Source: Thermomicrobium sp. 4228-Ro (GTDB lineage: Bacteria; Chloroflexota; Chloroflexia; Thermomicrobiales; Thermomicrobiaceae). Taken from it: a stretch of DNA of 64,000 nucleotides. Shown in pieces: positions 1 to 64,000 of this stretch. Location: positions 843,129 to 907,128 of the forward strand of contig NZ_JAPFQM010000006.1 of assembly GCF_026241205.1 (NCBI RefSeq). Direction: 5' to 3'. The notes beneath the pieces were generated by a model. It ran no database searches and was not told the origin of the DNA. It saw only the letters and a program-made list of their open reading frames with translations. The translations under genes were made by a program, and so were the position numbers. Numbering within the stretch: the stretch's first letter is position 1; each line of letters starts with the position of its first letter.

Positions 1-2
1 CT

Positions 3-626
3 GCTCGCAACATCCAACTCGAGCTGGTGGAGGAAGACGATCGGACTGTCTCGCGCCTTCGTCGTTTACCCCAGCCGCTGCAGACAGCGTCTGATCTCTT
101 CGCCGCTGCCCGGTCGCTTCTCACCGGTATCACCGTCGTCCGCCCGCTCGCGCTGCTCCGTCTCACGGTCGAGGAGCACGCGCCCGTGCACGCGAGTCAG
201 CCAGCGCTCTTCGCGGATACCCCGGTACGGGCTGCCGAACGCGAGCGCCTCTGGCAGGCCGCACAGCGGTTCGCTCGGGGGCGAGTCGTCCGCCTCCGCG
301 AGCACGTTCCGGCTGCCCCGCTCCCGGAACTCCGCTGGCGTGTCCAGGGTACGACGCACCTCGCGGCGCATCCGCTCCACGGCGAGCCGGTGCGAGTCGC
401 ACGTCGCCCGAGCGGCTGGTGGCTCTGGCTCGAGGAGCGCTGGATACCCATCGTGCGTGGTGGTCTCTACGAGCGGCTCGATCTCTGGTGGCCGGTGGAA
501 CGCCACCGTCGGACGGTGTGGGTCGAGCTGGCCGATGGCCAGCGGCTGCTGCTCGCCCGCGACCACCTCGCACGCGATGGCACGTCCGAACGACCGGCCT
601 GGCGACTCGTCGGACGACTCGATTGA
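3..626 (+). CDS. Y-family DNA polymerase (DinB/ImuB-like), C-terminal part
   Basis: The reading frame is open from the left edge, so this is the 3' part (207 codons) of a longer gene. The residues SLLTGITVVRPLALLRLTV followed by an SQPALFAD segment resemble the little-finger and tail region of Y-family translesion polymerases. It ends 15 bases before dnaE2 on the same strand. That pairing is the classical mutagenesis cassette in which a non-catalytic Y-family protein (ImuB) recruits DnaE2 to damaged DNA. The N-terminal palm lies outside the window, so I cannot tell an active DinB from an inactive ImuB. The rest of the tail, rich in W and R, is unassigned. The family call rests on weak C-terminal similarity plus context. 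Confidence 0.6.
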   Translation, partial: ARNIQLELVEEDDRTVSRLRRLPQPLQTASDLFAAARSLLTGITVVRPLALLRLTVEEHAPVHASQPALFADTPVRAAERERLWQAAQRFARGRVVRLREHVPAAPLPELRWRVQGTTHLAAHPLHGEPVRVARRPSGWWLWLEERWIPIVRGGLYERLDLWWPVERHRRTVWVELADGQRLLLARDHLARDGTSERPAWRLVGRLD

Positions 627-641
627 GGACAGGAGCGCAGG

Positions 642-3600
642 ATGTGTGCACCGTACGCCGAACTCCATGTGCATTCGTGTTTCTCGCTCCTCGACGCCCC
701 ATGCCAGCCTGAACAACTGGTCGAACGAGCAGCGACACTCGGCTACGAGCACCTCGCCCTCACCGACCACGATGCGCTGCACGGTGTCGTTCGCTTCGTC
801 CGCGCTGCCGAGCGAGCCGGTATCCACCCGATCGTCGGTGCCGAGGTGACGATGGAGGACGGGAGCCATCTCACGCTCCTGGCTGAGGACGAACGCGGCT
901 ATGCGACGCTCGCGCGTCTTCTGTCAGCGGCGCGACTCGGTTGGCCGACGCCCGAGGGACCGGGGGAGACGGAATCGGCACTTGCTGGCTCGTCCGAGCG
1001 ACGAGCGGTCGCGCTACCCTGGCGCTGGCTGACCGAGTACCACGAGGGACTTCTCGTCCTCACTGGGTGCCGGCGAGGGCCGCTCGCACAGGCGCTCGCT
1101 CGGGGAGAGCGAGCCGCGGCGCTGGCGCAAGCTCGCTGGTTGGCGCGCGTCTTCGGTAGCGATCGCTGCTTCGTCGAGCTCCAGGAGCACGGCGAACGCG
1201 GAGACCGCGAGCGCTGCGCCGAGCTGGCTGCGCTCGCGAGCGCGACCGGCCTGCCGGTCGTCGCCACCGGGAACGTCCACTATCTCGACGAACAGGGCTG
1301 GCGTCTGCAGGATATCCTCGTCTGCATCCGCGAGGGTATCACGGTCGATACGCCCCATCCAGCCCGCAAGACGTCGGCAGCGTACCGGCTCGTCGCACCA
1401 GCGACGATGGCGCAGCGGTTTCGTTCCGTGCCGACTGCTCTCGTGAACACACTGCGCATCGCCGAACGCTGCCAGGTTGCGCTCGATTTCCGGCACGTCC
1501 GCTTCCCACCGTTGCCCCACCTCGTGCCACCCGGCGAGACACCGATGCAGACTTTACGACGCTGGGCATACGAAGGAGCACAGCGCCGCTACGGCACGCT
1601 GACCGAGCCGGTCGTCCGGCAACTCGAGCACGAGCTCGGGGTCATCGAGCGGCTCGGCGTCGCTGAGTTCTTTCTCATCTGTGCCGATCTCGCCAATCGC
1701 TTCCGTGGTCGTGGCCGCGGATCGGCAGCGGACTCGCTCGTCGCCTATTGTCTCGGCATCACACAGGTCGATCCGCTCGCCCATCGCCTGCTCTTCGAGC
1801 GTTTCCTCAACGAGGAACGCCCCTCCATGCCGGATATCGACATCGATTTCGGCCTCGAGGACCGCGAGCGGGCGCTCGCCTACGTCTACGCCACCTACGG
1901 TGTCGAGCACGCCGCGATGGTTTGTAATTACGTCACCTTCCAAACCCGGAGCGCGATCCGTGACCTCGGTCGTGTGCTCGGCTTGCCAGCCGAGATCGTC
2001 GATGAACTGGCGAAGAGCCAGGGACGCCTGGGCGAGCGGCTCGCCGAGGTTGCACGGCTCCTGGCTCCGCGCCTGTCCGGCGAGCAGCGTCGTCGTCTCG
2101 CCTGGCTGGTGCGCTTGGCTCCACAGCTCGAGGACATCCCTCGGCATCTTTCCGTCCATGTCGGAGGAATGGTGATCGCGGGTCGGCCGGTCGTGGAACT
2201 CACCACTGTCGAGCCGTCCCGAATGCCTGGTCGTATCGTGCTCGGCTGGGACAAGCGGGACATCGAGGAAGCCGGACTCATCAAGACCGACCTGCTCTGT
2301 GTCCGTGCACTCTCGGTCGTCCACCAGGCAGTCGAGCTCGTCGAGCGCACGACTGGCGTCCGCATCGATCTCGATCGGCTCCCGCTCGACGACCCAGCAG
2401 TGTACCGGCAGCTCCAGGTGGCCGACACGATCGGCACGTATCAGGTCGAGAGTCGGGCCCAGCAGCAGAGCTTACCGCGCACTCGCCCGGAACGGTTCGA
2501 GGATCTGATCGCCCAGGTCGCGATCATCCGGCCAGGGCCGATACAAGGCGGGATGGTGCATCCCTATATCCGCCGGCGCCAGGGGATCGAGCCGGTCCGC
2601 TTTCTCCATCCCAAGCTCGAGCCGATCCTGCGCGAGACCCTCGGTGTGATCCTGTACCAGGAGCAGGTGCTCGAGGTCGCGATGGCGATCGCGGGGATGA
2701 CGCCTGGTCAGGCCGATGCCTTCCGCCGGGCGATGGGCAGCAAGCGCTCGCGGGCCGCGATGGAGGCCTTGCGCGGTGACTTCCTGGCTGGTGCCGAACG
2801 GAACGGTGTGCCGCGGCCGGTCGCCGAGCGGATCTTCGCCCAGATGGCAGCGTTCGCCGAGTTCGGCTTCTGCAAGAGCCATGCTGCAGCGTTGGCACAA
2901 ACGGCCTACGAGACGCTCTGGCTACGGGCGCACTACCCAGCTGCACTGCTCTGTGCGCTCTTGAATAACCAGCCGATGGGCTTCTACGCGCCCGAAGTCC
3001 TGATCTGGGATGCGCTGCGCCGCGGTATCCGCGTTCTCCCACCGGATGTCACCGTAAGCGAAGTACGGGCGACTCTGACAGGTGATCCAGTTCGTGGGCC
3101 GGTTCGGCTCGGCCTGGCTGCTGTCCGCGGTATCGGGACAGCAGTAGCCGAGCGGATCGTTGCTGCACGGGCTGACCGTCCCTTCCGTGATCCCGCTGAC
3201 GTGGTACGTCGGGCTGCGCTCACCCCGGAGCAGGTCGAAGCACTCGTTCTCGTGGGAGCGTTCGAGACGCTCGCTCCAGGAATCGGCCGCCGCGAGCTGC
3301 TCTGGCAACTGCTCGCGGTCGCACGAGAATGCCCAGATTGCCCACGACTGCTCGAGGTGCCTGAGCCGGAACCGGTGTTGCCACCGCTCGATCTCGTCGA
3401 GCAGACGTTCCTGGACTATGCGATCCTCGGATTCTGCCTCGACCGGCATCTCATGGAGTTGTACGAGCGGCAGCGACGGATCCTGCGCGTCGTCCCGGCA
3501 GCACGGCTCCGCACGCTCCCGCATGGCGTGACAGCGCGCGTCGCTGGACTCGTCGTCTGTCGGCAAGCACCTCCGACGGCCCGTGGCGTGCTCTTCCTCA

Positions 3601-3821
3601 CGCTCGAAGACGAGACCGGACTCGTCAACGTGATCGTGCCGCCACCAGTGCGTGAGCAGTACCGGACGATGCTCCGTCGGCAACCGGTGCTGGTGATCGA
3701 TGGGCGTGTCGAGCGCGAGGGATCACTGGCCAGCCTGGTCGCTGAGGAGGTGCGACCGCTCGGCCGACCGCTCGGCCCGGTCGCAGAGCGGGTCGGGACG
3801 CTCTCGCACGATTTCCGCTGA
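642..3821 (+). CDS. dnaE2: Error-prone DNA polymerase III alpha subunit DnaE2
   Basis: At 1059 residues this matches DnaE2 rather than the longer replicative DnaE1. An N-terminal PHP domain starts at AELHVHSCFSLLDAP with TDHD near residue 42. The polymerase active-site motif PDIDIDF (residues about 396-402) supplies catalytic aspartates. A helix-hairpin-helix region (GIGTAVAERI) and a C-terminal OB-fold (LEDETGLVNVIVPP) follow in the usual order. DnaE2 extends primers past lesions, usually under SOS control together with ImuB; the upstream gene fits this. The ATG start follows GGAGCGCAGG and lies 15 bases after the preceding stop. The last roughly 200 bases overlap the antisense broken channel gene. 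Confidence 0.93.
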   Translation: MCAPYAELHVHSCFSLLDAPCQPEQLVERAATLGYEHLALTDHDALHGVVRFVRAAERAGIHPIVGAEVTMEDGSHLTLLAEDERGYATLARLLSAARLGWPTPEGPGETESALAGSSERRAVALPWRWLTEYHEGLLVLTGCRRGPLAQALARGERAAALAQARWLARVFGSDRCFVELQEHGERGDRERCAELAALASATGLPVVATGNVHYLDEQGWRLQDILVCIREGITVDTPHPARKTSAAYRLVAPATMAQRFRSVPTALVNTLRIAERCQVALDFRHVRFPPLPHLVPPGETPMQTLRRWAYEGAQRRYGTLTEPVVRQLEHELGVIERLGVAEFFLICADLANRFRGRGRGSAADSLVAYCLGITQVDPLAHRLLFERFLNEERPSMPDIDIDFGLEDRERALAYVYATYGVEHAAMVCNYVTFQTRSAIRDLGRVLGLPAEIVDELAKSQGRLGERLAEVARLLAPRLSGEQRRRLAWLVRLAPQLEDIPRHLSVHVGGMVIAGRPVVELTTVEPSRMPGRIVLGWDKRDIEEAGLIKTDLLCVRALSVVHQAVELVERTTGVRIDLDRLPLDDPAVYRQLQVADTIGTYQVESRAQQQSLPRTRPERFEDLIAQVAIIRPGPIQGGMVHPYIRRRQGIEPVRFLHPKLEPILRETLGVILYQEQVLEVAMAIAGMTPGQADAFRRAMGSKRSRAAMEALRGDFLAGAERNGVPRPVAERIFAQMAAFAEFGFCKSHAAALAQTAYETLWLRAHYPAALLCALLNNQPMGFYAPEVLIWDALRRGIRVLPPDVTVSEVRATLTGDPVRGPVRLGLAAVRGIGTAVAERIVAARADRPFRDPADVVRRAALTPEQVEALVLVGAFETLAPGIGRRELLWQLLAVARECPDCPRLLEVPEPEPVLPPLDLVEQTFLDYAILGFCLDRHLMELYERQRRILRVVPAARLRTLPHGVTARVAGLVVCRQAPPTARGVLFLTLEDETGLVNVIVPPPVREQYRTMLRRQPVLVIDGRVEREGSLASLVAEEVRPLGRPLGPVAERVGTLSHDFR

Positions 3822-4563
3822 GCGTTCCTGGGGACACGCTTGCTCCCTCGCGCTCACTCGCCAGCATCCAGAGCATCCTGGCCAGCCGATCGCCTTCCGA
3901 GGGATCGAGCTCGTCCCAGTGTGCCAGCCGCTCGCGGATGTGCTCGATCGTCGGATTTCCGGCATGCTGTCGAGCCCCGAGGGAGTCGGCTGCGATGCTG
4001 CTCGTCAACATCCCGATCACGCCGATACCGACCAGCATCGACACTGCTGCAACGACGCCTCCTGCTTCTGTTCGCGGCGCAAAATTTCCGGAGCTGACGG
4101 TCGTGACTGTCACGATTGCCCAACACAGCGCATCGCCGTAACTCTGCACGGCTGGCTCGACCAGCCCGAAGATCGCGCTGCCGAGCGCGACGATAGCGCT
4201 CGCGACCGCGAGCCCAGAAGCGAGTCCATTGTGTCGGGCGATCGCTCGCAGTTCTCGCGTCGCACGCCAGAGCCAAACGCCAGCCCGAAGCAAGCGGATG
4301 AGCCGCAGGATGCGAGCGACGCGAAACTCGTCCCAGGGGAGGATCGCGATCAGTTCGCTGAGATGTTCGCGGACGAACGGCCTCCGATCCAGAGCCTGAC
4401 CGAGCCGCACGGCAGAGTCCAGCACGAAGATGCCCTAGATGACGCGATTTGCGAACGCGGTTTCCGGATCGTGCGGCAGCGTCAGGAGCCAGACAGTCAG
4501 AATCGCCAGGGCCGCCATGGTCAGTTCAGAGAGCCGAACAGGCAGCGGTCGGCGTTCGTGCAC
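3625..4563 (-). pseudogene. Voltage-gated-like ion channel, broken by an in-frame stop
   Basis: Reading the minus strand from a GTG at 4563, behind a GGAGGTGA ribosome site, gives a membrane-spanning start (MAALAILTVWLLTLPHD). It hits TAG at 4437-4435 exactly where a tryptophan codon would fit (RVI-stop-GIFVLD). The frame then continues for 260 codons with S4-like repeats (RVARILRLIRLLRAGVWLWR), a pore helix and a last transmembrane helix, in the order of a potassium-channel monomer. The selectivity-filter position reads TVTTVSSGNFAP instead of the usual TVGYGD type. The 3' end runs about 200 bases into dnaE2 on the opposite strand, so the original stop may also be lost. A restart at GTG 4428 or ATG 4425 is possible but would lack the first helix. 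Confidence 0.7.
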
Positions 4564-4630
4564 TGGTGGTCACCTCCGCGCGCGTGCTCCCTGTGTTCCC
4601 CACACGAGAGAATCCCGCAATAGGGATATC

Positions 4631-4659
4631 TTGCTATTCTCATGTACATGTGCTATATT
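4631..4659 (+). promoter_or_regulatory. SigA-type promoter of the rrf2 operon with internal palindrome
   Basis: A TTGCTA -35 box (4631-4636) and a TATATT -10 box (4654-4659) are separated by exactly 17 bases. The spacer contains the perfect 10-base palindrome CATGTACATG (4641-4650). A repressor bound there would block polymerase, so this is a good candidate operator for the Rrf2 protein encoded just downstream. Binding by that protein is inference. Confidence 0.65.
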
Positions 4660-4683
4660 CCGAGGCAGTGACGGAGGCTGCCC

Positions 4684-5184
4684 ATGCTCTCGCGAACGAG
4701 TCGGTACGCCTTGCTCGCAACGATCGTCCTCGCGCAGCACCCAAACGAATGGATGACTGCACGCGATCTCGCGTTGGCCACGGCGATCCCCGCCAACTAC
4801 CTTACGAAGATCCTCCATACGATGGCGCGTGCGCGTGTGCTCCGCTCGCAACGCGGACGTGAAGGAGGCTTTCGCTTGGCTCGACCGCCCGAGCGAGTGA
4901 GGCTCGCTGAGATTGTCTCGCTCTTCGAAGAACCGCATTTCCTCAGCTACTGCCTGCTCGGCACCGAAACCTGCCCAGCTGATCGTCCCTGTATCGCGCA
5001 CGACCGTTGGCTGGCTGTGGTCGAGGCCGTCGCGCGCTTCCTCGACGAGACGACGCTGGCTGATATCGCGCGTGCGACGGATGGCGGGCCGGTCGGGCCG
5101 CTCGGCGTGCTTGTGTCTGGCAGTGGAGCCTTGGAACGGACGGTTGGAGGAGAACAGGGGGTTCGCGATGAGTCTTTCAGCTGA
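4684..5184 (+). CDS. Rrf2-family transcriptional regulator, probable Fe-S sensor
   Basis: The 166-residue protein opens with the Rrf2 winged helix (MLSRTSRYALLATIVLAQ, then a recognition region with LTKILHTMARARVLRS and the wing GREGGFRLARP). Three cysteines (YCLLGTETCPADRPC, about residues 101-115) sit where IscR and NsrR bind an iron-sulphur cluster. Such regulators sense nitric oxide, oxidative stress or cluster status. Its stop overlaps the start of a hemerythrin gene by 17 bases, and an NnrS-like gene follows, which favours an NsrR-like NO-sensing role. The C-terminal 50 residues are low-complexity and unlike the family. NO specificity is inferred from neighbours. Confidence 0.88.
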   Translation: MLSRTSRYALLATIVLAQHPNEWMTARDLALATAIPANYLTKILHTMARARVLRSQRGREGGFRLARPPERVRLAEIVSLFEEPHFLSYCLLGTETCPADRPCIAHDRWLAVVEAVARFLDETTLADIARATDGGPVGPLGVLVSGSGALERTVGGEQGVRDESFS

Positions 5185-5806
5185 GGCGATCCGTCAGCAC
5201 CATCGAGCGCTCTACGACCAGCTGGCGGCCTTACTTTCGGAAGACGGGATAGTGACCGACCCGGATCGGTTCGTGCGCTTTCTCCACGAAGAGCTCTTGC
5301 CGCATGCCGAGGAGGAGGAACGCGAACTCTACGACCGGATCGAGCCGTCTATTCCGCCCGACCAGGCGACCCTGACGATGCGACTCGATCATGCAGCGAT
5401 CCGCCGCTCTGCCGAGGAGCTTCGCGGCCTGGTAGCCAGTCTCGCGACAGCCTCAGCGGCGGAGCGCGTACAGCTCGAACAGCAGGTCCGACGCCGCGCG
5501 ATCGAGCTGGCTGCTATCGTCCGCTTGCACCTCGAGAAGGAGGAGCAAGCCTATCTCCCGCTCTACGAGCGGCTAGCGAACGAGATCGAGCTCGACGTGC
5601 GGGACGTACCACCGCCGCAGCGGCATCCGCTCATCTTCAGGACGTTCGAGGAATTGGCACCCGGTCAGGCCTTCGTACTCGTGAACGATCACGATCCGAA
5701 GCCGCTCTACTACCAGTTCCAGGCAGAACTGGCTGGCCAGTTCACCTGGGACGACCTCGAGCGTGGTCCGCAGGTCTGGCGCGTCCGTATCGGAAAGGTC
5801 GGCTGA
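5168..5806 (+). CDS. Hemerythrin-like protein with C-terminal DUF2249 domain
   Basis: The N-terminal 140 residues form a four-helix hemerythrin (HHE) domain with the expected iron ligands: IRQHHRALYDQL, LLPHAEEEERELY, RLDHAAIRR and VRLHLEKEEQAYLPLYE. The last 65 residues (ELDVRDVPPPQRHPLIFRTF onward, with VLVNDHDPKPLYYQF) are a DUF2249-type domain often found with hemerythrins in denitrification and NO-stress loci. The protein probably binds a di-iron centre and handles NO, oxygen or iron for cluster repair, like RIC/ScdA. The ATG overlaps the end of the Rrf2 gene by 17 bases, so the two are translationally coupled. An alternative start is not needed. Confidence 0.85.
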   Translation: MSLSAEAIRQHHRALYDQLAALLSEDGIVTDPDRFVRFLHEELLPHAEEEERELYDRIEPSIPPDQATLTMRLDHAAIRRSAEELRGLVASLATASAAERVQLEQQVRRRAIELAAIVRLHLEKEEQAYLPLYERLANEIELDVRDVPPPQRHPLIFRTFEELAPGQAFVLVNDHDPKPLYYQFQAELAGQFTWDDLERGPQVWRVRIGKVG

Positions 5807-5827
5807 CGAGGGGAAGGCAGCACTCCG

Positions 5828-7018
5828 ATGCACCAGCGATCCCGACGCCGCTTCGTCGTGTGGCTCTCGCGTGGGCTGATCGCCTTCGGTGCACTCGCAG
5901 CGGCGCTCGGGGTTCTCGCTGGCCTCGCACGGATGGGTTGGCACATCCCCCTTCCGCACCGCGCGCAGCTCACCGTCCAGCACGGCCCGCTCCTGGTCGT
6001 CGGCTTCTTCGTCACCTTGATCGGCCTGGAGCGGGCCGTCGCGGTGGGCCGCCGCTTCTCGTTCGCTGCGCCGCTGGCCGCACTCGCTGCCTCCCTCGCT
6101 TCGCTCGCAGGCGCACCCCCGCTGATCGTTCAACTTCTCATGCTGGTTGCCTTCCTCGCCTTTACGCTCACGTTCGGGTACCTTCTGGCAGTCGCCCGGA
6201 CCGTCCACCATGCCGTGATGTTCGCCGGTGCGCTGTCGTGGCTCGTGAGCGGTTTCCTCCTCTCGGCAGGTGTGGGTATCCCGGCTCTCGTTCCCTGGTG
6301 GCTCACCGGCTTCGTCCTCATCATCACCGGCGAACGCCTGGAACTGGCCCGGGCCTTGCGACCGGATCGCCGGGTACGCACCTGGTTCGTCGTGTCCGTC
6401 TCGCTCCTCCTCGGCGGGACCGTACTGGAAATGTTCGCGACAGCAGCCGGTGCTCGTCTGCGCGGACTCGCTCTCCTGTCGCTCGCCCTCTGGCTGCTCC
6501 GTTTCGATGTCGCCCGCCGGGGACTGCGCCAGCATGGTCTCCACCGTTTCAGTGCGGTGTGCCTCCTGCACGGCTACTTCTGGCTGGCTGTCGCTGGCCT
6601 CCTCGCACTCGCCTTCGGCCACCAGCGGAGCGGTTTCCGGTACGATGCGCAGATTCACGCGCTCGCGCTCGGTTTCGTCTTCTCGCAGGTCTTCGCGCAT
6701 GCGTTCATCATCTTCCCCGCCGTCACCGGCCTGCGCCTCGCGTACCGGCGCTTCACCTACGCGGCTCCGGCCGTGCTCGGCGCTTCGCTCCTGCTCCGGC
6801 TGGCCGGTGATCTCGTCGCTGACGCAGCGCTCCGGCGAGCTGGTGGGCTCGGTAATGCCCTCGCGCTGGTGACCTTTGCCGTCTCGATTGCTGCTGGAGT
6901 CAGCCGTACGCAACGTGCCCGCTCCCCTTCTCCACCGGTGTCCGGTAGACTAGCCACACACGCTCTCGGGCGGGTCGGGGATGGAGGGGAGGATCCGGAT
7001 GCGCGTCTGCCTCGGTGA
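5828..7018 (+). CDS. NnrS-like multi-spanning membrane protein
   Basis: This 396-residue protein has about ten hydrophobic helices and conserved-looking histidines (HRAQLTVQHGPLLVVGFF, VHHAVMFAGAL, QIHALALGFVFSQVFAHAF). The segment HGPLLVVGFFVTLIGLERAVA resembles NnrS-family haem-copper membrane proteins that relieve NO-derived stress. It begins 21 bases after the hemerythrin gene and is probably cotranscribed from the promoter at 4631. The last 45 residues are basic, rich in S and P, and overlap the next gene by about 20 bases. The family assignment is from pattern and context, so it could be another membrane protein of the same general type. Confidence 0.6.
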   Translation: MHQRSRRRFVVWLSRGLIAFGALAAALGVLAGLARMGWHIPLPHRAQLTVQHGPLLVVGFFVTLIGLERAVAVGRRFSFAAPLAALAASLASLAGAPPLIVQLLMLVAFLAFTLTFGYLLAVARTVHHAVMFAGALSWLVSGFLLSAGVGIPALVPWWLTGFVLIITGERLELARALRPDRRVRTWFVVSVSLLLGGTVLEMFATAAGARLRGLALLSLALWLLRFDVARRGLRQHGLHRFSAVCLLHGYFWLAVAGLLALAFGHQRSGFRYDAQIHALALGFVFSQVFAHAFIIFPAVTGLRLAYRRFTYAAPAVLGASLLLRLAGDLVADAALRRAGGLGNALALVTFAVSIAAGVSRTQRARSPSPPVSGRLATHALGRVGDGGEDPDARLPR

Positions 7019-7640
7019 TGTACTCCGGACGATCGACGGGCACGATGCGGGTACGATCGAGTGGATGCTGATCGATCCCTCGTCGCTTCGGGTGAAGAGC
7101 GTCGTGATCCGGCGCGGGTTCATCCTGCGGCACAGCCTGGTCGTGCCACTCTCGGAACTCGAAGTGCTCGAGGACGGCAACACAGCAGGACTGGTGATAC
7201 GGCGGACACGGGCGGCGCTCGACGAGTTCCCCGAATTCCAGAAAGAGCTCTACACCGGGGAACTCATCCAGCGACTCACCGGTGAACGTACCAGCCCGTT
7301 CTATATCCCGCAGTGGATTCCACCGGCTTCTCTAGAGGAGCCACCGCCACCCTCGCCAGAAGTTGTCGAGCTCGGCGAGATCGTGCGGACGATCGATCAG
7401 GCCAACGCAGTGCTCCACCGTGGTGCTGCAGTCGTCACCGCTGAGGGAGAGCGGGTCGCGCACCTGCACGACCTGTGCGCAGCGCTGCCGTCCGGCGAGC
7501 TCGTCTCGGTGCACGTGCGCTACGGCTTACCGCCACACGAGCTCGAGATTCCGGTTGAGGCCGTGAGCAGTGCCGACGACGGTGTCCTGTATCTCCGCTG
7601 GTGGCGCACCGACTTCGAGCGCGGGATTCACGGGCAGTGA
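6999..7640 (+). CDS. PRC-barrel-like protein, unknown function
   Basis: The 213-residue protein begins with a PRC-barrel-like strand pattern (LGDVLRTIDGHDAGTIEWML, then VKSVVIRRGF and VVPLSELE). A second, partly similar segment starts near residue 118 (LGEIVRTIDQANAVLHRG, then GERVAHLHDLCAAL and SVHVRYGLPPHELEIPVEAV), suggesting an internal duplication. PRC barrels are small RNA- or membrane-associated modules. I chose ATG 6999, behind GGAGGGGAGGAT, over the upstream ATG at 6981. It overlaps the end of the NnrS-like gene and may be in the same operon. No catalytic residues are evident. Confidence 0.62.
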   Translation: MRVCLGDVLRTIDGHDAGTIEWMLIDPSSLRVKSVVIRRGFILRHSLVVPLSELEVLEDGNTAGLVIRRTRAALDEFPEFQKELYTGELIQRLTGERTSPFYIPQWIPPASLEEPPPPSPEVVELGEIVRTIDQANAVLHRGAAVVTAEGERVAHLHDLCAALPSGELVSVHVRYGLPPHELEIPVEAVSSADDGVLYLRWWRTDFERGIHGQ

Positions 7641-7664
7641 ACGGGCGAGCGGGAAGGGTGCCCA

Positions 7665-8627
7665 ATGACAAAACGTGACGTTCGTGGCATCGTCGTCGGT
7701 AGCCGCAATGCTGCCGTCGGGTTTCCTTACGCGATCGAGGTGCTGCGGCGCGGCGGCACTGCGCTCGAAGCTGCGATCGCTGCAGTGAAAGCAGTCGAGG
7801 ACGATCTGCGCGATCAGGGAGTTGGCACTGGCGGTATCCCGAATATCCTCGGTGAGGTGGAACTCGATGCGAGCGTGATGGATGGTCGGACGCTCGCCGC
7901 TGGCGCAGTCGGTGCCCTCAAACATTACCCGCATCCGATCGAAGTTGCCCGCCGGATCATGGAGTGTACGCCGCACGTCATGCTCGTCGGTGACGGAGCC
8001 GAGCTCTTCGCGCGTACCCACGGTTTCCAGCCGGCGAATCTCCTCACACCGGAGGCAGAGGCGATCTGGCGTGCGGTGATCCGCGGTGAACGCAGTACCG
8101 AGCAGAACGTGTACGAAGATCACTACCAACTGTATATGTCGGTCGTCCGTCGATGGCGCCAGCTCCTTCACCGCGAGCTCTTCGGCACGACCAATGTCAT
8201 CGTGCGTGACCTCGCTGGCAACATCGCGAGTGCGGTCTCGACGAGCGGGTGGGGTTTCAAGTGGCCGGGGCGACTCGGTGACTCGCCGATCATCGGTGCG
8301 GGGAACTACGCGGACAACCGTTTCGGCGCTGCAGCCTGTACCGGCCGTGGGGAGATGGCCATTCGCTGTGCCACCGCGCACAGCGTCGTCATGTACTTGC
8401 GGTTCGGTTTCACCCTCGAGGACGCGCTCCGCCAGGCGATGCTCGATCTCCGTGCCCTGGACGACCCCTATGCCGAGGCCGATACCGTCATGAACATCGT
8501 CGCGATGGATCGCGACGGCAATGTGGCCGCTGCCTCGACATCGCCCGAGGCGACATATGTCGTCCAGACGATCGACATGGAGACGTACGAGGAACGCCCT
8601 CGCCTGCACGTTCCGCTCCGAGAATGA
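7665..8627 (+). CDS. Glycosylasparaginase / isoaspartyl peptidase family (Ntn hydrolase)
   Basis: The 320-residue protein shows the family blocks in order: ALEAAIAAVKAVEDD, VGTGGIPNILGEVELDASVM, then the cleavage region LFGTTNVIVRDLAGNIASA and the substrate loop WPGRLGDSPIIGAGNYADN. Members cleave themselves ahead of a catalytic threonine and then hydrolyse asparagine, glycosylasparagine or isoaspartyl bonds. Here the expected D-T before the scissile bond reads G-T (LFGT), so the nucleophile is probably the first threonine of GTT. The substrate cannot be told from sequence. The ATG sits 13 bases after a GGAAGGG site. It stands alone between unrelated genes. Confidence 0.82.
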   Translation: MTKRDVRGIVVGSRNAAVGFPYAIEVLRRGGTALEAAIAAVKAVEDDLRDQGVGTGGIPNILGEVELDASVMDGRTLAAGAVGALKHYPHPIEVARRIMECTPHVMLVGDGAELFARTHGFQPANLLTPEAEAIWRAVIRGERSTEQNVYEDHYQLYMSVVRRWRQLLHRELFGTTNVIVRDLAGNIASAVSTSGWGFKWPGRLGDSPIIGAGNYADNRFGAAACTGRGEMAIRCATAHSVVMYLRFGFTLEDALRQAMLDLRALDDPYAEADTVMNIVAMDRDGNVAAASTSPEATYVVQTIDMETYEERPRLHVPLRE

Positions 8628-8772
8628 ACAAGCGCTGAATCGCCACTGGCCAGGATGCGGTGGGCAGGGTGTGGTCCACTCCGATGGGCCGCCCAGACGC
8701 GGGCGTGCTGAGCCGAGCTGACGGCCTACGCTAGCTGGATCGCACAGGAGGTGCGCTAGGTCCCACCGAAAC

Positions 8773-10151
8773 GTGTTCCGTACCTGGCACGGTGAAGAAC
8801 GGGCACTCGATCCCGGTGCTCTCGATGCGTTCCGTACGGCTCTCCAGGGCGAGGTCCGTACTCCTGGTGATGCGGGCTACGACGAGGCTCGTGCTGTCTG
8901 GAACGGGACGATCGATCGTCACCCGGCGTTGATCGTTTCTGCTCAGACAGTCGAAGACGTGCAGCAGGTCGTGGCGTTCGCTCAGCAGCACGAGATACGA
9001 CTGGCTGTGCGGGGCGGCGGCCACAATTTCGCTGGTCACTCGACGTACGACGGTGGAATCGTGCTCGATCTCTCTCCGATGAGGCAGCTTCAGATCGATC
9101 CCGCTCGGTGCCTGGCGGTGCCCGGCCCTGGCCTTTGCTGGGCGGACCTGGACGCGGCGACGCAGCAGCACGGTCTCGCAGTGACCGGCGGACAGATTTC
9201 GCACACCGGTATCGCTGGATTCACGCTCGGCGGCGGGATGGGGTGGTTGGCACGGCAACTCGGTTTGACGATCGACCATCTCCTCGCCGCTGACATCGTG
9301 ACCGCCGACGGTACGCTCCGGCGCGCAGCACCGGACGCTGACGTCGATCTCTACTGGGCGATCCGCGGTGGCAGTGGGAACTTCGGTGTCGCGACGTCTT
9401 TCACCCACCGGTTGCAGCCGGCCGGGCCGGAAGTCTCCGTCTACCAGTTGGCTTTCCCGATCGAAGCTGCCGCACCAGTCTTCCCGGAAGCCGAGAAGCT
9501 TCTGGAAGCGAGCCCACCGAGTCTGTCGGCAACCTTCGTCTTCCTGACGATACCGGAAGGCGTGCCGGCCGATGCACTGATGCTCGTATCGACGGCATCC
9601 AGCGAGCTGGCCGTGCAGAGTTTCGCACGGTTCCGCAGACTCGGAACTCCTGTCTTCGAGGAGACCGTCCGGGTGCCGTACACTGCGCTGCAACGCATGC
9701 TCGACCAGGTCGCTGCACCGGGGCTCCGTTACTACGGTCGCGGCAACTTCCTCGACACGCTCGATCCGCTCGTCATCGAACCGCTGGCCAGTGCTTACCT
9801 GGAAGCGCCATCGCCACAGAGTCTTGTTCTGTTTGTTCGTCTCGACGGCGCAGTCGCCACAGTTCCACCGGCGGCCATGGCGCTCGCGCATCGCAACCGG
9901 CCCTGGGCGGTGACCGCCCTGGCGATCTGACGTGACCCAGCCACGACGGTGCGAACCGAGCCTGGATCGAACGAGCCTGGGGCGCTTTGCCTGCTCTGCC
10001 GAAGGCCGTCTACGTCAACGAACTCGGTGACGAGGGGAACGAGCGCGTGCGTGCTGCCTACGGCCCGAATTACGAGCGTTTGAGCCAGCTCAAGCGACGG
10101 TACGATCCCAACAACCTCTTCCGCCTCAGTCAAAACATCCTGCCAGCTTGA
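8773..10151 (+). pseudogene. FAD-linked oxidoreductase (berberine-bridge type), decayed
   Basis: The first 385 codons encode an FAD-binding type 4 domain with the flavin-attachment motif VRGGGHNFAGHSTYDGG and LGGGMGWLARQLGL. The frame stops at TGA 9928-9930, where a tryptophan codon is expected. The missing BBE-like C-terminal domain then reads on in another frame to 10151: KAVYVNELGDEGNERVRAAY, then YDPNNLFRLSQNI. Restoring the gene needs the TGA read as TGG and one extra base in the CCC at 9936-9938. Both lesions lie within about 10 bases. The GTG start at 8773 is uncertain; a GGAGG lies over 20 bases upstream. Sequencing error is possible but would need two errors. Confidence 0.75.
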
Positions 10152-10161
10152 CTCACCCGGT

Positions 10162-10191
10162 GCGCCCGGGCATGAGAGGCTGCCCGGGCGC
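10162..10191. terminator. Bidirectional hairpin terminator
   Basis: A perfect 11-base-pair stem (GCGCCCGGGCA, 10162-10172, with its complement at 10181-10191) encloses an 8-base loop. It lies between the convergent FAD-oxidoreductase remnant and the VIT1 gene. There is no U tract, so its strength as an intrinsic terminator is uncertain. Confidence 0.6.
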
Positions 10192-10198
10192 GTGCTGG

Positions 10199-11341
10199 TC
10201 ATCCAGCGAGGGCGATACCGAAGAGTCGTCCGACGCCGAAGGTGATCGCGGCAGCTGCCAGCCCGATCAGCACTTGCCGCAACCCGGAGCGAAGTGCGCT
10301 GCGACCGGTGATGACCGTGATCCCGGCTCCGAGGAGAAACAGGGCCAGCCCGCTCAGCACGACGCTCGCCACTGCTGCCCGTATCCCGCCCCAGGCGATG
10401 TACGGCAGGACGGGGACGATGGCTCCGACCGAGAAGAGCAGGAAGGACGCGATCGCGGCTTCCCATGCCGAACCGCCCAGCTCCTCGGGGTCGATGGCCA
10501 GTTCCTCCCGGACGAGCGTCTCGAGTGCGGGTGCACCCTCGCGGATCAGCCGGTCGGCGAGTTGCCGTGCCGTCTCGGCCGGTACCCCCTTCGCTCGGTA
10601 AATGAGTTCGAGTTCCTCGCGCTCCTCTTCCGGGAATGCGATCAATTCGTCGCGCTCGATCCGGATCTGGTGCTCGAAGAGTTCGCGAGCGCTCTGTACC
10701 GACAACCACTCACCCATCGCCATCGAAAGGGAACCAGCGAGGAGCCCAGCGATCCCGGTGAGCAGGATCGTCCGCGGAGCGAGGTCAGCTCCCGCGACAC
10801 CCATGACCAGGCTCAGATTGGAGACGAGCCCGTCGTTGGCCCCCAACACCGCGGCACGCAGCGCGTTCCCACCGACCGCGCGATGTCTTCCCTCCAGCGC
10901 TGCGAGGGCACTCCCCGGTAGCCCGCTCGGGCGCTCACGCCCGATGAGCTGCAGGATCCGCGCGTGCTGGTGCTCCGTTTGGGGGAGATTCGCACGTGCG
11001 GCCTCGGGCTGCGCATCGTACTTCGCCTGGTCTGCCCACTCGCGTGCCGTGATCGTCGGGATGACCACGGCAGGTCCGAAGCGGCGTGCGACCCACACCA
11101 GTACCCGCGTCCGCCAGCTCGGTCGCGGCTGCGGTACGGAAACGCCGAGTTCCTGGAGCTTCTCCTCCCAAAATCGGGCGTGTTGCTCCTCCATCGCTGC
11201 CAGTCGCTCGAATACCTCGCGCAGTTCCAGTGTGTGCTCGGCTTCGGCGAGTGCCCGGTAGAGCGTCGCGCTGTCGATCTCGTCCTGGAGGTTCGTGCGA
11301 TACCGGACAGCGGCCTCCTGCCTGTCGTTCACTGCGTCCAC
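10199..11341 (-). CDS. Ferritin-like / VIT1 (CCC1) fusion, metal transporter
   Basis: The first 150 residues are a ferritin-like helical domain with metal-binding E-x2-H patterns (LQDEIDSATLYRALAEAE, MEEQHARFWEEKL, TEHQHARILQLI). The rest is a VIT1/CCC1-type domain with five hydrophobic helices (VLGANDGLVSNLSLVMGVAG, GLLAGSLSMAMGEWLSVQSA, FLLFSVGAIVPVLPYIAW). Proteins with this architecture, such as membrane-bound ferritin Mbf, export or sequester iron or manganese; the cytosolic ferritin module supplies the metal. At 380 residues the length is normal. It is transcribed alone, convergent with the upstream remnant. Confidence 0.87.
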   Translation of the reverse strand: MDAVNDRQEAAVRYRTNLQDEIDSATLYRALAEAEHTLELREVFERLAAMEEQHARFWEEKLQELGVSVPQPRPSWRTRVLVWVARRFGPAVVIPTITAREWADQAKYDAQPEAARANLPQTEHQHARILQLIGRERPSGLPGSALAALEGRHRAVGGNALRAAVLGANDGLVSNLSLVMGVAGADLAPRTILLTGIAGLLAGSLSMAMGEWLSVQSARELFEHQIRIERDELIAFPEEEREELELIYRAKGVPAETARQLADRLIREGAPALETLVREELAIDPEELGGSAWEAAIASFLLFSVGAIVPVLPYIAWGGIRAAVASVVLSGLALFLLGAGITVITGRSALRSGLRQVLIGLAAAAITFGVGRLFGIALAG

Positions 11342-11528
11342 CTCCCGCTTGTCGAGACCGTCTCCGCTGATCCTCTCGGTGACGAAAGATCGAATAGCCG
11401 TTCATACTGGCGGCCGGTATGGAGGTTGGCACGGCAGCGGTCTGCGATGAGGTCCCACGGCCGTTCTGGCCACAGCATCGACCGGACCGCTACACTGCGC
11501 AAGGGTGAAAACGCGAAAGGGGTTAGGG

Positions 11529-12275
11529 ATGGAGCTGATCGAGGTGTGGTCGCGAACCAATGGCACTGTGATCAACGCCGCGACGGTCGCTGTCGGCACG
11601 ACGTTCGGTTTGCTGTTGCATGGTCGTTTACCGGAACGCATGCAGCGCATCGCTGTTCAAGGAGTCGGGCTCACGACCGTCTTCATCGCACTCTCGATGG
11701 CGGGAAGTCTCGGTAAAGCGACCGTCGGGCGTCTCGATGGGATCGTGTTGGGGCTCCTGACGCTCGTCGTGGGTGGTCTTCTCGGAGAGTGGTGGCGGGT
11801 CGAGGAAGGGCTCGAGGGAATCGGGAACCGGATCAAGCAGTGGGTCGGCGGCGGGGGGTCGTTCACGGAGGGCTTCGTTGCCGCGAGCCTCCTGTTCTGC
11901 GTCGGACCGATGACGCTCATCGGCTCGCTCAACAACGGTCTGACTGGTGACGCGACGCTCCTCATTATCAAAGCCACGCTCGATGGGCTCTCCAGCGTCG
12001 CGCTCGCCAGTGCCTATGGCATCGGTGTCGGCTTCTCGATCCTGGTGATCCTCGTCTACCAGGGCGGCGTCTCCCTCGCGGCCGGTGCGCTCGCGCAGCT
12101 TCTCCCCGATCCGGCCAGTGATCCCCGTGTGCTCCTCGTAACAGGTGTCGGCGGCCTCATGATGATCGGTATCGCCATCAACCTGCTGGGGATCGGTCGC
12201 GTGCGGGTGGGCTCGTTCCTTCCCGCCTTGCTCCTGGCACCGTTCGTCTCGATGGTCGCTCGCTGGTTCGCTTGA
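11529..12275 (+). CDS. DUF554-family membrane protein
   Basis: The 248-residue protein starts GTVINAATVAVGTTFGLLL and carries about seven hydrophobic helices with the family block LLFCVGPMTLIGSLNNGLTG, followed by KATLDGLSSVALASAYGIGV. This is the DUF554 (YqgA/YdfK) family of bacterial inner-membrane proteins, whose transport role is unknown. I used ATG 11529 after AAAGGGGTTAGGG; a GTG at 11505 would add eight residues. It diverges from the VIT1 gene across a 187-base gap. It has no obvious partner. Confidence 0.8.
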   Translation: MELIEVWSRTNGTVINAATVAVGTTFGLLLHGRLPERMQRIAVQGVGLTTVFIALSMAGSLGKATVGRLDGIVLGLLTLVVGGLLGEWWRVEEGLEGIGNRIKQWVGGGGSFTEGFVAASLLFCVGPMTLIGSLNNGLTGDATLLIIKATLDGLSSVALASAYGIGVGFSILVILVYQGGVSLAAGALAQLLPDPASDPRVLLVTGVGGLMMIGIAINLLGIGRVRVGSFLPALLLAPFVSMVARWFA

Positions 12276-12326
12276 GGTCGATGCCACGTTCCGACAAGCG
12301 ACGGGTCAGGCGCGCCGGAGCCCTCC

Positions 12327-13757
12327 TCACTCGGCGTACACGGTCACGCTTGCCAGCGCCACCCACGGCTCCTCACCGGTTTCGCCCGGTGTAGCCAGCG
12401 AGAGCGTGATCTGGAGCTGCGATGTCGTGAGGATTTGTGGCTTGTCGATGACCCACGCCACCGTCGACCAGTCCCCATGGGGGAACGGACTCACCCCTTC
12501 CCAGAGGGTGATGCCGTTGATGCTGATACGGAGCACGGGTGCGAGTGGGCCCGTATTGCTCATCCCCTCGACGACCAGGACGAGACGCTGGATAGGCTCA
12601 GGCGTGTTCAACCAGATCCGTCCCGAGTTGGCACCGCTCTGGAGCCCGTGGAGGATTCCAGCGTTCGCTGGGAGCATGACGTCGGGGAGTCCGGTCGCTG
12701 GAGCGGTTCCCGCGAGCGCATTCCCCGCGAACGGATACGGTGTCAACGTCGTGAGCAGGTTACCGACACTCGTGACCGGGACCGGTTGACCGACGCGGGC
12801 CATCGGCGGCAGGTTCGCCCACGGGTCCGGCGTCGGTGTGGGAATCGGCGTTGGAGTCGGCGAGGGTGTCGGGGTCGGTGTGACGGTCGGCGTCGGAGTG
12901 ATCGACGGCCAGGGGACCGCTGTCGGAGTCGGCGTTCCGATCTCGATCGCACTCGAAGGGTTCGGCGTGACTGTGGGCCAGACGACATCGGGCTTCGGTG
13001 CCGGTTGTGGCGCAACCACAGGCTGAGGTGTCGGACTCGGCTCCGGCGACGCGATCGGTGTTGCGGTGGGTTCGACGGTCTTCGCCGGTCGTGGTGCGGG
13101 CGTAGGAGTCGCTGTGCTCGCCCGACTGACCGAAAGCGAGGGGAGTCCCGGCCCCTGGGCTGGCGCGGGGAAAGGCGTCGGAGTCGGCGTCGGGCGGCTG
13201 GTGCGCAACGTGAACGCTGGCGCGCTCGTTGTCGCTGGCTGACCTGCTTCGGCACTCGGGCGGTTGCCGCTGAGAGTATCGGCGAGCGCGATTCCGGCCC
13301 ATAGTCCCCCGATCAACGCTACCGTGGTCACCGCGACGACCAGCGGGCGACGCATGATGTCTACCAGTCGCTCCCGCAGAGCGATGCGCAGCGTTCCTGC
13401 TGACGTCGCCCGCTCGCTGGCGGTCGCGAACGGAACCGTCGCGGTGGACGATCTCGATCTCCTGGTGCGCTGCTGATTCTCGTCGGTGCGCTGGGCGGCC
13501 AGAAGCTCGAGGAGCTGCCGGCTCGGATGACCCTCGCCAGCACCCTGCCGGGTATGCAAGTGCGGGCAACAGTCGAACGCACCCATGCAGTACGACGCCT
13601 GCCAGCCCAAGTCGGCGAGTGGCTGCTGGATCATGTTGCAGAAGCGTTGGTCACCGAGCGAGATCGCCTGCGCCTCGGGATCCGACAAGAGACGAAAATA
13701 CGGGCAGGCCGGGCGAGGCTGGAGTCGCCGATCCTCGTGCCAGCGTTCCTCGAGCAT
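12327..13757 (-). CDS. Membrane-anchored protein: Cys motif, Pro/Thr linker, beta-rich domain
   Basis: From ATG 13757 (behind GGGAAGGGA) the protein has four parts. Residues about 15-70 hold a cysteine pattern (CPYFRLLSDPEA, RFCNMIQQP, YCMGAFDCCPH) like a small metal-binding module often seen at the N-terminus of Chloroflexota surface proteins. A transmembrane helix (PLVVAVTTVALIGGLWAGI) follows. Then comes a 150-residue linker of TPTPTP and SPTPTP repeats. The C-terminal 150 residues form a beta-rich module (RIWLNTPEPIQRLVLVVEGM, VLRISINGITLWEGV) resembling a carbohydrate- or surface-binding fold. The function is unknown. A longer start is open upstream but reads as random sequence. Confidence 0.7.
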   Translation of the reverse strand: MLEERWHEDRRLQPRPACPYFRLLSDPEAQAISLGDQRFCNMIQQPLADLGWQASYCMGAFDCCPHLHTRQGAGEGHPSRQLLELLAAQRTDENQQRTRRSRSSTATVPFATASERATSAGTLRIALRERLVDIMRRPLVVAVTTVALIGGLWAGIALADTLSGNRPSAEAGQPATTSAPAFTLRTSRPTPTPTPFPAPAQGPGLPSLSVSRASTATPTPAPRPAKTVEPTATPIASPEPSPTPQPVVAPQPAPKPDVVWPTVTPNPSSAIEIGTPTPTAVPWPSITPTPTVTPTPTPSPTPTPIPTPTPDPWANLPPMARVGQPVPVTSVGNLLTTLTPYPFAGNALAGTAPATGLPDVMLPANAGILHGLQSGANSGRIWLNTPEPIQRLVLVVEGMSNTGPLAPVLRISINGITLWEGVSPFPHGDWSTVAWVIDKPQILTTSQLQITLSLATPGETGEEPWVALASVTVYAE

Positions 13758-13954
13758 GCCTGTCGCTTCCCTTCCCGCTTCCCTCGGCCCGCGGCGCGTT
13801 GCTCCGGTCGTTCTCGTCATCACGTGTAGCCGCGCGGCGACGGTGCGGGAAGGTGACCCGAGTCCTAAAAAGCCACGGGAAGGTTGCAGCGAGGCTGTGC
13901 CCGCGAGTCCTAGTCGACGAACTCGACTCGCACCGATCGTGCTGCATCGAGTGG

Positions 13955-15568
13955 TCAGCCGTACTCGGGTTGGACGCGACCCCAGCCACCCCCGCCTGGT
14001 GTCTCGATCCGGAGACGGTCGCCAGGTCGGACAGTGAGGCGACGTTTCCCGCCGAGGTCGACCTCTTCGAGACCAGCACCGGTGCGCCGGACGAGGATGT
14101 TCCGGCCCAGAGCACCCGGTTGGCCACCCTGGAGTCCCCACGGGGCGAGGCGACGCCGTTCGGTCAGGAGCGTGACCTCTACTTCGGCCAGGAACTCGAT
14201 TTCCCGAATCAGCCCGTCGCCGCCTCGTGCGGCACCCTGGCCACCGGAACCCTCGCGCAATGCGTAGCGAACGATCCGAAAGGGATAGGCGTACTCGAGG
14301 GCTTCGATTGGAGTGTTGCGCGTATTGCTCATGTGGACGTGCACCGCGGAGAGCCCGTCGAGGCCGGGGCGAGCCCCCATCCCCCCGCCCATCGTCTCGT
14401 AGTAGGCGAACGGACGGCCGGTCTCGGGATCGATACCACCGATCGTCAGGTTGTTCATCGTTCCCTGGCTGGCGGCCGGGATCGTGTCCGGGAGCGCCTG
14501 CGCGAGGGCACCGAACAGGACGTCGACGATCCGCTGGGACGTCTCGACGTTCCCGCCAGCCACCGCGCACGGTGGCCGGGCGTTGACGACGGTGCCCGCG
14601 GGGGCGATGACGCGCAGAACACGGAAGACACCGTGGTTCATCGGTGCGTCTTCAGGCATGAGGCAGCGGAGCACGTAGTACGCGGCCGATTTCGTGACAG
14701 TCTCGACCGTATTGATGCTTCCCGGTCGCTGTGCGGTGGTTCCGGTGAAGTCGAAGGTGAGGGTCTCACCGTCGGCTTCAACAGTGACAGTGATCGGAAC
14801 CGGTTCGTCGGATATACCGTCGTCGTCGAGGTAATCGGTGAAGCGGTAGGTGCCTGGCGGAATCGCTCGGATGGCCTGGCGAGCGAGACGTTCGCCGTAG
14901 TCGAGAACAGCCTGGCAGAGTTCGCGGTACCGTACCAACCCGTAGCGAGCGACGAGTTCGAGGACGCGGCGGACGCCGGTACGGTTCGCAGCGAACTGGG
15001 CCATGAGATCGCCGCGACGTTCGTCGGGTGTCCGCACGTTGCGGAGAATCAAGGCCAGAGCCGCCTGATTGAGCTGTCCGCGTTCCCAGAGTTTGATCGG
15101 TGGGATGATGATTCCTTCCTGGAAGAGTTCTGTCGCGATCGGCATCGAGCCCGGGCTGATACCGCCGACATCAGCATGGTGCGCTCGGTTCGCGACGAAG
15201 CCGATGAGTTCGCCTTGCGGTTCTTCACCGAGGAATACCGGACTGACCATCGTGATGTCCGGCAGGTGATTGCCGCCGAGATAGGGGTCGTTCACGACCA
15301 CGACGTCCCCCGGCGCGAAGGGTGCGCACTGTTCCAGGACGACACGCACTGAATCGGGCATCGATCCCAGGTGCGCCGGAATGTGGGCTGCTTGGGCGAT
15401 CAGCCGACCATGCTCGTCGAAGACGGCGCACGAGAAGTCGAGCCGCTCCTTGATGTTCGGCGAGAAGCTGGAACGTTGGAGCGCAGCGCCCATCTCCTCT
15501 GCCACGGCACTCACTGCTGCGCTGAACACGGCGAGCGAGACTGGGTCGATCCGGTCGCGATCCGGCAT
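13955..15568 (-). CDS. hyuB: Hydantoinase B / oxoprolinase beta-type subunit
   Basis: The 537-residue protein matches the HyuB family: DPVSLAVFSAAVSAVAEEMG, ALQRSSFSPNIKERLDFSCA, then GDVVVVNDPYLGGNHLPDIT, SPGSMPIATELFQEGIIIPP and a glycine-rich C-terminus ending RIETPGGGGWG. HyuA and HyuB together perform ATP-dependent opening of hydantoin or 5-oxoproline rings; relatives carboxylate acetone or acetophenone. It starts three bases after the hyuA stop, so the two are translationally coupled and probably form one complex. The true substrate cannot be read from sequence. Confidence 0.93.
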   Translation of the reverse strand: MPDRDRIDPVSLAVFSAAVSAVAEEMGAALQRSSFSPNIKERLDFSCAVFDEHGRLIAQAAHIPAHLGSMPDSVRVVLEQCAPFAPGDVVVVNDPYLGGNHLPDITMVSPVFLGEEPQGELIGFVANRAHHADVGGISPGSMPIATELFQEGIIIPPIKLWERGQLNQAALALILRNVRTPDERRGDLMAQFAANRTGVRRVLELVARYGLVRYRELCQAVLDYGERLARQAIRAIPPGTYRFTDYLDDDGISDEPVPITVTVEADGETLTFDFTGTTAQRPGSINTVETVTKSAAYYVLRCLMPEDAPMNHGVFRVLRVIAPAGTVVNARPPCAVAGGNVETSQRIVDVLFGALAQALPDTIPAASQGTMNNLTIGGIDPETGRPFAYYETMGGGMGARPGLDGLSAVHVHMSNTRNTPIEALEYAYPFRIVRYALREGSGGQGAARGGDGLIREIEFLAEVEVTLLTERRRLAPWGLQGGQPGALGRNILVRRTGAGLEEVDLGGKRRLTVRPGDRLRIETPGGGGWGRVQPEYG

Positions 15569-15571
15569 CTC

Positions 15572-17611
15572 CTACCGTCCTCTCCCGTAGGCCAACTTCA
15601 CGATGTCGTTCGGCTCGCCGTGTCGTTGCAGCACGATCGTTCCGGTCGCATCGACGATGCCACGCCAGTCCGGCGGAATGACGGTCGTCGTATCGTATTG
15701 TGTCACGAGGGCGGGGCCGCTGAGGATCGCTCCAGGCATGAGCTGGGCGCGTTCGAAACGGGGCGTAGCGAGCAGTGACCAGCGGGTACCGTCGCTAAAG
15801 GCGGCATGGCGCATCTCCAGCGGCTCGGGTTCCCAGAGCGTCAAGGCGTCGCGCTGGCTAGCCTCCATCTCGATCGCGGGTGGGAGGGTCACCCGGAGGC
15901 GGATATTGACGATCGTGACAGGAATCGCTGGATCGGCATACCCATATAGTTGCTCGTGTGCCTGGTGAAAGCGCTGCACTGCGTCACTCAGAGAGTCGGT
16001 GAACGGGACAGTGAGCTCGTACGATTGCCCGCTGTACCGGAGGTCGAGCGCGAACTGGAAGGTTGCCTCGGTCAGTACGAGGCCCTCTTCGGCGAGATCG
16101 TGTATGGCTGCAGCAGTGAGGTCGGCAACGACCGTCTCGAGGGTGGGGTGAGTCCTGTTCGCGGGGAGCATGACCGTGCGGACGTAGTCGCGGGTGCTTG
16201 GGGCGGTGAGGAGGCCGAGAGCCGATAGGGTGCCAGGGTGGTGTGGAATGAGTACTATAGGGATATGTAGCTTGGAGGCAAGCGCGCAGGCCACCATCGG
16301 CCCCGCCCCACCGAAGGCAACCAGCCCGTATTCCCGCGGATCTTCACCTCGTTCGACCGAAACCACCCGGATCGCTCGCTCCATGTTGGCTTCGGCAACC
16401 TCGACGATACCGAGTGCCGCTTCCTCCAAGCTCCGTCCTAGCCGCCGCGCCACCCGCCAGATCACCTCGCGGGCTCGCTCCGCGTCCAGTCGCATCGTCC
16501 CCCCGAGAAACGCGTCCGGTAATAGCCAGCCCAGCACCACCGCCGCGTCGGTCACCGTCGGCTCGTCACCACCACGACCGTAGGCCGCCGGCCCCGGATC
16601 CGCCCCCGCCGAGCGTGGGCCGACCCGCAAGGCCCCACCCTCGTCGAACCAGGCGATCGATCCGCCACCTGCCCCGACGGTGTGGATATCCAGCATCGGT
16701 ATCCGAACAGGGAGCTCGCCGATCCGCCCCTCGGTCCGCTCACGGGGTTCCCCGTCGATCAGACAGACGTCGGTCGACGTTCCACCCATATCGAAGCTGA
16801 TGACCCTCCGGAACCCGGCTGCACGTGCGATCGCTCGCGCACCGATGACGCCCGCGGCCGGACCGGAGAGCAACGTCCGCACGGCTTGTCGTGCAGCGAC
16901 CTCGGCGCCGATCGTCCCGCCGTTCGATTGCATGATCCACAACGAGGCACGACCCGGCAGCGTCTCGGCTAGCGTCTTCAGGTACTGCCCCATCACCGGT
17001 GAAACGTACGCGTTCACCACCGTCGTCGACGTCCGCTCGTACTCGCGGTACTCGGGTGAGACCTCGTGCGAGGCCGATACTGCGAATCCCGCCTCGCGCA
17101 AGAGGCTCGCTGCACGACGCTCGTGTTCCGGATTCACGAAGCTGAAGAGAAAAGAAACTGCAACTGACTCGATCCCCGCTGCTCGAAATACCTCGATCGC
17201 CGCCTCCACGTCCTCGTCGTGCAAGGGCACGACGATCTCTCCCTGCGGATCCAGCCGCTCCCGCACCTCCAGTCGCCACTGCCTCGGAACCAGCGGCGGC
17301 TCGCGGACCTGGCGGAGGTCGTAGAGCCGTGGCCGGTTCTGCCGACCGATCTCGAGCACGTCGCGGAAACCCGCCGTCGTCAGCAGCCCAGTTCGCGCAC
17401 CCTTGCGCTCCAGGAACGCATTCGTCGCCACCGTCGTGCCGTGGATCAGCCGCTCGAGCCGATCCCATACGCCGAGTGCGCGCAGCCCGGTCACGATCGC
17501 CTGCGCTGGATCACGCGGTGTGGACGGCTCCTTGTGGATGCGCACGCCCTCGCCATCGATCACCACGAAATCGGTGAACGTGCCACCAGTGTCGACCCCG
17601 ACACGAACCAT
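15572..17611 (-). CDS. hyuA: Hydantoinase A / oxoprolinase alpha-type subunit (ATPase)
   Basis: The ATPase fold opens with RVGVDTGGTFTDFVVIDGEG, the phosphate-binding loop of the ASKHA-like HyuA family. Further family blocks are FAPIHGTT-like RLIHGTTVATNAFLERKGA, SNGGTIGAEVAARQAVRTL, SGPAAGVIGA and SFDMGGTSTDVCLIDGEP. It supplies ATP hydrolysis and part of the ring-opening site, working with HyuB. I chose ATG 17611, which begins the conserved domain, rather than an ATG 18 codons earlier. The first gene of a two-gene operon, it follows an operator-like palindrome at 17644-17686. The substrate is unknown. Confidence 0.93.
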   Translation of the reverse strand: MVRVGVDTGGTFTDFVVIDGEGVRIHKEPSTPRDPAQAIVTGLRALGVWDRLERLIHGTTVATNAFLERKGARTGLLTTAGFRDVLEIGRQNRPRLYDLRQVREPPLVPRQWRLEVRERLDPQGEIVVPLHDEDVEAAIEVFRAAGIESVAVSFLFSFVNPEHERRAASLLREAGFAVSASHEVSPEYREYERTSTTVVNAYVSPVMGQYLKTLAETLPGRASLWIMQSNGGTIGAEVAARQAVRTLLSGPAAGVIGARAIARAAGFRRVISFDMGGTSTDVCLIDGEPRERTEGRIGELPVRIPMLDIHTVGAGGGSIAWFDEGGALRVGPRSAGADPGPAAYGRGGDEPTVTDAAVVLGWLLPDAFLGGTMRLDAERAREVIWRVARRLGRSLEEAALGIVEVAEANMERAIRVVSVERGEDPREYGLVAFGGAGPMVACALASKLHIPIVLIPHHPGTLSALGLLTAPSTRDYVRTVMLPANRTHPTLETVVADLTAAAIHDLAEEGLVLTEATFQFALDLRYSGQSYELTVPFTDSLSDAVQRFHQAHEQLYGYADPAIPVTIVNIRLRVTLPPAIEMEASQRDALTLWEPEPLEMRHAAFSDGTRWSLLATPRFERAQLMPGAILSGPALVTQYDTTTVIPPDWRGIVDATGTIVLQRHGEPNDIVKLAYGRGR

Positions 17612-17643
17612 GCCCGCTCCCTCGCTGTGACGACATACTCCCC

Positions 17644-17686
17644 AGACCCTGACCCACGGTAGCATAGCTGGCTATGGTACGGGTCT
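17644..17686 (-). promoter_or_regulatory. Nested inverted repeat upstream of hyuA, operator candidate
   Basis: The near-perfect palindrome TAGCATAGCTGGCTATGGTA (17660-17679; 8 of 9 arm positions pair) is flanked by outer arms AGACCC (17644-17649) and GGGTCT (17681-17686). It lies 33-75 bases before the hyuA start, where a regulator of the hyuA-hyuB operon would bind. The minus strand also reads TATGCT here, a possible -10 box. No regulator gene is adjacent. Confidence 0.45.
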
Positions 17687-17689
17687 GCC

Positions 17690-18205
17690 GCAATCGTGCA
17701 CGATATCTATCCGCAGGAACCCTGCTCCCTCGCATCGGTAGCGCACGAGCTGCCCCCAGCAGGACTGTCCTTCGATGGCGCGTCCCGGATCCGTCGATGC
17801 TACTACGTGAGAATGTGCGATCCCCATCTGGAGTGCTGCGAGGAAAACGAATTCGAGCGCGCTTCTCCGCACCGTACGGCGCAGAGAAGCAGGGAACAAC
17901 GACACAACTGCCTGTTTGCCCCAGGATACGCGCGATACCTGGCGAAGATATCGTTCGTTCTCGGATGCTACGGTCCAAAACCGATTCGGAATGGTAGGAC
18001 CGAATACCAGTAAAGGCAGTACGGCTAACCTGCCAACCGGCTGACAAGGTTCAGAGGCCTGCGTTGCTTGCCGACCTGACCGGCTGCACGACTCGCTCGT
18101 CGTCCAGCGAGCGGGGAAAGCGATCTACCCGGGAAACCGGGATCACGATCGCTTCCACGCTGCCGGGAATGCCGGCGCTGGCAACCACTGCTCGTTCACC
18201 GTTCT
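17690..18205. other. Intergenic region without a recognisable gene
   Basis: About 515 bases between hyuA and a lipoprotein gene, both on the minus strand. It is less GC-rich than the surroundings. Short open frames exist in several phases but none has a convincing ribosome site, codon bias or domain. I see only short imperfect inverted repeats. It may hold the hyuA promoter and the 3' untranslated part of the lipoprotein gene. Confidence 0.5.
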
Positions 18206-19447
18206 TCACTGGTCCAGGGCGAGTGTTACCGCCGGGGCACGGACGAGCCGTCCAGTGACCGGAACTTCGAGCCACACGCGCTGCGTGCCCACCGGTGGAA
18301 GCTCGAACTCGAGCGTCGAAGCTCCGGCGAAGACACCGCCTTTCTCGTCCCGTTCCAGTCCTGTACTCCCACCGATGTTGCGATAGACCTTGCCCGTCTC
18401 CGCTCGGAGAACGATGCCCTCCCAGACCGGTCCGACGAGAAGCATCCGACGCGCTTCCGGGTCGAGCTGGTTCCGTACGACCAGCACCATCTCATCGCCC
18501 CGACGCTGCACGCTCGTCACCGTGAGTGGCTCACCGCCCAACTCGAACGCCGTCCCGAGCGGGACGATCGCCCCCTCTGGCACTTCCCAGAGTGGCCTCA
18601 AGTCCAATTCGATCCGAACCGGCTCAGGGTGCGCGACGACCCACGGGTACCACTCGACCGCGAACGCCCGTGTCTGCTCGCCCAGCGGGGGGAACTCCGC
18701 CACGCGGGACCCGTCGGGCAGTGGCCATTCACCCGAGGCTTCCACCAGTCCCCCGTTGGACAAGCGTACCCGTAGGCCATTTTCGAGGACATTCGAGGGG
18801 CCCAGCTTTCCGGTCTCGAGCCGGTAGACAATGCCGGTGCCGGCTCGGCTGGACAAAAGACGGTGCAGCACGACCCGCAGGTCAGGGTGGTCAGTAGGTA
18901 TCTCGCGCTCCACCGCAAACACGGTCGGCGCGACAGCCGCTCGATCGAAGACGCTCCTCGGGAGGACAAAGGTCCAGGGACCCTCGATCCGGCGCGGGCT
19001 ACCGTTCAAACCCGATTCCGGCGCCACCAAAAGCCATTCGATCGTCACGGTGGCCTCTCCAGGCTCGGCAGGCCGGTAGCCCACGAGCAGGTCGACCGGA
19101 AGCCAGCCGTCCCGTTCCGGATAGCTCACGAGACTTCCCCAGAGACGCTGGTCACCGACGAATCCCGTCACGTCCAGCATCTCGGCGGTGATCGGAAGGA
19201 ACGTCTCGCTCGGCTGCGTGGCCATTTCGCGTCGCAGCTCCAGGCGCAAGACGGTGCCGATGACCCGCGCCTGCACGTCGGTCAAGCGGATGCGGATACC
19301 GCTCGCTCGCGTTTCGACCGGCAACCCGGTCGCGCGAGGACTCTCAGCTGTACCGCACCCGAGCACGAGCGGTACGGCGAGAAGCATCGCCATCGCGGCG
19401 ACGCTCCACCGCCCTGCTGCACGCTGCCTCCACCCGCCCCGATGCAT
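18206..19447 (-). CDS. Secreted lipoprotein, unknown function
   Basis: The 413-residue protein has a basic start, a hydrophobic helix and a lipobox ending LVLGC near residue 31, so it should be lipid-anchored outside the membrane. The mature part is beta-rich with repeated hydrophobic strands (RIRLTDVQARVIGTVLRLEL, ATVTIEWLLVAP, VYRLETGKLGPSNV, VRIELDLRPLW) and ends VRAPAVTLALDQ. It resembles beta-sandwich surface proteins, but I recognise no family. The ATG follows GGAGGTGC. It is 10 bases downstream of another secreted unknown on the same strand, probably the same operon. Confidence 0.7.
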   Translation of the reverse strand: MHRGGWRQRAAGRWSVAAMAMLLAVPLVLGCGTAESPRATGLPVETRASGIRIRLTDVQARVIGTVLRLELRREMATQPSETFLPITAEMLDVTGFVGDQRLWGSLVSYPERDGWLPVDLLVGYRPAEPGEATVTIEWLLVAPESGLNGSPRRIEGPWTFVLPRSVFDRAAVAPTVFAVEREIPTDHPDLRVVLHRLLSSRAGTGIVYRLETGKLGPSNVLENGLRVRLSNGGLVEASGEWPLPDGSRVAEFPPLGEQTRAFAVEWYPWVVAHPEPVRIELDLRPLWEVPEGAIVPLGTAFELGGEPLTVTSVQRRGDEMVLVVRNQLDPEARRMLLVGPVWEGIVLRAETGKVYRNIGGSTGLERDEKGGVFAGASTLEFELPPVGTQRVWLEVPVTGRLVRAPAVTLALDQ

Positions 19448-19457
19448 GGCGCACCTC

Positions 19458-19967
19458 CTATCGGGTCATCGCCTGCCAGTACCAGTACGTCGGAAACCGG
19501 TACGACTTGATACCAGCTGCCCGCAAGAGGCCTGCCAAACTGCCACAGATATCCTCGCCACTCGTCATGTGCTCGATCCAGACAGGCGTGTTCGGTCCAC
19601 CCCAGTACATGCGCTGTCCGAAGGCTTCGTACGTCCACTGCGGCGTATTCCAGTAGTACAGCGGAAACGGCGCCCCGTTGTCCCAGAACCGGCCGTTGTA
19701 CGGGGCTGGAGCCGAGCGCGTCCAGCGATAGTCTTCACAGACCGCACGATGGCCGACTGTCATGACGTTGACCCGCAAACCGAACGACTGGACGAGAATG
19801 TGGTCGCTGTACGGGGTGTGCCGCACGCGGGCAATCGAACGAAAATTGTTCCCGGCTGCATCGCGCAGGGCATACTCGGGGGAATCGGCATCGAGCGCCT
19901 TCGCTCCAGTGACTGTCACCAGCACGGCGACGAGCGCGAGGAACAAAGCCTGCCGAGCATGTCGCAT
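19458..19967 (-). CDS. Small secreted aromatic-rich protein, unknown
   Basis: The 169-residue protein has a clear export signal (QALFLALVAVLVTVTGAKA, about residues 6-24). The mature chain is unusually rich in Y, W and P (PFPLYYWNTPQWTYEAFGQ, MYWGGPNTPVWIEH, FPTYWYWQ) with two cysteines (AVCEDYRW and DICGSL) that could form a disulphide. I know no matching family. It is first in a two-gene unit with the lipoprotein downstream. Its promoter region contains a dinucleotide repeat directly after a perfect TTGACA box. Confidence 0.6.
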   Translation of the reverse strand: MRHARQALFLALVAVLVTVTGAKALDADSPEYALRDAAGNNFRSIARVRHTPYSDHILVQSFGLRVNVMTVGHRAVCEDYRWTRSAPAPYNGRFWDNGAPFPLYYWNTPQWTYEAFGQRMYWGGPNTPVWIEHMTSGEDICGSLAGLLRAAGIKSYRFPTYWYWQAMTR

Positions 19968-20006
19968 GAGGCGATCCTTTCCGTAGCTGGTCGACTTGCC
20001 ACACTC

Positions 20007-20037
20007 AAGGTAGCAGAGAGAGAGAGAGAGTTGTCAA
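20007..20037 (-). promoter_or_regulatory. Promoter-like TTGACA with (CT)8 repeat in the spacer
   Basis: On the minus strand a perfect TTGACA (20037-20032) is followed by A, then eight CT dinucleotides (20030-20015), then a weak -10-like TACCTT (20012-20007) 19 bases away. The start codon of the secreted gene lies 40 bases further on. A dinucleotide run between -35 and -10 can change promoter spacing by slippage; loss of one unit would give the preferred 17 bases. The -10 box is poor. Confidence 0.35.
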
Positions 20038-20259
20038 GTCTTCAGAAGGCGCGATCGAACCCGATCAGCTGTTCACGTCACCTGCCAGCAGCGGCCAGCG
20101 TCGCGCCCGATTCCCGACCCTTCGCAGCGATGCTCGTTTTCGCACCCGACCGTGCCGTGAGCGAGTCAGCGACCGTCCGCTCGTACACTGCACAGGTACC
20201 GTGTTTCCGCAGTACAATGCGACGAGTGGATCGCTCGACGAAGCAGAGAGGAGACCGCC

Positions 20260-21099
20260 ATGAGCGACCTTCTCCGGATCGGTCTGGTCCAGATGAACTC
20301 GCGCTCGGATAAGACCGCGAACCTCGTGGTCGCCGAACAGCTGGTGACCGAGGCGGCTCAGCAGGGGGCTCAGCTCGTCGCCTTGCCGGAGTACGTCAAC
20401 TTCCTCGGGCCGCGTGAGCTGCACGAGGCGAATGCCGAGCCGATTCCTGGCCCCACCAGTGAGCGCTTCGCAGAGCTGGCCAGGCGACTCGGCATCTACC
20501 TGCTCGGCGGTTCCATCCTCGAGCGATCGGAGCGACCGGACAAGTTCTACAACACGAGCGTCCTCTTCGCTCCGGATGGCGAAATCCTCGCAACCTACCG
20601 GAAGATCCACCTTTTCGACGTCGATCTCTCCGGTAACGTGACCAGCAACGAGTCGGTGACCATCCTCCCCGGCGACCGCATCGTGACCGCCCAGGTCGCC
20701 GGGCACACGGTGGGTCTTACCATCTGCTACGACCTCCGTTTTCCCGAACTGTACCGGCTCCTGGCCCTGGCCGGTGCCGAACTCATCTTCGTCCCGGCCG
20801 CATTCACGCTCTACACCGGCAAGGACCACTGGCACGTGCTGCTGCGGGCACGGGCTATCGAGAACCAGTGCTACATCGCTGCGCCTGCCCAGATCGGCCC
20901 GCACGATCCCGGTCAGCACTGCTACGGCCACTCGCTCGTCGCCGATCCCTGGGGAACCGTCATCGCGGAGGCGACCAACCGCGTGGGCGTCGTGGTCACG
21001 ACTCTCGACTTCGCCTACCTCCGCGAGGTGCGACAGCAGCTTCCTTCGCTGGCGAATCGTCGGCCGGAGGTGTATGCCCAGGCTGTGCCTGTGGGGTGA
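20260..21099 (+). CDS. Carbon-nitrogen hydrolase (nitrilase/omega-amidase family)
   Basis: The 279-residue enzyme carries the nitrilase-superfamily Glu-Lys-Cys triad: VALPEYVNFLG (Glu), TYRKIHLFDVD (Lys) and GLTICYDLRFPELYRLLA (Cys). A second glutamate lies in the C-terminal half, and family blocks RARAIENQCYIAAPAQIGPH and GHSLVADPWGTVIAEA are present. Close relatives remove the amide from alpha-keto acid amides (omega-amidase) or deaminated glutathione. The substrate is not decided by sequence alone. The ATG follows GAGAGGAG. It is monocistronic and ends just before a hairpin terminator. Confidence 0.9.
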   Translation: MSDLLRIGLVQMNSRSDKTANLVVAEQLVTEAAQQGAQLVALPEYVNFLGPRELHEANAEPIPGPTSERFAELARRLGIYLLGGSILERSERPDKFYNTSVLFAPDGEILATYRKIHLFDVDLSGNVTSNESVTILPGDRIVTAQVAGHTVGLTICYDLRFPELYRLLALAGAELIFVPAAFTLYTGKDHWHVLLRARAIENQCYIAAPAQIGPHDPGQHCYGHSLVADPWGTVIAEATNRVGVVVTTLDFAYLREVRQQLPSLANRRPEVYAQAVPVG

Positions 21100-21122
21100 T
21101 GATCTTGCGGGATATGTCGTAA

Positions 21123-21155
21123 AGGAGCTGGCGGCTGGATCGGCCGCCAGCTCCT
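21123..21155. terminator. Hairpin terminator between convergent genes
   Basis: A perfect 13-base-pair stem (AGGAGCTGGCGGC, 21123-21135, and its complement at 21143-21155) with a 7-base loop, followed by CCCCGTCCCTTTCG. It lies between the nitrilase gene and the convergent Yip1-like gene and could end transcription from both sides. Confidence 0.75.
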
Positions 21156-21214
21156 CCCCGTCCCTTTCGTCGCTCACCAACTCGCCCGATTTCCAGCACC
21201 ACGCGGCCGATCGC

Positions 21215-21745
21215 TCAGCCCACCAGCAGCGCCAGGAGAGCGGCCGGCAGCACAACGAAGATAAGGTAGATGATCCACGCCACCACGGCCGTCAGCACCG
21301 CCCGACCGGTCGAAAAGTCGCAGGCTTGCCGGATGGCAACGATCGTCGCGACGAGAATCCACACCCCGACGATGAACCGGATGAGTCCGCCGACCGCTGG
21401 CAGGATCCCGAGGACGTACAGGATTCCCGGCGCCTGCGCGAACCCAAGGGTTCGGATCAGCTGACCCCAGGTCGCACTTGTCTCGGCTGTCGCGAAGAGC
21501 TTCGCTCCGACCAGGTAAGCAATGCCGGCATACAGCACGAAGCCGATCACTCCGAAAACGACCCCGCCGACGAGACCGATAACGCCATCGTTCCCGAGAT
21601 TCCCGATACCGCTCGCAATCGCACTCAACACGACGATCGCAAGTGCGGTACCGGTCGCCGCCTCGTCCCGTTCCACGTCCTCATAGGCACGCGGATCGAG
21701 TCGTGCTGCGCCGATGGCTCGCTCGACGACCGATGCCTGTGCCAT
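21215..21745 (-). CDS. Yip1-like membrane protein
   Basis: The 176-residue protein starts with a short soluble part (ERAIGAARLDPRAYEDVERD) and continues with five hydrophobic helices (GTALAIVVLSAIASGIG, GLVGGVVFGVIGFVLYAGIA, GFAQAPGILYVLGILPAVGG, VWILVATIVAIRQA, AWIIYLIFVVLPAALLALLV). The pattern LGFAQAPGIL before the third helix is typical of bacterial Yip1-family proteins of unknown role. I chose ATG 21745, behind a perfect GGAGG, over an ATG 23 codons upstream. It is monocistronic. Confidence 0.75.
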   Translation of the reverse strand: MAQASVVERAIGAARLDPRAYEDVERDEAATGTALAIVVLSAIASGIGNLGNDGVIGLVGGVVFGVIGFVLYAGIAYLVGAKLFATAETSATWGQLIRTLGFAQAPGILYVLGILPAVGGLIRFIVGVWILVATIVAIRQACDFSTGRAVLTAVVAWIIYLIFVVLPAALLALLVG

Positions 21746-21938
21746 CTCGCCTCCTTTCGGCACCAACGTGCCCGTCGATATTTCCAGTTTCGGACAGTCA
21801 ACATCCGTTGTCAAGGCAGCTTCGGCGATCCGGTAGCACCCTTGCCGACATCCGGCCTCACCGTCAGCCTGCCGCGCCCGTTGTACACTTGGTATCAGGA
21901 CGATCGGTCAGATACGTGACGGCGTACCCATCACAACG

Positions 21939-22226
21939 ATGCTGCACGGCGAATACAAGACACCCGGCGGTAAGCTGGTTCAAGTCGATTTCGAATTGGT
22001 CGACAACCGACTCGCGAATGTTCGGGTGACCGGCGACTTCTTCCTCGAACCACCGGAGGCACTCGACGCCATCACGCGTGCGCTTGAAGGCGCACCCGCA
22101 CACGCTCCGGAGGGAGAACTCGCGGCACGCATCGCTCAGGCCCTGGCAGCGCTCGCTCCCGTCGAACTCCTCGGCTTCTCACCGGAAGCGGTCGCACGCG
22201 CGGTTCGGAGGGCTCTCGGATCATGA
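21939..22226 (+). CDS. lplB: Lipoate ligase accessory (C-terminal-type) subunit
   Basis: The 95-residue protein begins MLHGEYKTPGGKLVQVDFEL and contains VTGDFFLEPPEALDAITRAL. This is the small accessory domain that in E. coli forms the C-terminus of LplA, and in Thermoplasma is a separate LplB protein. It stabilises the activated lipoyl-adenylate step. Its ATGA stop overlaps the start of the catalytic subunit by four bases, so the two are produced together in this order. I rank it above a random short frame because of the GKL and GDFF motifs. Confidence 0.8.
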   Translation: MLHGEYKTPGGKLVQVDFELVDNRLANVRVTGDFFLEPPEALDAITRALEGAPAHAPEGELAARIAQALAALAPVELLGFSPEAVARAVRRALGS

Positions 22227-22999
22227 ATGTCGCACGGTGGCGCAAGTATCGCTGGCAACTCGTGGCTGGCGAAGCGTTCGATCCGGCGATGCAGATGGCC
22301 CTCGACGAGGTCTTGACTCGTCGGGTCGGTGCCGGTGCGCGTCCACCGACCCTTCGCTTCTGGGAATGGACTGCACCGGCTGTCGTCATCGGACGCTTCC
22401 AGTCGCTCCGGAACGAAGTCGACCTGGAAGAAGCCGAACGGCACGGCATCACGGTCATTCGGCGCATCACCGGCGGTGGCGCGATGCTGACCGAACCAGG
22501 CAAAGTGATCACCTACTCGATCTACGCCCCGCCCGAACTCGTCGCTGACCTGTCTTTCCAGGAATCCTACGCTTTCCTGGATGCCTGGGTGATCGAGGCG
22601 CTCCGTGCCCTCGGTGTCGACGCCTGGTACCAGCCGATCAACGATATCACCTCGGCCCGGGGAAAGATCGGCGGGGCTGCTCAAGCTCGGCGCTTCGGGG
22701 CAGTCCTCCACCACACGACCATGGCCTACGATATCGACCCCGCGAAGGTGCCACGTGTCATCCGGATCGGTCGCGAGAAGCTGAGCGACAAGGGTATCCA
22801 GAGCGCCGAACGGCGGGTGGCCCCGCTCCGGTTGCAGACCGACCTCCCCCGCGAGACGATCCAGGAGCACCTCATCCGGACGTTCGCTGAACGGCACGGT
22901 CTCGAAGAGGGTGTACTTTCCACCGACGAGATCGAGGAAGCTCGCGAACTCGTCCGGACGAAATACGGCACGTGGGAGTGGACAGCGATCCTGCCCTGA
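22223..22999 (+). CDS. lplA: Lipoate-protein ligase A catalytic subunit
   Basis: The 258-residue protein has the BPL/LplA fold: FDPAMQMALDEVLTRRVG, FWEWTAPAVVIGRFQ, GITVIRRITGGGAMLTEPGK (the RRxxGGG substrate loop), and the lysine motif TSARGKIGGAAQARR. It attaches free lipoate through lipoyl-AMP to E2 subunits of 2-oxoacid dehydrogenases and to GcvH. It lacks the C-terminal domain of E. coli LplA, which is encoded by the overlapping upstream gene. The ATG lies inside the ATGA overlap. A dihydrolipoyl dehydrogenase at 41.9 kb would serve the same complexes. Confidence 0.9.
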   Translation: MNVARWRKYRWQLVAGEAFDPAMQMALDEVLTRRVGAGARPPTLRFWEWTAPAVVIGRFQSLRNEVDLEEAERHGITVIRRITGGGAMLTEPGKVITYSIYAPPELVADLSFQESYAFLDAWVIEALRALGVDAWYQPINDITSARGKIGGAAQARRFGAVLHHTTMAYDIDPAKVPRVIRIGREKLSDKGIQSAERRVAPLRLQTDLPRETIQEHLIRTFAERHGLEEGVLSTDEIEEARELVRTKYGTWEWTAILP

Positions 23000-23017
23000 G
23001 CACGTTCATGACTGAGA

Positions 23018-23377
23018 TTACTGAAACAGCTTCGATCCCGTGCCGCGGCGCCGTCTCCCCTCCTCGAGGATCGCGGCGATCTCGGCCTTCGTGAACAGGC
23101 GCTCACAGAACCTCGGCGTCACGCGCTGGCCCACCCGTGGCCGCTGTATCCCGCGGACGAATACGCCGTGTTCGGTCTGCATGATAACGACGTCCTGAAG
23201 TTCCTGCTCGTCAATGAAGCGCCCGACCGCGCGCAAGATGTCCTCGTAGCGGTACACGAGCACCTCACCGCTCGCGCTCTGCACCTGCTCCTGTTCCGGC
23301 CGAGTGCCACCCGGCTCCGCCTGTTGACGTTCGCGCGGTGTCTCCTCGTCCCCTCGTCCGACCAGTCTCCGCAGCAT
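23018..23377 (-). CDS. Small conserved-looking protein, unknown
   Basis: The 119-residue protein has a polar start followed by a compact region with alternating strands and helices (LVYRYEDILRAVGRFIDEQE, DVVIMQTEHGVFVRGIQRPR, FTKAEIAAILEEGRRRR). I do not recognise the family. It starts nine bases after the VWA gene, in the same direction, so it is probably the last gene of the VWA/AAA operon and may be an accessory of that system. No catalytic residues are evident. Confidence 0.6.
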   Translation of the reverse strand: MLRRLVGRGDEETPRERQQAEPGGTRPEQEQVQSASGEVLVYRYEDILRAVGRFIDEQELQDVVIMQTEHGVFVRGIQRPRVGQRVTPRFCERLFTKAEIAAILEEGRRRRGTGSKLFQ

Positions 23378-23386
23378 GCCGGCTCC

Positions 23387-25486
23387 TCAGCGCAACCGGA
23401 AGCGCTTGTTCGCCACGTAGTCCATCACGATGTACTCCCCGAGGTGGTCGGGAGTCGAGAAGAAGGCGCGCCCTTTGTTGATCCGCGTCATCTCGTTGAC
23501 GAAGCTCGCCAGGTACGGGCTCCGCTCGAGCATGAAGGTGTTGATGACGATCTCGTCGCGTGTGCACCGCGCGACTTCCTTCAAGGTCTCCTGGAACGTC
23601 TGATAGGTCGGCGGATAAGAGAAGCGCACCTGCTCACCGTCGAAGTAGGCGGTCGGTTCCCCATCGGTGATGAGGATGATCTGCCTCGTGCCACCGCGGT
23701 GACGCGACAGCAGCTGCCGTGCCAGCATGAACCCGTGCTGCATGTTGGTGCCGTAGTTGTACTCGTCCCAGGTGATGTGCGGCAGGTCCTCCGCTGAGAG
23801 CACCGAGGCCAGATACGAGAACCCGATGATGTACAGCGTGTCCCGCGGGAATTGCGTGCGGATCAAGCTGTCGAGTGCCAGCGCGACCTTCTTCGCAGCG
23901 AGGAAACAGCCATTGTAGAGCATCGACCGGCTCATGTCGACCATAAGGACGGTCGCTGCTCGGGTCTGCGTCTCGGTGCGGCGAACCTCGAAGTCGGCTG
24001 GTTGAAGCTGCACCGGCGTACCGGGCCCTTCCCGCTGCACGGCATTCATCACCGTGCGCGGCAGGTGCAGCAGGAAGGGGTCACCGAACTCGTACGGTTT
24101 CGTTTCCTCGCTCGGCTCACCACCCCGGCCGCTCCGCTCGATCTGATGCTGCCCGAAGCGGTCACGCTTGAGATGCTGGAAGATCTCGCGCAATGCTTTC
24201 TGGCCGATCCGCCGGATCGCCCGGGGTGTCAGCTCGTAGCCACGCCGCGTGCGCTGGATGTAGCCAGCCTCCTCGAGCAGCCGAGTGATCTGCCGCAGCG
24301 CCTCGAGTTGTGCCGCGATCTCATCCCCGTACAGCTCGCGGAGCCGTTCGAGGTCGACGCGACCCAGGTCACGCCAGTCCCGAACGCCCTCGAGCTGCTC
24401 CTCGAGTTGCTGCATCTCGCGGAGCTGCTCCATCAACCGGAGCGCCTGACCCAGCGTCAGCTCCTCGCTCCCGCTGAACGGCTGCGCCTGGCGATAGGGG
24501 TTCCGCGGCATGAGCTGCCCCAGCATCTGCCCGAGCTGGCGCAGTTCCTGCTGCAAGGCGGGATCGCGCAGCGCGGCATCGAGCGCCTCTTCGAGCTGCT
24601 GACGCATCTCCGGTGGCAGCGAATCGAGCAGGCTCTGTACCGCTGCCATCTGCTGCGCCAGGTGGTCGAGGAGTTCTTCGACGCTGTTGAAGTCCCGCCC
24701 GAAGTAGTGTCCCCAGCGGTGCTTGAAGCGCTCGATGTCTGGCTGTCCACCACGCGCGTACTCCTGCAAGAGTTCGTTGAGGTCTCGGAGCATCGTGCGG
24801 AGTTCGGCGATCGCCTCGGGCGTGAGGTTCTGGATCGCTTGCTGCAGACCTTGGAACGTCTGCTCCAGCACCTGCCGTTGCAGCGAAGCCAGCAGCTCTT
24901 GGAACTTTCGGCGCGCCTCCGGATCCATGAACTCGTAGTCGCTCAGAGCGCGGATACGGCCCGCCGGATCCGGTGGCAACTGATCCAGGAACGACAACTT
25001 CTGTTGCGCCATCCGTTCCAGGAGCTGCTGAAGTGCTGGATCGGGTATCGCTTCGTCAGGTTCACCCGACCCCGAACCAGCAGTCTCGCTGGACGTCCCC
25101 GGCTGCTCTCCGCGCTGCACGCGTCCCTGCGCGCGGGCCAGGTGCTCGCGCCCTTCCTGTACCCGTCGTTCGATCCCAGCGCGCTCGGTCTGGATGACGT
25201 CCTCCAACCGCTCGTTCAGGTCCTGCAACACCGATCCCGGATCGTACCGCTGCAGGATCTGCTGGCGCCGCTCGCGCAACCGCTCGAGCAACTCGCGGAA
25301 ACCCGGCATGCGTGCATCGGGCCGATCGATGCCCCAACGAAACAATCGTTGGAGTGCCCGGTTCACGTCTCCTTCGGCCAGGAGGTCGTCGGCCATCGCC
25401 TCGAGTAGTTCCTCGGCCGTGAACGCGTCGATCTGCTGGGTCCCATCCCAGCGCGTATAGCGGAAACGGTTCGGTGTGGCACTCAT
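23387..25486 (-). CDS. VWA-domain protein with long helical N-terminal part
   Basis: The 699-residue protein has a long Q/E/R-rich helical N-terminal region (about residues 30-430, for example LFRWGIDRPDARMPGFRELL and LREMQQLEEQLEGVRDWRDL). A C-terminal von Willebrand A domain carries the MIDAS signature TVLMVDMSRSMLYNG, with later TDGEPTAYFDG. Such proteins pair with MoxR/Mg-chelatase-type AAA ATPases in chelation or protein-remodelling machines. That partner lies 24 bases upstream. The ATG follows AGGAGGTGC. The role, whether metal insertion, enzyme activation or other, cannot be decided from sequence. Confidence 0.88.
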   Translation of the reverse strand: MSATPNRFRYTRWDGTQQIDAFTAEELLEAMADDLLAEGDVNRALQRLFRWGIDRPDARMPGFRELLERLRERRQQILQRYDPGSVLQDLNERLEDVIQTERAGIERRVQEGREHLARAQGRVQRGEQPGTSSETAGSGSGEPDEAIPDPALQQLLERMAQQKLSFLDQLPPDPAGRIRALSDYEFMDPEARRKFQELLASLQRQVLEQTFQGLQQAIQNLTPEAIAELRTMLRDLNELLQEYARGGQPDIERFKHRWGHYFGRDFNSVEELLDHLAQQMAAVQSLLDSLPPEMRQQLEEALDAALRDPALQQELRQLGQMLGQLMPRNPYRQAQPFSGSEELTLGQALRLMEQLREMQQLEEQLEGVRDWRDLGRVDLERLRELYGDEIAAQLEALRQITRLLEEAGYIQRTRRGYELTPRAIRRIGQKALREIFQHLKRDRFGQHQIERSGRGGEPSEETKPYEFGDPFLLHLPRTVMNAVQREGPGTPVQLQPADFEVRRTETQTRAATVLMVDMSRSMLYNGCFLAAKKVALALDSLIRTQFPRDTLYIIGFSYLASVLSAEDLPHITWDEYNYGTNMQHGFMLARQLLSRHRGGTRQIILITDGEPTAYFDGEQVRFSYPPTYQTFQETLKEVARCTRDEIVINTFMLERSPYLASFVNEMTRINKGRAFFSTPDHLGEYIVMDYVANKRFRLR

Positions 25487-25510
25487 GACGCACCTCCTGG
25501 CGCGGGCGAC

Positions 25511-26911
25511 TCAGCTCCGGTACCGTGCCGGCCCTCGTCCGGTCGCACGCTCCTTGTTCAAGCGCCGGTTCAGATGCAGCCCCTCGAGCACGAACTCCAC
25601 GGCCGAGGCGATCAGTGCCGGATCACCGGTGGCATTGAGCCGTTGCGTGGCTCGTCGCAAGCTCTCGATATGTGAGACCTGGTGCACGTACCGCATGGCT
25701 GGCTGCATGTCCGACGCTTCGACGGTAAGACCGTTTTCGAAGGCCAGAATGAGATCGTCGAAGTCACGCACCGAGAAATACCGGTTGAACGTCGCGACGA
25801 CCGCCCCGTTGATCAACTTCTCGATGATCCGCTCTTCCTGCACCTCGCCCAGCGTCTCGAACTCCAGCTTGCCGAGCGTCGACGCCACTAGCGCCGGCAG
25901 GTCACTGATCCGCGGCACGGCATGCTTCTCGCCCAGCCGGATTGCTCGCTTGACCGCGTTACTGATCAGCGTCTCGTAGTTGGCAACCGACATGCGGGCA
26001 CTCACTCCGGAGCGCTGGCTGATATCCGGACTCCGCCGCGCCAGGTGTGTGATCTCGGCGACGATCTCTCGCATGTACTGCGGAACCGTCACCGTGATCC
26101 CCGGCACCTCGACCGGTGTCCGCTCCTGTTCCATGATCTCGATCTCGTGCTCGATCGTGCGCGGATAATGCGTCCGGATCTGCGCTCCGAACCGGTCCTT
26201 GAGCGGCGTGATGATCCGGCCACGATTCGTATAGTCCTCCGGATTCGCGCTCGCCACCACGAACACGTCGAGCGGTAGCCGCACCCGGTAACCGCGGATC
26301 TGTACGTCACGCTCTTCCATGATGTTCAGGAGTCCCACCTGGATCCGTTCAGCCAGGTCGGGCAACTCGTTGATCACGAAGATCCCTCGGTTCGTCCGCG
26401 GGATCAGGCCGTAGTGGATCGTCAACTCGTCCGAGAGGTACCGTCCCTCGGCCACCTTGATCGGATCGATCTCGCCGATGAGGTCCGCGATCGTCGTATC
26501 CGGGGTCGCCAGCTTCTCGGCATACCGTTCTTCTCGGCGGATCCATGCGATCGGGGTGTCGTCACCCATTTCGGCAATGAGGTCACGCGCGTACTTGGAA
26601 ATGGGAGCGAAGGGGTTGTCGTTGACCTCGCTGCCGGCGACGATCGGGATCTCCTCGTCGAGCAAGTTCACGAGGAGCCGGGCCATCCGCGTCTTCGCCT
26701 GACCGCGTTCGCCGAGGAAGATGATGTCCTGTCCGGCGAGGATCGCGTTCTCGACCTGGGGAATCACCGTCTCCTCGTAGCCGATAATCCCGGGGAAGAT
26801 CGGCTCGCCAGCCTGGATCTTTGCGATCAGGTTCTTCCGCAACTCTTCCCGTACCGGCAAGACACGATAACCGCTCTCGCGCAGCTCGCCTAGTGTCCGT
26901 GGTCTTTCCAT
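25511..26911 (-). CDS. MoxR / magnesium-chelatase-I-type AAA ATPase
   Basis: The 466-residue ATPase has Walker A FLGERGQAKTRMARLL, Walker B-like GIFVINELPDLAERIQ, then the inserted motif VGLLNIMEERDVQIRGYRVR and sensor DVFVVASANPEDYTNRGRII. These are hallmarks of the Mg-chelatase ChlI/MoxR branch. It likely uses ATP to drive the adjacent VWA protein. Its start overlaps the end of the P-loop ATPase gene by 22 bases and its stop is 24 bases before the VWA gene, so the four genes form one operon. No magnesium-chelatase H subunit is nearby, so pigment synthesis is not implied. Confidence 0.92.
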   Translation of the reverse strand: MERPRTLGELRESGYRVLPVREELRKNLIAKIQAGEPIFPGIIGYEETVIPQVENAILAGQDIIFLGERGQAKTRMARLLVNLLDEEIPIVAGSEVNDNPFAPISKYARDLIAEMGDDTPIAWIRREERYAEKLATPDTTIADLIGEIDPIKVAEGRYLSDELTIHYGLIPRTNRGIFVINELPDLAERIQVGLLNIMEERDVQIRGYRVRLPLDVFVVASANPEDYTNRGRIITPLKDRFGAQIRTHYPRTIEHEIEIMEQERTPVEVPGITVTVPQYMREIVAEITHLARRSPDISQRSGVSARMSVANYETLISNAVKRAIRLGEKHAVPRISDLPALVASTLGKLEFETLGEVQEERIIEKLINGAVVATFNRYFSVRDFDDLILAFENGLTVEASDMQPAMRYVHQVSHIESLRRATQRLNATGDPALIASAVEFVLEGLHLNRRLNKERATGRGPARYRS

Positions 26912-27846
26912 ACCGATCCCTCGATCTCCTGACGCTCGTCGTGTGCATCGTCCCGGTCGGGCGTCTCCTCAATCCTACTCCCGGAGAGAGGCTCGTCAAC
27001 TTCTTCTGTCGAGACGCGTCGGAACCGCGTCAGGAGTGCGCGGAACGCCCGCTGGCCAGCGACCCCTTCGGCGACCCAGCGCGCGATGCGGCGCTGTCGC
27101 CAGGCCAGCTCCCGGCTGGCCTCCTCGACTGGAAGGCCGAACCGTTCCTCGGCCGTGGCGAGGAACGCCGCCGGGTAGACAGCGAGCGGTGAGCGGATGG
27201 TCTCCCGTACGGCCAGAACTCGCGGCATCAGCTCCCGACCTTGCCAGCGTACCGACTCGACCCGCACGACCCGTCGCAACAGCCCCTCACTGGTTACCCC
27301 CATGCCGAGCGTGACGACGAGGTCGATCGGCCGCAGCGATTCCGACGGTACCTCCAGAGGAAAGCTGCGGAGCAACGCGAACACTTCTTCGGCTCCCGCT
27401 GCGTGCACGGTCGCACCGAGCCGCCACCCTTCCGTCAGGAGCCCGAACAGTCGCCGTACCCCTTTCCCCCACAGGTAGATCGGCAGGTGATCGCTGATCT
27501 CGTTCACGAGAAGATACGACCGGTCGCGCTCGAGCGTCTCGACGAACACGAAGCGCTCGTACCAGCCCCGGAGATAGTACCGCGTCGTTCCCTCCGGCAG
27601 GAGGTCGACGAGGGCAGTCAGGAGCGTCGTCTTCCCGGCGCCGTGCTCGCGAGCCGCGACGATCACCGACGCCCGGTGCTCCAGCGCCAGCCAGAGGAAG
27701 GCTGCCGTCGCCGCGTCCAGACTCCCGACGCGCACGAGGTCGACGAGGGAGAGACCGTCCACCGGCGGCACTCCGTACCGCCCCCACCAGTCAGCTGGCG
27801 GGATACCGGTTTCGTCGTCCTCGAGCGGTGCCCAAAGTCGTTCCAC
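26890..27846 (-). CDS. Secretion-type P-loop ATPase (VirB11/PilT-like)
   Basis: The 318-residue protein has a P-loop VIVAAREHGAGKTTLLTALV and a Walker B-like SYLLVNEISDHLPIYLWGKG followed by LGATVHAAGAEEV, the order of the type II/IV secretion ATPases. It lacks most of the N-terminal domain, and the C-terminal 100 residues (RLAWRQRRIARWVAEGVAG-like, then an acidic tail) are atypical. It probably couples ATP hydrolysis to assembly or remodelling with the two following genes. Start is GTG 27846. Function in true secretion is doubtful because no pilin or channel genes are present. Confidence 0.72.
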   Translation of the reverse strand: MERLWAPLEDDETGIPPADWWGRYGVPPVDGLSLVDLVRVGSLDAATAAFLWLALEHRASVIVAAREHGAGKTTLLTALVDLLPEGTTRYYLRGWYERFVFVETLERDRSYLLVNEISDHLPIYLWGKGVRRLFGLLTEGWRLGATVHAAGAEEVFALLRSFPLEVPSESLRPIDLVVTLGMGVTSEGLLRRVVRVESVRWQGRELMPRVLAVRETIRSPLAVYPAAFLATAEERFGLPVEEASRELAWRQRRIARWVAEGVAGQRAFRALLTRFRRVSTEEVDEPLSGSRIEETPDRDDAHDERQEIEGSVWKDHGH

Positions 27847-27910
27847 GCCCCAAGCATACTCAGGAACGGGGCAGCCTGCACCTCCCCATTCCCCGCCGCG
27901 TACGCACTCG

Positions 27911-29023
27911 TCAGCCCCGCAGCTCGATCGGCACGTAATGGCGGTTGATCGGCCCGACGTACTCGGCCCGCGGCCGGATCAAGCGGTTGTCGGCCTGCTG
28001 CTCGAGGATGTGCGCGGTCCAGCCGGAAATACGGCTGGCTGCGAAGACCGGCGTCATCAGCTCCTTATCGATGCCCAGGTAGTGATAGACCGACGCGGCA
28101 TAGAAATCGACGTTCGGGAAGAGTCCCTTGTCGCGCGCCATCACCTCGGCGATCGCGACCGAAAGCTCGTACCAGCGCAGGTCGCCACGCGCCTCGCCCA
28201 GCCGCCGCGAGAGATCCCGCAGCCACTTGGCGCGCGGGTCCTCGCCCTTGTAGACCCGGTGGCCGAAGCCCATCACCCGCTCTTTGCGGGCGAGTTTTTC
28301 GGCGATGTACGGTTCGACGCGATCGAGCGTTCCGATCTCTTCGAGCATCTGCATCACTGCGGCATTCGCCCCGCCGTGCAGTGGCCCTTTGAGCGCAGCG
28401 ATCGCCGCGGTGACTGCCGCATGCATGTCGGCCAGCGTCGCTGCCACCACCCGCGCCGCGAAGGTCGAAGCGTTGAACTCGTGGTCGGCATGCAGTACGA
28501 GGATCTTGTTCATCGCTTCGACCTCGAGATCGCTCGGCTCGCGGTCGTGCAGTGTGCGCAAGAAGGCGCGTGCCGTGCTCGGCTCGTCAGCTGGCGGTGC
28601 CACCGGAGCCAAGCCCCGGCGCAGCCGACCGATCGTCGCCACGATCGTCGGCACCTGTGCGACCAACCGGAGCCCCTTGGCGACCGCCGCCTCGCGCGCG
28701 ACCGTGTTCGGGTCCTCCTCGTACCAGGCCAGCGCCGAGACGGCCGTGCGCAACAGGTCCATCGGCACTGCCCGCGGCGCCTCGCTCAGTAGCTGGAGAA
28801 TCCCCTCGGGCAACCGCCGCTCCGCAGCGAGCGTGCGCTGCAAGTCTTCGAGCTGTGTTCGGGTCGGCAGTTCCCCATGGTAGAGCAGGTAGACGACTTC
28901 CTCGTAGGACGCCTGGGCGGCCAGCTCGTCGATCTCGATCCCGACATAGGCCAGTGTCCCGTCGATGATCGAACTGAGCCGTGTCGTCCCGGCGATGACA
29001 CCCTCGAGTCCCCGTGCGACCAT
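27911..29023 (-). CDS. Citrate synthase (or 2-methylcitrate synthase)
   Basis: The 370-residue enzyme shows the short bacterial citrate synthase blocks: GLEGVIAGTTRLSSIIDGTL, LVYLLYHGELP-like YEEVVYLLYHGELPTRTQLE, LHADHEFNASTFAARVVAAT (first catalytic His), GPLHGGANAAVMQMLEEIG (second His), GFGHRVYKGEDPRAKWLRDL and the aspartate region VDFYAASVYHYLGI. It condenses oxaloacetate with acetyl-CoA at the entry of the TCA cycle; the small form is also seen for methylcitrate synthases. The ATG follows GGAGGAGG. It is monocistronic. Confidence 0.95.
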   Translation of the reverse strand: MVARGLEGVIAGTTRLSSIIDGTLAYVGIEIDELAAQASYEEVVYLLYHGELPTRTQLEDLQRTLAAERRLPEGILQLLSEAPRAVPMDLLRTAVSALAWYEEDPNTVAREAAVAKGLRLVAQVPTIVATIGRLRRGLAPVAPPADEPSTARAFLRTLHDREPSDLEVEAMNKILVLHADHEFNASTFAARVVAATLADMHAAVTAAIAALKGPLHGGANAAVMQMLEEIGTLDRVEPYIAEKLARKERVMGFGHRVYKGEDPRAKWLRDLSRRLGEARGDLRWYELSVAIAEVMARDKGLFPNVDFYAASVYHYLGIDKELMTPVFAASRISGWTAHILEQQADNRLIRPRAEYVGPINRHYVPIELRG

Positions 29024-29659
29024 GAACGAACCTCCTCCACCCTGGAAACTTGACGAAGCTGGACGTTCCTTGACGGAGCTGGAACGCCCGCTCCACCTTT
29101 ACCGCATCGTGAACACCCTGTAAAGCCCACCAGCCGATCGTCGCCTGACCGTCGCGACGCAGTCGCGCTCAGGCTGGGGCGACGTCGCCTCCACCGGCGA
29201 GCTGGAACGCCTCGCGCTCGCTCCAGCACCCCCCTTTGCCAACGGCCATCGCCAGCCCGCGAGCGAAACAGCCTGGCGCGCCAGGCCCCCGACCCCAGCG
29301 ACCGTATCCTGCCAACCCATGCGGGTGCACACCTCGTCGATCGTACCCGGTGAGCAGTCGTGGCACGCGAGCCGGAGGAGGCCGACCGAGCCGGTCGCGC
29401 TCGCGAGAGCCATCGCTCTGGCCATGACCTGGCGAACCCACGGCCAGTCGTTCGCGGAGCTCCAGCCGTCCGGTGAACGAGCGCTCCTGCCCAGCAGTCC
29501 GGACAGCCACACCGAGGAGCCACGCGGCGCAGCTGGAGCACCCCGATGGCACTGTTCCCTCGCTGCCACGCACGGAGCATCATCACCGGTCGCCCAGCAC
29601 TGGCCGGGCGCGTTCGGTGGACCCGGTCGCGGCGGGCACGCGGTGAGCGATCGATCCGG
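29024..29659. other. Gap without a confident gene
   Basis: This 636-base gap precedes the amine-dehydrogenase-like cluster. Near 29041-29085 the sequences CTTGACGAAGCTGGA and CTTGACGGAGCTGGA form a direct repeat upstream of citrate synthase and may be promoter-associated. The rest has open frames on both strands with some coding-like base bias (for example minus strand around 29250-29450, with ACHDCSPGTIDEVC), but no start site, domain or partner supports any of them. A decayed gene is possible. Confidence 0.45.
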
Positions 29660-29694
29660 ACCTGTCTGCGGTGGACAGCGAACTACGTCGTAAA
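29660..29694 (+). promoter_or_regulatory. ECF-type promoter P1, upstream of light-subunit copy 1
   Basis: The element ACCTGTCTGC (29660-29669), a 16-base spacer and CGTCGTAAA (29686-29694) lie 29 bases ahead of the first MauA-like gene. The same -35-like box, spacer length and CGTC occur at three other starts in this cluster. CGTC with 16-base spacing is typical of ECF sigma promoters, and an ECF sigma gene lies at 39.4 kb. Confidence 0.75.
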
Positions 29695-29722
29695 GAGTGA
29701 GCGCTGAGTCGGACGAAGGAGC

Positions 29723-30172
29723 ATGTCGGACGTCGGCCGCCGTCACTCGCTTCTCGGCAGCTCCGGCAGCCGCCGAAACTGGTTGAAACGCCTCGCTGGC
29801 ATGGTGGTCAGTGGCGTCCTGTTCCTGATCACTGAGCCACCCGTGCACGGTCAGGCCTCGTGCAGCCAGTGGCACCGCTGCGGCATGTGCGGTTGCCTGT
29901 GTTCCTGTGTCTGCGGCAGCGATTCCGCCTGCCCCTCGGGCACTCAGGAAGGCGGTGCGTGGTGGGCCTGTTGCTTCTCCAGCGGGAGACTCTGGCTCGT
30001 CCGCTCCCTCGACTGCTGCGGTCCGCGGGACCGGCGACCGGCCTGCCCCAGCGGCCGCTCCTGTAACCAGAACAACAGTTGCGGACAGTACCCGTCGAAC
30101 CAGAACTGGTGTCCGAATCCGTCGACCCGAGCAGCCTACTGCACGCGTGCACAGGTGTGGTCGCAATGCTGA
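29723..30172 (+). CDS. Methylamine-dehydrogenase light-subunit-like protein (TTQ type), copy 1
   Basis: The 149-residue protein has a Tat-like signal (SRRNWLKRLAG then a hydrophobic stretch to about residue 45). The mature chain follows the MADH light chain: CSQWHRC, CLCSC, ACPSGT, AWWACCF, RSLDCCG and QNWC. Aligned by eye to the Paracoccus light chain, W80 and W129 match the two tryptophans that cross-link into tryptophan tryptophylquinone, and D97 matches catalytic Asp76. The position of Asp32 is Cys56 instead. There are 18 cysteines against 12 in the classical subunit. With a heavy-subunit-like propeller it should oxidise an amine outside the membrane. The substrate is unknown. ATG follows GAAGGAG. 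Confidence 0.8.
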   Translation: MSDVGRRHSLLGSSGSRRNWLKRLAGMVVSGVLFLITEPPVHGQASCSQWHRCGMCGCLCSCVCGSDSACPSGTQEGGAWWACCFSSGRLWLVRSLDCCGPRDRRPACPSGRSCNQNNSCGQYPSNQNWCPNPSTRAAYCTRAQVWSQC

Positions 30173-30232
30173 TCGGTCTCCTCGTACCGACCGAAACCGG
30201 ACGCTCGGACAGTCAATACTCGGAGGTCGACC

Positions 30233-31537
30233 ATGCGTGACCGAACGCTTCCGACCGTATCGCCGCGACGGACGACTGGCCTACTGCTCGCCTCGAGCGC
30301 TGTCCTGCTGGTCAGCCTCATCGCCGCATCCCTGACCCGAATCGGTGTACCGTCGCGCTCGCTCCCCCATCTGGGTGCCGCACCGAACGCGATCGTCCGT
30401 CCCCTCGTTCTGCTCCCGGTCGGCACCACCGATGACCCGAGACTGGCCCCCCGCACGACCGGGCTCGTTCTCGTCGATGCCCGATCGGGAGCGATTCTGG
30501 ACCGCCACGCGATCGCTGACTCCACCGAGGTCGTGAGCGCCTCTTTCGTCTCGCCCGGCGACCGCATCGTCTTCTACGCCGGCGAGCACACGGGGCCGCA
30601 CGCACGGCTCGAGGTCCGCCGCCTTCCTGGCTGGGATATCGAGTCCGTTGTCCCGATCGACGCCAGTATCCCGCCAGCCCGCGTGCTCGCTGAGCGCTTC
30701 CCCTCGATCAGCGCCTCTGACCCGACGCTCCTCGCGTTCGCAGCCGAACCGCAGGGACGGTGGGCTGCCGTCACGTTCTGGTCGCTGATGGCGCCCAAGC
30801 CCGACGGTCCATCCAGCCAGCTCGTGTGGGTGACCATGGTGGACCTCGAGCGTGCCGCGTGGGCTGGGTGGGCCCACCCGCTCCCCGCGAGCCAGGCAGC
30901 TTCGCTCGTAGCCCTTCCCGACCGTATCCTGGTGCTCGGCCACGAGCTGCGGACCTCGAGCCGGCGCAGTGTCGGCACGGTCGTCGCGCTCGACCCGCAG
31001 AGCGGTGAAACGCTCGGCCAGCTGACCTTGGAGAGTGCCTCGACGACGGTCAAGCCGCTGGGAGAGGGCCTGGGCGACGAGCAAGCCACCTTCTCGACCG
31101 CGCTCGACCCCGTTCTCTGGAACGGCCAGCTGTTGGTGGTGACCACCGACCTGGAAGGGTTCGTCATCGACCCCAGTGCGCTCACCGTCACCGCGCACTA
31201 CCCACCGCTCGCGGACCGGCTCGTCGCCGCCGGACGACCCTTCATCACGGGAGATCGGCTGGTCGTCGGCGGTGGTGCGGTGCGCGTGATCGATATCGCG
31301 TCGTGGCGACTGCTGGCCACTTACCCCTTGCCGCAGATGCCGGAGACCTGGTGGATCGCCGCCGGCCTGGTCGATCAGGAGACGTTGCTCGTGACCGGCA
31401 CGCGCGAGGGCTGCCTGCGGCACCTGGATCTGGCGACGGGTCGTCTCAGCGCGCCGCTCGCGTGCGGCTTCCTGGTCGACTATCCTTCCCCGCTGTTCGG
31501 CTGGCCAGCCTTCTTCTCAGGCTCGAGCGGTCCCTGA
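30233..31537 (+). CDS. Beta-propeller protein, heavy-subunit-like, copy 1
   Basis: The 434-residue protein has an N-terminal export/anchor helix (TGLLLASSAVLLVSLIAASL) and repeated propeller strands (TGLVLVDARSGAILDRHAI, ARLEVRRLPGWDIESVVPID, WVTMVDLERAAWAGWAHPLP, VVALDPQSGETLGQLTLES). It occupies the place of the methylamine dehydrogenase heavy subunit, 61 bases after the light-subunit-like gene with its own CGGAGG site. Near the end two cysteines (EGCLRHLD and PLACGF) are spaced C-x16-C, as in all four intact paralogues. Similarity to MauB is at fold and context level; sequence homology is not proven by eye. Confidence 0.75.
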   Translation: MRDRTLPTVSPRRTTGLLLASSAVLLVSLIAASLTRIGVPSRSLPHLGAAPNAIVRPLVLLPVGTTDDPRLAPRTTGLVLVDARSGAILDRHAIADSTEVVSASFVSPGDRIVFYAGEHTGPHARLEVRRLPGWDIESVVPIDASIPPARVLAERFPSISASDPTLLAFAAEPQGRWAAVTFWSLMAPKPDGPSSQLVWVTMVDLERAAWAGWAHPLPASQAASLVALPDRILVLGHELRTSSRRSVGTVVALDPQSGETLGQLTLESASTTVKPLGEGLGDEQATFSTALDPVLWNGQLLVVTTDLEGFVIDPSALTVTAHYPPLADRLVAAGRPFITGDRLVVGGGAVRVIDIASWRLLATYPLPQMPETWWIAAGLVDQETLLVTGTREGCLRHLDLATGRLSAPLACGFLVDYPSPLFGWPAFFSGSSGP

Positions 31538-31546
31538 AGAGACCGG

Positions 31547-32219
31547 TTGCAGAGAGGAGTTCTCCGATGCTCGCTCGCTGTACTGGACGTGCCGATAGCC
31601 GGCCGGTCTCCCGCCCCCCTCGTCGAGCTTCTCGTGCTCGTGATCGTCTCCTTTCCTGCTCTCGCCGCGACACCACTGCTGCGTCCCAACGATCGGCTGG
31701 CTGCCCGTCCCGAGCCTGCGCCTGCACTGATCCTCGCGCAGACGGCTACGCACTCGCTCGCACTCGACGCCCGCAGCGGCCAGATCGTCTCCCAACAGCC
31801 TGGCACCTCGGCGATCCTCGCCGCCGATCCCGGTGGCCGGCTCGCCCGCTCCATCACCGACGATCGGGTGACTATCTCGCGCCTCCCGAGTTGGTCGACC
31901 GTCCATGTGCTTTCGATCGACTCGGAGATACCACCCGCTCAGGCAGTGCGACGCGCCTTCCCAGCTCTCGGTGACGACTCCCCTCGTCCCTACGCAGCCG
32001 AGGTCTCACCGGACGCCCGGTACGCCGCCGTCCGGTTCGTCTCGGTGGCGCCGGGACCTTCCAGCCGGTGGGTCCTCTGAGTCACCACTCTGGACTTGGA
32101 GCGTGGCACCTGGGCGAGTTGGGCCCTCCCGGTTCCGGGTGCGCACTCTGCGTACCCGACGAGCGAACGCGATCCACCCGCCCGGGGACACAGCGATCCT
32201 GGCCGTCTGCCCGCTCGGC
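31547..32219 (+). pseudogene. Decayed heavy-subunit-like propeller
   Basis: This frame aligns with the N-terminal third of the neighbouring propellers: HSLALDARSGQIVSQQPGTS, VTISRLPSWSTVHVLSIDSE, IPPAQAVRRAFPALGDDSPR. It stops at TGA 32078-32080 where the paralogues have tryptophan (RWVL-stop-VTTLDLERGTW), continues in frame for the conserved ASWALPVPGAHSA, then loses similarity near 32170. The C-terminal two thirds, including the C-x16-C pair, are missing. It follows copy 1 in the same unit, and promoter P2 of the next propeller starts at its end. It is evidence of duplication and loss in this family. Confidence 0.8.
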
Positions 32220-32254
32220 AGCTGTCTGCAGCCAGCAGCGCGGCCCGTCTAGAA
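32220..32254 (+). promoter_or_regulatory. ECF-type promoter P2, upstream of propeller copy 2
   Basis: AGCTGTCTGC (32220-32229), a 16-base spacer and CGTCTAGAA (32246-32254) lie 28 bases before the GTG of the next propeller gene. It is the only one of the four that drives a propeller without a light-subunit gene directly in front. Confidence 0.72.
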
Positions 32255-32282
32255 AAGTGAAGACGAGCCAGGAGAGTGGACC

Positions 32283-33653
32283 GTGTCCGACATCACCCGC
32301 GCGCACCCGCATCGCACCGGCTACGGCAGCCGTGGCAGCTTGCTCGAACGCCTCATCGCCGCATTGGTCAGCGGTGTGGCGCTCCGGCACCCTCGACACG
32401 CCATCACCGCGAGTGCCGCTGCACTGGCCGTCAGCCTGTTCCTCGTCCTCGCGCTCGCCCTCTCCCGAACACCGGCGGGCCTGCTGCACACCGCGGGCCA
32501 CGGGGCACCGGACCAGTCTCGACCGAGACTGCTGACGTTCGCAGCCGAACCGGCTGACGCCATGACTGGCATCTTCGGGAGCCGGCTCGTGCTCCTCGAT
32601 CTCTCGACCGGTGAAGTCGTCGACTCCTACTCCGATGCGTCCGACGTGAGCGCAGCTGCACTCTCGCCCGCTGGTGACCTCGTCATCCTCAAACGTGGCG
32701 AGCTGGCTGGTGAGACGTGGCGGGACCGGCTCGAGGTCCGGCGCATACCCGACTGGTCGCGCGCGGCAGTGCTGCCGCTCGACTCCAGGATTCCCCCGGT
32801 CCGCGCGCTGGCTCGAGAGTTCCCCGCGGCAGCCACGGAGCCTCCCGTGCTGCAGCGGATGGTGATCGCCCCATCGGGCACCTGGGCCGCTGCGTGGCTC
32901 ACCTCGACGACCGAAAGCTTCCCCGGGGGCGGCGGCAGCTTCATCACCTGGATCACCACGCTCGACCTGGCCGCTGGCAGCTGGGCGACATGGGCGCTTC
33001 CCCTACCCGGTGCGCAAGCTGCCAGCCTTCTCGCGTTACCCGACAAGCTCGTCGTCATGAGTTCGGGGATCTCGTCGCCCCGGCAACCGACCGTCGCCAC
33101 GCTCCTCCTGGTCGATCCGGCGACCGGTCGCATCGAAGCGAGACAGGAACTCGCGCCGCTCGAGTGGACCGCCAAGCCAGCACGGCACGAGCCGACCCTC
33201 GTCACCTACCCGAGCGCGCTGCCGCCAGCCCTGTGGGGCACCCAGCTGGTAGTCGTGACCGAAGACCTGCAGGGTTTCGTCCTGGACGCGCAGACGCTGG
33301 CAGTCCACGCCCGCTACCCAGCACTGTCGGAATCGCGCCGCGTCGGCTGGCAGGTGCTGGTCAGCGGTGCCCGTGCGGTGCTCGTCGGGTACGACGAGGT
33401 CCTCCTCGTCGACCTCCACCGGTGGTCCGTCGAGCGTGCCTATCCTTTGCCCCACCGTGCGGAAAGCCTCTGGCGACCGGTCGGCATCGACCACGAACAC
33501 CGCACGCTCTGGCTCGTCACCACCGGAGACGGGTGTCTCTACCGGTTCGCGTTCGACCGGGGAGTCCTCTCGGAACCGCTCCGCTGTGGACTCGCTGCCG
33601 GTTGGCCCCATCTGACCGAGGGTTGGCCGGTGAGTAACGCCGCGGCCCCTTGA
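32283..33653 (+). CDS. Beta-propeller protein, heavy-subunit-like, copy 2
   Basis: The 456-residue protein has an N-terminal membrane/export helix (AITASAAALAVSLFLVLALA) then propeller repeats: SRLVLLDLSTGEVVDSYSDA, RLEVRRIPDWSRAAVLPLDS, ITTLDLAAGSWATWALPLPG, LLLVDPATGRIEARQELAPL. The ending DGCLYRFAFDRG then PLRCG gives the C-x16-C pair. It starts with GTG behind CAGGAGAG, has its own ECF-type promoter, and lacks a light subunit in its own unit. It could share one made elsewhere in the cluster. It is most like copy 1 and the decayed copy. Confidence 0.72.
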   Translation: MSDITRAHPHRTGYGSRGSLLERLIAALVSGVALRHPRHAITASAAALAVSLFLVLALALSRTPAGLLHTAGHGAPDQSRPRLLTFAAEPADAMTGIFGSRLVLLDLSTGEVVDSYSDASDVSAAALSPAGDLVILKRGELAGETWRDRLEVRRIPDWSRAAVLPLDSRIPPVRALAREFPAAATEPPVLQRMVIAPSGTWAAAWLTSTTESFPGGGGSFITWITTLDLAAGSWATWALPLPGAQAASLLALPDKLVVMSSGISSPRQPTVATLLLVDPATGRIEARQELAPLEWTAKPARHEPTLVTYPSALPPALWGTQLVVVTEDLQGFVLDAQTLAVHARYPALSESRRVGWQVLVSGARAVLVGYDEVLLVDLHRWSVERAYPLPHRAESLWRPVGIDHEHRTLWLVTTGDGCLYRFAFDRGVLSEPLRCGLAAGWPHLTEGWPVSNAAAP

Positions 33654-33683
33654 GAGGTGGTCGCACCTGCGGGACGCTGTCCC

Positions 33684-33719
33684 ATCTGTCTGGGTGCGCT
33701 CCCGCCACGCGTCTCGAAA
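33684..33719 (+). promoter_or_regulatory. ECF-type promoter P3, upstream of light-subunit copy 2
   Basis: ATCTGTCTGG (33684-33693), a 16-base spacer and CGTCTCGAAA (33710-33719) lie 29 bases before the ATG of the second light-subunit-like gene. The spacer sequence differs from P1, P2 and P4, so only the two boxes and the spacing are conserved. Confidence 0.75.
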
Positions 33720-33748
33720 TAAATGAGTCGTACGAGGAGGTCGCTCGA

Positions 33749-34198
33749 ATGGTATCCGCCGACCGGCTGCAGGCGCCGAACGACCCGCCCGCTGAGCGGA
33801 CCGACGACCGGTCCAACCGTCGCTCCTGGCTTCGCCGCTTCCTCGGCTTCCTGCTCACGACAGCCACCCTGTTGGTCGATCCACCTTCGACCAACGCCCA
33901 GAGCTGCAGTGACTGGTTCCGCTGCGGCATGGGTGGCTGCCTCTGCTCCTGCCGGGGCGGAAGCGACTCTAGTTGCCCACCCGGTACCGTGAACGGCACG
34001 AGTGCCTGGTATGCCTGCTGCTACGATCGGGCACGCAATAAGGTCTTTTTCGTCCGCTACACCGATTGCTGTTCGAACACGCAGCCCCCAGCATGCCCAA
34101 GTGGTTGTTTCTGCTCGCAGAGTGCGCAACCGAGTTGGTGCGGGTCGGCCGGAAGGTACGTCGTGTGCACGCGCGCCGTCCTCGTCGGAGTGTGTTGA
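33749..34198 (+). CDS. Methylamine-dehydrogenase light-subunit-like protein, copy 2
   Basis: The 149-residue protein has a Tat signal (NRRSWLRRFLGFLLTTATLL). The mature part has CSDWFRCGMGGCLCSC, SSCPPGT, AWYACCYD, VRYTDCCS and QPSWC. W87 and W130 match the TTQ-forming pair of the Paracoccus light chain, D106 matches Asp76, and the Asp32 position is Gly. The SCPPGT segment is nearly identical to NCPPGT of the classical subunit. It has 16 cysteines, including all 12 aligned positions judged by eye plus extras. ATG 33749 follows GAGGAGG. The partner propeller starts 22 bases later. Confidence 0.83.
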   Translation: MVSADRLQAPNDPPAERTDDRSNRRSWLRRFLGFLLTTATLLVDPPSTNAQSCSDWFRCGMGGCLCSCRGGSDSSCPPGTVNGTSAWYACCYDRARNKVFFVRYTDCCSNTQPPACPSGCFCSQSAQPSWCGSAGRYVVCTRAVLVGVC

Positions 34199-34220
34199 TG
34201 CTCGACAGGAGGACCGAGTC

Positions 34221-35687
34221 ATGCTGGACGGATCCGTCACTCGCTCTGCTTCGCACCTCCTCGCGCGCCTGTGGATCGCCCTCGTCGTGATGCTGGCTCT
34301 CGCCAGCCCTGGCTCGCCAGCCGCTGCCACGGATCCGAAACCGGTCGTCGTCGCGCTGAGCGGGCCGGATGCCGAGGAGGTCGCCATCCTCGACCCACGC
34401 AGCGGGACTGTCTTCAACCGGGTGCCGAACCGTGGTCAGGCGGTCATGCAAGTCTTTCTGGCTCCAACGGGCGATTTGGCAGCGGTGAAGGTCATCGAGG
34501 AAGGCCCGACGCCACGGGAGTACCTGGAGATCCGCACACTGCCCGATTGGACGCTCCGGACACGCGTCACGCTCGAAGCGATTCCACCGCTGCAGCCCTC
34601 GGAGGGGACGACACCCGGGCCCGTCCGTGACCCGCAGTTGGCATTCGCCTCGTTCTCGCCCGATGCGCGGGAGGTCGCGCTCGCCTTCTTCGCGACCGGG
34701 GAAGTCGCTGGCTGGGGCGTCCCGCACCTCGTGGTGACCGGCTTCGACCTCTCCTCCGGCCGGTGGGCGGGCTGGGCACGGTTGCTCGGTCCCGCCGACT
34801 ACGCCTGGCTCTTCCCGCGCCAAGACCGCTTGATCGTCGTCGCCCGGTCCGTCCTCCCACTCCGGACCGGTCAGGTCGCCACGGTCTACGCGCTCGACCG
34901 TACCTCGGGAGCCGTTCTGGGTACCCAGCCGATCCAGCATCTTGCTCCCGGGATACTGCCGCCCCGGGGCCAGACCGTACCCTCGACGACCGCAAGCATC
35001 GTTGGAGCGATGATGCACGGTGACGAGCTCGTCCTGCTCACCACCGATGTCGCGCGCATCGTCCTGGCAACTGACTCGCTCCGTATCCAGCGCGTCGATC
35101 CGCCGCTGACCCGCGAGCTCACCGCCCGCAGCGCGGTGCTCCTCCGCGACCGGCTCGTCGTGCAGTCGATGCTGGACGAGCTGCTCGTCGTCGACCTCGA
35201 CGCGTGGACAGTACGCTCGACGTACCAGCTGCCGCGGCCTGATCCGGAAGCGTACTGGACATTCTCCTGGGTACTGGTCGGCGCCGATCCGGACGGTCAC
35301 TGGATCTACCTCGGCGATACCGGAGAGGGGTGCCTGCGCCGCTGGAACCTCGACACTCTCGAACTCTCGACGCCGTCGGCCTGCGGGCTCGACCTGCGCC
35401 CCGAGTGGGTGACGTACTACGGATGGCCAGCATTCGCCTCGGGCACGAGCGAAGCGACGGCCACGCTCCCCGCGCCAGCCCGCCAGCCAACCGGTACCGT
35501 CGGCGTGGCGGCGCTCGCTCTCGGCGCCGTGTCGCTCCTGGCCGTGCTGGCACTGCTCGTAGCCTCCAGCACGCTGCGCCGGAGCGTCACCAGTGTCCGC
35601 AGCCGGATCCCCGCGTGGGCCCGGTTTCCGGGTAACGCACCGCCTGCTCAGGAGACCAGCCCGGCGAGCGGCTCGCCGGGAACCTGA
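34221..35687 (+). CDS. Beta-propeller protein, heavy-subunit-like, copy 3
   Basis: The 488-residue protein has a signal helix (LWIALVVMLALASPGSPAAA), then propeller repeats (EEVAILDPRSGTVFNRVPN, EYLEIRTLPDWTLRTRVTLE, LVVTGFDLSSGRWAGWARLL, TVYALDRTSGAVLGTQPIQH). A C-terminal transmembrane anchor follows (VAALALGAVSLLAVLALLVA), so the propeller should sit outside, tethered to the membrane. The paired cysteines (EGCLRRWN and PSACG, C-x16-C) are kept. It lies 22 bases after light-subunit copy 2, with AGGAGG in between, so the two should be produced together. The C-terminal anchor is absent in copies 1 and 2. Confidence 0.75.
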   Translation: MLDGSVTRSASHLLARLWIALVVMLALASPGSPAAATDPKPVVVALSGPDAEEVAILDPRSGTVFNRVPNRGQAVMQVFLAPTGDLAAVKVIEEGPTPREYLEIRTLPDWTLRTRVTLEAIPPLQPSEGTTPGPVRDPQLAFASFSPDAREVALAFFATGEVAGWGVPHLVVTGFDLSSGRWAGWARLLGPADYAWLFPRQDRLIVVARSVLPLRTGQVATVYALDRTSGAVLGTQPIQHLAPGILPPRGQTVPSTTASIVGAMMHGDELVLLTTDVARIVLATDSLRIQRVDPPLTRELTARSAVLLRDRLVVQSMLDELLVVDLDAWTVRSTYQLPRPDPEAYWTFSWVLVGADPDGHWIYLGDTGEGCLRRWNLDTLELSTPSACGLDLRPEWVTYYGWPAFASGTSEATATLPAPARQPTGTVGVAALALGAVSLLAVLALLVASSTLRRSVTSVRSRIPAWARFPGNAPPAQETSPASGSPGT

Positions 35688-35861
35688 ATGCCGGCACCCC
35701 GAACCGTTCGGACGCAGCGTCGAGCGCGTGCGGGCTCGACGGCTCGAGCGGGTGCTCTGGCCCTCCCGTGGCGGGCCGTCATCACACTGGACAGACCCCC
35801 GGGCAGCCGCCGAACTCGCCGGTCGCTCGTCAGTGCTCGGCAGGTGACGCGCGCACCTTCC

Positions 35862-35896
35862 ACCTGTCTGCTGGACGATCTCTCGTGCGTCTAAAG
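35862..35896 (+). promoter_or_regulatory. ECF-type promoter P4, upstream of light-subunit copy 3
   Basis: ACCTGTCTGC (35862-35871), a 16-base spacer and CGTCTAAAG (35888-35896) lie 30 bases before the GTG of light-subunit copy 3. The -35-like box is identical to P1. This unit appears to include the MauE-fused propeller, mauD-like gene and probably the sigma factor. Confidence 0.75.
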
Positions 35897-35926
35897 GAAT
35901 AGACAGAGTGGAAGGAAAGACCTGCT

Positions 35927-36361
35927 GTGGACGACACGATGGACACCCGTGCATCACCGAATCTGGCGAGTGACACGACGACACGGCGGACGTGGATCCG
36001 CCGCGCGCTGGCCCTCGCCGCTGCAACGGTCGCTCTCCTCCGCGAGCCGGAGCTGGCCCGTGCCCAGAGCTGCAGCGACTGGTTCCGCCGCGGGATGTCC
36101 GGCTGCCTCTGCTCTTGCCGGGGCGGGAGCGACCAGGCCTGCCCGAGCGGGACGGTCTCGAGTACCCGGGCCTGGTACCTGTGCTGTGACGATCCGGCTC
36201 GTAACCGCGCGTCCGTCGTCCGATCCATCGACTGCTGCACGACCGGGAGCGTCCCCAGCTGTCCCAGCCGCTGCCGCTGTACGAACGGAGGAGCGCAACC
36301 GAACTGGTGTGACTCGGGGAACGTCGTGTGCACGCGTGCCGTTCTGGTGGCGACGTGTTGA
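35927..36361 (+). CDS. Methylamine-dehydrogenase light-subunit-like protein, copy 3
   Basis: The 144-residue protein has a Tat signal (TRRTWIRRALALAAATVALL). The mature part is CSDWFRRGMSGCLCSC, QACPSGT, AWYLCCDD, RSIDCC and QPNWC. W83 and W127 match the TTQ pair and D102 matches Asp76; the Asp32 position is Ser. Uniquely, the second cysteine of CSDWFRC is Arg55, leaving 15 cysteines, an odd number, so the C29-C61-type disulphide of the classical subunit cannot form in the same way. The start is GTG 35927, well spaced from GGAAGG; an ATG four codons on is possible. It heads the unit with the MauE-fused propeller. Confidence 0.8.
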   Translation: MDDTMDTRASPNLASDTTTRRTWIRRALALAAATVALLREPELARAQSCSDWFRRGMSGCLCSCRGGSDQACPSGTVSSTRAWYLCCDDPARNRASVVRSIDCCTTGSVPSCPSRCRCTNGGAQPNWCDSGNVVCTRAVLVATC

Positions 36362-36385
36362 GATCGGGAAGCTGGAGGTGCACCG

Positions 36386-38191
36386 ATGGAAAGACCGGGC
36401 GCTGGGAACTGGATGCGCGCACGGACCGTCTTCCTGGGATCGCTCGCCGTCATCCTGGTCCTCGGCCTCGGAGCGCTGGCCGCCACGCTACGCTGGTCGG
36501 CTACCCGTGACGCCACCGCTGCTCCTCCGGATCGGCCCCTGATCGTCTCGCTCGCGCGACCCGACGCGAAGGAGATCGTCGTCCTCGACCCGCGCACCGG
36601 TCAGGAACTGCACCGGGCACCTAACCCCGACCAGGGGTACCTCGAAATCTTCCTCTCGCCGGACGGTCGCCGCGCCGCTGTCGCGCACGACAGTCCTGAC
36701 GGGTCGACCGACGTCCTCGAGATCCGATCGCTCCCCGCCTGGTCGCTCGAGGCCTCCCTGCCGCGCGGAGCGTCCGCCCCACCGCTCGCCGGCCTGGCGA
36801 GCCGCCAGCCCGACCTCGTCGAAAATCTCGGCCTCGCCTTCGCTGCGTTTTCTCCGGACGGCACGCTCCTGGGACTCGCCTACTACGGCGGCAGCGGTGA
36901 CATCCCGCAACTCGTCGTCACCCTGTACGACCTGGAACGGCAGGCGTGGGCCTCTTGGGCTACCAGCCTGGGCGCCAGCAGCTACGCCTGGCTCTTCCCC
37001 GGTCGCGATCGGTTGCTGGTCGTCAACCGCTCCGTCCTCCCGCAGTGGACGAACTCCCTGGGCGACGTCTTCGTCCTCGACCAGCGGACGGGTGCGGTGA
37101 TCGCCCAGCAGACGATCCCGCGGCTCGTCACGGCCTACTTGCCGCAGCGGGGTCGTCTCGCACCGAGCGCGTCCCCCTCTCTCGCGACTCCCCTGCTCGT
37201 CGGCGAGGAGCTCTGGTTGGTCACGGCTGACCTGGCCCGCTTCGTCCTCGATGCGCACACGCTGGAGATTCGCCGGACGGATCCGCCGCTCGCCCGGGAC
37301 CTCGCCGCGCAGGCTGCGACGCTCGCCGCTGACCGTCTGGTCGCCTTTTCCGTGGAAGCGTCCGAGCTCCTCGTCGTCGACCCGGCTCCCTGGCACCTGA
37401 GCGCGACGCACCGCTTGCCCGAGAGAGGCTTCTCGTCCGACTGGCTCCTGGTGGGCGCCGAGCCCGGTGAGCGTACCGTGTACGTCGGTGCGATCAGCGA
37501 CGGATGCCTCTGGCGTGTCCCGCTCGACAGCGGGACGCTCTCGGCACCGCTGGCCTGCGACCTCTACCTGGAGTTTCCGTACATCACCTACTATCACTGG
37601 CCGGCTTTCTCCCCCGGCACAGCTGCGCCGGCCGGCGCGACCGGCCTGCTCCGGCACCTTCCCCAGTCGGCAGCTGGGGTCGCGACCGCCCTGCTCGCTG
37701 GCACCTTCCTCGTCGCCACGCTCGGCAAGCTCTTCGCCCTCGCCGATGCTGCGCGCCTGCTCGCTACCGTCCTCCCGCGACTCCGCCGTTGGGCACGCCC
37801 GGCCGCGCTCGGGACCGTCGCGCTGGAACTCCTCACCGGAGCCCTGTTGCTGGTACCGGGCACCCAGCGCGCTGGGCTCGCGCTCGCCGCGACCGCTCTC
37901 CTCGCCTTCACCGCGTTCGGCCTCGTCGGAGCCCGGCGCGCGCCAGGCGCGGACTGTAGCTGCTTCGGCAACCTGATGCCGGCGAAGCTCGGTCGCGGGA
38001 CGCTCCTGCGCAACGTGACTCTGCTCGCGCTCGTCGCAATCGCCTGGCCAGTGGCAGCGGCACCGTCCCTTGCCGACGTGACCGTTGCCAGCCTTCTCGT
38101 GCTCTCGGTCCTGGTCGTGTCCCGCGTGGCCGCGACCGTGGCCAGTCTGCGCCGGTCGGCTGGAGGAGTCACGACGCGCCATGCTGCCTGA
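36386..38191 (+). CDS. Propeller fused to MauE-like membrane domain, copy 4
   Basis: Residues about 13-35 form a signal anchor (VFLGSLAVILVLGLGALAA). Residues 45-410 are a heavy-subunit-like propeller (KEIVVLDPRTGQELHRAPN, DVLEIRSLPAWSLEASLP, VTLYDLERQAWASWATSLG, DGCLWRVP with PLACD, C-x16-C). Residues 425-595 are a four-helix MauE/DoxX-like domain with the CxCFG signature (GADCSCFGNLMPAKLGRGTL). In classical mau clusters MauE is a separate membrane protein needed with MauD for disulphide formation in the light subunit. Here it is covalently attached to a propeller. The gene overlaps the mauD-like gene by 11 bases. I know no described protein with this fusion. Confidence 0.8.
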   Translation: MERPGAGNWMRARTVFLGSLAVILVLGLGALAATLRWSATRDATAAPPDRPLIVSLARPDAKEIVVLDPRTGQELHRAPNPDQGYLEIFLSPDGRRAAVAHDSPDGSTDVLEIRSLPAWSLEASLPRGASAPPLAGLASRQPDLVENLGLAFAAFSPDGTLLGLAYYGGSGDIPQLVVTLYDLERQAWASWATSLGASSYAWLFPGRDRLLVVNRSVLPQWTNSLGDVFVLDQRTGAVIAQQTIPRLVTAYLPQRGRLAPSASPSLATPLLVGEELWLVTADLARFVLDAHTLEIRRTDPPLARDLAAQAATLAADRLVAFSVEASELLVVDPAPWHLSATHRLPERGFSSDWLLVGAEPGERTVYVGAISDGCLWRVPLDSGTLSAPLACDLYLEFPYITYYHWPAFSPGTAAPAGATGLLRHLPQSAAGVATALLAGTFLVATLGKLFALADAARLLATVLPRLRRWARPAALGTVALELLTGALLLVPGTQRAGLALAATALLAFTAFGLVGARRAPGADCSCFGNLMPAKLGRGTLLRNVTLLALVAIAWPVAAAPSLADVTVASLLVLSVLVVSRVAATVASLRRSAGGVTTRHAA

Positions 38192-38744
38192 GTGGATCCT
38201 CGTCGTCAGCTCCTCGCTCGCGTGGCTCGCCGTGCTCGCGCTGGCCACTATCGTGTCCCAGCTCGCCCGGCGTCTCCAGCTTCTCCAGCAACAGGTCAGC
38301 GGCAACGCGGGCCAAGAGCGAGTGCTCGAGAGTCTCGGCCAGCCGGTCCCGCCGCTCGCCCTCGCTGGCCCCGCGTCCGATCAGCTGATCCTCGGCGTGC
38401 CCCCGGCGGCGCCAGCGGTCGTCCTCGCTCTCAGTCAGCGCTGCCCACCGTGCGCAGGCTTCTGGGCACAGTCGGCAGCGCTCGCAGCGTCGCTCGCTGC
38501 GCGAAATGTCCTGCTGGTCCTCGCCGTACCGGAGCGCGCAGTTCCGGCAGAAGCCGCACACCTGCCCCGGCTCGTCGGCGAGGCAGCGCTGGCTGCACTC
38601 GGTCTCTCGAGCTTCCCGAGCCTCGCGTTCGTCGACGAGCGTGGTCACCTGCGGGGACGTGGGGTCCTCCGGAGCGTCGAGGAAGTCCCGGAGATCGTCA
38701 GCATGCTCCTGCAGCCCACGGTCGACACGGAGGGAAAGTCATGA
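38181..38744 (+). CDS. MauD-like membrane-anchored thioredoxin
   Basis: The 187-residue protein has one N-terminal transmembrane helix (WILVVSSSLAWLAVLALATI) and a periplasmic-type thioredoxin fold with active site SQRCPPCAGFW and the cis-proline region LSSFPSLAFVDERG. MauD in methylamine-utilising bacteria has this layout and a CPxC centre, and is required to form the many disulphides of the light subunit. The 11-base overlap with the MauE-containing gene mirrors the usual mauE-mauD order. A general thiol-disulphide role is possible, but the context favours light-subunit maturation. Confidence 0.8.
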   Translation: MLPEWILVVSSSLAWLAVLALATIVSQLARRLQLLQQQVSGNAGQERVLESLGQPVPPLALAGPASDQLILGVPPAAPAVVLALSQRCPPCAGFWAQSAALAASLAARNVLLVLAVPERAVPAEAAHLPRLVGEAALAALGLSSFPSLAFVDERGHLRGRGVLRSVEEVPEIVSMLLQPTVDTEGKS

Positions 38745-38812
38745 CTCTCTGGCTGGTCCCGCTCGCCTTGGCCAGCGGGTGTTCCGCACTCTGGTCGCCT
38801 TGAGGGTACTCG

Positions 38813-39406
38813 ATGGTCGACGTGCTCGGCCCGACCATGGCAGAGCGACCACGCCGGCACGCCGTGGCGACCGCCTTCCTCCACGTGCTGGCCAGCAGCG
38901 CCGGCGGTGCGCTGACCGGCGGGGTGCTCGCACTGCTCGGCACGCTGCTCCTGCCAGCTGTGGTCGCCACGCAGCGCCCGGCAGTCCTACTCGCCGCAGT
39001 GGTCACCGCCCTCGCGATGGCCGAGATGGTGACCGGCTGGCGGAGCCCGGTCTGGCGCCAGGTCCCGCCCGCACGGTTCCACCGCGGTCCCCTCTTCGCG
39101 AGCGCAGCCTGGGGATTCGAGCTCGGCACCGCTTTCACCACCCGCTGGCCGACGCTCCAGCTCGCCAGTCTGGGTCTGGCGACGCTCCTGTCACGCGACC
39201 TCGTACAGGGTGCAGCCCTCTTCCTCGCGTTCGGCCTCGCGCGCGGTCTCGTCACTGCCGGAGCGGCGTATGCGCTGTGGCGGCCTCCTTGCCCGGTGGG
39301 TGCGCTCGGTGTCCTGAACCTGCAGCGGCTGGCACGAGCGGGACCGGTGGCTCTGGCCTTCGTCTGTGCAGGCCTCCTGCTGTACACTGCGGGTACGGCC
39401 TCCTGA
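38813..39406 (+). CDS. Membrane protein of the amine-dehydrogenase cluster (MauF-like position)
   Basis: The 197-residue protein has about five hydrophobic helices (SSAGGALTGGVLALLGTLLL, PAVLLAAVVTALAMAEMVTG, LARGLVTAGAAYALW, GPVALAFVCAGLLLYTAG) and a loop WRQVPPARFHRGPLFASAAW. The charge and loop pattern recalls DsbD/CcdA-type membrane proteins, the class to which maturation proteins such as MauF have been compared, but no redox CxxC pair is seen. It sits after the mauD-like gene, before the sigma factor. A 20-codon frame at 38742-38804 ending in a lipobox-like ASGC separates them. The functional call is inference from position. Confidence 0.5.
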   Translation: MVDVLGPTMAERPRRHAVATAFLHVLASSAGGALTGGVLALLGTLLLPAVVATQRPAVLLAAVVTALAMAEMVTGWRSPVWRQVPPARFHRGPLFASAAWGFELGTAFTTRWPTLQLASLGLATLLSRDLVQGAALFLAFGLARGLVTAGAAYALWRPPCPVGALGVLNLQRLARAGPVALAFVCAGLLLYTAGTAS

Positions 39407-39428
39407 CCGGAGAGAAGGAAACCGAGCG

Positions 39429-40169
39429 ATGCGGTCCAGCCTCACTCCAGCCCGGCTCAGTCTCGTCCTGCTCCTCGTCCTCCCGTCGCTCGGCTACCTG
39501 CTCCTCGACGACCGGCCGGCACCACCGCACCTCTTCCTCCACCGGATGCCGCCACCGCTGCTCCACGCCGGCCGCCGGAGACGGCCACCGCGGGATCCTC
39601 CTGATCCCGCCGAGCCCGCTCAGCCAGAGCCATCCCCGTCCCGAAGCGCTCCCGACGACACCCTCTTCGCTGATCTCTACGGCGAGCATGTGGAGCACCT
39701 GCGAGCTTACTTGCGCCGCCTCGGTGTGCCGCCTTCCCTCCATGACGACCTGATCCAGGAAACTTTCGCGCGCGCCTGGGCAGCTCGCGCCCAGTTGCGC
39801 GACCGCGCAGCGCTGGCCACCTGGCTCAACCGGATCGCCCAGCGCTCCTGGTTCGACTGGTTGCGCGCCCAACAGCTGGAGCATCGGGCGTTCGGCCGTG
39901 TACTCCGCGAGGCCTGCCCCCGAGGCGCGGAGGATTGGTCGGCCGACCGCCTGCTCGTCGAGCAAGCGCTGGCGAAGCTCCGCGACCGCGACCGGGAGAT
40001 CCTGTACCTCCGCTGGGAGGCCGAGCTCGGGTTCGACGAGATCGCCGACCTCCTCGGTATCTCCCCCACCGCCGCCCAGCGCCGCGCGCACCGTGCGCTC
40101 GAGCGGCTCAAACAGATCCTCGCCCGACTGGAGCGCACGGGCGACTCCGGTAACGAGGTACAGCGGTGA
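39429..40169 (+). CDS. ECF sigma factor with hydrophobic N-terminal extension
   Basis: From about residue 78 the protein is a normal ECF sigma: region 2 (FADLYGEHVEHLRAYLRRLG, DDLIQETFARAWAAR, LNRIAQRSWFDWLRAQQ) and region 4 (LAKLRDRDREILYLRWEAEL, FDEIADLLGISPTAAQRRAH). The first 77 residues are extra: a transmembrane-like stretch (LSLVLLLVLPSLGYLLL) and a P/R-rich linker. If translated from ATG 39429 it would be membrane-tethered; a start at ATG 39546 would drop the helix. It lies directly behind the MauE/MauD-like genes and is the natural candidate for reading promoters P1-P4. No anti-sigma gene is adjacent. Confidence 0.8.
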   Translation: MRSSLTPARLSLVLLLVLPSLGYLLLDDRPAPPHLFLHRMPPPLLHAGRRRRPPRDPPDPAEPAQPEPSPSRSAPDDTLFADLYGEHVEHLRAYLRRLGVPPSLHDDLIQETFARAWAARAQLRDRAALATWLNRIAQRSWFDWLRAQQLEHRAFGRVLREACPRGAEDWSADRLLVEQALAKLRDRDREILYLRWEAELGFDEIADLLGISPTAAQRRAHRALERLKQILARLERTGDSGNEVQR

Positions 40170-40265
40170 ACCACCGAGGTGGGGGACGTTCGGAACACCG
40201 GCGCGCCGGTGCAGCGCCACAGACACCTCTGCTAGACTCGAAACACAAATCGGACGGAGACAAGG

Positions 40266-41324
40266 ATGCGACGCAAGCGCTTCGCGCCCACTCGGATACG
40301 CTGGGGCTGGCTGGGGCTCGTGCTCGCCGCCATCTTCCTCGTCCTCAGTCCAGCGAGCGCATCGGCGCATGTCCGCTGGTTCGTGCCGGAAAGTCTCCAG
40401 CTCCGCTCGCCGCAGTGGGAACTCTTCTGGCGCTGGCCGACGCTGGCGGTCATCGGCCTCAGCGCGTTCCTCTGGGCGGGACTCCGGCTTCTCCAGCGGG
40501 CCCTCGGCACCCCACACTGGCCGAATCCGCCGCTCCTCGCCAGCATGGAACCCTGCGCGACCCGCGTCCTCGCCCTCCACGCCGGTATCAGTCTCGTCTG
40601 GTTCGCGTATCAGCGCGAACTTTTCGTATCGTCGCTCGAACTCCCGAACTCGCTCCTCGGATGGGCTCTCCTGGTCGCGACCGTCATCGTCGCCTTCACC
40701 TTCATTACTGCACTTTTCGACCGGGCTGGCGCAGCCCTCCTGCTGCTCGTCTACCTGGCGGCCTTCGCGGTCTTCCCGCCGGTCGCTGTGCTCGAGCAGC
40801 TGCACTATCTCGGCATCGCGCTCGTCCTGCTCGTGCTCGGCCAGACGGTTCCGCCGCTTCGCGTGGCGCAGGTTCTCATCGGGCTCACCCGGTACGAGCG
40901 GCACGCCGTCACAGCGCTCCGGGTACTCACCGGTCTCGCGCTGGTCATCGTCGCCTTCTCCGAAAAGCTCCTCAATCCCGAACTGAGCAGCGCGTTCCTC
41001 CAGCAGTACCCGCACTTCAACGTCCTTCACAGTCTCTTCGGCTGGACCTGGGTCTCCGATCGCTTCTTCGGCGACCTGGCGGGGATCGTCGAGGCAACGA
41101 TCGGGATCCTGCTCATCACCGGTGTCCTCACCCGCGTCGTGATCCTCGCGATGTGGATTCCGTTCAACCTCACCGTGCCACTGTTGCCGCCGGTGGAGCT
41201 GCTCGGCCACCTGCCGATCTTCGGCATCATGTACCTGCTGCTCTTGTACGGCTCGGGAGTCGCGCCGCAGACAGCGTTCCGCTGGCTACAGCCCGCCTTG
41301 ACCGGCGAACTCGCTGCTGCCTAG
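40266..41324 (+). CDS. DoxX-like multi-spanning membrane protein
   Basis: The 352-residue protein has an export-like first helix ending SPASASAHVRWFVPES, then about eight more helices. The C-terminal half resembles DoxX/DoxD proteins (TALRVLTGLALVIVAFSEKL, DLAGIVEATIGILLITGVLT). DoxX-type proteins take part in membrane quinone or thiol redox chemistry. Here it could pass electrons from the extracellular quinoproteins to the quinone pool, but that is speculation from its place at the end of the cluster. The ATG follows GGAGACAAGG. A TAGACT -10-like box at 40233 may give it its own promoter. Confidence 0.6.
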   Translation: MRRKRFAPTRIRWGWLGLVLAAIFLVLSPASASAHVRWFVPESLQLRSPQWELFWRWPTLAVIGLSAFLWAGLRLLQRALGTPHWPNPPLLASMEPCATRVLALHAGISLVWFAYQRELFVSSLELPNSLLGWALLVATVIVAFTFITALFDRAGAALLLLVYLAAFAVFPPVAVLEQLHYLGIALVLLVLGQTVPPLRVAQVLIGLTRYERHAVTALRVLTGLALVIVAFSEKLLNPELSSAFLQQYPHFNVLHSLFGWTWVSDRFFGDLAGIVEATIGILLITGVLTRVVILAMWIPFNLTVPLLPPVELLGHLPIFGIMYLLLLYGSGVAPQTAFRWLQPALTGELAAA

Positions 41325-41374
41325 CGCCGCCTCGGCGGAGAAGGAGAAGTCTCAGCCAGATAGCTGGCCCGCGC

Positions 41375-41677
41375 TCAAGCAGCCTCGACTCCGAACTCCG
41401 GATCGAGCAGACCGAGTTCAGAGAGGACGAGCGCGCGGTGCTTGCAGTACCGGTAGTAGGCGCTTCCGGGACACGAACACAGCAACTCGTCGTCCAGAAT
41501 CGTCACCTCGTAAGCGACACCGGACTGGCTGGCACTCGTCACGGCCCAGTGACGCGGGTCGCCGTTCAGTCGGAAGGCACGTACGCCTTCTCGCCGTGCC
41601 CGCTCAGCCATCCGCCGCCAGATCGCCCGGTCGATCTCGCGCCAGCTCGCCACTGGCTTGCCTTGAGTCTCCTGCAT
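41375..41677 (-). CDS. Small SWIM zinc-finger protein
   Basis: The 100-residue protein carries a SWIM-type zinc motif CSCPGSAYYRYCKHRALVL, that is CxC-x8-CxH, near its C-terminus, preceded by a short beta region (YEVTILDDELLCSC). SWIM domains bind DNA or proteins. The protein has no other domain, so a role cannot be assigned. It diverges from the dihydrolipoyl dehydrogenase gene. The intergenic region reads TATACT on this strand (41724-41719), flanked by two copies of CAGAACAT. Confidence 0.75.
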   Translation of the reverse strand: MQETQGKPVASWREIDRAIWRRMAERARREGVRAFRLNGDPRHWAVTSASQSGVAYEVTILDDELLCSCPGSAYYRYCKHRALVLSELGLLDPEFGVEAA

Positions 41678-41857
41678 CGCGCCTCACCACATGTTCTGTC
41701 TACAACGCACCGCCATCCAGTATAGCACAGATGTTCTGGATCGCAGGCGACCATTTGGATCGACCAGTGTTTGGCTCGATCGACCCGATCCCGGTGGCCA
41801 GAAAAGCGACGGTGCCGGTATCAGTCGCACATGAGCAGAACAGCCAGCGAAGCCTGC

Positions 41858-41893
41858 TATACTGCCCACAGGCAGCCTCCGGTTTGCCGGAGG
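41858..41893 (+). promoter_or_regulatory. -10 box and leader hairpin of the dihydrolipoyl dehydrogenase gene
   Basis: A TATACT box (41858-41863) is followed 12 bases later by a perfect 7-base-pair hairpin (CCTCCGG, loop TTTG, CCGGAGG, 41876-41893). There is no U tract, so it is more likely an mRNA-stabilising or translation-affecting leader structure than a terminator. No clear -35 box is present. Confidence 0.5.
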
Positions 41894-41929
41894 AGGGTCT
41901 TCATCCGTCGCGAACCGAAGGAGGACGGG

Positions 41930-43339
41930 ATGACCGTCGAACAGCGTCAAGAGTTCGACGTCGTATTCCTCGGCGGTGGGACCGGTGGCTACGTCGCGGC
42001 GATCCGCGCCGCGCAACTCGGCCTGAAGGTCGCTGTCGTCGAGAAGGACAAGGTCGGCGGAACCTGCCTGCACCGCGGCTGCATTCCCAGCAAGGCGCTC
42101 CTCAAGAGCGCGGAACTCCTCGAACGAGCGCGCCGGGCCAAGGAGTTCGGTGTCATCGTCGGCGAGGTCCAGGGCGACTATGCGACCGCTTTCAAACGCA
42201 GCCAGCAAGTCGTCGAGCAGTTGCACAAGGGGATCCACTTCCTCTTCCGCAAGCACGGCATTACGCTCATCCAGGGCGTCGGCCGGTTGACGGCCAACCG
42301 CACGGTTGTCGTCAACGGTGCGGACGGTCAGCAGCAGGAGCTGCGCGGACGAGCGATCGTGATCGATACGGGCTCGCGGCCTCGGGCTATTCCCGGTATC
42401 CCCTTCGACGGCGTGCGCGTACTCAACAGCGATCACACGACGGCCCAGCTCGACTGGTACCCCAAGCGGGTCATCATCCGCGGTGGTGGCGCGACCGGTG
42501 TCGAACACGCGACCGTCTATCGCGCCTTCGGCGCCGAGGTCACCCTGGTCGGCCGCATCGTGCCCAACGAGGACGAAGAGGTCCAGCAACAGCTGATCCG
42601 CTCTTTCCAGCGCAAGGGGATCCGCATCATCCCGGACTACCGGCCGACGGCCGACGATTTCGACATCACCGAGGGTGGCGTCCGGATGCGCGTGCGCAAG
42701 AGCGGCGCCCAGGAGGAGGTCATCGAGGCCGATGCCCTCTTCGTCGCGCTCGGCCGCGAGGGCAATATCGAGGATATCGGTCTCGAGGAACTCGGTGTCC
42801 GTACCAAAGACGGCTTCATCGTCACCGACGAGTTCTTCCGCACCAACGTCGAGGGTGTGTACGCCATCGGCGACGTCCTCGGGATCCAGCAGCTGGCGCA
42901 CACCGCCATGCACCAGGGGATCATCGCAGTCGAGCACATCGCCGGGGAAAAGCCGCTGCCGCTGGACTACAACCGCGTCCCGGTCGTGACCTACTGTCAT
43001 CCGGAAATCGCCAGCCTCGGCCTCACCGAACGCGAGGCAAAGGAGCAGGGCCGTACGATCAAAGTCGGCAAGTTCCCCTTCCGGGCCAACGGGAAGTCGC
43101 TCATCGAGGGGGAGACGGACGGCTTCGTGAAAGTCATTGCCGACGCGGACACGAACGACATCATCGGCGTCCACATCATCGGCAACCATGCGACCGAACT
43201 GATCGCCGAAGCGGCCCTGGCCAAGCTGCTCGAAGCGACACCGTGGGAGATCGGTCTTTCGGTCCATCCGCACCCGACCGTCTCGGAGGTGATCGGCGAG
43301 GCTGCCCTCGCGGTCGACAACCTGGCGATCCATATCTGA
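41930..43339 (+). CDS. lpdA: Dihydrolipoyl dehydrogenase (E3)
   Basis: The 469-residue flavoenzyme has FAD motif DVVFLGGGTGGYVAAIRAAQ, the redox disulphide GGTCLHRGCIPSKALLKSAE, an NAD motif IRGGGATGVEHATVYRAFGA, second FAD motif YAIGDVLGIQQLAHTAMHQG, and the catalytic His-Glu pair near LSVHPHPTVSEVIGEAAL. It reoxidises dihydrolipoyl groups of 2-oxoacid dehydrogenases or glycine cleavage. ATG 41930, behind GGAGGACGGG, is preferred over an upstream frame that spans the promoter. No E1 or E2 genes are nearby; the lipoate ligase genes at 22 kb serve the same complexes. Confidence 0.96.
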   Translation: MTVEQRQEFDVVFLGGGTGGYVAAIRAAQLGLKVAVVEKDKVGGTCLHRGCIPSKALLKSAELLERARRAKEFGVIVGEVQGDYATAFKRSQQVVEQLHKGIHFLFRKHGITLIQGVGRLTANRTVVVNGADGQQQELRGRAIVIDTGSRPRAIPGIPFDGVRVLNSDHTTAQLDWYPKRVIIRGGGATGVEHATVYRAFGAEVTLVGRIVPNEDEEVQQQLIRSFQRKGIRIIPDYRPTADDFDITEGGVRMRVRKSGAQEEVIEADALFVALGREGNIEDIGLEELGVRTKDGFIVTDEFFRTNVEGVYAIGDVLGIQQLAHTAMHQGIIAVEHIAGEKPLPLDYNRVPVVTYCHPEIASLGLTEREAKEQGRTIKVGKFPFRANGKSLIEGETDGFVKVIADADTNDIIGVHIIGNHATELIAEAALAKLLEATPWEIGLSVHPHPTVSEVIGEAALAVDNLAIHI

Positions 43340-43425
43340 GGCCCGAATGCGGTCTGGAGAGCCGGTGACAGTGTATACGGAATGCAGTCTGAGACGAGTG
43401 TGCGACCGAGTGAGAGGGCCGGCCG

Positions 43426-44700
43426 ATGACAGCGATCGTCGAAGTCTTGACGCAGCTCCTCATCATCTTCGTTGCCGCGAAGCTGGGAGGTGAGCTATTC
43501 CTCCGCCTGCGTCAACCAGCTGTCATCGGTGAAATCCTCGTCGGCATCGTGATCGGTCCCTTCGCCCTCGGCTTGATCGGCTTGCCCGGGCACGAACTGC
43601 TGGCACTGTTCCATGAGGACAGCGACGCTGCTCGCGAAGGGCTGACGCTCGCCCTCGAGACGGTCGCTGAACTCGGTGTGATCGTCCTGCTTTTCTTCGT
43701 GGGCCTGGAGACGCGACTCAGCGACCTCCTGCGCGTCGGCCTCCGCTCGCTGCTCGTCGCCATTCTCGGTGTCGTCGGCCCGTTCGTCGGGGGCACGCTG
43801 CTCATGCTCGCACTCGGCTACCCCTCGATCGAGTCCATCTTCATGGGAACGGTCCTCGTGGCGACCAGCGTCGGTATCACCGCGCGGGTGCTCCGCGACG
43901 TCGGTGCGCTCGATTCCCGCGAAGCGCGGATCATCCTCGGCGCTGCCGTCTTCGACGACATCATCGGTCTCCTCGTCCTGACCGTCGTTTCAGGCATTGC
44001 AGTATCCGGCGAGCTCCAGCTCACACGGGTCCTCTGGATTTCTGTCCTCGCGCTCGGTTTCACTGCAGTCGTCGGTGGCCTGGGAGCGTTCGCGGTCCGG
44101 CGTCTGTTCCCGCCCCTGGTCGAGCGTCTCCAGATCGAATACGCGCCGCTCGTCGTCGCGCTCGCCCTGATGCTGGCACTGGCCTCCCTGGCCGCCGCCA
44201 TCGGCTTGGCACCGATCGTCGGCGCCTTCCTCGCCGGGATGGCGCTCGCTGAAGTGCGCGACCGGTACGACCTCCACGAGCAGGCGCTCCCGCTCTACAC
44301 CTTCCTGGTTCCCTTCTTCTTCGTCGTCACGGGTGCCCGGGTCGATCCGCAGCTCTTCCTCCGGTCCGAGACGCTCTGGCTCGCGCTGGCAGTCACTGCC
44401 GTGGCAGTCCTGACCAAGGCACTCGGTGCGGCGCTCGGAACGCTCGGTTTTCCGTTTCGCTCCATGGCCATTGTAGGTTTCGGTATGGTTCCGCGCGGCG
44501 AGGTCGGCCTGATCGTCGCCTCCATCGGTCTCTCGCTCGGCGTGGTCGAACGTCCGCTCTTCTCGGTGGCCGTGGTCATGTCGATGCTCACCACGCTCCT
44601 CACTCCGCCATTGCTCGTCTGGCTTCTCCGCCCGCTGGTCGCCGCCCGGCGCGCGGCGCTCGCGTCGTCCGTTCCAGTCACGAGATCAGAGGAGAGATGA
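43426..44700 (+). CDS. Cation/proton antiporter (CPA2, Kef/NhaS type)
   Basis: The 424-residue protein has about 12 hydrophobic helices with CPA2 blocks: LRQPAVIGEILVGIVIGPFA, LGVIVLLFFVGLETRLSDLL, TSVGITARVLRDVG, AAVFDDIIGLLVLTVVSG (the aspartate pair of the ion site) and VGAFLAGMALAEV. It exchanges Na+ or K+ for protons across the membrane. It has no C-terminal nucleotide-binding domain. Its stop overlaps the start of a small membrane protein by four bases (ATGA), so that gene is cotranslated. Confidence 0.9.
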   Translation: MTAIVEVLTQLLIIFVAAKLGGELFLRLRQPAVIGEILVGIVIGPFALGLIGLPGHELLALFHEDSDAAREGLTLALETVAELGVIVLLFFVGLETRLSDLLRVGLRSLLVAILGVVGPFVGGTLLMLALGYPSIESIFMGTVLVATSVGITARVLRDVGALDSREARIILGAAVFDDIIGLLVLTVVSGIAVSGELQLTRVLWISVLALGFTAVVGGLGAFAVRRLFPPLVERLQIEYAPLVVALALMLALASLAAAIGLAPIVGAFLAGMALAEVRDRYDLHEQALPLYTFLVPFFFVVTGARVDPQLFLRSETLWLALAVTAVAVLTKALGAALGTLGFPFRSMAIVGFGMVPRGEVGLIVASIGLSLGVVERPLFSVAVVMSMLTTLLTPPLLVWLLRPLVAARRAALASSVPVTRSEER

Positions 44701-45161
44701 TGAGTGGATCGTTGCGACACGCTCTCGCTGGAATCGTCGGCGCTCTGGCTTTCCTCGTCGCGATGGCAGTCGACCTGGCGCTGCTCCGGCGACGTACGAA
44801 CGACCTGCGTCTTCTGGCGGGTCTCCTTCCCGTTGGGCACCGGTACTGGCCGCTGCTGGGCACGATCATGCACCTGGTGAACGGCGCCGCCCTCGGCGTC
44901 CTCTATGGCCGCCTGCGTCATCGCTTGCCGCGGCCAGGCTGGTTGGCCGGCACGGTGTTCGCGCTCGGCGAGAACCTCGTCCTCTGGCCCCTGATCGTCG
45001 TGCTCGACCGCATCCATCCCGACGTCCGCGCCGGCCGGCTCGAGCGGTTCAACCAGCCGGTACCGTTCCTGCAGGAGGTCTGGCGACACCTCGCCTATGG
45101 CATCACGCTCGGCCTCCTCGTCGACCGCTGGCAGCGGACGGAGAGCGAGCCGGCACCATGA
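44697..45161 (+). CDS. Small membrane protein, unknown
   Basis: The 154-residue protein has about four hydrophobic helices (LAGIVGALAFLVAMAVDLAL, GTIMHLVNGAALGVLYG, GWLAGTVFALGENLVLWPLI, LAYGITLGLLVDRW). It overlaps the antiporter gene at its start and the mannose isomerase gene at its end (ATGA each time), so the three form an operon. I know no family for it. Confidence 0.7.
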   Translation: MMSGSLRHALAGIVGALAFLVAMAVDLALLRRRTNDLRLLAGLLPVGHRYWPLLGTIMHLVNGAALGVLYGRLRHRLPRPGWLAGTVFALGENLVLWPLIVVLDRIHPDVRAGRLERFNQPVPFLQEVWRHLAYGITLGLLVDRWQRTESEPAP

Positions 45162-46255
45162 ACGCGGCGCTCCTCGCCCGGCCCCTGCTCCTCGAGCCGG
45201 TCCTGGTCGAGCGCCCCTGGGGTGACCAGCGCCTGGCCCGCTACCTCGGCAAATCGCTGCCGCATGGCGCGCGCATCGGCGAATCGTGGGAGACCGCGAA
45301 CGAAGCGCGTGTCGCGAGCGGCCCGCTGGCTGGGCTCACGCTCGGTGAGCTGGTCGCACAGTTCGGTGCCGACTTCCTCGGCGAACGCGGGTGGGCAGCC
45401 AGTCAGCCGTTCGGGGACTTCCCGCTCCTGATCAAGTTCATCGATGCCGACGACGTCCTTTCCGTCCAGGTACACCCCGACGACGAACAGGCCCGTCCGC
45501 TCGGGCAGCGCGGCAAGACCGAAGCCTGGTACATCCTCGCTGCGGAACCCGGCGCCGAACTCGTCGTCGGACTGACCGAACCGCTCGACCCCAGCACGAT
45601 CCGCTCGCTCCTGGCCGAGCGTCGTCTGGCCGATTACCTGGTACGACTTCCCGTGCGCGCTGGCGACACGGTGATCGTTCCGGCCGGCACACTGCACGCG
45701 ATCGGCAGTGGCATCCTGCTCTACGAGATCCAGGAGCAGTCCGACATCACCTACCGTTTCTATGACTGGGATCGTCTCGATGCTGCCGGGCGCGGTCGGC
45801 CGCTCCATATCGAGGATGGGCTCGCTGTGCTCCGGTCCGAGCGACAGGCGCGCCGGACGCAGCCGCTGGCGCTCGACGAGTGGCGGTCGATCCTGACGGC
45901 CTGTCGCTACTTCCTGCTCGAGCGGTGGGAAGTCGACGGAGAACGGCACCTCGTGCGCCGCCCTGACGAGTCCCCGCACCTGCTCAGCTGCATCGCGGGC
46001 AGCGTCACGATCGCGACGGCGGACGAGGCGCTCGAGCTCACCGTCGGACGAACGGTGCTACTCCCAGCACCGCTGAGCGAGATCCATCTGGGTGGGCGCG
46101 GCACGCTCCTCGCTGCCACCGTACCGGACCTCTGGCGCGATGTCGTCGTCCCCTTGCAGGCAGCCGGTTACCCGGACGAGGCGATCGCGCGCCTCTGTGG
46201 TGACACCAGCGACCTCGCCCAGGCGCTCGCGCGCGGAGCGGGCACCGCGCACTGA
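45158..46255 (+). CDS. manA: Mannose-6-phosphate isomerase, class I
   Basis: The 365-residue protein matches short class I isomerases: VLVERPWGDQRLARYLGKSL, ESWETANEARVASGPLAGL, FPLLIKFIDADDVLSVQVHP followed by DDEQARPLGQRGKTEAWYIL (zinc ligands), and VPAGTLHAIGSGILLYEIQE, SDITYRFYDWDR. It interconverts mannose-6-phosphate and fructose-6-phosphate, feeding GDP-mannose and surface polysaccharide synthesis. The start overlaps the membrane protein upstream. The first hundred residues are shorter than in yeast-type enzymes, as usual in bacteria. Confidence 0.88.
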   Translation: MNAALLARPLLLEPVLVERPWGDQRLARYLGKSLPHGARIGESWETANEARVASGPLAGLTLGELVAQFGADFLGERGWAASQPFGDFPLLIKFIDADDVLSVQVHPDDEQARPLGQRGKTEAWYILAAEPGAELVVGLTEPLDPSTIRSLLAERRLADYLVRLPVRAGDTVIVPAGTLHAIGSGILLYEIQEQSDITYRFYDWDRLDAAGRGRPLHIEDGLAVLRSERQARRTQPLALDEWRSILTACRYFLLERWEVDGERHLVRRPDESPHLLSCIAGSVTIATADEALELTVGRTVLLPAPLSEIHLGGRGTLLAATVPDLWRDVVVPLQAAGYPDEAIARLCGDTSDLAQALARGAGTAH

Positions 46256-46447
46256 CGGAGGACTCGACCCGGAATCTCCGCTGCCTGCACCAGGCGGACG
46301 GCTGCGACCCTGTACACCCAGCGACGACCCTTCTGCATCGCTGAGCGGTACCGGCAGCCCGCGCCGGCCAGCGATCGAGCGCGCCCAGCGCACGACAGCA
46401 CGCGGTGCACCCAGACGCTCGATCGCTACGCAGCTGCCGTACTCTTC

Positions 46448-47116
46448 ATGAGCCTCGACGCGCTCGCTCTCCAACCGCGCCTCTTCGAACGCCGCCAGTC
46501 CGCCGACACCCTGCTCTTCAGCCAGAGCGATCTCGTCGAACCAGCGAAATCGCCGCTGCTGCGTGAGCTCGATCGACTCTATGCCGCTCAGCCGATCGAG
46601 CGCCAGCGTCTCTGGCGCAACTTTCGTCACATCGTCCTTCACGTCTCGTACGAGAACGTTCCCTCCTTCGAGCGCTTCCTCGGAGTCCGCCTGACGACCG
46701 TCGTGGCGCGCACCCATCCAGTCACCGTGAGCCCGACCAGACCCCTTCTCGATGCGACCGACCGCGACCGTCTGCTCGAGTCCGTCGGTCAAATCGTGGA
46801 AGTGCGCGGGGTCGTGCGCTCCGTCCGGTCTCGGTTCACGTTCGATGGACGGCCCTGCCTGTTCGTCAATTTCGGGAACTACTTCGACGGCGACTTCTAC
46901 GTCGTCATCTGGCAGGAGGCACTCCGGGAGCTCGCCGCTCGGAAGTGGGACGAGGCGGCCCTCCGTACTGCGCTCGCCGGTGAACTCGTCTCGGTAACCG
47001 GACTCCTCGACGCCTACCGCGCCGGCAACCGCATCAACCCGCAGATCCAGTACCGTGAGCCCGGCCAGATCGTCGTCCTGCGCCCACCGCAACGCGGCGG
47101 AAATATCGTCATCTGA
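46448..47116 (+). CDS. OB-fold-like protein, unknown
   Basis: The 222-residue protein has a charged helical first half (LLRELDRLYAAQPIERQRLW). Its second half resembles an OB-fold nucleic-acid-binding domain (GQIVEVRGVVRSVRSRFTFD, PCLFVNFGNYFDGDFYVVIW, LAGELVSVTGLLDAYRAGNR). It could bind DNA or RNA, but I cannot place the family. It is alone, followed by a large hairpin. Start ATG 46448 has no strong ribosome site. Confidence 0.6.
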   Translation: MSLDALALQPRLFERRQSADTLLFSQSDLVEPAKSPLLRELDRLYAAQPIERQRLWRNFRHIVLHVSYENVPSFERFLGVRLTTVVARTHPVTVSPTRPLLDATDRDRLLESVGQIVEVRGVVRSVRSRFTFDGRPCLFVNFGNYFDGDFYVVIWQEALRELAARKWDEAALRTALAGELVSVTGLLDAYRAGNRINPQIQYREPGQIVVLRPPQRGGNIVI

Positions 47117-47131
47117 CGAGCAGTGGACGAC

Positions 47132-47211
47132 GTCGACACCGGACGCGGCACGGAAAGCGAGGAGCACCAGCTGGTACGGTCGTGTGCTCCTCGCCGTGCC
47201 GCGTCGTCGAC
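47132..47211. terminator. Large hairpin between convergent genes
   Basis: Outer arms GTCGAC (47132-47137 and 47206-47211) enclose GCGGCACGG/CCGTGCCGC (47145-47153 and 47194-47202) and the inner CGAGGAGCAC/GTGCTCCTCG stem (47158-47167 and 47184-47193) with a 16-base loop. It lies exactly between the OB-like gene and the convergent hydrolase-family gene and should act as a shared terminator. Confidence 0.72.
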
Positions 47212-47216
47212 CGAGG

Positions 47217-48167
47217 TCACTCCTCGGCCACGACCGGATTCTCCAGTGTACCGATCTTCTCGACCGTCACCCGCACGACGTCGCCCGGCCGCAGCAACCG
47301 CTTCGGGTCGCGGGCGAACCCCACTCCTGCCGGTGTCCCGGTCGCGATCACATCACCCGGCTCCAGCGTCATGATCTGCGAGATATACGCGATCACCGTC
47401 GCCACGCCGAAGATCATCTCGCGGGTACTCGACCGCTGCAGCACTTCACCGGACACCTCGCAGCTGATCTCCAGCGCCTGCGGGTCAGGAATCTCGTCCG
47501 CTGTGACGATCCAGGGGCCGAGCGGTGTCGAGCGATCGAACGTCTTCCCCTGCATCCACTGCCGACCCCGGAACTGGAAGTCCCGCATCGAGACGTCGTT
47601 CAGGATCGTGTACCCTGCCACGTACTCGAGCGCCCGTGCCTCGTCGATGTACCGGCCCGCCTTGCCGATCACGACCGCCAGTTCCGCCTCGTAGTCGACC
47701 TGCTGGCTGACGCGCGGCAAAACGATCGGTTCACCCGGACCGATGAGCGCATTGGCGAACTTGTTGAAGAGTTCCGGATACTGCGGGATCGGCGAGTTCG
47801 TCTCCCTCGCGTGGTCGGCATAGTTCAACCCGAGGCAGATGATCTTCCCCGGTCGCAGGAGCGGCGCCCGCAGGCGCACCGCCGGCGCGTCGGCTGCTAC
47901 CACCATCCCGCGTTGCAGCGCGCTCTCGCGATCGCGCGCCAACTCTTCTCGTGCGAAGGCGACCGCTTCCCGCGCTCGACCGAGCCCATCACGAGCCAGC
48001 AGGAGCGCCATGTCCGGTGGGCATTCCGCGAGCGCCCGCCCGACTGCATCCGTCACCCCCTGCTGGCGCACGAGCTCCGTGTACGCCTGTGGGATATCGA
48101 GAATCCAGCCGTCCTCCAGAACTCCGACGCTCGTCCGACCCCGCTCGCTGTAGGTGACCAGTCGCAT
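47217..48167 (-). CDS. Fumarylacetoacetate-hydrolase-family protein
   Basis: The 316-residue protein has the FAH-family blocks: KIICLGLNYADHARETN, YPELFNKFANALIGPGEPIV, YEAELAVVIGKAGRYIDEAR, GYTILNDVSMRDFQFRGRQW and VIATGTPAGVGFARDPKRLL, with the metal-binding ExE and D residues. Family members cleave or isomerise C-C bonds of aromatic-degradation intermediates, for example acylpyruvate or 2-hydroxyhepta-diene-dioate. The specific substrate is unknown. I chose ATG 48167 behind GGAAGGGA over a start eight codons earlier. It is followed upstream by a decayed dioxygenase-like segment, suggesting a lost aromatic pathway. Confidence 0.88.
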   Translation of the reverse strand: MRLVTYSERGRTSVGVLEDGWILDIPQAYTELVRQQGVTDAVGRALAECPPDMALLLARDGLGRAREAVAFAREELARDRESALQRGMVVAADAPAVRLRAPLLRPGKIICLGLNYADHARETNSPIPQYPELFNKFANALIGPGEPIVLPRVSQQVDYEAELAVVIGKAGRYIDEARALEYVAGYTILNDVSMRDFQFRGRQWMQGKTFDRSTPLGPWIVTADEIPDPQALEISCEVSGEVLQRSSTREMIFGVATVIAYISQIMTLEPGDVIATGTPAGVGFARDPKRLLRPGDVVRVTVEKIGTLENPVVAEE

Positions 48168-48187
48168 GGCCCTTCCCTTCCGCCGTC

Positions 48188-48660
48188 TCACGTCCCGTCC
48201 CCGAAGCTCGCCGGTGGCGGCGCTTCCGTCCAGACATTAAAAACTGCGGAAAGCTCACCGCGCCAGATCCGGGGACCTTCCCAGCGGTTCGGGAGCCGCG
48301 CCACGTCCGCCGTGATCTCGATCCGGTTGCCCGAAGGATCGCGCACGGAGAGGAACGAGTTCCCACCTCCACCGGGCCAGCGACCGACGGGCTCTCGCGG
48401 CCGTCTCGTCTCGGCCGCCCGAGACCGGTGGCAACCGGTCCCTGTCCATCGCTCCCCGCTGTCCCTGGCCGTGGCCGAGCGACGAGTCGTCCACCAGTCT
48501 CGTGCGACCAGCCTTCCGGCACGCGAGCAGCCGACACCGCATGCTGCCACGTCGTGATCCCGTCGAACCACGGAGGCGTGAGCGACTCGAGCGGACGTTC
48601 GCGGCTGAAGACACCGACTAGGGCGTCGGTGACGACGCCCCTGAGCCGCTGCCACGCGGT
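48188..48660 (-). pseudogene. Remnant of a glyoxalase/extradiol-dioxygenase-like gene
   Basis: The end of the frame (FLSVRDPSGNRIEITADVAR, then PNRWEGPRIWRGEL) resembles the C-terminus of a vicinal-oxygen-chelate (glyoxalase/ring-cleavage dioxygenase) protein. A second frame between 48660 and 48480 also reads coding-like (VGVFSRERPLESLTPPWFDG, ITTWQHAVSAARVPEGWSHE). Together they suggest one dioxygenase-like gene broken by frameshifts and partly deleted. It lies directly upstream of a fumarylacetoacetate-hydrolase-family gene, with which it may once have formed an aromatic ring-degradation unit. Confidence 0.4.
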
Positions 48661-48934
48661 GCCGCTCGGCTCCTCGCCGACGACGTGTTACGGCACGGAC
48701 GACGAACACGACGATCACCGCGCCGATCGTCGCGACCACGATGCTCCCGATCAGCCCAGCGCTCCCGCTGATACCGAGGAGCGAGAAGAGGAGATCCCCG
48801 ATGAAGGCACCGATCAGCCCCAGGATGAGGTCTCCGACGAGTCCACGACCACCGCCGGTCAAACGACCTGCCAACCAGCCTGCCACGATTCCGACGATGA
48901 TCCAACCGATGATGCCCCCCGGATCGAGTTCCAT
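48188..48934 (-). CDS. GlsB/YeaQ-type membrane protein with a non-native C-terminal extension
   Basis: The first 85 residues from ATG 48934 are a normal GlsB/YeaQ/YmgE membrane protein: GGIIGWIIVGIVAGWLAGRL, LILGLIGAFIGDLLFSLLGI, GSIVVATIGAVIVVFVVRAV. The usual stop is missing, so the frame runs on for about 160 residues. The middle of this is R/S-rich and looks out of frame. Its end (FLSVRDPSGNRIEITADVA) is in frame with the remains of another gene. The membrane part is probably functional. The extension may reflect a deletion or frameshift that joined two genes. ATG follows GGGAGATGG. Confidence 0.65.
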   Translation of the reverse strand: MELDPGGIIGWIIVGIVAGWLAGRLTGGGRGLVGDLILGLIGAFIGDLLFSLLGISGSAGLIGSIVVATIGAVIVVFVVRAVTRRRRGAERHRVAAAQGRRHRRPSRCLQPRTSARVAHASVVRRDHDVAACGVGCSRAGRLVARDWWTTRRSATARDSGERWTGTGCHRSRAAETRRPREPVGRWPGGGGNSFLSVRDPSGNRIEITADVARLPNRWEGPRIWRGELSAVFNVWTEAPPPASFGDGT

Positions 48935-49152
48935 CTCTCCCCTTCCCTTCCGCCTCTCGGCGCCCCGGCAGCGATGCGTGGACGATACGAGATCGACAGA
49001 CCGTTTGACAACCACATCGTTTTGATCCTCTCGCTACCCGAGCCCGCACTGCGCCACCGGCGTCTCGGTCTCTTCCGCGCCTACCGACAACTCTTGACAA
49101 CGACCGCTGGCTCGGTTAGTCTCCGCTGCACGAGACCGATCGGAGCGGTTCC

Positions 49153-51642
49153 GTGGACGAGTTCCAGACGCTTCTCGTCGCTGCGCTGCTGCACGATCTT
49201 GGCAAGCTCTGGCAACGGACCGGCCAACGCCACGGCGACCGCTACGTGGGATACGGCCCCAGCGACTACGGGCACAACGGTGCCCACGCCAAGTGGAGCG
49301 CCGACGCAGTCGAAGAGTGGCTCCCGCAGTGGCGCGCTGCAGCGGACGCGATCCTCCGCCACCATCAGCCGACCGACCGGCTCGCTCGCCTCGTCGCCCT
49401 GGCCGACCGCCTCTCGGCTGCCGAGCCCGACGATGCCGAGTCCGACCAGCCGCCGGTACCGCCCGGTGGAGGGGCGCTCTGGGCAGCCACGCGCCCCGGG
49501 CAACGCCAGTTGCGCAGTATCTTCACCCGCCTGCAGCTCGCCGGTGCCCCCGATCCCGCACCGGCCTACTGGCCGCTCGCGCCACTCGCGCTCGCGCCGG
49601 AGGTGCTCTTCCCCAATGCGTCACCTGTCGACGAGGCCAGCGAGCGGCAGGGCTACGAAGCACTCTGGCAGCGTCTCGTCGAGGATCTCGAGACCATCCC
49701 AGCGACGCTCGACTTCGACGCGCGTCTCACCACCGTGCTCCATCTCCTCCACCGCTACACCTGGTGCGTCCCTTCGGCGTACTACCGGCAGAACGTCGCC
49801 GATATCTCGCTCTACGACCACCTCCGCACCACCGCAGCGATCGCCGCTGCGCTCGACCGCTCCGGTCTCGACGACGAAACGCTCGCGGCACTGCTCGAGC
49901 ACCAGCTGCCGCACTGGGACAGCCCGCGCCTGGCGCTGCTGGCAGCCGACGTCACCGGTATCCAGCGCTTCCTCTACACGCTCACCGCTGCACGGGCCGC
50001 CCGCAGCCTGCGCGGGCGCTCCTTCTTCCTCCAGCTCGTCACCGAGGCGGTCGGTCGCTGGCTCCTCCGCCGCCTCGACCTCCCCATCGTCAACCTGCTC
50101 TACGCTGGCGGCGGCCGCTGCTACCTGCTCACCCAGCTGCCGAGCGACGACCAGCTGACCGCCCTCCGCCACGACCTCGACCGGATCCTCCTCGCCACGA
50201 CCGACGGCGAGCTGTACCTCGCGCTCGCCTGCCGCCCGCTCGCCTGTGCCGATCTCGCCGAACCGGAGCGCTTCCGCGCCGCCTGGAACGCCTTGCACGC
50301 CGCCCTCCAGGAGGCCAAGGCACGCAAGTTCGCCGCGCTCGATCCGGTCGAACTGGCCGATCGCTTGTTCGCCCCGCGCGGGATCGGCGGTCCCGAGCCG
50401 CCCTGCGCCATCTGCCGCCGCGAGGATCCGCGAGCGCGCCGCGAGGACGACGAGCGGATCTGTCGCCGCTGCGATTCCCTGATCGACCTCGGCACGGCCC
50501 TGCGCCGCGCCCGCTGGCTCTTCCTGCGCGAGGTCCAGCCGCTCTCCCCGGACGACGCGGCGAGCCCCAGCTACCAGTCGACGCTCCAGGCGCTCGGGCT
50601 CGAGCTCCATCTCGCCGAAACGGACGACGAGCTGAGAGCCTTGGTACAGCTCGGGCCAGGAACGCTCCTCCGGATCGACGACACCGACTTCTTGACCGGT
50701 CCGGCACTCGACGTCGCCGAGGCCAGCGGCACCATCGGGCTCGGTTTCGCCTTCCTCGCCAACGTCGTGCCGCTCGATCCCGACGGCTCGGTGACCGAGT
50801 TCGCGACCATCGCGACCTCCGGTGCGGGGGCGAGTGGACTCGGCATCCTGCGCATGGACGTCGACGACCTGGGTCGGCTCTTCGCCGAGGGGCTGGGCCA
50901 GCACCTCTCCCTCTCGCGGCTCGCCAGTCTCTCCAGCGGCCTCCGGCTCTTCTTCGAAGGCTGGCTGGCCGAGCTGGCCCGGCACTGGAACCGGACGAAG
51001 CGCCCGGTCTACCTCGTCTACGCTGGTGGCGACGACGTCTTCGCGGTCGGGCACTGGCAGAGCATGGCCAGCTTCGCCCGCACCGTCCGCGACGACTTCC
51101 ACCGCTTCACGCAGGACAACCCCTCGCTCCACTTGTCGGCCGGGATCGCCGTCGTCCCCGAGCACGCCCCGCTCTATCAGGCCGCTGACGACGCGCGGGA
51201 GGCCCTCGAGGCAGCCAAGCTGCGGAGCGAGGACGGTCGTGTGGTCAAGAATGCCGTCACCTTCCTCGGCCGTACGCTCGACTGGTCGCGCTTCAGTACC
51301 GTCGCCGCGCGGGTCGAGCAGCTCGCCAGCTTCGTCGCACGCGGGGAACTCCCGCGCTCCTTCCTCCACGGCCTCGCTGCGATCGGCCGACTCTACGAGG
51401 AGGCGCACGACGAGGCGCAGCGCCGGGGCACGCTGCGCCCCGGCCAGTTGGTGTACGGTCGCTGGTTGTGGCTCGCCGCCTACTTCCTCGCTCGGGCTGC
51501 CGAACGGTTACCGGAAGGCTCTGCCGCCCGCGAGTGGATCGAGCGTCTGCGCGACGAGATCCGGCATCCCGACGTCATCGCGACCCTCTGGCTCGCTGCC
51601 CGCTGGGCCGAACTCGCCACGCGAAAGGAGGAGAAGGGATGA
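49153..51642 (+). CDS. csm1: Cas10/Csm1, type III-A effector large subunit
   Basis: The 829-residue protein has an N-terminal HD nuclease (H14-D15 in ALLHDLGKLWQRTG, with later DAILRHHQP), a zinc ribbon (C418, C421, C437, C440), and two Palm parts with the cyclase motif YAGGDDVFAVG (G625-D628). An intact GGDD means it can make cyclic oligoadenylate on target RNA binding; an intact HD means it can also cut single-stranded DNA. Start is GTG 49153, because the HD motif begins at residue 14. It overlaps csm2 by four bases and leads the csm operon. The upstream gene is on the other strand. Confidence 0.97.
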   Translation: MDEFQTLLVAALLHDLGKLWQRTGQRHGDRYVGYGPSDYGHNGAHAKWSADAVEEWLPQWRAAADAILRHHQPTDRLARLVALADRLSAAEPDDAESDQPPVPPGGGALWAATRPGQRQLRSIFTRLQLAGAPDPAPAYWPLAPLALAPEVLFPNASPVDEASERQGYEALWQRLVEDLETIPATLDFDARLTTVLHLLHRYTWCVPSAYYRQNVADISLYDHLRTTAAIAAALDRSGLDDETLAALLEHQLPHWDSPRLALLAADVTGIQRFLYTLTAARAARSLRGRSFFLQLVTEAVGRWLLRRLDLPIVNLLYAGGGRCYLLTQLPSDDQLTALRHDLDRILLATTDGELYLALACRPLACADLAEPERFRAAWNALHAALQEAKARKFAALDPVELADRLFAPRGIGGPEPPCAICRREDPRARREDDERICRRCDSLIDLGTALRRARWLFLREVQPLSPDDAASPSYQSTLQALGLELHLAETDDELRALVQLGPGTLLRIDDTDFLTGPALDVAEASGTIGLGFAFLANVVPLDPDGSVTEFATIATSGAGASGLGILRMDVDDLGRLFAEGLGQHLSLSRLASLSSGLRLFFEGWLAELARHWNRTKRPVYLVYAGGDDVFAVGHWQSMASFARTVRDDFHRFTQDNPSLHLSAGIAVVPEHAPLYQAADDAREALEAAKLRSEDGRVVKNAVTFLGRTLDWSRFSTVAARVEQLASFVARGELPRSFLHGLAAIGRLYEEAHDEAQRRGTLRPGQLVYGRWLWLAAYFLARAAERLPEGSAAREWIERLRDEIRHPDVIATLWLAARWAELATRKEEKG

Positions 51643-52121
51643 GTGTGCAGCGTCCAGCCTCTGGACAGGCTCGTGGGGGAGGCCGTCCTGGCTTCGAGCC
51701 GCCGACCGAAGAGGAGATCCGACGCATCGTGGTCGAGGGCGATCCGCTCACGCTCGTGCAGGTGGCGGAACGGGTCGGCCGCGACCTCGCCCGACCCGGC
51801 GGCAATCCGCGGAGTCCGGACGCGTTAGCGACGAGTCAGATCCGCTCCGTCTTCGGCAAAGTCCGAGAACTCGACATACACGTCCGTACGGCAGCAGCAT
51901 CGGTGACCGAACTCGACCAGGAAACGTACCGGGAACTCCAGTTGCTCCGCCCCAAGCTCGCCTACCAGGCGGCACGCACGAATGGCAAAGGGGTACAGTG
52001 GCTCAAGGAGACACTCGAGCCCGCCATCCTGCTCGTCGAGCGCGACCGCGAGCGCTTCCAGCACTTCGTCGACTTCTTCGAGGCCATTCTCGCCTATCAC
52101 AAGGCATACGGTGGACAGTGA
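51639..52121 (+). CDS. csm2: Csm2, small subunit of the Csm complex
   Basis: The 160-residue protein is helical in its second half (RSVFGKVRELDIHVRTAAAS, TYRELQLLRPKLAYQAAR, FQHFVDFFEAILAYHKAYGG), typical of Csm2, which lines the complex opposite Csm3 and contacts target RNA. The first 50 residues are disordered, with a G/P-rich stretch. The ATG overlaps the csm1 stop (GGATGA), and the end overlaps the csm3 start. The ending AILAYHKAYGG is a family signature. Confidence 0.93.
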   Translation: MSVQRPASGQARGGGRPGFEPPTEEEIRRIVVEGDPLTLVQVAERVGRDLARPGGNPRSPDALATSQIRSVFGKVRELDIHVRTAAASVTELDQETYRELQLLRPKLAYQAARTNGKGVQWLKETLEPAILLVERDRERFQHFVDFFEAILAYHKAYGGQ

Positions 52122-52974
52122 GGGGAGGGCACCCACGAGCGCGACGGCTCGACCGGCGAACCGGAACGCGACGATCCTCGGCCGGATCCGCCTGACCGGT
52201 ATCGTCCGCGCGATCACCGGCTTACGCATCGGCGGTGCAGCTGGCGGGCTCGCCATCGGTGCACTCGACAATCCGGTCGTCCGCGACCCCCTCACCAACC
52301 AACCCTACGTCCCGGGTTCCTCGCTCAAGGGGAAACTCCGCTCGCTGTCCGAGCGCATCGAGGGACTGACGACCAACTGGCGGATCAACAATGTCTACAT
52401 CCATGTCTGTGCCGGTGACCGGCAAGACGGCCGCAATCCGACCTATGACAACTGCCCGGTCTGCCCAGTCTTCGGCGTTCCGGGCGACCAATATCCCTCC
52501 GCACCGACCCGGCTGGTGGTGCGCGACGCCTTCCTCACCGAGTCGAGCGTACGCGAGCTCGAGGCGCTGCGGCTCGACCTACCCTATTCCGAGATCAAGT
52601 GGGAAGCCGCGATCGATCGTGTCACTTCGGCAGCCGTGCCCCGGCAGGTCGAGCGTGTCCCGGCCGGTGCCGCCTTTGCCTGCGAGATGGTCTACACCCT
52701 CTACGAGCCCCGCGACGTCGACCGCTTCTGGACGGTCGCCCGCGCCCTCGCGCTCCTCGAGGACGACTACCTCGGGAGCTACGGCTCGCGCGGCAGCGGC
52801 AAGGTCCGCTTCGAGAACCTGACGCTCAGCGTCCGCCCGCGCCCGCACTACGACCAGCCGGTCGCCCAGCTCCCCCAGCGGACCTTCGACTCGGTCGACG
52901 CGCTGCTCGCGGCACGCGATGACGTGCTCGCCTGGTTGCGCGAGGCAGCCGGTCTCGCCGGGCAGGCAGGGTGA
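52111..52974 (+). CDS. csm3: Csm3, target-RNA-cutting backbone RAMP
   Basis: The 287-residue RAMP shows the Csm3 block LAIGALDNPVVRDPLTNQPY followed by VPGSSLKGKLRSLSERIEG. The aspartate D53 of GALDNPV corresponds to the catalytic Asp (about D33) that cuts target RNA every six bases. A cysteine-containing insert (CAGDRQDGRNPTYDNCPVCP) binds zinc in relatives. The start is GTG 52111, ten bases inside csm2. The glycine-rich end GSYGSRGSGKVRF is also typical. It should form the multi-copy backbone of the complex. Confidence 0.96.
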   Translation: MDSEGRAPTSATARPANRNATILGRIRLTGIVRAITGLRIGGAAGGLAIGALDNPVVRDPLTNQPYVPGSSLKGKLRSLSERIEGLTTNWRINNVYIHVCAGDRQDGRNPTYDNCPVCPVFGVPGDQYPSAPTRLVVRDAFLTESSVRELEALRLDLPYSEIKWEAAIDRVTSAAVPRQVERVPAGAAFACEMVYTLYEPRDVDRFWTVARALALLEDDYLGSYGSRGSGKVRFENLTLSVRPRPHYDQPVAQLPQRTFDSVDALLAARDDVLAWLREAAGLAGQAG

Positions 52975-52978
52975 CGCG

Positions 52979-54013
52979 ATGCCGACGGTCACTACCTACC
53001 TCCTCCGTTTCCGCGGACCGCTCCACGTCGCCGAACGGGGCGTCGGGATCGAGGAGACCGCCGAGTTCGTCCACTCGGACACGCTCTTCAGCGCCCTCTG
53101 CTCGGTGGTCCGTCTCGGGTGGGGAGAGAGCGAGCTGCAGCGCTTCCTCGCGCCGTTCCGCGCCGGTGAACCGTCATTCCTCTTCTCCAGCGCCTTCCCC
53201 TTCGCCGGGTCCGTCCGCTTCCTGCCCAAACCGCAGCTGGCGCTTCCCAGTCCGCCGCCCGATGACGCGCGCAAGCGGCTCCGCCAGACCCGCTGGGTCT
53301 CGCTCGGACTGTTCCAGGCCTGGCTCAGCGGCGAGCTGCCGGGCGACGCCTTCGCTCCAGCGGCCTTCCTCCCCCCTGTCGCAGCCTGGCTCCTTCCCAG
53401 CGAGCGTCGTGCCCTTCCCCGGAGCTTCACCCGTGACGGCATCCCGCTCTGGGTCCGCGACGTCGTCCCCCGCGTTGCCATCGACCGCGTCACCAATGCC
53501 TCGCAGGTGTTCCGCTCGGGCCGGCTCCGCTTCGGACCGGACTGCGGCCTCTTCGTCCTCGTCGAATGGCGCGACGCGAGCTGGCGCCCGCTCGTCGAGG
53601 CAGCGCTCGCCGAGCTGGGGCAGCTGGGACTGGGCGGCTTGCGCTCGACCGGCCACGGCCAGTTCTCCCTGGAGCCAGGCGAAGAGATCGATGTCCCGGA
53701 ACGGGAACAGGCTCCTGGCCTGGTGACGCTCTCCCTCTACGCTCCTACCCGGTCCGAACTCGCGGCCGGAGTCCTGGGCCCGTTCGCCCGCTTCGACCTC
53801 GCCCTCCGCGGCGGCTGGATCGCCTCGCCCGACGGCGCGAGCTACCGGCGCCGCGAACTGCGCATGGTCAGCGAGGGCTCGGTCGTGGCACGACCGCCGG
53901 GGACGACCGTCCTCGGGCAGCTCGTCGACGTCACGCCGGAGGTCATGCGCACCGTGCATCCGGTCTACCGTTACGGGTACGCCTTCACCGTCCCGGTCGA
54001 CCTGAAGGAGTAG
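52979..54013 (+). CDS. csm4: Csm4, crRNA 5'-handle-binding RAMP
   Basis: The 344-residue protein has a first RAMP strand (VTTYLLRFRGPLHVAERGVG), the segment EETAEFVHSDTLFSALCSVV seen in Csm4 proteins, and a C-terminal glycine-rich loop (GLGGLRSTGHGQFSLEPGEE). Csm4 caps the complex next to Cas10 and holds the 8-base 5' tag of crRNA. It starts five bases after csm3. No catalytic residues are expected. Confidence 0.93.
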   Translation: MPTVTTYLLRFRGPLHVAERGVGIEETAEFVHSDTLFSALCSVVRLGWGESELQRFLAPFRAGEPSFLFSSAFPFAGSVRFLPKPQLALPSPPPDDARKRLRQTRWVSLGLFQAWLSGELPGDAFAPAAFLPPVAAWLLPSERRALPRSFTRDGIPLWVRDVVPRVAIDRVTNASQVFRSGRLRFGPDCGLFVLVEWRDASWRPLVEAALAELGQLGLGGLRSTGHGQFSLEPGEEIDVPEREQAPGLVTLSLYAPTRSELAAGVLGPFARFDLALRGGWIASPDGASYRRRELRMVSEGSVVARPPGTTVLGQLVDVTPEVMRTVHPVYRYGYAFTVPVDLKE

Positions 54014-54017
54014 GCCC

Positions 54018-55256
54018 ATGTCGGAACCCGCTCGCGCTCGTCCGCTCCTCGCACTCCGTTCCTACCAGCTCGAACTCGAAGTCCTCTCCCCGCTCCACGT
54101 CGGCGCCGGTGGACCGCCGCTCGTCGGTGGCTACGACGTCGTCGCCGATGCCGCGCGGGGACGCTTCTACCTCATCGACGTCGAGCGCCTCATCGCCGAG
54201 CGGATGACCGAGGAGCGGATCCGCCGCGGCGAGGATCCCCGCGTCGACAACCTGATCACGTCGGACGAATGGCCCCAGTACACCCGTGCAGTCCTGCCCG
54301 GTCCGCGCGGCCAGGACGTCGCGAGCCAGACCCGCCAGCACTGGACCCTGCTCCCCTTCGCACGCGACGCACGCGGCCATCCCTATCTCCCCGGCAGCAG
54401 CCTCAAGGGCGCGCTGCGCACCGCGCTCGCCTACGCCCTCCTCCGCGAGGAGCTCCGGTCTCTCGCGCAACAGGGACAGCCGCAACGGTTCGAAGGGACA
54501 CCGATCGGGCGTGCGCTCCTCGACCAGCTCGGAGCGGAGAGGCGACCCAGCCGTGAATGGTTCGCCCGCCCGCTCGAGACACGCCTCTTCCAGCAGAGCG
54601 AGCAGTTCGACCCCAACCACGACCTCTTGCGCGCCCTCCGGCCAGCCGACTCCGCCCCGCTCCCACCCGACGCGACCGTCGTCGAGCAGGTGGGGATCTA
54701 CCGGCTGACCGGTGATGGCCTCCAGCTCGTCAGCCGGAAGCACCGCTGGCTGGTCGAGGCACTCCCCGAGGGGACGCGACTCCAGCTCCGGCTCGACCTC
54801 GACTTCGGCGTCGCACGTGGACTGCCCGCGCAGGAACGAAAGGTCGTCGAGATCGAGCAGCTCTTCCGTGCCTGCCGCGAGTTCGCCTGGCGACTCGTGG
54901 GTGTCGAGTTGCGACGCATGCAAGAGACGCGGAGCCAGGTCACCGGCTTCTACCGCGAGCTGGCGGAGCGCATCCGGGAGGCTGCCCGCGCCGCGACGCC
55001 GGAAACCTACCTCCAGCTCGGCTGGGGCACCGGCTGGCGCGCCAAGACGATCGGCCCGCTGCTCGAACTCTCCGACGTCGAGGACGGCCGAGAGGTCCTC
55101 GCCCAGCTGGTCACGGGACTCCGGCTCGGGCGCGGCCAGCAGAAACTACCCTTCCCGCGCACGCGTCGCTTCGTTGAACGGAACAGCCAGGCTGCCCGCC
55201 CGCTCGGCTGGGTCTGCCTGCGCCTGCTCGCCGCACCAGCCGGTGCAGATGCCTGA
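54018..55256 (+). CDS. csm5: Csm5, crRNA 3'-end RAMP
   Basis: The 412-residue RAMP has YQLELEVLSPLHVGAGGPPL, YLPGSSLKGALRTALAYALL (seen as HPYLPGSSLKGALR), and later blocks ELSDVEDGREVL and LGWGTGWRAKTIGPLLE characteristic of Csm5. It marks the end of the complex near the crRNA 3' end and helps recruit trimming nucleases. It is the last core subunit, five bases after csm4. A gap of 326 bases then separates it from the signalling nucleases. Confidence 0.94.
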   Translation: MSEPARARPLLALRSYQLELEVLSPLHVGAGGPPLVGGYDVVADAARGRFYLIDVERLIAERMTEERIRRGEDPRVDNLITSDEWPQYTRAVLPGPRGQDVASQTRQHWTLLPFARDARGHPYLPGSSLKGALRTALAYALLREELRSLAQQGQPQRFEGTPIGRALLDQLGAERRPSREWFARPLETRLFQQSEQFDPNHDLLRALRPADSAPLPPDATVVEQVGIYRLTGDGLQLVSRKHRWLVEALPEGTRLQLRLDLDFGVARGLPAQERKVVEIEQLFRACREFAWRLVGVELRRMQETRSQVTGFYRELAERIREAARAATPETYLQLGWGTGWRAKTIGPLLELSDVEDGREVLAQLVTGLRLGRGQQKLPFPRTRRFVERNSQAARPLGWVCLRLLAAPAGADA

Positions 55257-55582
55257 CCGGTGCCGCGGGCGCCCGCCGCGCGGCAGTCGGCGCGCAGCGC
55301 GGCCGGCTCGCGCACCGCGAGTGCAGGCGACGACCGACCGGGCCGAGCGGCGACGCCGGGACCGACCGTACCCTGGCCTGTCCGGAAGCCCGCTCACCAG
55401 GACTGGCGGCGCTTCCACGCCGCTTCCGGCCAGCGTCCCCGTCCGCGACGCGCGCCGCGCCTCCTGCCGGCTCGCGACGGGACATCCGGACGATGGAGAC
55501 TCACGCGCCGCCCTGCTGGGGTAGACTCGATGGTGAGCCGTCGCACCGCCCTCCCGACTCCTCCAGCCAGGGGAGGCACGCC

Positions 55583-57058
55583 GTGGCCAACCACGAACCG
55601 CCCGCCAACCGGCTCCTCCTCGTCTCGACCATCGGCAACCGCGACCTCACGCTCGACGGTCAGCCGATTCCGCCCGAACAGTTCCGCGCGACCTGCGAGG
55701 GGCTGCTCCGCGAGCTGCAGCGCGAGCGCGACTCGACTCTCGCCCGGCTCGACGCACCGATCCTCGAGCGGCTGATCACGTGGATCCTCGACCGCCATGC
55801 CGATCCCGACGAGCGTCCCCAGCTGCGCGTCTACCTCGTCGCCAGCGACCAGGAGGACGAGCAGTTCCGCGCCAGCGATACCGTCGCCGCCGCCCGCCTC
55901 CTCCAGGAGTGGATCCCGCACGCCTACGGCCGCGACACGGTCGAGAAGGTCGCGATCTGGCGCATCGACACCAACCCAGCCGACTACGACGACGCCGTCC
56001 GCTTCTACCGCCTGCTCATCGGCCAGCGGGCTGTCCCCGATCCCCGCACCTTCGCCGTCGCCTATCTCAACCCGACCGGCGGGACTCCAGCCCTGGCCTT
56101 CGGGCTGTTGACTGTCCTGGCACCGTTCTTCGGCGAGCGAGCGCTCGTCGTCTACCTTCCGGCCCGGACACGCCGGCCCACGCCGATGGACGTCGGTGCC
56201 GCTTTCCGCCAGCACCAGGCACTCGAGGACGCCGCCCGCGCGCTCCAGCGCTGGGACTTCGCGCATGCTGCCGATCTGCTCCGCGTCGCGCTGGCCCCCC
56301 TCCCGCTGTTCGCGTTCGCGGAAGTGCTCGCGTACCGGGCCGCTTTCGACTTCCGCCGCGCCCTCCACCGGCTCGAAGGGACAGTCATGCCAGCGAGTCG
56401 GGGCTCGCTCCGCCAGCTGGCCCGCGCCGAGCAGGAAGCCCTCGCTCGCTTGCTGGCCGACGCGGAAGCGCTCGAGCGGGCCCGCGAGCCGTGCCCCGAG
56501 CGGTATCCAGCCTTGCTCGTCGAGCTGTACGGCTCGGCAGTCGTCGCCTGGGAACAAGAGCGGTACGCCGACTTCCTGTCCCGCGTCTTCCGCTTCGAGG
56601 AAGCCGCGCTGCGCTGGGCTGTCGAGCGCTGCCTGGGACTCCCGACCGGAAGCGAGCGCGATGGGCAGGGGCGCGTCCGCGCTCTCCCTGCCTTTCGGGA
56701 GGGTATCGCGAGCGACAGGGAGCTGGGCCAGCACCTCCGCGGCACCCCCTTCGATCCCGACCGTCCGCCGAGCCGCGATCTCCTGCGCCACCTGCTGGCC
56801 GTTCCCCGGCTCACCAGCGATCCGGTCGCCCAGGCGATCCTGGCAGCGAGCGCTGCGCTCGACCCGCTCAGCCAGCTCCGCAACCGCAGCATCGTCGCCC
56901 ACGGCTTCGCCCCGGTCTCCCGCGAGGAGATCGAAGCGCGCTGCGCCGACCCGCTCGCCGCGCTCGGCCGCCTCGTCACGGCCGCGGGGCACGACCCGGC
57001 CACGCACCCGCTCGCAGCGAGTCGCGACGGTCTCCTCGCCGAGCTCGCCCGGATCTGA
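55583..57058 (+). CDS. CARF-HEPN ribonuclease (Csm6-like), copy 1
   Basis: The 491-residue protein opens with a CARF domain: LLLVSTIGNRDLTLDG and later NPTGGTPALAFGLLTVLAPF, the loop that binds cyclic oligoadenylate. The C-terminal HEPN domain carries LRNRSIVAHGF, with R435 and H440 forming the RxxxxH ribonuclease motif. On virus detection Cas10 makes cyclic oligoadenylate, which activates this type of RNase to degrade RNA unspecifically. The GTG start at 55583 follows GGGGAGGC. An upstream in-frame start exists but has no ribosome site. It is a paralogue of the next gene. Confidence 0.88.
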   Translation: MANHEPPANRLLLVSTIGNRDLTLDGQPIPPEQFRATCEGLLRELQRERDSTLARLDAPILERLITWILDRHADPDERPQLRVYLVASDQEDEQFRASDTVAAARLLQEWIPHAYGRDTVEKVAIWRIDTNPADYDDAVRFYRLLIGQRAVPDPRTFAVAYLNPTGGTPALAFGLLTVLAPFFGERALVVYLPARTRRPTPMDVGAAFRQHQALEDAARALQRWDFAHAADLLRVALAPLPLFAFAEVLAYRAAFDFRRALHRLEGTVMPASRGSLRQLARAEQEALARLLADAEALERAREPCPERYPALLVELYGSAVVAWEQERYADFLSRVFRFEEAALRWAVERCLGLPTGSERDGQGRVRALPAFREGIASDRELGQHLRGTPFDPDRPPSRDLLRHLLAVPRLTSDPVAQAILAASAALDPLSQLRNRSIVAHGFAPVSREEIEARCADPLAALGRLVTAAGHDPATHPLAASRDGLLAELARI

Positions 57059-57303
57059 GCCGGACGCGCCGGAGCCGCTCGGTCTCCCGCAGCGCTCGCG
57101 CGGTACTGGCAACTCCGGGACGCGTCGTCACGCTGGTCGTCGAGCCCTGACCCCGGCACGCTCCTTGCCGATGAGCCGCGCTTCGAGTACCGTTCGAGTA
57201 CGGCCATCCGATCTCCTCGCCGGTCGAGGACGGTGATCCACCGGTCGTCGCGCCGGTAGCCGGTTTCGACGCGACCGCGAGGACGAGTCCACCCGGCAGG
57301 CGT

Positions 57304-58743
57304 ATGACGACGCTCGTCTGCTGCGTCGGCAACAGCGATCTCGCGTTGGACGGTCGCTCCCTGGCGGTCCGCAACCACCAGGGCGCTGTCCAGTCCTTCC
57401 GCGCTGCGACCGAGCAGCTCCTGACGCAGGCCGCGGACGCGCTCGACCGCCTCGACGCTCCCGTGCTCCGTCCCCTCCTCGACTGGGCGATCGCCCGTCT
57501 GCGCCCGCAGCCGCCGGCCCTCCATGTCGTCCTGCTCGCGACCGACCAGCAGCCCCCGCACCCGCAGGATACGGTCTTCGCGGCCCGCCTCCTGGAACGC
57601 TGGCTGGAGCACCGGTACGCCGCACGTGCCCACCTGACCGTCCATCTCCGGAACCTCCACGGGAACCCGGCCGACTACGACGCCATGTACCGTGCCGTCG
57701 GTGACGTGCTGCGTGAGCTCGCCGGCTCCGCGTTGCCGCGGCCGATCGTCGTCTCGCTCACCGCTGGGACGCCGGCCATCACCTTCGCGCTCACCGTCCA
57801 TGCCGTCGACCGGTTCGGCAGCCACTGCAGCTTCGTGTACCTCCCGCGGGGCAGCGAGACACCGCAGGAGCTGCAGGTGCGACGGTGGCTGCAGCGTTCG
57901 GCCCTGCTCGCGGACGCGCGGCGGGAACTCGAGCGCGGTGAGTTCGGCCGGGCCGCCCTCCTGCTCCAACAGGCTGGCGTCCCGCGCGCCGTCTGGCAGC
58001 TGGCCCAGGCCGGCGACCACCGTCTCGCCTATCACTTCGACGAGGCCCGATCGAGCGCTCGCCAGGCGCTGCGCGACCCGCGCACCCGGCCGCTCGCCCA
58101 GGAGTTCCTCCGCGAGCTCGAGGAACTGGCCGCTGCCCAGCGGACACTCGTCGAGCGGGGCGGCAAGGAGCCCGTCCCCGAGGCCTGCGAACCCCTGCTC
58201 GCCGAAATGGTCGCCAACCTGCGGCTGGTCTGGCAGCAAGAGCGCGAGGCCGACTTCCTCGCCCGTCTCTACCGCTTCCACGAGATGATGCTGCGCTGGC
58301 TGGTCGAGGAACAGCTCGGCGCACCGGTCCACACCGCGACCGGTGAGGCGACACCGGCTTTCCGGCACTGGTGGCGGTCGCGCCCCGAGCTGCAGCGCCA
58401 GGCAGCAGCACGCAACCTGAACCCCGAACGGATCACCCGGCCCCTGCTCGACTTCCTCCTCTCCAGCATCCCGGCCGTGCGGCGCGACCGCGAGATCCTG
58501 GCGCAGCTCAACCGGCTGACCCAGTTCCGGAGCCAGACGTTCGTCGGCCACGGCTTCCTCGGTGTCCGGCGCGACGACATCCTCGCGCTCTACCGGGAGC
58601 GTGCCGGGCCGAACGCGGACCCGATGCAGGACATCGAGCACCTCGCCCGACGGCTGCAGCTCGGCAGCCAGGCCGATTGGCCCGAGCGTCTGCGCGACGC
58701 GTTGCTCCAGCTCCTCGACCAGTGGGAGACGGAACAGCACTGA
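57304..58743 (+). CDS. CARF-HEPN ribonuclease (Csm6-like), copy 2
   Basis: The 479-residue protein resembles copy 1: CARF start TLVCCVGNSDLALDGR, ligand-loop VSLTAGTPAITFALTVHAVD, and HEPN end FRSQTFVGHGFLG with R409 and H416 (R-x6-H). The different spacing of the HEPN pair and the different CARF loop suggest it may use another ring size of cyclic oligoadenylate or another cleavage preference than copy 1. It stands 245 bases after copy 1 with no visible ribosome site of standard type. It is followed by cas6 in the same direction. Confidence 0.87.
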   Translation: MTTLVCCVGNSDLALDGRSLAVRNHQGAVQSFRAATEQLLTQAADALDRLDAPVLRPLLDWAIARLRPQPPALHVVLLATDQQPPHPQDTVFAARLLERWLEHRYAARAHLTVHLRNLHGNPADYDAMYRAVGDVLRELAGSALPRPIVVSLTAGTPAITFALTVHAVDRFGSHCSFVYLPRGSETPQELQVRRWLQRSALLADARRELERGEFGRAALLLQQAGVPRAVWQLAQAGDHRLAYHFDEARSSARQALRDPRTRPLAQEFLRELEELAAAQRTLVERGGKEPVPEACEPLLAEMVANLRLVWQQEREADFLARLYRFHEMMLRWLVEEQLGAPVHTATGEATPAFRHWWRSRPELQRQAAARNLNPERITRPLLDFLLSSIPAVRRDREILAQLNRLTQFRSQTFVGHGFLGVRRDDILALYRERAGPNADPMQDIEHLARRLQLGSQADWPERLRDALLQLLDQWETEQH

Positions 58744-58756
58744 AAGGACGCGTGCG

Positions 58757-59584
58757 ATGCCGGTCGCGCTCGTCTTCCAGCTCCACCCGCTCCGCGATGC
58801 GTTGCTCCCGCCGTTCCTCGGTCGGGCAGCGCACGCTGCCCTGCTGCGCGCGCTCGCGACCGTCGACCCGGCGGCTGCGCGGGAGCTGCACGATCTGCCC
58901 GGTCAGCGCCCCTTCACCGTCGCGGTCCTCGAAGAAGGAGTCCGCTCAGGTCGGCGAGAGACACCCGCCCGCGCCGGTGTGCCGCTGCACCTGCGGGTCA
59001 CCCTGCTCGACGATGAGCTCGAGTCGCTGGTGATCCGAGCATTGGCTCCCGGGTCGCCGGTCCAGCTCGGCCAGCTGCCGCTCACGGTCGGCGAGCCAGC
59101 GACCGACCATCCACTGGCCGGGCGAGCGCGGTACGAGGAGCTGGCAGCGCTCCTCGAACCGGGCACGCGGCATCCGCTCCGCCTCCGCCTGCGCTTTTTC
59201 TCGCCGACGACCTTCCACCAGGGGACGCACCACCTGCCGCTGCCGCTCCCGAAACTCGTCTTCGGCAGCCTCGCCGAGCGGTGGAACGCCTTCGCGCCCG
59301 TCCACATCGCCCCGGAAGTCGTGCGGGGCTTCGAGCACCTTCGGGTCGCAGCCTACCACCTGGAGACGCGACTGGTCGACACCGGGCAGGGGAAACTCGT
59401 CGGCTTCCAGGGCTGGTGCGAGTACCGGTCGGACGCCGTCGAACCGCCGGTGCGTGCGGCGGCACGCGCGCTGGCCGAGTTCGCGACCTACGCCGGCGTG
59501 GGACACAAGGTCGCCATGGGACTCGGCCAGGCTGGACTGGCTCTGTCCTGCTCCCCGGAGCGAGCCGACCGGACGACGGCTTGA
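58757..59584 (+). CDS. cas6: Cas6, CRISPR RNA processing endonuclease
   Basis: The 275-residue protein has two ferredoxin-like halves and the C-terminal glycine-rich loop GVGHKVAMGLGQAGLAL of Cas6. It should cut the array transcript at the base of the repeat hairpin to release crRNAs with an 8-base 5' tag. The inner motif LRFFSPTTFHQGTHHLPLPL is a Cas6 hallmark of the thermophile group. It starts 13 bases after the second CARF-HEPN gene. A catalytic histidine is not assigned with confidence. Confidence 0.9.
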   Translation: MPVALVFQLHPLRDALLPPFLGRAAHAALLRALATVDPAAARELHDLPGQRPFTVAVLEEGVRSGRRETPARAGVPLHLRVTLLDDELESLVIRALAPGSPVQLGQLPLTVGEPATDHPLAGRARYEELAALLEPGTRHPLRLRLRFFSPTTFHQGTHHLPLPLPKLVFGSLAERWNAFAPVHIAPEVVRGFEHLRVAAYHLETRLVDTGQGKLVGFQGWCEYRSDAVEPPVRAAARALAEFATYAGVGHKVAMGLGQAGLALSCSPERADRTTA

Positions 59585-59767
59585 GCGCGCCGCGGCGGAC
59601 GAGCCGCGGGCCTCCACCCCGGCAGGTGGCCGTTTCCCGCAGCGCCGCGCGAGGCCGCGATCGACCGGCCGCGGGGCGAGCCGGGCATCGAGCAGGTTGG
59701 CATGCTCGCTGACCGGCCGGTATGCTCAGCGATACCGCAACGGTCAGGCGCGGAAGGGGGGCTTCCC

Positions 59768-60043
59768 ATGCTGGTCATCGTCTGCTACGATATCAGCGAC
59801 GACAGCAAGCGGACGCGCCTTTACAAGTGGCTGCAGGGATACGGGACGCCGGTACAACGCTCGGTGTTCGAGTGTGACCTTCGGGCGAACGAGCTGGATC
59901 GTGTCCGGCGGTACCTACGGCGGGTCGCCGACCCACGGGTCGACGGCGTGCGGTTGTACCTCCTGTGCGAAGCGTGCGCCCGCAAGGTCGAGATCGTCGC
60001 CGGTACGCCGCGCGAGCCGCTACCGGATTTCTTGATCGTCTGA
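59768..60043 (+). CDS. cas2: Cas2, spacer-acquisition subunit
   Basis: The 91-residue protein matches Cas2: MLVIVCYDISDDSKRTRLYK (catalytic-position Asp8), LQGYGTPVQRSVFECDL, and LYLLCEACARKVEIVAG. Cas2 dimers bridge Cas1 dimers during spacer integration. It starts at ATG 59768 behind GGAAGGGG. It lies immediately before the repeat array, while its partner cas1 lies 2.6 kb further on, beyond the array and two other genes. This split order is less usual than adjacent cas1-cas2. Confidence 0.95.
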   Translation: MLVIVCYDISDDSKRTRLYKWLQGYGTPVQRSVFECDLRANELDRVRRYLRRVADPRVDGVRLYLLCEACARKVEIVAGTPREPLPDFLIV

Positions 60044-60115
60044 GGTGACCGGACAATGCGAACATCCGTTCGTGACCCAAAAGTACTAGACGAATAGCCC
60101 GAAAGTCCGGGGTCG

Positions 60116-60550
60116 GTTGCAACGCACTCAATCCCCTTCAGGGGATTGCAAGGCGACCGCATAGCGCTCGCGGCGTTCCAGGCGCGCGGTATAAGGTTGC
60201 AACGCACTCAATCCCCTTCAGGGGATTGCAAGAGGGCCGAGACCGTGACGACTGGACTATAACCGGCCCTGATCGTTGCAACGCACTCAATCCCCTTCAG
60301 GGGATTGCAAGTTCCGGAGCCCGAACTCCTCTAGTACCTGGCGGACCCGGCCCTGTGTTGCAACGCACGCAATCCCCTTCAGGGGATTGCAAGTCGACCA
60401 ACCGGCGCAAGAGACTTGCTTCCTGACGAGTCCACAAGTTGCAACGCACTCAATCCCCTTCAGGGGATTGCAACCTGGATCTCTGCCAGTTCTCCGGTCT
60501 CGGGATCCCCACGTGTTGCAACGCACTCGATCCCCTTCAGGGGATCGCAA
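60116..60550 (+). CRISPR. CRISPR array, six repeats and five spacers
   Basis: Six 36-base repeats start at 60116, 60196, 60275, 60357, 60438 and 60515, with spacers of 44, 43, 46, 45 and 41 bases. The repeat begins GTTGCAACGCACT and contains an 8-bp stem (CAATCCCC with GGGGATTG) and TTCA loop. Repeats 1-3 and 5 are identical. Repeat 4 has one change before the stem. Repeat 6 has two changes that keep the stem paired. A degenerate last repeat places the leader at 60044-60115, on the cas2 side, so transcription is in the + direction. The base after the repeat is G four times and C twice; the tag would be AUUGCAAG or AUUGCAAC. Confidence 0.97.
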
Positions 60551-60807
60551 CGACGGAGCGGCCGTGGCCTCAGCCGCTCCGAGGTCCACCCTGCTGGCAC
60601 GCATGCTCCTTCCGGGTAAGGCGTTCGCCACTGCACCGGAGACGCCTCGTGCACCGGCCAGGTCGGAACCTCGTACGAGCCGTCTCCCGTCAGCACCTGC
60701 CACGCAGTCTCGCCCTCCTTGCCGTCCAGGCCGCCACCTGGTACACTATCGAATCGCACTTCCACCAAACCGCGCGCGACGCCACCCTCGGAGGCGAGCG
60801 CAAGCCC

Positions 60808-61692
60808 ATGCACGACTGGACGGTCACGCTCGAAGCCACCTTCGCGGGCGAGCTGACCTTCACCGTGACCGGCCACCCGGCACGCTCCCTGCTCGATGAC
60901 CCTCGCCCCGAGACCGCGCGCGAGATCGTCGTTTTCGATCCCCGCGGGTACATCATCGCTGCCTTCGACCTCCGGGACGAGCCCGAGGAAGACGACGACG
61001 CGTTCGTCATCAGGATCGGCGGGAATGGCTGCTCGCCCCGACGGGCGCTCCGCGTCGCCTCCGGACGGATCGCCGGTTCCCTGGTCGGGTACTTGCCGCT
61101 TCCCGGCGAAAGCGCTCGCGTCGAAAGCGGCCCGCTGCCGCACCGCTTCGCCGATCTCCAGCGGCGGCTCCTTCGGTCGGCGCGTTCGGTTCACCTCTCC
61201 TTGTCACCGAGCACCGTGCTGGCACTGCCGAGAGTCAGAGCGGTCGCCGTCGACGGAATCCCGATCATGGAGGCTCTCCCGATGCACGCACATCCCGCTG
61301 TCCTCTCGCTCGAGACCTGCGTGGCACTCGACCTCGAACTCTTCCTCCCCCGCGCCCTCGACGAGTTCTCGAGGCGGCAACAGGCCATCGCGAGCTCGGC
61401 ACCGCGAACCGCTTCCAAGCGGCTGCTCGCCACGCTCGCACGACTCCAACGGACGAGCCCCGACATCGCGCTCACCGCGGACGTCCTGTGGCTCCCGTTC
61501 CGCCTCTTCCCCGCTCCGCTCACCCTCGGTCGCGATGGGATCGCAACCGTCCTGGGCGGCGTGCGCGTCCGGACGGCACACGAGGCCTGGCAGGCTCTCT
61601 GCCACCCGGGCCGACTCGCCCACCTGCTCGGCGTCAGACCCGACCGGATCCCCTCCCTCTTGGCCGATCCTGACCTCCTCGACGACCGCTGA
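60808..61692 (+). CDS. Unrecognised protein between array and cas1
   Basis: From ATG 60808 this is a 294-residue soluble protein. It starts with beta strands (HDWTVTLEATFAGELTFTVT, REIVVFDPRGYIIAAFDLRD, DAFVIRIGG) and has mixed alpha/beta later (RRLLRSARSVHLSLSPST, RLLATLARLQRTSPDIALTA, HEAWQALCHPGRLAHLLGVR). I recognise no nuclease, CARF, SAVED or regulator motif. Its place between a CRISPR array and cas1 makes it a candidate accessory of this locus. The frame is open further upstream, but that part overlaps the array and is not used. The start has no strong ribosome site. Confidence 0.6.
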   Translation: MHDWTVTLEATFAGELTFTVTGHPARSLLDDPRPETAREIVVFDPRGYIIAAFDLRDEPEEDDDAFVIRIGGNGCSPRRALRVASGRIAGSLVGYLPLPGESARVESGPLPHRFADLQRRLLRSARSVHLSLSPSTVLALPRVRAVAVDGIPIMEALPMHAHPAVLSLETCVALDLELFLPRALDEFSRRQQAIASSAPRTASKRLLATLARLQRTSPDIALTADVLWLPFRLFPAPLTLGRDGIATVLGGVRVRTAHEAWQALCHPGRLAHLLGVRPDRIPSLLADPDLLDDR

Positions 61693-61773
61693 GCGGGCCG
61701 CCTCGCCAGCGGACCGGCAGGGAACTCCAGGTCGGGAAATCGGAACGACAACGACGGGACGGTACTCGGAGCG

Positions 61774-62544
61774 ATGCGGAGGACCGACAGCGCACCAGGC
61801 CGATCGCGTCGCCGATCGCGTCGGAGACACACGACGATCGCACGGTTGCGAAGGGCGCGGTTCCTCCGCCTCGGAATCGCCGTCCTCTCCGGACCGGTCG
61901 CCGCGCTCCTCTTCACCGGGCTGGTCTGGCTGTTCCACTCTCTGGCGCTGCGCTCCTTCGCCCGCTGGCCGACGCCCGCGGAGATCGCGCTCGGTGGTGC
62001 TGCGGCACCCCTCCTGTGGTGGGCTCGCCTGGCTGGTGTCCACCGTAGCGGCGTGCAGTTCCTCGTCGCACCACCGGAGTGGACTGCTGCCGACTTCCGC
62101 CCCCGCGAGCCGGTCTCCTGGCAGACCTGGCTCGCCAAAGCCGCGCTCGTCCTCTATCTCGCGCTCCTGCCGCTGCTCGGTGCGCTCGCCTTCGCCCGTT
62201 CCTACCTGCCGCGACCGCTCTCCGCACTGGTCGGAGCGGCGCTGGCTGGAACGCTCGCTGTCCTGCCGTTCCTGGTCGCCCGCTGGCCCCACCACGTGAA
62301 CCGCTTCCTCGCCCGGGTCGAGGTCCTCGGCTTCATCCTCGCCGGACTCTTGGGTGGAAGCGCGACCGAAGCAGCGCTCCTGGGCCTCTACGCCTCCCGG
62401 CAGGGCAAGCTCGGGTTCGTCACGCTCGTCGTCGCCCTGAACCTGGCCTGGTTCGGCCTGTGGATCGCGGCGACCGGCTTCCTGCAACTCTGGTCGGAAC
62501 GACCGTGGGCCGCCCCGAGCGCTTCCCGCCCTCGACCCCCCTGA
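61774..62544 (+). CDS. Multi-spanning membrane protein beside cas1
   Basis: The 256-residue protein has a very basic start (SAPGRSRRRSRRRHTTIARL) and about six hydrophobic helices (LRLGIAVLSGPVAALLFTGL, LAKAALVLYLALLPLLGALA, LVGAALAGTLAVLPFLVA, LGFILAGLLGGSATEAALLG, GFVTLVVALNLAWFGLW). I know no family. Membrane proteins next to type III systems sometimes act as effectors of the cyclic-oligoadenylate response, but this one has no visible sensor domain. It could equally be an ordinary passenger gene. It lies 125 bases before cas1. Confidence 0.6.
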   Translation: MRRTDSAPGRSRRRSRRRHTTIARLRRARFLRLGIAVLSGPVAALLFTGLVWLFHSLALRSFARWPTPAEIALGGAAAPLLWWARLAGVHRSGVQFLVAPPEWTAADFRPREPVSWQTWLAKAALVLYLALLPLLGALAFARSYLPRPLSALVGAALAGTLAVLPFLVARWPHHVNRFLARVEVLGFILAGLLGGSATEAALLGLYASRQGKLGFVTLVVALNLAWFGLWIAATGFLQLWSERPWAAPSASRPRPP

Positions 62545-62669
62545 CCGATCGCCGGACAGCGCTCGGCACGGGCTACCGCACCCATCCGACCGCTGGATAC
62601 CCGGAACCGACGGTCTTTTCAGTCCGGTCGACGCGATCGGAACTGGGTGAACCGGCAAGGACACCATCG

Positions 62670-63710
62670 ATGCGCGCGCTGTACGTCGTCGAACAGGGGG
62701 CGGTCCTCCGCCGCAGCGGCGAACTCCTCGTCGTCGAGCGTGACGGCGAGACGCTCGCGCGCGCCCCCCTGCTCCGTCTCCAGCTCGTCATCCTTTTCGG
62801 GAACGTCCACGTCACCACCCCGACTCTCGTCGTCCTCCTCGAGCGTGGCATCGAGCTGGTCCTGCTCACCGCCGACGGCGAATACCGGGGTCGCCTAGTG
62901 GGCCCGGAAGCGACCTCAGCGGAACTCCGCATCCGGCAGCTGGAAGCTGCTCGCGACGAAGCGCTCGCCCTCGATCTCGCTCGCCGTTTCGTCCGCGGCA
63001 AGCTGCGGAACCAGGGCGTGCTGCTCATGCAGTATCGCGACCGCCACCCGGATATCCCACGCGCCATCGACGCGCTCCGCGACGCCCTCCAGCGCGCCGC
63101 CCGTGCCGGTGGGCACGGCGGGCTCCTCGCCGCCGAGGGCTACGGGAGCGGTGCCTACTTCAGCGCGCTCGCCACGCTCTTCCCTCCCGCATTTTCCTTC
63201 CCCGGTCGCCAGCGCCGTCCCCCACCCGACCCGGTCAATGCCCTCCTCAGCTTGGGCTACACGCTGCTCGCCCAGCGCGCGGTGAGTGCCCTGCGCGCCG
63301 TCGGCCTCGACCCGCACGTCGGCTTCCTCCACCAACTGCGCCCCGGCCGCCCCTCGCTCGCCCTCGATCTGATCGAGGAGTTCCGTCCGGTCGTCGATGC
63401 GTTCGTCCTCGACCTCCTGACGCGCGGTCAACTCCTGCCCGAACACTTCGCTCCCCCACAGCCGGAACGCGGTGTCCGCCTGACCCCTGACGGCCTGCGG
63501 CTGTTCCTCGCCGCCTGGGAAGGCTGGTGGGAGCAGCCGGTCGCGCTCGCCGGAACCCGCCGCCCGGCCCGCGACGCGCTCTTCGAGCAGGCTCGCCGTC
63601 TCGCGCGCGTCCTCCGCGCACCGGCCGAGCCGTACCTCACCGTCCCGATCGAAGCCTGGTGGCAGGCTGACGAGTCCGTTGATCCCCACCCGGCTCGCGA
63701 GCAGCCCTGA
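62670..63710 (+). CDS. cas1: Cas1 integrase
   Basis: The 346-residue protein matches Cas1: ALYVVEQGAVLRRSGELLVV, FGNVHVTTPTLVVLLERGIE, LLAAEGYGSGAYFSALATLF (metal-ligand Glu), PDPVNALLSLGYTLLAQRAV, and GFLHQLRPGRPSLALDLIEE (His and Glu ligands). It inserts new spacers with Cas2. ATG 62670 was chosen because an ATG-led N-terminal strand follows directly; longer frames upstream include the membrane gene in another phase. It is the last gene of the locus, on the far side of the array. Confidence 0.96.
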   Translation: MRALYVVEQGAVLRRSGELLVVERDGETLARAPLLRLQLVILFGNVHVTTPTLVVLLERGIELVLLTADGEYRGRLVGPEATSAELRIRQLEAARDEALALDLARRFVRGKLRNQGVLLMQYRDRHPDIPRAIDALRDALQRAARAGGHGGLLAAEGYGSGAYFSALATLFPPAFSFPGRQRRPPPDPVNALLSLGYTLLAQRAVSALRAVGLDPHVGFLHQLRPGRPSLALDLIEEFRPVVDAFVLDLLTRGQLLPEHFAPPQPERGVRLTPDGLRLFLAAWEGWWEQPVALAGTRRPARDALFEQARRLARVLRAPAEPYLTVPIEAWWQADESVDPHPAREQP

Positions 63711-63780
63711 GCCGTCCTCCGTGTCCCGCTCCGACTACTCTACGTGCATGCGCCGACGACGCACGTTACCATAGAGCACC

Positions 63781-63800
63781 GGTCGGCGTTCCAGCCGACC
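63781..63800 (+). promoter_or_regulatory. Hairpin between cas1 and the lipoprotein gene
   Basis: A perfect 7-bp stem (GGTCGGC, loop GTTCCA, GCCGACC) lies 20 bases before the start of the lipoprotein gene and just ahead of its GGAGGGAGGAGG ribosome site. It could be the end of the cas1 transcript or a leader structure of the next gene. No U tract follows. Confidence 0.35.
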
Positions 63801-63819
63801 TAGGCGGAGGGAGGAGGCG

Positions 63820-64000
63820 ATGCGACGCCGCCGGTTTCTCGCGCTCGCACTCAGCAGCGTCCTGGCGATCGCCGGGTGCCGCAACCACCAGCAGGCGGGG
63901 CAGCCGGGAGCGAGCCAGACGGCTGCTGCCCGAACACCGGCCACGACGAGCGAAACGTCGGGCGGTGCCACTCCGACCGCTTCGTACGAGTTGATCCCGG
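63820..64000 (+). CDS. Lipoprotein, N-terminal part only
   Basis: The gene runs off the right edge after 60 codons. It has a basic start (MRRRRFLALALSS), a hydrophobic helix and a lipobox LAIAGC at about residue 19, followed by a low-complexity linker rich in T, A, S and G. It will be lipid-anchored outside the membrane. Many binding proteins of ABC transporters start this way, but nothing visible decides its function. The ATG follows a strong GGAGGGAGGAGG site. Confidence 0.75.
   Translation, partial: MRRRRFLALALSSVLAIAGCRNHQQAGQPGASQTAAARTPATTSETSGGATPTASYELIP

Follow-up and report, generated by a model that had tools for sequence, protein, structure and literature searches.

Gene content and layout of the locus

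The window analysed here is a 64,000-nucleotide stretch of the genome of the hot-spring bacterium Thermomicrobium sp. 4228-Ro, and the locus of interest, which sits on a megaplasmid, spans 29723-41324 with all cluster genes on the + strand, at the gene positions given in an earlier note on this DNA. It contains three proteins resembling the light chain of methylamine dehydrogenase (MADH), four complete beta-propellers, one broken propeller, a MauE domain, and MauD-like and MauF-like proteins. Inspection of the gene positions confirms that each light-chain gene is followed by a beta-propeller gene. The class I light chain L1 (29723..30172), which carries a Tat-type signal, precedes its cognate class I propeller P1 (30233..31537); the class II light chain L2 (33749..34198) precedes its cognate class II propeller P4 (34221..35687); and L3 (35939..36361), also of class II, precedes P5 (36386..38191). 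An alternative GTG start is possible for L3 at 35927. P3 (32283..33653, GTG start) has no light chain of its own. The four propellers originally counted, with starts at 30233, 32283, 34221 and 36386, are indeed complete, but a fifth one, the broken class III propeller P2 (approximately 31547-32156), had been missed. As revealed by tblastn and blastn against the T. roseum megaplasmid (NC_011961), P2 displays a frameshift, an in-frame stop and a deletion of ~1.1 kb relative to T. roseum, and is a pseudogene; its light chain is deleted in 4228-Ro, and present but frameshifted in T. roseum.

Both the MauE-like domain and the MauD-like thioredoxin proposed previously are recovered by profile methods. 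The former is fused to the C-terminus of the last propeller, P5, at ~37673-38044, and reaches 69.6 bits with PF07291 (cut-off 27). P4 possesses a C-terminal membrane helix that aligns to the point where the MauE part begins in relatives, and a search downstream of the P4 stop found no MauE remnant. The membrane-anchored thioredoxin (38181..38744), with a CPPC motif, matches the MauD profile with a probability of 99.95% in hhalign. The next gene (38813..39406), initially described as a membrane protein, is further identified as a MauF homologue, with a probability of 99.0% versus 0.1% for two unrelated membrane-protein controls. With these MauF and MauD homologues, the locus amounts to a complete mauFBEDA-type set, in which one heavy chain is fused to MauE.

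The following gene encodes an ECF-type sigma factor (39429..40169; PF04542 and PF08281 over cut-off), which is conserved in the genus and is probably the regulator of the locus. A DoxX-like membrane protein (40266..41324; PF07681 at 18.3 bits, below cut-off) closes the region, and its gene is conserved downstream of the locus across the genus. Promoter and terminator scans give no more signals than in shuffled sequences. A tRNA-Gly call on the - strand inside P5 is rejected, Rfam support being absent.

Light chains and propellers

All three small proteins match the TTQ light-chain profile, PF02975 (Me-amine-dh_L), with scores of 27.8 (L1), 46.1 (L2) and 36.2 bits (L3) against a Pfam gathering score of 25 bits, so that the family membership first recognised by eye is reproduced by a profile search. 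With TIGR02659, the NCBIfam model of the MADH small subunit, the scores amount to 16-47 bits, below the equivalog cut-off of 196.85 bits. Light chains of MADH and aromatic amine dehydrogenase (AADH) are recovered by phmmer at 1e-13 to 1e-10, and a Foldseek search with the L2 model has only MADH or AADH light chains in its best 32 rows; the light-chain model is of low confidence just before Trp108. A chance likeness of cysteine-rich proteins is rejected by the Pfam, phmmer and fold results. Tat signals are found on all three proteins.

The tryptophan pairs proposed to form TTQ (W80/W129, W87/W130 and W83/W127) fall at the positions of Trp57/Trp108 in the alignment with Paracoccus MauA, and each isoform retains Asp76, as had been suggested. 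Among 20 aligned Chloroflexota and proteobacterial sequences, Trp57 and Asp76 are present in 20/20, and Trp108 and Thr122 in 19/20; one light chain of HRbin27 lacks Trp108. Active-site aspartates are reportedly critical for TTQ formation (Jones 2005, cited in PMC7876137). The other such residue, Asp32, is kept in 3/3 proteobacterial sequences and lost in 17/17 of the Chloroflexota light chains aligned, being replaced in this strain by Cys, Gly or Ser (Cys in L1, Gly in L2). The twelve MADH cysteines are all present in L1 and L2, and L3 is without Cys29, which is changed to Arg; AauA itself lacks two. Cysteines have been lost in two of the three light chains of the strain, namely L1 (one Cys) and L3, and both carry Ser in place of Tyr74. 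L2 is the only isoform here with the 12 MADH cysteines, Tyr74, Asp76, both tryptophans and no family cysteine gained or lost.

Four lines of evidence support the heavy-subunit role of the propellers, formerly deduced from their place after the light chains: fold ranking, comparison of profiles, synteny and the congruence of trees. Fold ranking concerns a single modelled propeller, P5 (pLDDT 90), for which MADH/AADH heavy chains occupy the best 21 VIA rows (Z 22.6-21.2, residues 1-375), the first row after these standing at Z 20.5. By Foldseek alone, the propellers of the locus are mixed in with many others. The comparison with MauB/AauB profiles gives 91.7%, rising to 98% for the propellers of compact loci in other genomes, and a search of the genome with PF06433, the MauB-type heavy chain, yields nothing at E 0.1. 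Profile-profile comparison and fold indicate that the propellers are distantly related to the MauB-type heavy chain. Their interpretation as unrelated WD40-type proteins is disfavoured by the VIA ranking, where the Z gap to other propellers is only ~1-2, as well as by profile comparison and synteny.

The locus is conserved across the genus Thermomicrobium, and a search of genome contigs with an alignment of closer sequences gave matches in this genus only. Three other Chloroflexota (G029, G375 and G091) carry compact versions in single copy, in the order MauE-MauD-light-MauF-propeller in G029 and G375, and G091 also contains the sigma gene. The light-chain and propeller genes form three pair classes with congruent trees, which indicates that light-heavy pairs were duplicated as units. 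The distance matrices of the two partners are correlated (Mantel r 0.87, 18 pairs, p 5e-5), also within class II (r 0.81, p 5e-4). The locus genes are under purifying selection: dN/dS lies between 0.2 and 0.5 for most of them, including L1, L3, P1 (0.34-0.38), P3 (0.37, at 87% identity with T. roseum) and P5. Relatives retain intact pairs of each class, and in CFH 73360 the L1 gene is frameshifted.

MauG is the known TTQ-completing enzyme in MADH (PMC7876137). Its family, PF03150, has no match in the 4228-Ro genome, and MauG is likewise absent from four other Thermomicrobium genomes, the T. roseum megaplasmid, G091 and G375. G029 alone has a MauG-family gene, on another contig of a fragmented assembly with ~6% contamination. 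AADH-type loci are also without MauG within ~6 kb. Neither amicyanin nor cytochrome is encoded among the genes at 29.7-41.3 kb, and blue copper genes are present elsewhere in the genome. In lacking MauG, a linked amicyanin or cytochrome, and Asp32, the locus departs from known TTQ enzymes.

Proposed function and alternative readings

The cluster most likely encodes amine-dehydrogenase isoenzymes with shared maturation genes. Homology of the light chain, propeller, MauF, MauE and MauD to their MADH counterparts is demonstrated, together with pairwise co-duplication. Profiles, folds, the accessory MauF/MauE/MauD proteins and conservation in relatives lend good support to the earlier proposal that the cluster is MADH-like and has several light chains. 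With a probability of roughly 0.55, the locus represents a branch of the MADH/AADH system particular to Chloroflexota, with duplicated pairs and a TTQ-type quinone oxidising a primary amine outside the membrane. For cofactor formation, amine substrate and electron acceptor, we infer the following scheme. In a locus expanded by duplication of light-heavy pairs, Tat would export each cysteine-rich light chain, the shared MauF/MauE/MauD homologues would aid disulfide formation, and each light chain would pair with the propeller encoded next door. The tryptophans at MADH positions 57 and 108 would be linked to form TTQ, or a tryptophan-derived quinone closely related to it, and this cofactor would act outside the cytoplasmic membrane to oxidise a primary amine, with electrons passing to an unlinked carrier, e.g., one of the blue copper proteins of the genome. 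At least the P5 complex, and probably the P4 complex too, would be tethered to the membrane. TTQ completion would need to proceed without MauG; the known cofactor-finishing enzyme is absent, and therefore the cofactor may arise another way, or the protein may serve something else. Besides the missing MauG, Asp32 and linked acceptor, this scheme has against it the residue losses in L1 and L3, the HRbin27 Trp108 loss and the CFH 73360 L1 frameshift, and no report of growth on amines was found in papers on strain 4228-Ro or T. roseum.

The near invariance of Trp57, Trp108, Asp76 and Thr122, in sequences whose remainder falls to ~30-40% identity, argues against a MADH fold without TTQ, in which the tryptophans would serve for packing or stay a pair left unmodified or no more than hydroxylated, and the complex would act in binding, sensing or non-quinone redox chemistry. 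This reading, which draws on the lack of MauG in the genome and nearly all carriers, on an Asp32 never kept in Chloroflexota light chains, on the HRbin27 copy devoid of Trp108 and on the variable, decaying isoforms, is judged somewhat unlikely: MauF, MauE and MauD are retained alongside the light chain, and AADH-type loci dispense with a nearby MauG as well. It is also unlikely that the locus is a decaying family with mostly remnant copies and at most one working pair in the strain, a situation compatible with either chemistry. The broken P2, the loss of Cys29 in L3 and of one Cys in L1, the Tyr74 to Ser change in both, and the frameshifted light chains of T. roseum and CFH 73360 point in this direction, but the dN/dS values of L1, L3, P1, P3 and P5 and the intact pairs of each class in relatives do not. 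An ordinary multi-copy MADH, with methylamine isoenzymes differing only in expression or stability and TTQ finished by an unrecognised peroxidase elsewhere, appears improbable. Despite the complete F-B-E-D-A set and the blue copper proteins available as possible acceptors, the sequences score far below the MADH equivalog cut-off, the PF06433 heavy chain and MauG are absent, and the three pair classes are old, which suggests that their roles diverge.

A thermophilic, MauG-independent tryptophylquinone branch, with an active site lacking Asp32 and isoenzymes sharing one maturation set, can be put forward tentatively. If true, it implies that the Trp-Trp quinone is finished by an unknown route, or that the Trp-derived cofactor is a new one. 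Loci with the Trp pair, Asp76, MauF, MauE and MauD but without MauG and Asp32 make the minimum for TTQ testable, and they are found in cultured thermophiles, strain 4228-Ro and T. roseum, where the paired light-heavy duplication provides a natural isoenzyme set.

Comparison with known systems

The literature searched contains no paper that mentions both Thermomicrobium and methylamine dehydrogenase; in PMC8262859, Chloroflexi appear only as one of several phyla with signs of methylotrophy such as methylamine oxidation. The same cluster as in 4228-Ro lies on the megaplasmid of T. roseum DSM 5159, where the RefSeq annotation reads 'methylamine dehydrogenase light chain' for one gene and 'MauE/DoxX family' for the last propeller. 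T. roseum has six propellers and five light chains, one of the latter being frameshifted; class III pairs are retained there, and the L2-P4 pair is missing.

The mau locus of Paracoccus denitrificans (NC_008688), which consists of mauR and mauFBEDACJG followed by NapG/NapH-type genes, has in common with the Thermomicrobium locus the light-chain fold, the TTQ tryptophan pair with Asp76, the propeller heavy chain, the MauF, MauE and MauD homologues and a twin-arginine type light-chain leader. In contrast to P. denitrificans, the Thermomicrobium locus contains several light-heavy pairs in another gene order, a heavy chain fused to MauE, light chains with 15-20 cysteines instead of 12 and without Asp32, and an ECF sigma factor in place of MauR, whereas MauG, amicyanin and MauJ are absent. 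The aau locus of aromatic amine dehydrogenase, e.g., on the Pseudomonas aeruginosa RW109 plasmid, shares the heavy chain, MauE, MauD and light chain and, similarly, has no adjacent MauG or amicyanin; it differs in being single-copy, in keeping Asp32, in its linked c-type cytochromes and in having no MauF in the stretch examined. Quinohemoprotein amine dehydrogenase (CTQ, PDB 1jju) likewise combines a propeller subunit with a subunit bearing a tryptophan-derived quinone, and its propeller is among the P5 fold matches, ranking below every MADH/AADH heavy chain listed; its small subunit, cofactor and maturation enzymes are different.

Light chains and the putative quinone site

The cluster lies in a member of the Chloroflexota whose genome comprises 3,068,448 bases in 13 contigs, and the 907,128-base contig (a megaplasmid) ends with the window. 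The published genome of Thermomicrobium sp. 4228-Ro was assembled from nanopore data, with Illumina reads used for correction. Three genes, L1, L2 and L3 (starts at 29723, 33749 and 35939), encode proteins of about 140-150 residues, each of which starts with a twin-arginine type leader and contains 15-18 cysteines. An earlier note had assigned these small proteins to the methylamine dehydrogenase (MADH) light chain family and proposed a profile search as a check; this search bears the assignment out, as all three pass the Pfam cut-off for the family. None approaches the equivalog cut-off that NCBIfam sets for true MADH. Against PDB sequences, the only matches of L2 are MADH and aromatic amine dehydrogenase (AADH) light chains, at 2e-13 to 5e-10. 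The L2 model from AlphaFold2 is middling in quality (mean pLDDT 65); the best 32 Foldseek matches of this model are exclusively MADH/AADH light chains, with no other match below E 4.

Residue conservation was assessed in a 20-sequence alignment (17 Chloroflexota and three proteobacterial light chains; Paracoccus MauA numbering). Trp57 and Asp76 are present in all 20 sequences and Trp108 in 19, in agreement with the earlier claim that the three light chains keep both TTQ tryptophans and the Asp76 position. Thr122 is found in 19/20, the remaining sequence having Ser. Asp32 is kept by all three proteobacterial light chains and by none of the 17 from Chloroflexota, a loss suggesting that the active site has changed or that there is no quinone. 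All twelve MADH cysteines are present in L2; Cys29 is Arg in L3, and in L1 Arg replaces a further Cys retained by its orthologues. Residue 74 is Tyr (TAC) in the HRbin27 and T. roseum orthologues and Ser (TCC) in L1 (29723-30169) and L3 (35939-36358), which carry the identical change despite belonging to separate classes; parallel change, conversion or an assembly error, indistinguishable from one another, may account for it.

Propellers and pair duplication

Propellers P1 (30233), P3 (32283), P4 (34221) and the N-terminal part of P5 (36386) are mutually related at about 30-45% identity, and none matches a heavy-chain family in Pfam. The P5 propeller is modelled confidently (pLDDT 90), and Foldseek returns MADH heavy chains interspersed with other propellers. 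After realignment of the top 1000 rows, the first 21 are MADH/AADH heavy chains covering the whole model (Z 22.6-21.2), and other propellers start at Z 20.5; because this gap is small, the fold alone does not prove heavy-chain identity. In hhalign profile comparisons with MauB/AauB, in which each E-value refers to one single comparison, the Thermomicrobium propellers reach 91.7% and those of compact loci from outside the genus 98%. Furthermore, paired cysteines of the compact-locus propellers (LPNC...C vs VPDC...C) align with invariant heavy-chain cysteines.

Sixteen adjacent light-propeller pairs in the genus fall into three classes: class I (L1-P1), class II (L2-P4 and L3-P5) and class III, in which the propeller precedes the light chain and which is lost from the window. 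Light chain and propeller distances agree within the genus (Mantel r 0.84), with two outside pairs added (r 0.87, p 5e-5) and when class II is taken by itself (r 0.81, p 5e-4), an agreement explained equally well by joint duplication and by interaction. The agreement does show, however, that duplication took place in units of light-propeller pairs. The decayed class III propeller P2 (31547-32156) contains a frameshift and an in-frame stop, and about 1.1 kb that in T. roseum holds the 3' half of the propeller together with the light chain is deleted. Purifying selection acts on most of the cluster (dN/dS 0.2-0.5 for most genes); MauF is too similar to that of T. roseum to be judged in this way. 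In relatives, the class I light chain of HRbin27 (L036:2072-2518) carries Trp108 to Leu and that of CFH 73360 (L034:6863-7308) is frameshifted; the propeller persists in both.

Accessory genes and a possible pathway

At its C-terminal end P5 carries a MauE domain (69.6 bits vs a cut-off of 27), and the next gene (38181..38744) encodes a MauD homologue with a CPPC motif (99.95% in profile comparison), so that the MauE-like domain and MauD-like thioredoxin of the earlier note both hold. What was there called a membrane protein (38813..39406) is a MauF homologue (99.0%, with two unrelated membrane-protein profiles at 0.1%). Since light chains, propellers and MauE, MauD and MauF homologues are all present, the cluster corresponds to the mauF, B, E, D, A set. 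Neither amicyanin nor a linked cytochrome is found at the locus, and three blue copper genes lie elsewhere in the genome. No PF03150 (MauG) match occurs throughout the whole genome.

An ECF-type sigma gene (39429-40169) and a gene for a DoxX-like membrane protein (40266-41324) come next. The former has a hydrophobic, membrane-like N-terminal stretch ahead of sigma-70 region 2, kept in relatives, which could mean that the sigma factor is held at the membrane or that the start is wrongly placed. The latter follows the cluster across the genus; a second DoxX-like copy (L025:5596-6597) lies among the extra light-propeller pairs of T. roseum. ARAGORN calls a tRNA-Gly (gcc) inside the propeller-MauE gene (37622-37706, - strand); as Rfam has no match there, the call is probably false.

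By analogy with MADH, the light chain may be exported by Tat, its disulfides formed with the assistance of the MauF/E/D homologues and its two tryptophans crosslinked. It would then assemble with the adjacent propeller and oxidise an amine outside the membrane, with a carrier that is mobile or located in the membrane as electron acceptor, and the MauE fusion of P5 would hold one complex at the membrane. Completion of TTQ is the step of this scheme without a known catalyst.

Distribution and known systems

PF02975 is rare, occurring in 8/158 genomes of the class and 5/400 of a phylum sample. The order light - propeller - ... - propeller/MauE - MauD - MauF - sigma - DoxX is kept in HRbin28, CFH 73360, HRbin27 and G124, and the T. 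roseum megaplasmid carries six propellers and five light chains (one frameshifted). G029 and G375 have a single-copy compact locus (MauE - MauD - light - MauF - propeller); in G091, which shares this order, a sigma gene precedes the propeller and the reading frame of the light chain is broken. As these three loci contain both genes, the light chain is accompanied by a propeller outside the genus too. Neither the T. roseum megaplasmid nor six of seven further genomes contain PF03150; the seventh, G029 (about 6% contaminated), has it on a different contig.

None of the literature searched links Thermomicrobium with methylamine dehydrogenase, and the T. roseum genome paper has no words starting "amine" or "mau". 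Signs of methylotrophy including methylamine oxidation have been mentioned for several phyla, Chloroflexi among them (PMC8262859), and in RefSeq one light chain of T. roseum already bears a family label. Methylacidiphilum, which was negative for methylamine growth, has a mauBEDA operon and, at another site, a MauG homologue (PMC2474590). The AADH-type loci read also have no MauG within about 6 kb, so its absence at the locus is not unique; the stronger point is its absence from the genome. What is new is not the family itself but the way its genes are arranged, the absence of MauG and Asp32, and the expansion of pairs.

Follow-up and report, generated by a model that had tools for sequence, protein, structure and literature searches.

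The window analysed here is a stretch of 64,000 nucleotides from Thermomicrobium sp. 4228-Ro (assembly size 3.07 Mb), and all of the genes discussed lie on its forward strand. An ORF at 36386–38191 encodes a protein of 601 residues in which a propeller domain is followed by a MauE domain. It begins with ATG, six bases downstream of a Shine-Dalgarno-like GGAGGT (36374–36379), runs for 601 codons with no internal stop, and starts 24 bases 3' of a gene for a TTQ-type light chain with a Tat-type leader (35927–36361; PF02975). Its end overlaps by 11 bases (38181–38191) a gene for a MauD-like thioredoxin with a CPPC motif (38181–38744; hhalign to the MauD group, probability 97, E = 7.6e-11), as the original prediction had stated, and the identical overlap occurs in T. 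roseum. The MauD-like protein consists of an N-terminal anchor and a thioredoxin-like domain with CxxC; one orthologue lacks a cysteine. A MauF-like membrane protein is encoded at 38813–39406 (hhalign to P. denitrificans MauF, probability 95, E = 2e-8, covering MauF 106–262), and 22 bases 3' of it lies a sigma-70 family gene (39429–40169) conserved in T. roseum. The latter gene is kept in HRbin27 too, and its product has a hydrophobic stretch at the start.

Upstream of the fusion lies an array of light-chain and propeller genes. Two further light-chain paralogues are found at 29723–30172 (PF02975, E = 3.6e-6) and at 33800–34198, the latter within an ORF from 33650 (PF02975, E = 1.2e-11; PDB MADH light chain, E = 1.3e-13), so that three light chains score above the PF02975 cut-off. 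The window holds four intact propeller genes and one broken. Two propeller paralogues carry no MauE (30233–31537 and 32283–33653), and the broken one between them (31589–32080) is intact in T. roseum. The remaining paralogue (34221–35687; 488 aa, 41% identity) carries at its tail (35487–35624) a gapless alignment to MauE helix 1, and of 500 shuffles one scored as well. It is probably a former fusion that has lost most of its MauE half. A hydrophobic anchor is present at the N-terminus of every propeller.

A joined reading frame may arise from a missed stop or frameshift that merges two separate genes. At such base composition stop-free frames are not rare: when the last 588 nt of the gene were shuffled 2000 times, 225 of the products were free of stops. 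A chance open frame is thus not improbable, and the open frame taken alone is weak evidence of a fusion. However, the fusion is found free of stops in six independent assemblies, one of them a finished type-strain plasmid, which constitutes proof that two genes have been joined and reduces an artefact of assembly or sequencing to a negligible probability. Beyond the window, five Thermomicrobium genomes carry the intact fusion at 38–87% identity, full-length matches of 87, 41, 40 and 39% among them, and a sixth copy is cut by a contig end; neither the window frame nor any intact orthologue has a stop between the domains. In T. roseum DSM 5159 the same fusion of 596 aa is encoded on the finished megaplasmid (TRD_RS11420, WP_012642748.1), where the annotation names a MauE/DoxX protein only and leaves the propeller half without a name. 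Thus the claim of one continuous 601-residue protein with propeller and MauE parts stood up to the examination of the frame, the Pfam match and the orthologues.

In a class-wide search of 158 genomes, full-length relatives were restricted to Thermomicrobium, and proteins of other genera matched the MauE part alone. A pattern scan of about 85,000 species, with one genome per species, likewise returned Thermomicrobium loci alone; the scan reaches close relatives only. The fusion is a real, conserved and genus-specific trait of Thermomicrobium. The genome paper of T. roseum mentions neither methylamine nor mau genes and does not discuss the fusion (PMC2615216), and our literature search found no report of a propeller-MauE fusion or of Thermomicrobium mau genes. 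It represents an uncharacterised form within Mau-type systems, whose function we infer below. Long MauE frames in sister-family genomes were considered as additional propeller fusions and rejected, since those translated proved to be MauE-thioredoxin fusions. In other families of the class, thioredoxin domains are fused to the C-terminus of MauE, with two or three of them in the longest frames (loci L013, L016, L018, L022–L025, L027 and L033).

The identity of the C-terminal half is clear. PF07291 (MauE) matches residues 430–553 with 69.6 bits and E = 4.1e-19, the curated cut-off being 27 bits, and the predicted CxCFG signature is present as CSCFG at residues 524–528 (37955–37969), invariant in the MauE alignment. 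The invariant K, E and CxCFG and the nearly invariant RN of a 16-protein MauE set are all kept by the fused MauE, and the same residues are retained in all complete fusions. The domain (residues about 430–583; 37673–38134) had been described as a four-helix one. This has to be revised, because both fused and free MauE show five membrane helices. In the model of the MauE half built from the 16-protein alignment (mean pLDDT 86.7) five long helices are seen, and the CxC lies in the loop that connects helix 3 to helix 4. The closest solved fold to this model is NACHO/TMEM35A (Z 12.7, rmsd 2.3, 118 residues), a likeness that is suggestive, since among helical bundles a Z below 13 does not decide the matter. 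A kinship with the VKOR/DsbB fold was rejected, with Z just 5–6.

Both halves of the fusion evolve under dN/dS below 1 (propeller 0.34–0.38, MauE 0.42–0.66; 0.04 in the neighbouring lpdA), which indicates purifying selection that is weak relative to lpdA. It might be supposed that the MauE half is now a passive membrane anchor or scaffold which holds a single propeller at the surface of the cell and whose redox role is lost or unneeded. Cells without an outer membrane require anchored enzymes. In the comparison of the window with HRbin27 the dN/dS of the MauE half exceeds that of the propeller (0.66 versus 0.38), and what the upstream paralogue at 34221–35687 retains is the remnant of the first helix alone, both of which suit such a passive part. 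Nevertheless, the hallmark residues have survived in every complete fusion, each propeller already possesses an anchor of its own, and PF07291 matches number one per Thermomicrobium genome searched, always the fused copy, which is thus the only MauE of the genome and adjoins MauD-like and MauF-like genes. A purely anchoring role is therefore considered unlikely.

The N-terminal half is more difficult to name. An anchor preceded by a positively charged N-terminus occupies residues 15–33 (36428–36484; helix 6–43 in the model), and the propeller domain comprises residues about 50–406 (36533–37603). None of the Pfam or NCBIfam profiles names the first 415 residues. An AlphaFold model of the whole fusion (pLDDT 71.6) gave an N-terminal helix, a propeller and a helical domain, in agreement with the domain order originally proposed. 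When the propeller was used in a fold search with VIA-align, the best 21 rows were all MADH or AADH heavy chains (Z 20.1–21.4), with unrelated propellers next at 19–20, a margin of about 1. By sequence, none of the 19 propellers tested matched the Pfam heavy-chain profile at E up to 1, and hhalign against heavy chains gave a marginal probability of 18%. Heavy-chain identity was also sought in a PDB profile search with the 19 propellers, which returned generic WD-type repeats alone, and a comparison of the non-fused propeller of G367 (outside Thermomicrobium, the one genome of the phylum in which such a light chain turned up) with the Thermomicrobium set lent no support. Hence of the heavy subunit assumed at the outset, the predicted fold and the gene neighbours speak for the assignment and the sequence tests, negative or marginal, do not; the domain is best termed heavy-chain-like, which is less than a proven heavy chain.

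The light chains of the window resemble those of MADH and AADH. In a numbered alignment of Thermomicrobium and G367 light chains, W57, D76 and T122 are present in 16 of 16 and W108 in 15 of 16; all three window light chains keep the four residues. The Asp32 of MADH, on the other hand, is replaced in all 16. In MADH, TTQ is the product of MauG, and the step comes after translocation (PMC7876137). A search of six Thermomicrobium genomes and G367 yielded no member of the CCP_MauG family, the P. denitrificans control being positive. Because no MauG-family protein was found there and Asp32 is replaced, TTQ may not form; the light chains would either be matured by another enzyme or carry no TTQ.

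Several features of the array point to recombination and partial decay. Some light chains are without certain cysteines; in the copy next to the fusion (35927–36361) Cys29 has become Arg, and the cysteine is kept in the HRbin27 orthologue. The segment 29848–32156 is 95.5% identical to T. roseum while its flanks are 81–84% identical, and synonymous divergence spans 0.03 to 0.72 along the cluster. The lost cysteines, the block of high identity and the uneven divergence show that the array is a recombining mosaic which is partly decaying. Very low synonymous divergence was also observed in the MauF-like gene and the first propeller gene. One may then ask whether the array is an amine dehydrogenase at all, or whether the light chains carry no TTQ and form, together with the propellers, surface proteins of another purpose that are diversified by recombination. 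The missing MauG family and Asp32, the high dN/dS with the mosaic structure, the lack of any recognised electron acceptor gene beside the array and the weak sequence kinship to heavy chains would all be accommodated by such a role. What it leaves poorly explained is the near-complete retention of W57, D76, T122 and W108 and the presence of a complete Mau-type assembly set, and we regard it as improbable, if slightly less so than the passive anchor.

The orientation of the fusion in the membrane bears on how the MauE half could act. Positive charge precedes the first helix in all six fusions, as in export anchors, which would place the propeller outside the cell. In fused and free MauE, Lys and Arg are found mostly in loops 1–2 and 3–4 and in the C-terminal tail, with few in loops 2–3 and 4–5. 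By this distribution, which is a rule of thumb, the predicted arrangement is a propeller outside with the CxC loop and the C-terminus cytoplasmic. It had been proposed that the fusion holds the MauE cysteines at the contact between light and heavy subunits. This is doubtful, since a CxC predicted on the inside and a propeller on the outside lie on opposite faces of the membrane, which argues against such a position. Cargo of the Tat pathway is folded before export. The Tat-type RR leaders on the light chains, combined with folding before export, would imply that disulphides are formed before or during export, which fits a cytoplasmic CxC. Moreover, a lone fused MauE per genome searched, set against three light-chain genes in the window, suggests that it acts in trans for some of them.

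Taken together, we favour, with a probability of roughly 0.55, a membrane-anchored, multi-copy system of amine-dehydrogenase type in which the fused MauE serves as an assembly factor. TTQ-type light chains would be exported by way of their Tat-type leaders and would pair with extracellular propellers as heavy-chain-like partners. At the last propeller of the array an adjacent mauE may have been joined in frame, which would have turned an assembly factor into a portion of a subunit. Together with the MauF-like protein and the MauD whose gene overlaps it, this fused MauE would then form the sole MauE machinery found in the genome. MauE would span the membrane from outside to inside, with the CxCFG loop on the cytoplasmic face, and may help disulphide formation and assembly of the light chain that belongs to it and, acting in trans, of the others.

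If the propeller is outside, the MauE N-terminus is assigned to one side of the membrane by its conserved attachment to an exported domain, and the side of the MauE cysteines becomes directly testable. A bolder possibility, which we consider speculative, is that the fusion works as a naturally occurring reporter of topology: the N-terminus of MauE would lie outside and the CxC on the cytoplasmic face, MauE and MauD would act on the light chain before its export by the Tat system or in the course of it, and, given the missing MauG and Asp32, a MauG-free route would lead to a tryptophylquinone-type enzyme. In any case, the gene set raises the question of how TTQ-type light chains mature without MauG.

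Compared with known systems, the locus of T. roseum (TRD_RS11420) is likewise fused, has identical neighbours and differs in nothing substantial. Within the MauE/DoxX family, for which NACHO/TMEM35A is the nearest solved fold, the same K, E, CxCFG and RN are shared, on a four-helix core with a fifth helix; in Thermomicrobium the N-terminus bears a propeller, whereas in the sister-family genomes it is the C-terminus that bears thioredoxin domains. In G367 the genes are separate, in the order MauE, MauD, light chain, MauF-like, propeller. A second MauE gene of that genome (L051:15670–16029) lies some 7 kb away from the Mau-type cluster. The aau clusters of AADH share with Thermomicrobium the B-E-D-A set, the similarity of the light chain and the lack of mauG in the cluster as depicted, but they have a separate MauE, retain Asp32 and adjoin c-type cytochromes. 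The mau cluster of P. denitrificans (mauFBEDACJG) includes, as in Thermomicrobium, a light chain, a propeller subunit and relatives of MauE, MauD and MauF, with MauE directly 3' of the propeller gene. In contrast, Thermomicrobium has a fused MauE, several light chains and propellers and a replaced Asp32, and neither MauG nor an amicyanin gene was recognised in it. MauE is indeed separate, as had been asserted of known systems, in P. denitrificans and in two AADH clusters, where mauE lies 1–5 bases after the heavy-chain gene. With mauE placed directly after the heavy-chain gene, an in-frame joining of the two would have been an easy step.
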